Shown one piece after another: positions 1-17,752 of a DNA stretch of 17,752 bases; position 1 is the stretch's first letter; each line of letters starts with the position of its first letter. Below the pieces are notes generated by a model. The model saw only the letters and a list, made by a program, of their open reading frames with translations. It made no database searches and was not told the DNA's origin. The stretch is from NCBI GenBank assembly GCA_030064795.1, contig JASJEI010000232.1, positions 1-17,752 on the forward strand, read 5' to 3'. The position numbers and the translations under genes are program-made. The stretch comes from Pleurocapsa sp. MO_226.B13 (GTDB lineage: Bacteria; Cyanobacteriota; Cyanobacteriia; Cyanobacteriales; Xenococcaceae).

Positions 1-99
1 AATCTATTGGAATATCTATCTATAGTTATTTTGAGTAACGTTAGTTAGTAAGCAGTTACAAATATTCTCAAGAAATAACAGTAGTTGATTTTTTAAGAT

Positions 100-903
100 A
101 TGGATTACATTCACGGGTATTCAGACCGAGAACAAATCAGATTAATACAACAGGCGGAATATTGGCGCGAAAAATTAATTCTCAAAGATCTTAACTATCA
201 GCCTGGAGAAAGTTTATTAGAAATAGGCTGTGGTGCGGGTGCAGTCTTGGGAATAATCGGACAGACTTTTCCCGATCTAAAATTAGCAGGAATCGATTTA
301 GAACCTAAGCAAATAGAGTATGCCCAAAATCATTTAAGCAGTCTCAATTTAGGTGCCGATCTGCGAGTCGGAGATGCGATCGCTTTACCTTGGGACGACG
401 ATCGATTTGACCATATTTATGCCATCTGGTTTTTAGAACATCTTCCCGATCCGCAACCAGTTTTAAGAGAAGCTCAAAGAGTATTAAAACCTGGAGGTAC
501 AATTACCGTTACCGAAACCGACTACCGCACTATCTTAACTTATCCCGAATCTAGAGATTATCGCTATTTAATTGATTCTCTCTGCGAACTACTGCTACAG
601 GCGAGGGGAAATCCTTATCTCGGACAAACTTTGGGAACATTACTCCAAGAAAGCGGATTTAATAGTATCGATCCTCAACCAGTACCAGTACACTACGCCT
701 ATAGTTTAGAGCCAGAAAAATTAAAAGACTTTATCGACTATGTAGACTCTTGGTTAGCACCGACAGTAGAAGAAGCGATCGCCAAACTTGGCAAAGATAA
801 GGCAAGACTCAATGCTGGTTTAGATTGGTTTCGCAGTATAGGCGATCGCCATAACGGTGTAGTTTCCGCTACTATTTATCGTGCGAGTGGGACAAGTAGC
901 TAA
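100..903 (+). CDS. Class I SAM-dependent methyltransferase
   Basis: This 267-residue protein is a soluble Rossmann-fold methyltransferase of the Methyltransf_11/UbiE-like type. Motif I, LLEIGCGAG, lies at residues 39-47. The acidic residue that binds the ribose of S-adenosylmethionine is probably D66 in AGIDLEP. Motif II/III follow as GDAIALPW (91-98) and FDHIYAIWFLEHLPD (103-117), then the post-motif LKPGG (129-133). The C-terminal 120 residues are helical and probably form the substrate cap. The substrate cannot be told from sequence; small-molecule or lipid methylation is an inference from the family. ATG at 100 is the first in-frame start and has only a weak AAG-type ribosome site. The gene stands alone, converging on the next gene with a 39-base gap. 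Confidence 0.9.
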   Translation: MDYIHGYSDREQIRLIQQAEYWREKLILKDLNYQPGESLLEIGCGAGAVLGIIGQTFPDLKLAGIDLEPKQIEYAQNHLSSLNLGADLRVGDAIALPWDDDRFDHIYAIWFLEHLPDPQPVLREAQRVLKPGGTITVTETDYRTILTYPESRDYRYLIDSLCELLLQARGNPYLGQTLGTLLQESGFNSIDPQPVPVHYAYSLEPEKLKDFIDYVDSWLAPTVEEAIAKLGKDKARLNAGLDWFRSIGDRHNGVVSATIYRASGTSS

Positions 904-922
904 AGAGTATCTGGAAACCAAT

Positions 923-940
923 AATATTATTAATAATATT
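923..940. terminator. AT-only perfect palindrome between convergent genes
   Basis: The 18 bases AATATTATTAATAATATT form a perfect palindrome exactly between the stop codons of the two convergent genes at 903 and 943. Position suggests a shared transcription end, but the stem is A/T only and therefore weak, so a terminator role is an inference. Confidence 0.35.
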
Positions 941-942
941 AA

Positions 943-1626
943 TTAATCATCCCATTCTCCTCCGAATAAGGGAATAATATCTTGTTTGATATTTACGACC
1001 TTATCTGAAATTTTTTCAACTGACTCTACTGTCTGTTTTACTTGAGACAATTCTTCAGAAACTGGAAGCGAATCACTTGGAGTAGAGGCAACTGTAGGTT
1101 GAGGTGGCTGTTGGGTAGCAGGTGGCGTAGCTACAGGTTGAGGTGGCTGTTGGGTAGCAGGTGGCGTAGCTACAGGTTGAGGTGGCTGTTGGGCAGCAGG
1201 TGGGGGAGTCACTGAGGGTTCGGAATGAGGAATTGTTACCGATTGACTTGGTAGAGGTTTAAGGTAAATAATTTGAGGCTGAGAAGGGTTAGATTGGGGA
1301 AACAAGCTAGCAGGTTCTTGGGGTGTAGAAGTATTATCAACCTCAGCAGTTGGAGTATTTGAGGAGCTTTCGGGTAGTGCAGTCTGATTATTAGGTAGAC
1401 GTTGACCAACATTAAAAGCAGCCCCTGCGATAACCGTCCCTAACCCGAATAAAGTCAAACCACGTTTAATATAGGTTTCAGTATTATTGTAGATCTTGAC
1501 AGCATGATTCAGGATACTAAATGTGGCTTTAATTCTGTCTTTCTTATTATCTTTTTTATTATCTTCCTTATTATCTTCGCGCTCTTTAGCTACATTATTT
1601 TCAACAGTTTGAGATTGTTCGACCAT
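943..1626 (-). CDS. Proline/glutamine-rich protein with one membrane segment, function unknown
   Basis: I do not recognise a family. The 227-residue product starts with a charged Lys/Asp/Glu/Asn stretch containing short DNK-type repeats (residues about 14-32). A hydrophobic segment near residues 55-75 (GLTLFGLGTVIAGAAF) could be one membrane span or a signal anchor. A long Pro/Gln/Thr region (about 80-180) contains a repeated PPATQQPPQPVA unit. A charged helical C-terminus ends in GGEWDD. This is the layout of an anchored spacer or TonB-like linker protein, but no TonB C-terminal domain is present. ATG at 1626 has GAAG about ten bases upstream. The ATPase, SLH and peptidase motifs I looked for are absent. 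Confidence 0.7.
   Translation of the reverse strand: MVEQSQTVENNVAKEREDNKEDNKKDNKKDRIKATFSILNHAVKIYNNTETYIKRGLTLFGLGTVIAGAAFNVGQRLPNNQTALPESSSNTPTAEVDNTSTPQEPASLFPQSNPSQPQIIYLKPLPSQSVTIPHSEPSVTPPPAAQQPPQPVATPPATQQPPQPVATPPATQQPPQPTVASTPSDSLPVSEELSQVKQTVESVEKISDKVVNIKQDIIPLFGGEWDD
1101..1204. repeat. 39-bp tandem repeat inside the proline-rich gene
   Basis: Two identical 39-base units (1101-1139 and 1140-1178) are followed by a partial third unit with one T-to-C change near 1194. Each unit encodes 13 residues of the Pro/Gln linker, so copy-number change keeps the reading frame. The near-identity of the units points to recent expansion. Confidence 0.9.
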
Positions 1627-2171
1627 AATTCTTCACCATTGTTATTAATAATCTGATTGCCTAATTTGCTAGCTTCTACTCTCAAAAAATTGAGAGATGC
1701 AATTTTGCTAAGCAAGATTTCAAAAAGCTTATCCTAATTTCACAGTATTTTGACTATCTTAACTGATGTTAAGCTCTACCACAGGCAGAGTTAGGTTTAA
1801 GCTAATTTAAATGTCTTATAGAACCAATAAGTTAAATTTAAACAACCTCTAATGGAGTTTTGATGAAACTTGGATGAGAAAAATTTCATAATCATCGTAA
1901 TTTGTTCGCACCTAATCCCAAATCAATAAATGTTTGCGACATCTGAAAATAATCTAATCGTAAGGTTGGGTGTACCTCGCTCTAAGGATTATCTGTTGCA
2001 TTCTTTTTTCTAGTTTGAAATATTTCAGAAGTTGTTCTCGAACATAATTAAAGTAATCCATCAAACCAATCTAATAAGCATTTCTTATAATCAAGCAACT
2101 TCTGGTAATGGAATATTCATATTTGTTGAAACTATAAGATTAATCGCGATCGCTTTGAGATTTGGTAAACT
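1627..2171. other. Intergenic region without a convincing gene
   Basis: No supported coding sequence is present in these roughly 545 bases. A hairpin with stem CTCTCAA/TTGAGAG (1679-1696, 4-base loop) lies about 55-70 bases upstream of the proline-rich gene on the minus strand and could sit in its promoter region. The rest is AT-rich with many short stops in all frames. A HIP1 octamer lies at about 2146-2153. Confidence 0.5.
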
Positions 2172-2197
2172 ATTATGTACAGCAATACGTACATAAT
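2172..2197. promoter_or_regulatory. YefM-YoeB-type autoregulatory operator
   Basis: A perfect 9-base inverted repeat, ATTATGTAC (2172-2180) and GTACATAAT (2189-2197), is separated by 8 bases. It contains the hexamer TGTACA (2176-2181) and a second, one-mismatch hexamer CGTACA (2188-2193) whose centres are 12 bases apart. Published work on yefM-yoeB operators describes paired palindromes with TGTACA cores spaced 12 bases centre to centre. The site ends three bases before the antitoxin ATG, so bound antitoxin should block transcription. The match also argues that the upstream in-frame TTG is not the start. Confidence 0.75.
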
Positions 2198-2200
2198 TCT

Positions 2201-2515
2201 ATGTTCTCCTACGAAATTACCAATCCTACTGATGCTAGAAATGGATTTTTTAAATTACTAGAAAAAGTAGCTCAAAACCATCAGGTATATATTGTTAATC
2301 GACGTGATGGCGAAAATGTAGCTTTAATTTCTGAATCAGATTTAACTAGCCTAATAGAAACTGTATATCTTCTCCGTTCTCCTGCAAATGGCAGTCGTCT
2401 TTTAAATGCGATCGCCGAGTCTCAATCGGGGAAAATTAAGCCTCAATCTGTAGCAGAATTAAAGCAAGAACTAGGAATAGATGGGGAAAAGGAAGAAACA
2501 GTCGAAAAAGAATAA
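2201..2515 (+). CDS. yefM: Type II antitoxin, Phd/YefM family
   Basis: This 104-residue protein is the antitoxin of a YefM-YoeB pair: it neutralises the downstream RNase and represses its own operon. The N-terminal Phd/YefM DNA-binding fold is visible in MFSYEITNPTDARNGFFKLL, followed by the strand VYIVNRRDGENVALIS. The family hallmark ETVYLLRSPANGSRLLNAI spans residues 53-71. The charged C-terminus is the toxin-wrapping tail. The frame stays open upstream to a TTG at 2162, but that stretch is occupied by the operator palindrome, so ATG at 2201 is preferred. No Shine-Dalgarno precedes it, which may mean a very short leader. It overlaps the toxin gene by 35 bases, implying translational coupling. 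Confidence 0.9.
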   Translation: MFSYEITNPTDARNGFFKLLEKVAQNHQVYIVNRRDGENVALISESDLTSLIETVYLLRSPANGSRLLNAIAESQSGKIKPQSVAELKQELGIDGEKEETVEKE

Positions 2516-2804
2516 AAATGAGCTATTACAGCCTGTTGTTATCCATCGCGTTCCTGGTTTTGGTTCTCAATTTAAAGAGGATTTAGGTTGGTGGTTTAAA
2601 CAAGATCCCAAGAAAGCAGCCAAGATTTTAGATATGGTGACAGCAGTGATGCAAGATCCATTTAAGGGAATTGGCAAACCCGAACCTCTCAAATATATGG
2701 ATGCCAATCTTTGGTCGAGGAGAATCGATCTAGAACATCGATTTATTTATAAAGTTGGCAAAAGTCAAATAGACTTTTTAGCTTGTAGGTTTCATTACGA
2801 ATAA
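2481..2804 (+). CDS. yoeB: Toxin, Txe/YoeB-family ribosome-dependent mRNA endonuclease
   Basis: This 107-residue protein matches the YoeB/Txe toxins that cut mRNA in the ribosomal A site. The conserved core runs from FKEDLGWWFKQDPKKAAKI through DPFKGIGKPEPLK to WSRRIDLEHRFIYKV and the C-terminal ACRFHYE. By alignment by eye with E. coli YoeB, the catalytic residues E46, R65, H83 and Y84 correspond to E68, R87, H105 and Y106 here, so the toxin looks active. It carries an extra Lys-rich N-terminus of about 20 residues (MGKRKKQSKKNKNELL) beyond E. coli YoeB. No later ATG or GTG occurs before the core, so the extension cannot be removed by choosing another start. An AGGA-like ribosome site lies just before 2481, inside the antitoxin gene. 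Confidence 0.92.
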   Translation: MGKRKKQSKKNKNELLQPVVIHRVPGFGSQFKEDLGWWFKQDPKKAAKILDMVTAVMQDPFKGIGKPEPLKYMDANLWSRRIDLEHRFIYKVGKSQIDFLACRFHYE

Positions 2805-2810
2805 AAATAG

Positions 2811-2853
2811 AAAGCGATAAGCCAAGGCGCATTGCTAGGCGATCGCCTGTAGG
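2811..2853 (+). repeat. Short interspersed repeat, copy 1
   Basis: The pattern AAGCGATAAGCC, then GGCGCATTGCTAGGC and CTGTAGG is shared, with small gaps and substitutions, with 3771-3814 in the same orientation. The two copies bracket the toxin remnant and the structured RNA. This copy has absorbed a HIP1 octamer. Confidence 0.55.
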
Positions 2854-2863
2854 AGAGCAAAAA

Positions 2864-2947
2864 TTAACACCTCAAATTAACATTTTCCATATTGTTAAAC
2901 GAGAAGTATTGGTTGACAAAGTAAATTTCTCCTCTTCCGATCGTCAT
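2864..2947 (-). pseudogene. Remnant of a MazF/PemK-type toxin
   Basis: An ATG at 2947, two bases after the stop of the antitoxin gene, opens a 27-codon frame beginning MTIGRGEIYFVN. The segment RGEIYFVN is the conserved first beta-strand of MazF/PemK RNases, which normally continues with an N-P-(x)-G-x-E-Q-x-G-x-R-P motif. Here the family resemblance ends after residue 12, the sequence becomes QYFSFNNMEN, and TAA follows at 2864. About 100 residues of toxin are missing. The position directly behind an antitoxin of the matching type supports the identification. It cannot encode an active RNase. Confidence 0.7.
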
Positions 2948-2949
2948 GT

Positions 2950-3183
2950 CTATGTCAAGCCATCTATTTCAGTAATCGAAAATTCTCGATCGATATCTTT
3001 TATTTCAGCTTGAATTTCCCGATCTTGAGCCATTTTTTTCAATTGTGTATCCCAATCTGCGTTTTTAGCTCGTGTATTTTCTTTTGCTCTGTTTTTGGCA
3101 GATAGCAAAAAGTTTAAAACTTCTTTAACGAGAAGATCTGGAGCTTGTTCTATTTCTTTAATGAGTTGCTCTTTTTCATTCAT
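2950..3183 (-). CDS. Orphan antitoxin of a MazF-type toxin (DUF2281-like)
   Basis: The 77-residue product from ATG 3183 begins MNEKEQLIKEIEQAPDLL and ends EFSITEIDGLT. That beginning (helical, DUF2281-like) and the acidic EF-x-x-TEIDGL end are familiar from cyanobacterial antitoxins encoded just before PemK/MazF toxins. The frame stays open upstream to 3285, but the added 34 codons cross a hairpin and a palindromic repeat and look non-coding. A weak AGAAAAG precedes the chosen ATG. The toxin that should follow is reduced to a stub two bases downstream, so this antitoxin may persist only as a relic or to counter a related toxin elsewhere. Confidence 0.7.
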   Translation of the reverse strand: MNEKEQLIKEIEQAPDLLVKEVLNFLLSAKNRAKENTRAKNADWDTQLKKMAQDREIQAEIKDIDREFSITEIDGLT

Positions 3184-3224
3184 CTTTTCTTCGCGAAGGA
3201 GACTCTCGCTTTCAGCGACGAGAC

Positions 3225-3265
3225 GTGCCGTATAAACATCTGGGGTTTCCCCAGATGACAGGCAC
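3225..3265. repeat. Strong nested hairpin upstream of the structured RNA
   Basis: The stem CATCTGGGG (3237-3245) and CCCCAGATG (3249-3257) pairs perfectly over a TTT loop. It is enclosed by GTGCC (3225-3229) and GGCAC (3261-3265). On the minus strand it falls in the leader of the orphan antitoxin; on the plus strand it lies about 60 bases before the RNA start. It may be the left-end hairpin of an IS605-type element or a terminator protecting the antitoxin from upstream reading. Confidence 0.6.
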
Positions 3266-3307
3266 TCAGGAATTCGCGCCTCCAATTATGTTTGTGTAGT
3301 TGAAATG

Positions 3308-3316
3308 TGGTATTAT
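3308..3316 (+). promoter_or_regulatory. Extended -10 promoter for the structured RNA
   Basis: TGG followed by TATTAT (3308-3316) is an extended -10 element. A start about seven bases later would begin the transcript at GGTCGTTGACC near 3323. No good -35 hexamer is visible, which is acceptable for extended -10 promoters. This start is inferred. Confidence 0.4.
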
Positions 3317-3322
3317 GCTTTT

Positions 3323-3657
3323 GGTCGTTGACCCACTCAGACAACGGGGACAGACAGCCTAACAGTCGAAGTTCGCGATTCCCGCGACGGCGCAGAAAAG
3401 TTGGCAGACTGAGATAAGCTGACAGGGCAATGGATTTGCACAACCCTGAAGGACGCAAACTAAATAAGTATTTTGTTCGGATACCTTTCCGTACCGCTGG
3501 GCTAGCGGAATCGGGACTCTGTAATGGGTCGAAGGTCTGTGGACGTACCAATGTCGGGGGCATAAGTTTAACTTGTGTCTAGATACGTGCGGGTGAAACA
3601 GAAAAGCCTAATCGTAAGGTTAGGAATCCCGCGTCTCCGACGCTGGGAGGATGTCAA
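3323..3657 (+). ncRNA. Structured non-coding RNA, HEARO/omega-RNA-like candidate
   Basis: About 330 bases with no credible reading frame show dense pairing potential. An 8-bp long-range stem (3328-3335 with 3525-3532) closes a 190-base domain. Inside it are CTCAG/CTGAG (3336-3340 with 3409-3413), TCGCG/CGCGA (3373-3377 with 3383-3387), a CAGGG/CCCTG hairpin (3423-3427 with 3444-3448) and CCGCT/AGCGG (3494-3498 with 3504-3508). Downstream are CCTAA/TTAGG (3607-3611 with 3620-3624) and the 9-bp right-end stem (3627-3648). Tracts such as CAACGGGGACA and AAGTTGGCAGACTGAGA look like conserved RNA sequence and recall HEARO RNAs, the guide RNAs of IscB elements; that resemblance is from memory only. 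The alternative is a TnpB-type right-end RNA, whose guide would begin at 3658. No IscB or TnpB gene is in the window, so a partner protein would have to act in trans. Confidence 0.5.
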
Positions 3658-3770
3658 GAAATCACTAAATCACAAGTAATATTATTCATAAGTTCGACTT
3701 GAATTCTAAATTACGCATATACTGTCTAGCTATGATGAGATTACAAGATGGGTTTAATTGTATAACCTTT

Positions 3771-3814
3771 AAGCGGTAAGCCTAGGGCATTGCTTCGCTA
3801 GGCAACTGTAGATG
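3771..3814 (+). repeat. Short interspersed repeat, copy 2
   Basis: The pattern AAGCGGTAAGCC, GGGCATTGC, GCTAGGC, CTGTAG is the direct-oriented partner of 2811-2853. It contains its own inverted repeat, GCCTAG/CTAGGC, so it can fold into a small hairpin. The flanks 3658-3770 and 3815-3892 hold no gene. A 10-base inverted repeat TGAGCAAAAT/ATTTTGCTCA (3828-3837 with 3874-3883) lies just beyond the murF stop and may help end that transcript. Confidence 0.5.
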
Positions 3815-3892
3815 AATAAAAGTAAAGTGAGCAAAATTATCCCTCAGCTAAGTTATTTTATTGACACTTTGAGATTTTGCTCATCCTACCAA

Positions 3893-5254
3893 CTAACTGT
3901 TTCCTAATTGAGCAACCAATTCTGCTACTACTTTATTCAAACCCACAGAATTAGAAGCCTTGCACAAAATTCGATCGCCTGGCTGGATAACTTGTTTCAA
4001 TCTATTAATTAAAGTGTCGCGATCGCTAAAACATTCGCTGTTAATTCCTGCTGCACCATTGGCAATTTCCCGTGTAGCATCTTCATCGGCTAAGACTAAT
4101 AATAGATCTATATCTAATTCTTGGGCTTTTTCCCCTACTTGGCGATGCAGTTGGGCTGAATATTCTCCTAATTCTTTCATCGTGCCTAAAACGGCAATAT
4201 GGCGTTTACCAGGAGTATCTTTGAGCATTTGTAGCGCGGCCAGCATTGACTCTAAACCCGCGTTGTAGGTTTCGTCAAGAATAGTTAGATCGTCGGCTAG
4301 ATCGTAACGACGCGATCGCCCTTTTGGTAATTCTACATTCAACCCAGATTTTAGAGTAGTCAGGTCGATATCTAACCACCGTGCGGTTGCTATTGCTGCT
4401 AAGTAGTTACTGGCGTTATGTTCTCCTGGTAGAGGTAACGGTAAGCGGTATCCTAAAACTTCTATTACATCCCCGTCAATTTCTCCTTGGATATCTCCCC
4501 CCGTCAAACCATAGGTAATAGTTTTACCCTGCCAAACTTTTTTTGCCGTCTCCATTAACAAAGGGTTATCGTAATTTAAAATCGCCACGCTAGTTTCGGG
4601 CATTTGTGCCAACAGTTCGCATTTAGCTTGGGCGATCGCTTTTCTCGAACCCAAACGTCCTATATGGGCTGTCCCTACGTTAGTTATAATTCCGATAGTC
4701 GGACGAGCAATATCCGTAAGTAAGGCAATTTCTCCCGCGCCTCGCATTGCCATTTCAACTACTGCGTAATCGTGTTCTGAGTTAATCTGAAGCAAAGTTT
4801 TAGGTACGCCAATTTCATTATTGAAGTTAGCCTCTGTTTTCAGAACTTCTCCCTGAGTACCTAATACCGCTGCCACTAATTCTTTAGTACTAGTTTTGCC
4901 TACCGATCCAGTGATGCTAATGACAGGAATATTGCTTAGGCGATCGCGCCACCAGCGAGCGATTTGTTGATAGGCTTGTAGCGTATCGGCAACCACGAAT
5001 TGAGGTATAGCTTGGGTTTCTAACTGACGGGAAACAACTACTGCGATCGCGCCTTTATCGATCGCAAGATCGACAAAATCATGTCCGTCAAAATTTTCTC
5101 CCACCAAAGCAATAAAAATCTCTCCAGGTTCGATCGTGCGAGTATCTGTAGTAATACCTAATACAGATATATTCAGATCCAGCTCGCTAACCCGAATATC
5201 CGAATCAGTTTTAATGATTTCACTTAATTGAGACAGAGAAAAATAGTTAGTCAT
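3893..5254 (-). CDS. murF: UDP-N-acetylmuramoyl-tripeptide--D-alanyl-D-alanine ligase MurF
   Basis: MurF adds the D-Ala-D-Ala dipeptide to the UDP-MurNAc-tripeptide, the last cytoplasmic step in making the peptidoglycan nucleotide precursor. At 453 residues it is full length. The N-terminal substrate-binding domain includes ITTDTRTIEPGEIFIAL (34-50). The central ATPase domain carries the P-loop TGSVGKTSTKEL (115-126), EANFNNEIGVP (141-151), TNVGTAHIGR with the conserved His197, and a lysine at 211 that is the probable carbamylated residue. GEHNASNYLAA (277-287) and DETYNA (327-332) are the Mur-ligase signatures leading into the C-terminal domain, which ends with KASNSVGL (432-439). ATG at 5254 matches the family start. 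It is transcribed alone, divergent from the next gene across 229 AT-rich bases. Confidence 0.97.
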   Translation of the reverse strand: MTNYFSLSQLSEIIKTDSDIRVSELDLNISVLGITTDTRTIEPGEIFIALVGENFDGHDFVDLAIDKGAIAVVVSRQLETQAIPQFVVADTLQAYQQIARWWRDRLSNIPVISITGSVGKTSTKELVAAVLGTQGEVLKTEANFNNEIGVPKTLLQINSEHDYAVVEMAMRGAGEIALLTDIARPTIGIITNVGTAHIGRLGSRKAIAQAKCELLAQMPETSVAILNYDNPLLMETAKKVWQGKTITYGLTGGDIQGEIDGDVIEVLGYRLPLPLPGEHNASNYLAAIATARWLDIDLTTLKSGLNVELPKGRSRRYDLADDLTILDETYNAGLESMLAALQMLKDTPGKRHIAVLGTMKELGEYSAQLHRQVGEKAQELDIDLLLVLADEDATREIANGAAGINSECFSDRDTLINRLKQVIQPGDRILCKASNSVGLNKVVAELVAQLGNS

Positions 5255-5483
5255 GGAGTTAGTTGCAGAGAAAAATACTTAAAAATGCTTTTGCCCAAAA
5301 TTCATGATAAATACTTTGAGTAGATATACCAAGAGCCGTTATTTAAAATCTTGACTAAAAATTTATACCATTAATTAAAACTAAACCTTAATATTTAAAA
5401 ATAGACTGTAGTTTTATAACTATAAATTTTAAAATATCATTTTTATTCAATCTCTCTTTAAAATCTGGGGGAGGATCGCGATT

Positions 5484-6797
5484 GTGGTCAGACAAAAATA
5501 TAAAACCGCTACCAATTCAACCAAAGAGCAACAACAGCAAATTTACGATCATTTGTTGTATTCTGTCAAAACAGAATCCCCAATTGAAGTATTAGATAGA
5601 TTTCACCACCTATTTATTAAAGGAACGGGATATAAAGACAATCGTATTCGCATTGCTTTAGAAAATATTGTTGAATCGAATAATGCTGAATTAGAATTTC
5701 CTTTGTTTTTTAATCGTTGCTGCCATATTATAGTCAATCGTTGGCAGATGCAGCCAAACTACAAGGTTGAAATTATCGAACTAGCTTCATTATTAGAACG
5801 AGCCTTACCCCCAGGAGGTACTGTTTCTCGTACCGCTCGTAAATTGAGACAGCTAATCAAAGATTTTTATAACACCGAATATTATGTCAAGCTTCAGCGA
5901 CTGGCACGCATCATAGATGGTAGCCTAGAGCCAGAGGCTCGTCGCAGTCAGCGCATCGAAATCGTCAGTAATTCTGTCGGAGATTTAATCCAACGCTATC
6001 CATATTTACATCAACACTGCTTACTCACCGAAGCTAGTACCGAAGAATTTCAGCAAACCGTAGAAACCATTCAAGCAGGAATTCAATCAAGCTACGAATT
6101 AAACCTATCCCAATACATAACCTATCGCGTTCGTCTGGCTCGGATGGTAAAAAAATATAAAGCAGCCAACAAAACCAAAATTCCTAAACGATTAATCCAA
6201 AAAGTAGAGAATCCCACTCTATTGAGCGATCGCGAGTTAGATAAAGCTCTGCGTCATTATATGGGCAAAGTAGAGCAAGATTACAGTTATTACGATCTAG
6301 CGCAAAAGTTCTTAACTCACACCACGCAAACTCGTTCTTATAAGGAGTTCAAAGCCGATTTATACGAATATATTGTTTCTGGAGTAGATTCTCGCTTTGG
6401 CGAGCGTCGCTTCAATCATAAGTTACACAATTGTCTCAAAAACACGATGACAGATTTTGAAAACCGCGAGTTGGATGAATTTTTAACCATGCGTACCTAC
6501 TGTCAGTTATTTAAATTTTTGGTAGTAGATGGTAGGGGAAATTTTAATCACGATCGCTATTTAGATCTAATTAGCTATTTAGGCGAAGTTAGAACTATCG
6601 GTTTGTTGCTTAAGTTAGTCTTGCTATGTGGTAAGGTCAAGCCTTATTTGGAACAACGATTTTCAATTCTTTTTTCCCATTACGAAGCTGTCTCTGAAGA
6701 TCGAGCTCCCTGGTTAGTTAAGTCTCTAGAAAATTTACAGGTAGCCTTTAGCGTCCATTTTGGCGAGGCTGACTTTTCTCTAATTCAAATTATTTAA
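5484..6797 (+). CDS. Conserved-looking helical protein of unknown function
   Basis: I do not recognise a family. The 437-residue product looks soluble and mostly helical, with no signal peptide or membrane span. Notable stretches are LPPGGTVSRTARKLRQLIKDFYNTEYYVKLQRLARIID split across residues about 110-145, a basic region (RLARMVKKYKAANKTKIPKR, about 220-240), and an aromatic-rich C-terminal half (ELDEFLTMRTYCQLFKFLVVD). The start is GTG at 5484, supported by a very strong ribosome site, GGGGGAGGA, eight bases upstream. That leader and the undamaged length argue for a real, well translated gene. It is preceded by divergent murF and followed by 375 bases without a gene. A scaffold or nucleic-acid-binding role would be a guess from the basic helices. 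Confidence 0.8.
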   Translation: MVRQKYKTATNSTKEQQQQIYDHLLYSVKTESPIEVLDRFHHLFIKGTGYKDNRIRIALENIVESNNAELEFPLFFNRCCHIIVNRWQMQPNYKVEIIELASLLERALPPGGTVSRTARKLRQLIKDFYNTEYYVKLQRLARIIDGSLEPEARRSQRIEIVSNSVGDLIQRYPYLHQHCLLTEASTEEFQQTVETIQAGIQSSYELNLSQYITYRVRLARMVKKYKAANKTKIPKRLIQKVENPTLLSDRELDKALRHYMGKVEQDYSYYDLAQKFLTHTTQTRSYKEFKADLYEYIVSGVDSRFGERRFNHKLHNCLKNTMTDFENRELDEFLTMRTYCQLFKFLVVDGRGNFNHDRYLDLISYLGEVRTIGLLLKLVLLCGKVKPYLEQRFSILFSHYEAVSEDRAPWLVKSLENLQVAFSVHFGEADFSLIQII

Positions 6798-7172
6798 TTA
6801 ATTATTTAAAATACTCTTGACTTTAGATGAGATGCGATCGCTACCCCTGGCCAGAAGCAAATTAGTACTTAAATCCTAAAATTTAGGAACTTTGAAAGAC
6901 GCTCGCGTTTATAGAACATTGAAAATTGCATAAAATTGCAACGCAGGTAAACACAGATCAGGTATTTTTCTGTTGCACTATTTTAAGCGTGTCAGTTCAC
7001 TACACAATATTTAATATTTGTTTAATAAATATGCTTCTAAATCGTGACAATTATTACGCAATCTTTAAGTTTTAATTTTTCCAACAAAACTGAATATTTT
7101 TGCCAAGTCATACATATTAATATTTTAGTAATCTGTACCTACATAGATAATTATTTTGAGGAACGAGTTTGA
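6798..7172. other. AT-rich leader region before the redox operon
   Basis: No coding frame is supported. A small inverted repeat TCCTAAA/TTTAGGA (6874-6888) may end the upstream transcript. The last 150 bases are very AT-rich and must hold the promoter of the iron-sulfur operon, but I could not fix a -35/-10 pair. GAGGA (7158-7162) is a good ribosome site for the ATG at 7173. No clear NtcA site (GTA-N8-TAC) was seen. Confidence 0.5.
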
Positions 7173-9692
7173 ATGCTTAATAAAGTTGCCGAACAGAAAG
7201 CTCATGCCATTCGGTATGTTTTAGTAGTGGGTTGGCTACTCTTGATTCTGTCTTTATTTTTCGATCCGATATCTGCTAACTTAACCGATCCTAACAGCAA
7301 TTTTTTTAGTCCTTTAAAGGATAATCTAATTAATCTAGCCCAAGACCCCGAAACTTGCATTCGAGTTCAGGATAAATGCTTACCAGGAACACCTTATCAA
7401 GCTGGTGCGAGAATTTTCTGGGGATTTGTAGTGCCTGCTGGTTTTGGTATTGTTTTTGTTTTGGGACACGAATTTTGGCGCAGAATCTGCCCTCTATATT
7501 TTTTATCACAGATACCCCGTGCCTTGGGTATGAAACCTAAAAAACAAATTAGTCAAAATAAATGGTTAGTTGAAAATCATTTATATTTACAGTTCGCCCT
7601 CTTCTTTTTAGGATTAAATATGCGGATTTTGTTTGTTAATTCCGCTCGTCCTGTCTTAGGCGTGTTTTTACTCTTAACTATTGCTTCGGCGATCGCCATG
7701 AATCTGTTCTATGGTGGTCGTAGTTGGTGTCATTATGTCTGTCCCTTCGGTCTGGTTCAGATGGTGTTGACTGGCCCGCGAGGACTGTTGGGTAGTGAGG
7801 CGCAAAAACAGCCACCCCGAACTATTACTCAGTCGATGTGTCGTACTTTTGACAAGGAAACTAACTCGGAGAAAATCACCTGCATTAGCTGTAAGTCTCC
7901 CTGCATGGATATCGACTCAGAAAAGGCATATTGGGAACAGTTGACTAAATCAGGCAGAAAATTGGTGCAATATGGCTATTTGGGGCTAGTTTGTGGTTAT
8001 TTTATTTATTATTTTTTATATTCGGGTAATTTTAATTATTATTTCTCTGGTGCTTGGACTCACGAAGCGGGTCAGGTAAGCAAAATTTTTAATCCTGGTT
8101 TTTATATTGCACGACAGGTAATTCCGATTCCTAAGTTAATTGCAACTCCTCTTACTTTAGGAGTGATAGTCGCTATTTTCTATTTTGGGATTTCCAGAAT
8201 AGAAAAAATCTACGGTACTTATCTCAAAAAACAAGACTCCAATCTCGATCGCAAAATCGTTTTGCATCGGGTGTTTACCATTGTCACCTTTTTAGCGGTC
8301 AATGCTTTTTATGTCTACGGTGGTCGTCCAGAAATTCTGCGCTTTCCTTTTATCGTGCAGATGATTTTTAATGCTTTAGTAGTTTTAATCAGTACGCTTT
8401 GGCTGGTTCGTACTTGGGGACGTACTAACAGTCAATACAAACAAGAAAGTATTGCCGATAAACTGCGTCGTCAACTTAAAAAGCTCAAAATCGATTTTAC
8501 TAGCGTTCTTGGTGGTCGTACCTTAGACGATCTCAAAGCCGACGAACTAGATTTACTAGCCCAGGTTGTTCCTCAAGTTACCAAACAAGATCGAATCCAG
8601 GTTTATAAAGGCGTTCTCGAAGAATCTTTACAAGCAGGTAGTGTAGAAACTACTAATAGTTTGAAATCATTGCAATCAGTACGTCAGCGTTTAGAAGTTT
8701 CGCAAGAAGAACATTACGCTATCTTGACCGAGTTGGGGATCGAAGATCCTACCCTACTCAAATCTCCCCAAGAATACGCACAAGAAGATCGATTGAGAAT
8801 TGAAAGCTACAAAGAAGCGATCGCGGGTATCCTGCAAGAATTAGTCGATAGTGGTATGCCCGTTCACGAAGCAGTGGAAGCTAGAACTAAACAAATTAGT
8901 AACTTAAAAAATGAGTACAACATCAACAAGCAAGAACATCTTCAGGTACTAAGCGGACTATTTGATTCGCTACGCCCCAAAGCGGAGAAATTGCTGGCAC
9001 TATTACAGACAGAGAATTCTCGCTTTCAGGCGATCGGCAACTTTAGACCCCACAGTAATACTCCTGTATTCCTGTTGTTGCGTAAGCTCCTACTGGCAAA
9101 ACAGCAACTAATCGTTCGACCTCTATTAGCAGTATTAGAGTTACTAAATGACGAACCAGATGCGGTACAGCTAGCCCGACGGACGGGAATTGCTGCTACC
9201 GAGGCGATCGCTCAAGTCCTAGCAGCAGAACCTCAATGGCAACAGCGTTTGAATCCCAATCTGTTAAGAGAATTAATGCCAGGTAGCGTTAATAGTACCC
9301 AAGCAACCATGGTCAAAGACGGCGGAACGAGAACTAGATTGCACAGTGAGTTTCTCTCCGCACAGGCGGTAGACGATGCACTTTTAGAACTATTACAAGA
9401 ACCAAATCCGATTACCGAATCAGCTAGTCTTTATGCCTTAACGCAACTAAACCGCGATCGGGGAATGGCTCTAGCTCAACAAATACTACAAAAACCGTTG
9501 CAAAATGATTTAGTCAAAGATACAGCTGCTAGCATTTTGGGGCAATCTTCTCAAACTTCAGTAATCGAACAGTTATTGAGTATGTCAGGACAACCTAATT
9601 TTCAGGTCATGACACCAGATCGATTATTGGCTTTGGTAACTCAAGCACAACAAAATAATCAGGAGATCACCGAAATCGCGCCACCTCGATAA
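7173..9692 (+). CDS. Membrane polyferredoxin-like 4Fe-4S protein with long cytosolic tail
   Basis: This 839-residue protein has a NapH/NosR-like electron-transfer core. Hydrophobic segments at about 14-31, 79-99, 137-155, 160-180, 265-285, 323-341, 363-381 and 391-412 give eight spans with both ends in the cytosol. Cluster ligands face the cytosol: RRICPLYF (C106), SWCHYVCPFG (C186, C190), and a group C223, C237, C240, C244 in CISCKSPC that could hold one [4Fe-4S]. Two cysteines, C62 and C69, lie on the opposite side and could form a disulfide. The tail (420-839) is soluble and helical; it repeats a motif, SVRQRLEVSQEEHYAILTEL (501-520) and ISNLKNEYNINKQEHLQVLS (575-594), and ends in HEAT-like helices. 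The next gene encodes a flavin/[2Fe-2S] reductase, the likely electron donor. The final acceptor is unknown. Confidence 0.85.
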   Translation: MLNKVAEQKAHAIRYVLVVGWLLLILSLFFDPISANLTDPNSNFFSPLKDNLINLAQDPETCIRVQDKCLPGTPYQAGARIFWGFVVPAGFGIVFVLGHEFWRRICPLYFLSQIPRALGMKPKKQISQNKWLVENHLYLQFALFFLGLNMRILFVNSARPVLGVFLLLTIASAIAMNLFYGGRSWCHYVCPFGLVQMVLTGPRGLLGSEAQKQPPRTITQSMCRTFDKETNSEKITCISCKSPCMDIDSEKAYWEQLTKSGRKLVQYGYLGLVCGYFIYYFLYSGNFNYYFSGAWTHEAGQVSKIFNPGFYIARQVIPIPKLIATPLTLGVIVAIFYFGISRIEKIYGTYLKKQDSNLDRKIVLHRVFTIVTFLAVNAFYVYGGRPEILRFPFIVQMIFNALVVLISTLWLVRTWGRTNSQYKQESIADKLRRQLKKLKIDFTSVLGGRTLDDLKADELDLLAQVVPQVTKQDRIQVYKGVLEESLQAGSVETTNSLKSLQSVRQRLEVSQEEHYAILTELGIEDPTLLKSPQEYAQEDRLRIESYKEAIAGILQELVDSGMPVHEAVEARTKQISNLKNEYNINKQEHLQVLSGLFDSLRPKAEKLLALLQTENSRFQAIGNFRPHSNTPVFLLLRKLLLAKQQLIVRPLLAVLELLNDEPDAVQLARRTGIAATEAIAQVLAAEPQWQQRLNPNLLRELMPGSVNSTQATMVKDGGTRTRLHSEFLSAQAVDDALLELLQEPNPITESASLYALTQLNRDRGMALAQQILQKPLQNDLVKDTAASILGQSSQTSVIEQLLSMSGQPNFQVMTPDRLLALVTQAQQNNQEITEIAPPR

Positions 9693-9778
9693 TCTTAGGT
9701 GTGACATTGTTTTGAGGGAAATATAAATTATTAAGTCAGTCAAGAAAGCGACAAAATATATTTTATAAGGTGACAAAA

Positions 9779-11398
9779 ATGCCAGAAATTATAATTATTG
9801 ATACTAGAAAACCACAGGAAACCAAATCAATGCTCCTCGCTCCAGAAAAACAACTCAATCAAGAATGTCTTGTGGGTAGAGACGCTCGCTGTTGCATTGT
9901 TTTAGATGATTCTTTGGCTAGTCGTACCCACGGCAAAATTGCCTTTAGAAACGGTAATTATTATTATTCCGATCTGGGGAGTAGAAATGGCTCGAAAATT
10001 AACAATGTCGATACCCAACTCAATCAAGAATACCCCTTAAAACCCTCTGATACCATCGCTATAGGAAATCATCTACTGTGGGTCAAAGCGATCGCGGGGG
10101 TAGAAACTCCTACTGCACCCCAAACTCTTACCCCCGCTCAGTATATGCCACTGGCGACTATCGATCCTGCTAGTTTAGAAACCTGGACTCAGGGAACAAA
10201 ACAGGTTAAGTGCGTTCAGATTATTAATGAAACTACCGATGTCAAGACCTTTACCTTTGTTGCCGAGCCACCAGTTAAATTTAACTATCAACCAGGACAG
10301 TTTGTTACTCTCAATTTAAATATCGACGGCAAAAGCGTCAAACGTTCCTATTCTATTTCTTCCACGCCTTCTCGCCCTCATAGTCTAGAAATTACCGTTA
10401 AGCGAGTCCCCTCACCGGCGGATGAACCGACTGCGCCCAAGGGGCTGGTGAGCAACTGGTTACACGATAACCTGAAAGTTGGCAGCCAAATCGAGATGAA
10501 CGCACCTATGGGCAAATTTACCAATTTTGCTCATCCTTCAGCTAAAGTATTTTTTATCTCGGCAGGTAGCGGAATTACGCCGATGATGTCTATGTCTCGG
10601 TGGATCTGCGACACGGTATCTAATGTAGACATTATTTTCCTTCATAGCGCGCGCAGCCCTGAAGATATTATTTTCCGTCAAGAGTTAGAAATGATCACGG
10701 CTCGTTATCCTAACTTTAAGCTAGCAATTACTGTAACTCGCCCCGTCCCCGGTCAACCTTGGTATGGCTATACAGGCAGAATTAACGAAATAATTTTACC
10801 CGCGATCGCACCTGACTACAAAGACCGAACTGTATATGTCTGTGGCCCAAATCCATTTATGGAAGCCACCAAGGAGTTGCTGCAAAAGATCGACTTTCCC
10901 ATGGAAAATTACTATGAAGAAAGTTTTGGCGGAGCGAAAAAGAAGAAAAAGAAACCCGCGCCTACTCAAGTCCCCGTTGGCGATCGCGCATCTATCGTCC
11001 AGCCTGCACCAGCACCAGCACTAGTTACAGCCCCCGCACCAGCACCCGCCCTAATTAAGCCACCGACGGTATCCCCTACCTCAATAGTAGATTTTGGCTC
11101 TACACCCGCACCCGCCCCTGCACCCGCCCCTACACCCGCCCCTACTTCCTCTAGTCCGATAATTGTCTTAGCCAAATCTGGTCAAGAAATTACTTGTGAT
11201 GGTGAAGAACCTATTCTAGATGTTGCCGAAGCTGAAGGGGCAGATTTACCCTTTGGTTGTCGTATGGGAGCTTGTGGTGCTTGTAAAGTTAGGAAAGTAG
11301 AAGGTGAAGTAATTTATGAAGATGATGTTGATTGCGAGGATGGTTTTATTTACACCTGTGTCGCTAAACCAGTAGGTAAAGTTGTGATTGAAGCCTAA
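9779..11398 (+). CDS. FHA - FNR-type flavoreductase - [2Fe-2S] ferredoxin fusion
   Basis: Three domains are fused. Counting from the preferred ATG at 9779, an FHA domain (about 25-105) has the pThr-binding pattern VGRD, SRTH and GSRNG. A ferredoxin-reductase module (about 135-385) has the FAD motif RSYSISS (190-196), the NAD(P)H motif SAGSGITPM (261-269) and CGPNPFME (355-362). A Lys tract and a Pro/Ala-rich linker (387-460) lead to a plant-type ferredoxin whose ligands are C494, C499, C502 and C527 (C-x4-C-x2-C-x24-C). The domain order reductase-then-ferredoxin resembles HCP reductase and Rieske-oxygenase reductases. It should move electrons from NAD(P)H via FAD to [2Fe-2S], probably to the membrane Fe-S protein encoded 86 bases upstream. 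The frame opens at GTG 9770, but AAGG (9767-9770) fits the ATG nine bases later. Confidence 0.93.
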   Translation: MPEIIIIDTRKPQETKSMLLAPEKQLNQECLVGRDARCCIVLDDSLASRTHGKIAFRNGNYYYSDLGSRNGSKINNVDTQLNQEYPLKPSDTIAIGNHLLWVKAIAGVETPTAPQTLTPAQYMPLATIDPASLETWTQGTKQVKCVQIINETTDVKTFTFVAEPPVKFNYQPGQFVTLNLNIDGKSVKRSYSISSTPSRPHSLEITVKRVPSPADEPTAPKGLVSNWLHDNLKVGSQIEMNAPMGKFTNFAHPSAKVFFISAGSGITPMMSMSRWICDTVSNVDIIFLHSARSPEDIIFRQELEMITARYPNFKLAITVTRPVPGQPWYGYTGRINEIILPAIAPDYKDRTVYVCGPNPFMEATKELLQKIDFPMENYYEESFGGAKKKKKKPAPTQVPVGDRASIVQPAPAPALVTAPAPAPALIKPPTVSPTSIVDFGSTPAPAPAPAPTPAPTSSSPIIVLAKSGQEITCDGEEPILDVAEAEGADLPFGCRMGACGACKVRKVEGEVIYEDDVDCEDGFIYTCVAKPVGKVVIEA

Positions 11399-11425
11399 TT
11401 TAATTTAAGGAATAAGGAAATAAGG

Positions 11426-11443
11426 AAAAGCGATCGCTTTTTT
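11426..11443 (+). terminator. HIP1-centred palindrome with T-run
   Basis: AAAAGCGATCGCTTTT (11426-11441) is a 16-base palindrome built on a HIP1 octamer, extended by two further Ts, 28 bases after the redox operon stop. A G+C-centred stem ending in a T-run fits an intrinsic terminator, although the loop must open the HIP1 core. Confidence 0.45.
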
Positions 11444-11491
11444 ACTAATAACCAACTGATAAAATATTGTTAGCTATTCATTGGAAAAACA

Positions 11492-11626
11492 ATGGTTTCA
11501 TCTACTGGCAAGCTAACCGTCAAAGAGTTCTTTAATCTTCCTGAAGGCGATCGCCCTTACGAGCTTATTCCTGTTTATTACATAGAATATTTATCGCTTG
11601 AACCGTCAAACCTTGTAGAGACGTAA
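11492..11626 (+). pseudogene. N-terminal stub of an Uma2-family (DUF820) nuclease-like gene
   Basis: A 44-codon frame from ATG 11492 begins MVSSTGKLTVKEFFNLPEGD and continues RPYELI. That is the usual start of cyanobacterial Uma2 proteins (LT-x-EEF-x-x-LPE ... YELI-x-GE), PD-(D/E)XK-like proteins of about 190 residues. After YELI the family sequence stops (PVYYIEYLSLE) and TAA at 11624-11626 lies within a palindromic repeat. The rest of the gene is absent, so the stub cannot be a functional nuclease. Confidence 0.65.
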
Positions 11627-11642
11627 TATATTACGTCTCTAC
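11615..11642. repeat. 28-bp perfect palindrome, interspersed cyanobacterial repeat
   Basis: GTAGAGACGTAATA is followed directly by its reverse complement. The GTAGAGACGTA...TACGTCTCTAC type is a familiar cyanobacterial intergenic repeat, and a relative sits at 11936-11982. It supplies the stop codons of two gene stubs, one on each strand (TAA 11624-11626 plus; TAG 11639-11641 minus). Confidence 0.8.
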
Positions 11643-11758
11643 ATACTGTCTTCATCAAGACGAAATACTTCTAGTCGAATAACTCGACATTCATTAGTTT
11701 TTTTAGCTGAATAATTGAAGTAATACCATTTCTCATTAATAGCTAGATAGATCGTATT
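11639..11758 (-). pseudogene. C-terminal stub of an unidentified protein
   Basis: Reading the minus strand from about 11758 gives a 39-codon tail that looks genuinely coding: NTIYLAINEKWYYF, then ECRVIRLEVFRLDEDSM, ending at TAG (11639-11641). Upstream the frame stays open through a poly-T run and a repeat of the AGGTTGGGTTTCGTACCTCA type (complement near 11773-11800), which has evidently replaced the rest of the gene. I do not recognise the family. The remainder of the spacer to 11935 has palindromic repeats and two HIP1 octamers and no other gene. Confidence 0.4.
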
Positions 11759-11935
11759 AAAAAAATGTAGCTTGAGTTGAGGTACGAAACCCAACCTACA
11801 TAAGCTTTTTTTGGGTTGCGCGCTTAGTTTAACCCCTACTACGAAGTCTCTTGTTACTTTTGAGAATTGATATAATCTGAAGCTGAAAAGCGATCGCCCA
11901 AATTAGTAAGCGATCGCTCTTGATAACAATCATAA

Positions 11936-11982
11936 AGACGTAGCCCTAAAGGACTCGCTTCGCATCGCATGCTACGTCTCTA
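11936..11982. repeat. Inverted repeat overlapping the permease stop, possible terminator
   Basis: AGACGTAGC (11936-11944) pairs with GCTACGTCT (11971-11979) around a 26-base loop. It belongs to the same GTAGAGACGTAGC repeat family as 11615-11642. Its outer end, CTCTAC, supplies the TAG stop of the permease gene on the minus strand, so the repeat abuts or has trimmed that gene, and the hairpin may end the operon transcript. Confidence 0.55.
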
Positions 11983-13698
11983 CTGACGACTATTAATTTC
12001 GGTTTTTTCAAATAACATTTTGGTTTCCGATCTTCCTGCTTGTCTTAATTTTCTGGTCATCTGGAAGCCAATTAAAGAGATCGCCACACATTGTCCTAAT
12101 ATTGCTAACATTACAGCGCAGCTAGTCGCATATTCGGTAGCAACGGTGGGAACAAAACTAAATAGCCAAAGTTGAGGTGCATTCGATGGGGCTAGTTCGG
12201 CAAAGCCCAAACACAAAGGCGGAACGACAATCATCGCCATGACGCTCGCTGCTGAATAGATAGCCCGTTTGCGAGACTTCATTGTTAAGACTAATTGGGC
12301 TACTAGAGCATAGAATACAATACTAAGTCCACTCAGAATAAATCCCCAGAAAATGTATTGTTCGTCTCGCTCTAAAATCAAAAATATAGAGGGAGTAATA
12401 TAGGTAACTGCGATCGCCATATTAATTGCTACCGCTACCGTCGAAGGACTGTTTTCGCCAAAGAGCGATTCTTGCCAAAGCACTTTGGCGTTTTTTGCTT
12501 GATGGCGATATCGCGCCCAGTCGTACAAAGTTTGACGATGGGGACTAAGAGCAGCGATTAAGAATAATCCCAAGATACACAGACAAAATTGTAGGAGAAC
12601 AAAATTTTCTGTAGCTAAGAAAGAGCGGGTATTTTGTAGAGTAAAGCCGAGAGCAATTACGGTAAACCAGCCAGTTATCCAATAACTTTGAGTTTTACTG
12701 ATTAGAGTACTTTCAGGATTGTGAAAACGGCGTTTGAGCAACGTCCAACACCAGTATGTCCAGAGACTAAAGTTAAATAAGACTAAGCCGATCCCAAAAC
12801 TCGCTTTTGTCCATAAAGCCTGTCCGTAAAATAATAATTCCCCTAATTCTTTGGCTGGTAAGAAGTCAACCTTGTTATAGGGTAAATAAGTAGTATCAAT
12901 CAAATAGGAAAGAACAATACCAGGATGAAACAAAAACAACCAGTCCCAAAGAGCATTAGTAATTAAATGACTGTTATGAAATAAAGCCGTAGTCAAAGGG
13001 AATAGCATCAGGCAGATTGCTCCACTAGCTAACCAAGGTTTAAAGCCCGATAAACCCAAATTCATCAAACTCCAGAGCAATGCCAAGCTATAGACAAAAG
13101 CACAGCTAGCAACTATTACTACATCAAAAGCAATAATCAGAGTTAAGGGAATACACGCCCCCAAACCAGAAATAATCTGTAGAGGTAAGATTAATAAAAT
13201 TGCTACATACAACAGTATTGGTACGCCTAAGATTTTTCCTAGCAAAATAGTGCTAGCAGATTGAGGCGTAAGACGAATAAAGTTGAGCGTACCTCGGTCT
13301 TCTTCTTTAACCGTATCGGCAATCAACATATATGTGCCGACAATCAACAGAGCAAAAATACTAACAATACTCAAGGCGATAAACAAATCAAGCCACAATA
13401 GCTGCCAATTAATCACCCAGTTACCTAACATATCTTTGGTATAAGCAAGGCTATTACGATAGCCATCACCCATACCATAACGTCCATATTGAGCTTTTAG
13501 TAGTCCTTCGGGGTTTGGATCTGGCAATTCACCCAATAAAGAAATCCCGATAACAAATTGAGTAATAACAGAAATAGCAGCAGCTATGACTACGTTTCTA
13601 GTTTTTAGTTTGCCCTTAATCTCTCGAAATAATTGAGGGTTCGAGTCTAAAAACTTTTCCCATAATGAGCTTTGAAACAGTTGGATATTTTGTTTCAT
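11980..13698 (-). CDS. ABC-2-type transporter permease
   Basis: This 572-residue integral membrane protein is the partner of the ATPase encoded 58 bases upstream. Numerous hydrophobic segments are visible, including NVVIAAAISVITQFVIGISL (35-54), LFIALSIVSIFALLIVGTYM (about 105-125) and several between 160 and 260, with more in the C-terminal half. The cytosolic loop KEEDRGTLNFIRLTPQSAST followed by ILLGKILG is the ABC-2/NatB-like coupling pattern (ER-x-x-GTL...TP...ILLGK) that contacts the ATPase. Export is the usual direction for this type; the substrate is not evident. A long polar loop (about 55-105, NPEGLLKAQYGRYGMGDGYR) separates the first two spans. The last codons overlap an interspersed palindrome, so the natural C-terminus may differ by a few residues. 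Confidence 0.85.
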   Translation of the reverse strand: MKQNIQLFQSSLWEKFLDSNPQLFREIKGKLKTRNVVIAAAISVITQFVIGISLLGELPDPNPEGLLKAQYGRYGMGDGYRNSLAYTKDMLGNWVINWQLLWLDLFIALSIVSIFALLIVGTYMLIADTVKEEDRGTLNFIRLTPQSASTILLGKILGVPILLYVAILLILPLQIISGLGACIPLTLIIAFDVVIVASCAFVYSLALLWSLMNLGLSGFKPWLASGAICLMLFPLTTALFHNSHLITNALWDWLFLFHPGIVLSYLIDTTYLPYNKVDFLPAKELGELLFYGQALWTKASFGIGLVLFNFSLWTYWCWTLLKRRFHNPESTLISKTQSYWITGWFTVIALGFTLQNTRSFLATENFVLLQFCLCILGLFLIAALSPHRQTLYDWARYRHQAKNAKVLWQESLFGENSPSTVAVAINMAIAVTYITPSIFLILERDEQYIFWGFILSGLSIVFYALVAQLVLTMKSRKRAIYSAASVMAMIVVPPLCLGFAELAPSNAPQLWLFSFVPTVATEYATSCAVMLAILGQCVAISLIGFQMTRKLRQAGRSETKMLFEKTEINSRQ

Positions 13699-13756
13699 GA
13701 TTCTAAATTTATATAATTCACCGAGCAGTTTGTCATTTTCGTGCCACTTAATCGAT

Positions 13757-14704
13757 CTAAGAAGCTTGTTGATGTCCTAATTTTAGAAATATAGTTTCGA
13801 GGTCTTCTTGGGTACAGTGAAATTCTGTAAGCGGAATCTCAGCGAGAATAAGCGATCGCAACAGATCCGCACAGTCGCTCTCTCCTCCTGTAAAATCGAT
13901 CTTAAGACGATTGCTTTTGGGTATTACCTCCCAAGTTTCTACAAATGAGTTTTGTCTGAGTGCTTGTTGCAATATCTCCATCTTACCCAAAGTGCCAAGA
14001 ATAATTTGTTGACGAGACAATCTTTGGTATAGTTCTGTTAAAGAAGCACTTTCTACTAAGAAGCCTAATTCCATTATCCCGACGGAGGTACAGAGTTCGG
14101 CTAAGTCACTCAGAACGTGGGAAGAAATCAAAATTGTCATTCCTGCTTCTTGTAAAACTTTAATTATTTGGCGAAATTGTTGTCTGGCTAAAGGATCTAA
14201 TCCCGACACGGGTTCGTCTAAGAGTAATAATATTGGTTCGTGAATAATGGTTCTAGCTAAACTAAGACGCTGCTTCATCCCCCGCGAAAGAGTAGAAATC
14301 AGACTTTGACGTTTATTTTCTAATTGAACTAGTTCTAAGACTTCAAATAGCCGACGACGGCGCAGAGGTGGCTTTAAATTATATAGGCGAGCAAAATATT
14401 CTAAATAGTCCCAGACAGTAAGATCGTCGTAGAGAGGAAAGTCATCGGGAAGATAACCCAAGCGTTTTTTTAAGATTGGATTGGAGTCATCTCTAAGTAA
14501 GCGATCGCCGTTGAGATAAATTTCTCCCTTAGTCGGTTCTTCTGCTGCTGCTAACATTCTAATTAAAGTAGTTTTGCCCGCACCATTGGGTCCAATTAAA
14601 CCGTAAACCTCTCCACTTTTAATTCTCAGATCGATATCATTGACGGCGATATGCCCTTCAAATCTTTTGGTTAAGCCATAGGTGGCGATCGCCCAATCAT
14701 TCAT
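13757..14704 (-). CDS. ABC transporter ATP-binding protein
   Basis: This 315-residue nucleotide-binding subunit energises the neighbouring ABC-2-type permease. Walker A is GPNGAGKT (38-45), Walker B is ILLLLDEP (158-165), and the switch His is H196 in ISSHVL. The signature is LSRGM (139-143) rather than LSGGQ; this variant occurs in CcmA/NatA/DrrA-type exporters. At the Q-loop position the sequence is GYLPDDFPLYDDLTV (83-97), with Asp where Gln is typical. The last 100 residues form an accessory domain that ends DLETIFLKLG, as in this subfamily. The order on the minus strand is AllA-like gene, 42 bases, ATPase, 58 bases, permease, suggesting one transcript. Confidence 0.93.
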   Translation of the reverse strand: MNDWAIATYGLTKRFEGHIAVNDIDLRIKSGEVYGLIGPNGAGKTTLIRMLAAAEEPTKGEIYLNGDRLLRDDSNPILKKRLGYLPDDFPLYDDLTVWDYLEYFARLYNLKPPLRRRRLFEVLELVQLENKRQSLISTLSRGMKQRLSLARTIIHEPILLLLDEPVSGLDPLARQQFRQIIKVLQEAGMTILISSHVLSDLAELCTSVGIMELGFLVESASLTELYQRLSRQQIILGTLGKMEILQQALRQNSFVETWEVIPKSNRLKIDFTGGESDCADLLRSLILAEIPLTEFHCTQEDLETIFLKLGHQQAS

Positions 14705-14746
14705 AGTCTTTTTGGGTTTTTAGTTCGGAATTATTTGAGTTTTTAA

Positions 14747-15241
14747 TCAATCTACGATTTCAAATTCTAGGTTTTGTTTGGTAGCAAAATTGTGAGTGAA
14801 ATGATCTACTACATTGGTATCGCTCAGTTCTAAATTATAAAAATCTACTATTTGATGGTCGAAATACGGCCCTGCGTGCCAAGTCCCTACCTCCAGTTTA
14901 ATAAAACAATCTCCTGGAATCCGAAACGCTTTCATGCTATTGAGATCGGGTTCAATCTCTTTTCCAGGAGGACACACTACCATAAACCAATCTTTACCAT
15001 TTAAAGAACCCAAACATTGGGTACACAAATTATGACGGGTAATCTGATGAAAAGTTCTACCTCGATGCTGCAAACGCATAATATAAAAGCGAGGAATACC
15101 GTTTTGTAGATTTAGTACTGCATCGGTTTCATCGAAAACTTTACCATCAGGGGTAGCAGTAATTAACTGCCCATAGGGTGCAAAATTTGACTCGGTAATG
15201 GGAATGGCGGGTATTTGTTGGCGAGAGAGTAGTTTGGGCAT
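14747..15241 (-). CDS. allA: Ureidoglycolate lyase (AllA) family protein
   Basis: This 164-residue cupin-like protein matches the AllA family, which splits ureidoglycolate to glyoxylate and urea late in purine-ring/allantoin breakdown. Visible family features are the N-terminal PITESNFAPYGQLI (14-27), FHQITRHN with His66 and His70, the strand DWFMVVCPPG (84-93), and GTWHAGP (119-125), the conserved active-site strand. The length is normal for the family. It carries several cysteines (C73, C76, C90, C112), and the segment TQCLGS stands where most AllA proteins have a S-Q-x-F-x-P-like stretch, so the exact substrate is less sure. It is probably the first gene of a transcript with the two ABC transporter genes, and is divergent from leuD across 157 bases. 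Confidence 0.82.
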   Translation of the reverse strand: MPKLLSRQQIPAIPITESNFAPYGQLITATPDGKVFDETDAVLNLQNGIPRFYIMRLQHRGRTFHQITRHNLCTQCLGSLNGKDWFMVVCPPGKEIEPDLNSMKAFRIPGDCFIKLEVGTWHAGPYFDHQIVDFYNLELSDTNVVDHFTHNFATKQNLEFEIVD

Positions 15242-15398
15242 TTGAGAGATCTCGATTAATTTAGTTGTTTCTTTGCTATTTGTTATTATTAATTACTTTT
15301 TATATAATTTTACTGACTTAAGGAAAGACGCTTGCCAAATCGAAACCTCTAAACCGTCCTTCGGTAAGATTGCACCTACAGTAACTAGTAATTAAAAC

Positions 15399-15995
15399 AT
15401 GAGTAAAGTTGAAACAAGATCGGGAAAAGCGATCGCCGTTAAGGGCGACGATATCGATACAGATCGGATTATTCCTGCCCGTTTTTTACGTTGTGTTACC
15501 TTTGACGGTTTGGGAGAACACGCCTTTGCCGACGATCGCGCTCAAGCTGATGGCAAACATCCTTTCGATCTAGAAAAATATCAGGGTGCGAGTATCCTAG
15601 TTGTAAACAACAACTTTGGCTGTGGTTCGTCTCGCGAACACGCTCCCCAGGCGTTGTCTAAATGGGGAATCAAAGCGATCGTCGGTCAGAGTTTTGCCGA
15701 GATCTTTTTTGGTAACTGCGTGGCAATTGGCGTCCCCTGTGTCATCGCTTCCCCAGAAGCAGTAAAGCAACTCCAGGAGGCGATCGAGCAAAACCCAGAG
15801 GTAAGTTTAACTGTCGATCTCGAAAAGATGGCAGTCAAAAATGATACCCAGACAATACCAGTCAAGATGAACGAGGGTTCGCGCCAAATGTTTCTCAACG
15901 GTACTTGGGACAACTGCGGACAGCTAATCGCCGAGCCTCAAAAAATTAAAGCTACTGCTACCAAACTACCTTACGTCAACTGGCAAACTGTTTGA
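15399..15995 (+). CDS. leuD: 3-isopropylmalate dehydratase small subunit LeuD
   Basis: LeuD is the small, substrate-recognising subunit of isopropylmalate isomerase, which converts 2-isopropylmalate to 3-isopropylmalate in leucine synthesis together with LeuC, the [4Fe-4S] subunit. The 198-residue length is typical. The swivel-domain signatures DDIDTDRIIPARFL (17-30) and NNNFGCGSSREHAPQAL (70-86) are both complete, and ending near GTWDNCGQL is usual for the family. ATG at 15399 fits the family N-terminus, although no strong ribosome site is seen. LeuC is not in this window, so the two subunits are encoded apart here. Confidence 0.95.
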   Translation: MSKVETRSGKAIAVKGDDIDTDRIIPARFLRCVTFDGLGEHAFADDRAQADGKHPFDLEKYQGASILVVNNNFGCGSSREHAPQALSKWGIKAIVGQSFAEIFFGNCVAIGVPCVIASPEAVKQLQEAIEQNPEVSLTVDLEKMAVKNDTQTIPVKMNEGSRQMFLNGTWDNCGQLIAEPQKIKATATKLPYVNWQTV

Positions 15996-16098
15996 AGTAC
16001 CCCAATCTGCTTCGCTAGCCAAATAGTATCTTTGGCATGAGTTTGGCGATTTGAATCTCATTGTTTAAAATTGCCAAAACCTGTGTATAAAGAAGATT

Positions 16099-16695
16099 AT
16101 GTTTAAACTCTTAGAAAAAACTCCGCCCATCTTTTTTGCTGTCTTGCTGGCAGGAATTTATCACAATTCGGCACAAGCACAACTCGAAGCAAATGAGATT
16201 ATTAATCAAATCGAACAGTATGAGAAAGAAAGTAGAGAAGATAGCATCGAGCGAATAACTAATGTAAATCAATTGCGAGATGTATCCCCGACAAATTGGT
16301 CTTATGAAGCCTTAAGAAGCTTAAGCGATCGCTATGGCTGCATTTCAGGATTTCCCGATGGTACTTTTAAAGGCGATCGTCCTATTACTCGTAATGAGTT
16401 TGCTGCGGGTTTAAATTCTTGTTTTCAACAAATTGAGCGATCGATTAATTCTCAAAAACAAGCATATATCAATGCGATATTTTTCGGTGGTACGTTCAAA
16501 ATTTTTGAAAAAGACGGAGCGATTACAACTATTCATAATGATTCAGGATCTTTTCTCGATCCTCAAATAACCACCACAAGTATTAAGATAGATTCATTAG
16601 AAATAGATTCATTAGAAAACAATCAATTTTCACCTACCACCAAACTAACAGGAGAAACTATTTTTGGTATTTCTAATACATTTGAGGGTTTTTAA
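16099..16695 (+). CDS. Truncated SLH-domain porin (iron-uptake porin-like), barrel missing
   Basis: The 198-residue product has a signal peptide (about 1-28, ending SAQAQ) and one SLH domain (about 58-110: LRDVSPTNWSYEALRSLSDR, CISGFPDGTF, ITRNEFAAGLNSC), the part that ties cyanobacterial OprB/Slr1841-type porins to peptidoglycan. In full-length members (roughly 500 residues or more) a coiled coil and then a 16-strand barrel follow. Here the coiled coil is nearly gone (remnant SLEIDSLENNQF) and only the first barrel strand, TTKLTGETIFGIS (180-192), is left before TAA at 16693-16695. The downstream DNA shows no barrel in any frame, so this is a deletion rather than a simple frameshift. The product might still be secreted and bind peptidoglycan, but cannot be a porin. 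AGAAG precedes the ATG. Confidence 0.85.
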   Translation: MFKLLEKTPPIFFAVLLAGIYHNSAQAQLEANEIINQIEQYEKESREDSIERITNVNQLRDVSPTNWSYEALRSLSDRYGCISGFPDGTFKGDRPITRNEFAAGLNSCFQQIERSINSQKQAYINAIFFGGTFKIFEKDGAITTIHNDSGSFLDPQITTTSIKIDSLEIDSLENNQFSPTTKLTGETIFGISNTFEGF

Positions 16696-16802
16696 GATCG
16701 AGAAGATCGAGGCAATAAATAATAAAGGCGAGCGCAAAATAGATATTTAAAGTTCATAAAAAATATCTCAAACTGAAATCTTGCACCTGAATAAATAACC
16801 GC

Positions 16803-16991
16803 CTGAAACTCAAGTTTCAGTCTCAAACAACAAGTCTATTAAAATAGACTAAAAATCTTAGTAAATCTGGATTATAGTCCTCTTAAGAGGACTTGAGGTA
16901 TTAGCTAAGAGATTTATCTCTTAGTTATAGATAGCTTTGGTGCAAGATATTAGTTAAAAGCTAATAGCCATTGGATGTTAGTTATTAGCTT
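16803..16991. repeat. Cluster of five consecutive perfect inverted repeats
   Basis: Five hairpins follow one another in the 338-base spacer: CTGAAACT/AGTTTCAG (16803-16820), AGTCTATT/AATAGACT (16833-16850), the palindrome AGTCCTCTTAAGAGGACT (16876-16893), CTAAGAGA/TCTCTTAG (16905-16924) and AAGCTAATA/TATTAGCTT (16958-16966 with 16983-16991). All stems are perfect, each of different sequence. Similar strings recur between cyanobacterial genes as far as I remember, so this is probably an interspersed multi-hairpin repeat. It has no coding frame. It may serve as a transcription end for the flanking convergent genes, but its size exceeds that need. Confidence 0.7.
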
Positions 16992-17033
16992 CAATAAACC
17001 CGAACTCAAGTTAAGAAATAATGACCCAATATT

Positions 17034-17645
17034 TTAGGATTTACCTAGCAAGTTTTTTAAATTCTTCTTTTGATTTGATGCCCAGAGTAAAGGTGTACCT
17101 GCTTTAGACCACAAAGGCATGGGTATGGGAGTCCAATAATAAATAGATAGTAGTTGGCGACTGCGATCTAAAGGACAAGATAGTGGTTTGGGTACGCCAT
17201 GAAATGTTTTAGCAGTAGTCGGAAAAATAATCGTACGATTAAATAGGGGAGGATAGCTAATTTGGCTTTGAGAATTGCCAGGATTTTGCAAGACTAATTC
17301 ACCACCCCAACTAAGATCCCAGTCTCGATTGAGATCAATTAAAATATTAATCCGTCTCATTAAGGGCAGACTAAAGTGTCTGGTGTAGTCAGCATGCATT
17401 TCTAACCAGCCATCGCGATACATTTCGTGTAAACCCGCACCATGAAACAGAGAATCGCCTACCAAGTTGTCTATCCCTGTAATTGATTCGACGACTCCAA
17501 TGACATCTCTAGAATTGAGCCACAAACAGAACATTTGAGTAAATCTAGACAAGCCATCAATACCTTTGGAAGTAGTTTTCAACTCGTGTTTGGTATCCCA
17601 AACTAGCCAATCTCGTTCTTCAACCTTAAGAAACTCTGCCACCAA
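17034..17645 (-). CDS. 2-oxoglutarate/Fe(II)-dependent oxygenase, N-terminally truncated
   Basis: The 203-residue frame is a 2OG-Fe(II) oxygenase of the prolyl-4-hydroxylase-like type. The iron ligands are H84 and D86 in MHADYTRH and H149 in FHGVPKP; an arginine at 161 or 163 is placed to bind 2-oxoglutarate. RRINILIDLNRDWDLSWGGEL (split about 97-117) is the typical central strand pair. Members usually have another 25-40 residues before this point, forming the first helix-strand unit. Here the frame reaches only a TTG at 17645 and an in-frame TAA at 17664-17666, with no ATG and no ribosome site, and the DNA upstream is of richer G+C. The start given is therefore formal. The catalytic core looks intact, but expression is doubtful. 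Confidence 0.75.
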   Translation of the reverse strand: MVAEFLKVEERDWLVWDTKHELKTTSKGIDGLSRFTQMFCLWLNSRDVIGVVESITGIDNLVGDSLFHGAGLHEMYRDGWLEMHADYTRHFSLPLMRRINILIDLNRDWDLSWGGELVLQNPGNSQSQISYPPLFNRTIIFPTTAKTFHGVPKPLSCPLDRSRQLLSIYYWTPIPMPLWSKAGTPLLWASNQKKNLKNLLGKS

Positions 17646-17752
17646 GCGGGTCGATGGGTCTTTTTAGCGGGCTCGCGGTTGGTTTTTCGGGACATGGCGT
17701 TGGTAAAATCGCTTTTTACTGATTATTTTGCCATCAAGCCCCTGATTGTTTT
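17646..17752. other. Window edge of different composition
   Basis: These 107 bases, especially 17641-17700, are clearly richer in G+C than the adjoining genes. A 30-codon frame on the minus strand (ATG at 17695, MSRKTNREPAKKTHRPAWWQ and onward) overlaps the start of the oxygenase frame, but I recognise no family in it. It may be the edge of an inserted sequence that removed the oxygenase N-terminus, or an assembly joint. Confidence 0.35.

Follow-up and report, generated by a model that had tools for sequence, protein, structure and literature searches.

Two adjacent genes on the forward strand of a 17,752-nucleotide contig from Pleurocapsa sp. MO_226.B13 (the window, meaning the whole stretch analysed) raise the question of what a membrane iron-sulphur protein (gene A) and a neighbouring FHA-FAD-NAD-[2Fe-2S] fusion (gene B) do together. 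Open reading frames, Pfam matches, and invariant cysteines bear out both proteins as given in a preliminary description of the locus. That description proposed a complete wire from NAD(P)H to membrane clusters, which such a pair would provide, and named no terminal reaction; the neighbourhoods of relatives point to peroxide or superoxide. The finding of oxidant enzymes near A in relatives is new in this analysis. A description of the A and B pair was not found among the papers listed in literature searches, subscription papers being mostly outside the reach of those searches.

Gene A

Gene A (positions 7173..9692, forward strand, as are all gene features below) encodes an 839-residue membrane iron-sulphur protein. 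Its Fer4_5 domain scores 25.6 bits, above the Pfam cut-off of 22, and the predicted model has a mean pLDDT of 80.9. The membrane core (residues 1-415; 7173..8417) is composed of eight long helices in the model, at residues 7-27, 78-97, 130-155, 159-180, 262-284, 321-354, 360-382, and 393-415. The fraction of lysine and arginine is 0.19, 0.11, and 0.21 in the presumed inner stretches 98-129, 181-261, and 416-455, and 0.06 and 0.03 in the outer loops 28-77 and 285-320. The loop 383-392, at 0.16, is an exception to this pattern. The remainder of the protein (8418..9689) is all-helical and HEAT-like at residues 728-790. This region is missing or swapped for other domains in some relatives.

Seven cysteines of A are invariant in the alignment rows. 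C106 lies in an RRICP motif on the presumed cytosolic side (7488..7490; 78 of 78 rows). C186 and C190 form a single CX3CP motif belonging to Fer4_5 (7728..7742; 81 of 81 rows). C223, C237, C240, and C244 (7839..7904; each 81 of 81 rows) are likely ligands of a 4Fe-4S cluster; the model is locally weak here, with residues 237-243 below a pLDDT of 50. A further pair on the presumed outer side, C62 and C69 (7356..7379), is Cys in 69 of about 77 rows at each position. Of the histidines in the core, H11, H99, and H365 alone reach 90% conservation or more across rows, each on a helix of its own and close to the cytosolic end. Position 297, in an outer loop, has His in 67 of 81 rows, and the presumed outer loops also carry conserved aromatic and polar residues.

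The preliminary description likened A to NapH and NosR. The likeness holds as far as Fer4_5, CX3CP, and further cysteines on the presumed cytosolic side, which A has in common with NapH, NosR, RdhC (PceC), and CcoG (comparison features of the NapH/RdhC type are taken in part from the available text of PMC5928378). A differs from these proteins in having one CX3CP motif where they have two, the residue at position 102, ahead of C106-P, being Trp in 78 of 78 rows. It also lacks the periplasmic FMN-binding domain of NosR and RdhC (no Pfam match at E ≤ 0.001) and a pair of CX2CX2CX3CP ferredoxin motifs, is partnered by an FHA-bearing NAD(P)H reductase, and sits in another context. Because no curated NCBIfam model matches A at E ≤ 0.001 and only one CX3CP is found, A is not NapH or NosR proper. 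A Foldseek search with the A model gave no match at E ≤ 0.001, leaving the membrane core without a structural match. A VIA structure search, in which mainly residues 600-791 were compared, returned HEAT-like repeats and other helical proteins, with NapH, NosR, and CcoG chains absent among the 50 matches listed.

An EF-hand is annotated in a Leptolyngbya A protein (BAY59879), but Pfam finds none.

Gene B

Gene B (9779..11398, with an alternative GTG start at 9770) follows A after an 86-base-pair gap (9693..9778). From left to right it contains an FHA domain (9869..10066; residues 34-99 counted from GTG), FAD_binding_6 with an RSYSISS motif (10220..10519), NAD_binding_1 with GSGITP and CGP motifs (10553..10873), a Pro/Ala-rich linker (10928..11173), and a plant-type [2Fe-2S] ferredoxin domain (11174..11371). 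The four cysteines of the last, C497, C502, C505, and C530, are invariant in 21 of 21 rows. FAD_binding_6, NAD_binding_1, and a four-Cys Fer2 are all present, as in an FNR-ferredoxin reductase.

FHA domains that read phosphothreonine have GR, S, and H residues, with a G preceding the last strand. The corresponding residues of B (G36, R37, S51, H54, and G74) are invariant in the 21 rows, making it a putative phosphothreonine reader. Residue 73 is Asn in the window and variable elsewhere (A, D, G, S, and others).

The top NCBIfam match of B is GbcB (E 2.2e-109), at 365.7 bits against an equivalog cut-off of 500, and thus below it. Like NAD(P)H reductases of the GbcB, PaaE, and NqrF type, B combines FAD, NAD, and [2Fe-2S] domains; unlike these, it has an N-terminal FHA domain and a membrane-protein partner.

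Association of A and B

Lack of conservation of the neighbour relation had been named as a result that would refute the proposal, but the relation is kept: in 50 A-bearing genomes there are 57 B matches, and 48 of them are no more than 5 kb from A, against 0.15 expected. Among 386 genomes of the phylum, A is detected in 50 at E ≤ 1e-20 and B in 15 at E ≤ 1e-80; each of these 15 has A too, and in 10 of them B lies beside it. B is not universal: at these cut-offs A occurs without B in 35 of the 50 A-bearing phylum genomes, where it must have another donor or role.

Among 120 relatives listed, four (P0091, P0092, P0094, and P0095) join the A core and FAD, NAD, and Fer2 domains in one chain, and the make-up of P0091 and P0094 was also seen on a Pfam rescan. 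The AlphaFold model of P0091 is poor (pLDDT 58.6). P0320 is a further relative with FAD, NAD, and Fer2 domains, among 120 listed in another search. Because the pair is conserved and such fusions exist, B very probably feeds A.

In some relatives A itself carries an FHA domain together with one for cyclic nucleotides. Such 4Fe-4S proteins, P0098 and D082_RS16860 among them, bear the annotation cyclic nucleotide-binding and have the same core as A, but with the regulatory domains on A; no B was found within the 20 kb examined around D082_RS16860. Plasmids of R. etli and A. fabrum group three genes: one for an A-FHA protein, one for an FAD/NAD/Fer2 reductase, and, in divergent orientation, one with the annotation cytochrome c peroxidase, which in R. 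etli is MauG/MbnH-like.

Oxidant enzymes near A

Of 398 confirmed genome loci, the best 80 were covered. A ranking of all neighbour clusters within 6 kb of A in the 38-row clade of the window places B at the top, with 27 loci under 15 genus labels; VCPO comes next, with 11 loci under 7 labels, all 11 encoded on the same strand. An oxidant enzyme lies no more than 10 kb from A in 35 of 80 loci: 13 VCPO-type (that of L046 being weak), 6 VBPO-type, 4 animal-haem peroxidases, and 12 Cu/Zn-SODs. For the L060 VBPO, comparison with solved structures gives vanadium bromoperoxidases at E about 1e-116, and in L079 the ORFs of the peroxidase and of A share 4 bases at the start of A. Between sister loci, H2O2 users of different build substitute for one another.

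Against Poisson expectations that ignore kinship and post-hoc choice, VCPO_2nd has 12 of 34 matches within 10 kb of A (49 genomes; expected 0.16), Cu/Zn-SOD 11 of 26 (50 genomes; expected 0.13), and long-type animal-haem peroxidase 4 of 34 rows (E ≤ 1e-70; expected 0.15). VBPO has 3 of 34 rows in this range, and the shorter or weaker animal-haem peroxidase rows 0 of 56, for a total of 4 of 90. The whole-genome controls Fe/Mn-SOD (0 of 92 matches) and MsrA (0 of 79) have none. These families were picked after being noticed beside A, rows are related by descent, some match rows represent parts of a single gene, and fragments are among the A copies. The 50-genome set is a subset of the genomes behind the 80 loci, picked for flank length and variety, and includes genomes already noticed to have oxidant-enzyme neighbours.

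The window itself and its nearest loci L001, L002, L004 (a short contig), and L005 have no oxidant enzyme nearby; L003, 73% identical to the window, does. In 45 of the 80 loci, some on short contigs, none of the enzyme types looked for is present, and a further 30 loci of 3.5-4.8 kb, with little flank, have no oxidant enzyme. The Cu/Zn-SOD cases come from one part of the tree, and CHAT, CHASE2, DUF928, and TPS genes are repeated neighbours of A at a frequency close to that of SOD.

All 12 Cu/Zn-SODs start with a lipoprotein-like signal. RTX-like repeats occur in long animal-haem peroxidases, in all three that were inspected (L029, L076, and L079), and in the VCPOs of L041 and L049. GGxGxD repeats are absent from the L003 VCPO, from the other ten VCPO loci in a simple motif scan, and from the VBPOs of L060 and L037. 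These results do not mark the haloperoxidases as a secreted class.

Ser/Thr kinases near A and B

The preliminary description took the FHA domain to imply control by, or recruitment to, a Ser/Thr kinase target and proposed looking for an accompanying kinase or terminal oxidoreductase. Kinases of three designs were found. In 14 loci, most of them from Nostocales, a CHASE2-type receptor kinase is encoded on the strand of A, 2-6 kb downstream of it; a kinase motif is present in all 14 and a Pfam match in both that were scanned (L010 and L065). Kinases with a periplasmic-binding domain start 31 bp (L025) and 26 bp (L037) after B. WD40 kinases end 2 bp before A or overlap its start in L111 and L112.

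Filamentous strains have 40-56 Ser/Thr kinases, according to the available text of PMC2176072, and finding one in the vicinity of A therefore counts for little. Weight is given to the adjacent kinases on the same strand, and the opposite-strand kinases near A in the clade of the window (6 loci; same strand 0 of 7) are set aside. The idea gains support from the occurrence of all three kinase designs next to A and B in different lineages, and a kinase link to A and B is plausible.

Proposed function and alternatives

Since the pairs of relatives often adjoin peroxidases or SOD, A and B may be a new controlled, NADPH-oxidase-like enzyme that produces oxidants. With the clusters occupied, electrons would pass from NAD(P)H through FAD to the [2Fe-2S] of B, then to the [4Fe-4S] ligands of A, and from the A clusters to the outer face, most likely to O2, directly or through a bound quinone. 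The superoxide or H2O2 formed would serve vanadium haloperoxidases, animal-haem peroxidases, or Cu/Zn-SOD lipoproteins. Ser/Thr kinases or cyclic nucleotides would gate or recruit the unit through the FHA domain of B, or through the FHA and cNMP domains of A in relatives. That A and B form such a regulated NAD(P)H-driven unit is the favoured reading, at a little short of an even chance.

The likeness to NOX and DUOX would be one of working: a cytosolic FAD/NAD module feeds a membrane part, with regulatory domains and peroxidase or SOD partners. The parts differ, A and B having an extra [2Fe-2S] and a presumed [4Fe-4S] and their partner peroxidases being separate proteins. NOX and FRE proteins carry two conserved haem-ligand histidines on each of two membrane helices, a pattern absent from the A core with its one conserved His per helix. 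A is not a classical NOX: it has no Ferric_reduct (PF01794) match at E ≤ 0.001, and although 41 of the 50 A-bearing genomes have such genes, 0 of 63 matches lie within 10 kb of A. Counting against the favoured reading, every clear Fe-S ligand lies on the side presumed to be cytosolic and two conserved histidines never share a helix, which leaves the membrane crossing unexplained. That the pair is a bacterial, non-haem Fe-S analogue of NADPH oxidase and dual oxidase, gated by kinases and cyclic nucleotides, making extracellular superoxide or H2O2 for co-encoded haloperoxidases, animal-type peroxidases, or SOD, and evolved separately from NOX/DUOX, is put forward tentatively.

Neighbours that make or meet oxidants would also fit if A and B sent electrons to the outside, where oxidised components of the envelope (quinones, thiols, or protein oxidation products) would be repaired or detoxified, on the model of MsrPQ or the CcdA pathways. 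The near-invariant outer pair C62/C69 and a CcdA/DsbD-type gene downstream of A (41 bp in L007, 1.5 kb in L006) agree with such a protective role, but the counts for MsrA and Fe/Mn-SOD near A do not, methionine-sulphoxide reductase is absent among the Pfam-scanned neighbours, and the peroxidases use up H2O2 and require a source. This role is considered unlikely. Envelope reduction of Fe(III) or Cu(II), with the metal going to uptake or to Cu/Zn-SOD and haem enzymes, is quite unlikely: vanadium enzymes require neither metal, and metal transporters are absent among the recurrent neighbour families that were Pfam-scanned (part of the clusters). In its favour are the Cu/Zn-SOD neighbours, a NAD_binding_6 (ferric reductase) match just over cut-off in P0091 and in the B proteins of L111 and L112, and the Fer4_5 core, since for the Fer4_5 protein CcoG a role as an envelope metal (cupric) reductase is under discussion.

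The available text of PMC5928378 proposes a function with quinols for membrane modules of the NapH and RdhC type, and the aromatic and polar residues conserved in what are presumably outer loops of A would suit a non-pumping NAD(P)H:plastoquinone oxidoreductase, with oxidant enzymes handling by-products only. This leaves the pairing with haloperoxidases and Cu/Zn-SOD, and not Fe/Mn-SOD, unaccounted for, and is judged improbable. It is very improbable that A and B are a generic redox carrier whose neighbours reflect inherited gene order or islands. The DUF928, CHAT, CHASE2, and TPS genes shared by Nostocales-type loci, the post-hoc choice of families, and the window without such neighbours would all agree with it; however, peroxidase type, side, and distance differ between clades, and the enrichment comes from whole-genome counts with controls.

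Significance

Extracellular superoxide from bacteria and phytoplankton influences metals and cell physiology. As of 2019, the responsible enzymes in marine bacteria had been identified in one strain only, as an animal haem peroxidase, according to the available text of PMC6414704. The available text of a 2025 study (PMC12684733) states that 14 of 16 phytoplankton strains had less extracellular superoxide under the flavoenzyme inhibitor DPI, the drop being incomplete in most, and that one Synechococcus strain was insensitive to it. A and B are a concrete, deletable candidate for superoxide production, with A in only the 50 phylum genomes noted above. If the oxidant-producing reading is true, cyanobacterial haloperoxidases would gain a dedicated peroxide source, and a NOX/DUOX-like system would have been built of other parts. 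The pair could then explain part of the extracellular superoxide in the cyanobacteria that carry A and B.

Genes A and B

Gene A (positions 7173 to 9692, forward strand) encodes a membrane iron-sulphur protein of 839 amino acids. In the AlphaFold model (mean pLDDT 80.9), eight long helices lie within residues 7 to 415 and are followed by an all-helical tail. Lysine and arginine are more abundant in the presumed inner loops than in the two long outer loops, with the short loop at residues 383 to 392 as the exception. The sole Pfam domain is Fer4_5 (residues 165 to 201). In an alignment of 81 proteins (the window and the best 80 of 398 confirmed loci), C106, C186, C190, C223, C237, C240, and C244 show no variation wherever covered. 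H99 is invariant (78/78), H365 (80/81) and H11 (74/77) are nearly so, and C62 and C69 vary little (69 of about 77). Cysteines 223, 237, 240, and 244 would suit one complete [4Fe-4S] site, and cysteines 106, 186, and 190 could form a second with another ligand, perhaps H99. The preliminary description called this protein NapH/NosR-like. It is a Fer4_5 membrane protein, but it has one CX3CP motif, not two, and lacks the FMN domain and the curated-model match that, with the motif pair, define NapH, NosR, and RdhC; A is a divergent Fer4_5 protein.

Gene B (ATG at 9779, ending at 11398) is on the same strand and starts 86 bases past the end of A, with no forward terminator-like site found between the two. 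It contains the Pfam domains FHA, FAD_binding_6, NAD_binding_1, and Fer2, and its key FHA and ferredoxin residues are conserved in 21 aligned proteins. B scores below the cut-off of the GbcB model. Neither A nor B is an NADPH oxidase (NOX).

Two short, overlapping ORFs at 2162 to 2804 presumably resemble an antitoxin/toxin pair. The 437-amino-acid ORF upstream of A (5484 to 6797) matches nothing in Pfam or NCBIfam at E ≤ 0.001. A Pfam SLH-domain ORF (16099 to 16695) is 198 amino acids in length; usual SLH porins are longer, and this copy is perhaps truncated.

Conservation of the pair

Protein searches at E ≤ 0.001 returned at least 1795 relatives of A and at least 1167 of B. Lack of joint conservation across cyanobacteria would have counted against the electron-transfer module first suggested; the pair proves to be conserved. 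Among 50 A-bearing genomes, 44 have a B match at E ≤ 1e-60, and 48 of the 57 B matches are no more than 5 kb from an A match (75 in all), against 0.15 expected. Among neighbour clusters, the largest is that of B-type genes (51 of 81: the best 80 of 398 GTDB loci plus the window). Fifty of these are on the same strand within 6 kb of A, and the remaining one, at locus L024, is on the opposite strand at a distance of 7.5 kb. Of 386 genomes drawn from the phylum, 50 carry A (E ≤ 1e-20) and 15 carry B (E ≤ 1e-80). Every B-bearing genome also has A, and the two adjoin in 10 of the 15 when compared by eye. The A-B pair is real; B thus accompanies A, and A can exist without B, so that such A proteins would need another donor.

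Natural fusions place Fer4_5 and the FAD, NAD, and Fer2 domains in a single chain (P0091, P0092, P0094, and P0095 among the matches listed; the domain content of P0091 and P0094 was rescanned). P0320, also among the matches listed, is a further relative bearing reductase domains. Other relatives carry an FHA and a cyclic-nucleotide domain C-terminal to the A core. The recurring theme is an A core, often with an NAD(P)H-to-[2Fe-2S] supply, and control domains that change place. Proteobacterial relatives echo the oxidant-enzyme context of the cyanobacterial loci described below: on plasmids of R. etli and A. fabrum, an A-FHA gene and one for an FAD/NAD/Fer2 reductase are accompanied by a divergent gene with the annotation cytochrome c peroxidase. 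The R. etli copy of the last is MauG/MbnH-like and scores under those models' cut-offs.

Several loci differ in their neighbours. On a Rhizobium leguminosarum plasmid (L115:8914-13920), genes for glycoside hydrolase 15 and GMC oxidoreductase come after a short A gene. Plasmid pSYLB of Synechocystis PCC 6714 (L116:9001-11826) has an A homologue annotated as a cyclic nucleotide-binding protein, and no B among the genes shown. B is absent from L007, where a CcdA/DsbD-type membrane gene (4349-5125) begins 41 bp downstream of A. At L040, an FAD_binding_4 oxidase-like gene (7796-9499) is directly upstream of A, and a peroxidase is near A in related loci.

Kinases beside the pair

A same-strand protein with Ser/Thr kinase motifs is present 2 to 6 kb downstream of A in 14 loci, mostly Nostocales; the two that were scanned with Pfam are both CHASE2-kinases. 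A kinase that carries a periplasmic-binding-protein domain begins 31 bp past B in L025 and 26 bp past B in L037. A WD40 kinase is directly upstream of A in two Leptolyngbya boryana plasmid loci (L111 and L112). Kinases distant from A count for little because, as given in PMC2176072, filamentous cyanobacteria have 40 to 56 Ser/Thr kinases each. The suggested kinase link through FHA gains from three kinase designs adjoining A-B loci, which support phospho-control but do not prove it.

DUF928, TPR-CHAT, CHASE2, and two-partner-secretion genes also recur around A-B in Nostocales-type loci (L008-L014, L017, L034, L065).

Oxidant enzymes near A

Within 10 kb of A, 35 of the best 80 of 398 loci encode an enzyme that acts on superoxide or H2O2, either using or removing it. 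These comprise 13 vanadium haloperoxidases of VCPO type (that of L046 is weak), six vanadium bromoperoxidases (VBPO), four animal-haem peroxidases, and 12 Cu/Zn-SODs. The VBPO of L060 matches solved enzymes at E 5.4e-116, and a representative Cu/Zn-SOD has a Pfam E of 4.5e-26. All 12 Cu/Zn-SODs begin with a lipoprotein-like signal. Three animal-haem peroxidases (L029, L076, L079) and two VCPOs (L041, L049) have RTX-like repeats. Such repeats are missing from L003's VCPO and from two VBPOs (L037, L060), and a simple scan found none in the ten remaining VCPO loci. RTX repeats were also seen in one downstream protein of L112 and, below cut-off only, in one upstream protein of L111.

Within the DNA examined, 45 of the 80 loci have no such enzyme, and none was found in 30 further loci with small flanks (3.5 to 4.8 kb). 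The window lacks one near A, as do the loci closest to it (L001, L002, L004, and L005), apart from L003, which does have one. The L. boryana loci have no peroxidase among the scanned proteins.

Shared descent inflates all neighbourhood counts, and the families were chosen after being seen beside A; with this in mind, whole genomes place 12 of 34 VCPO_2nd matches (0.16 expected) and 11 of 26 Cu/Zn-SOD matches (0.13 expected) within 10 kb of A. The same distance holds for four of 34 long-type animal-haem peroxidase rows (0.15 expected), 0 of 56 other rows, and three of 34 VBPO rows. Fe/Mn-SOD (0/92), MsrA (0/79), and Ferric_reduct (0/63) show no enrichment.

In six A-bearing genomes (G420:C138, G400:C164, G070:C26, G422:C303, G409:C6, G312:C30), the strongest Ferric_reduct (NOX/FRE-type) match is about 0.2 kb or less from an Fe/Mn-SOD match. 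This arrangement, in which an oxidase of classical appearance accompanies an SOD, parallels the A-B-SOD loci. At G408:C118:180508-183820, about 2.4 kb separate a Cu/Zn-SOD match from a VCPO-type match, and the listed A copy is elsewhere.

A tree of A was constructed from 86 rows (quick method, LG+G4), and the window falls in a 38-row clade (SH-aLRT 100), 22 rows of which have a peroxidase neighbour by our own count from locus and tree data. When all neighbour clusters within 6 kb of A are ranked, this clade has B first and VCPO second (11/11 same strand, seven genus labels), followed by kinase, CHAT-CHASE2, and VBPO clusters with six loci each. The other loci have, in this order, B, CHASE2-kinase, DUF928, and Cu/Zn-SOD (12/12 same strand, seven labels). 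Neighbour labels change at least 14 times over the tree, and peroxidase type switches between sister groups (L076/L068 animal-haem, L051/L053 VCPO). This swapping of differently built H2O2-using enzymes argues for a shared substrate. Against this, CHAT, CHASE2, DUF928, and TPS genes lie next to A at roughly the frequency of SOD in one part of the tree.

Possible function

We tentatively favour, at slightly under an even chance, a reading in which A and B send NAD(P)H electrons across the membrane to O2. Electrons would pass from NAD(P)H to the FAD and then the [2Fe-2S] cluster of B, and on to A's clusters on the cytosolic side of the membrane. For the crossing itself they might use the C62/C69 pair, a bound quinone, or a haem close to H11, H99, or H365, and they would reduce O2 outside to superoxide. 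SOD or spontaneous dismutation would yield H2O2 to supply the peroxidases, and the FHA and cNMP domains would gate the system. Of the wire from NAD(P)H to membrane clusters first suggested, the domains, ligands, pairing, and fusions stand, and the electron path is a proposal; the present evidence consists only of a parts list, conservation, and associations.

A protective reductase is unlikely, although the CcdA-type gene after A in L007 fits a thiol pathway. Reduction of a metal is somewhat less probable again, and reduction of quinone slightly less than that. That the pair has no functional link to its neighbours seems very improbable.

No description of the A-B pair appeared among the papers listed by the literature searches. 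According to PMC4420034, the dual oxidases of animals combine an NADPH-oxidase domain with a peroxidase domain from a superfamily whose early members are present in cyanobacteria; the likeness to A-B with its peroxidases is analogy, not homology. We regard A-B as a variant trans-membrane NAD(P)H oxidoreductase, which may turn out to be a new kind of oxidant-producing system.
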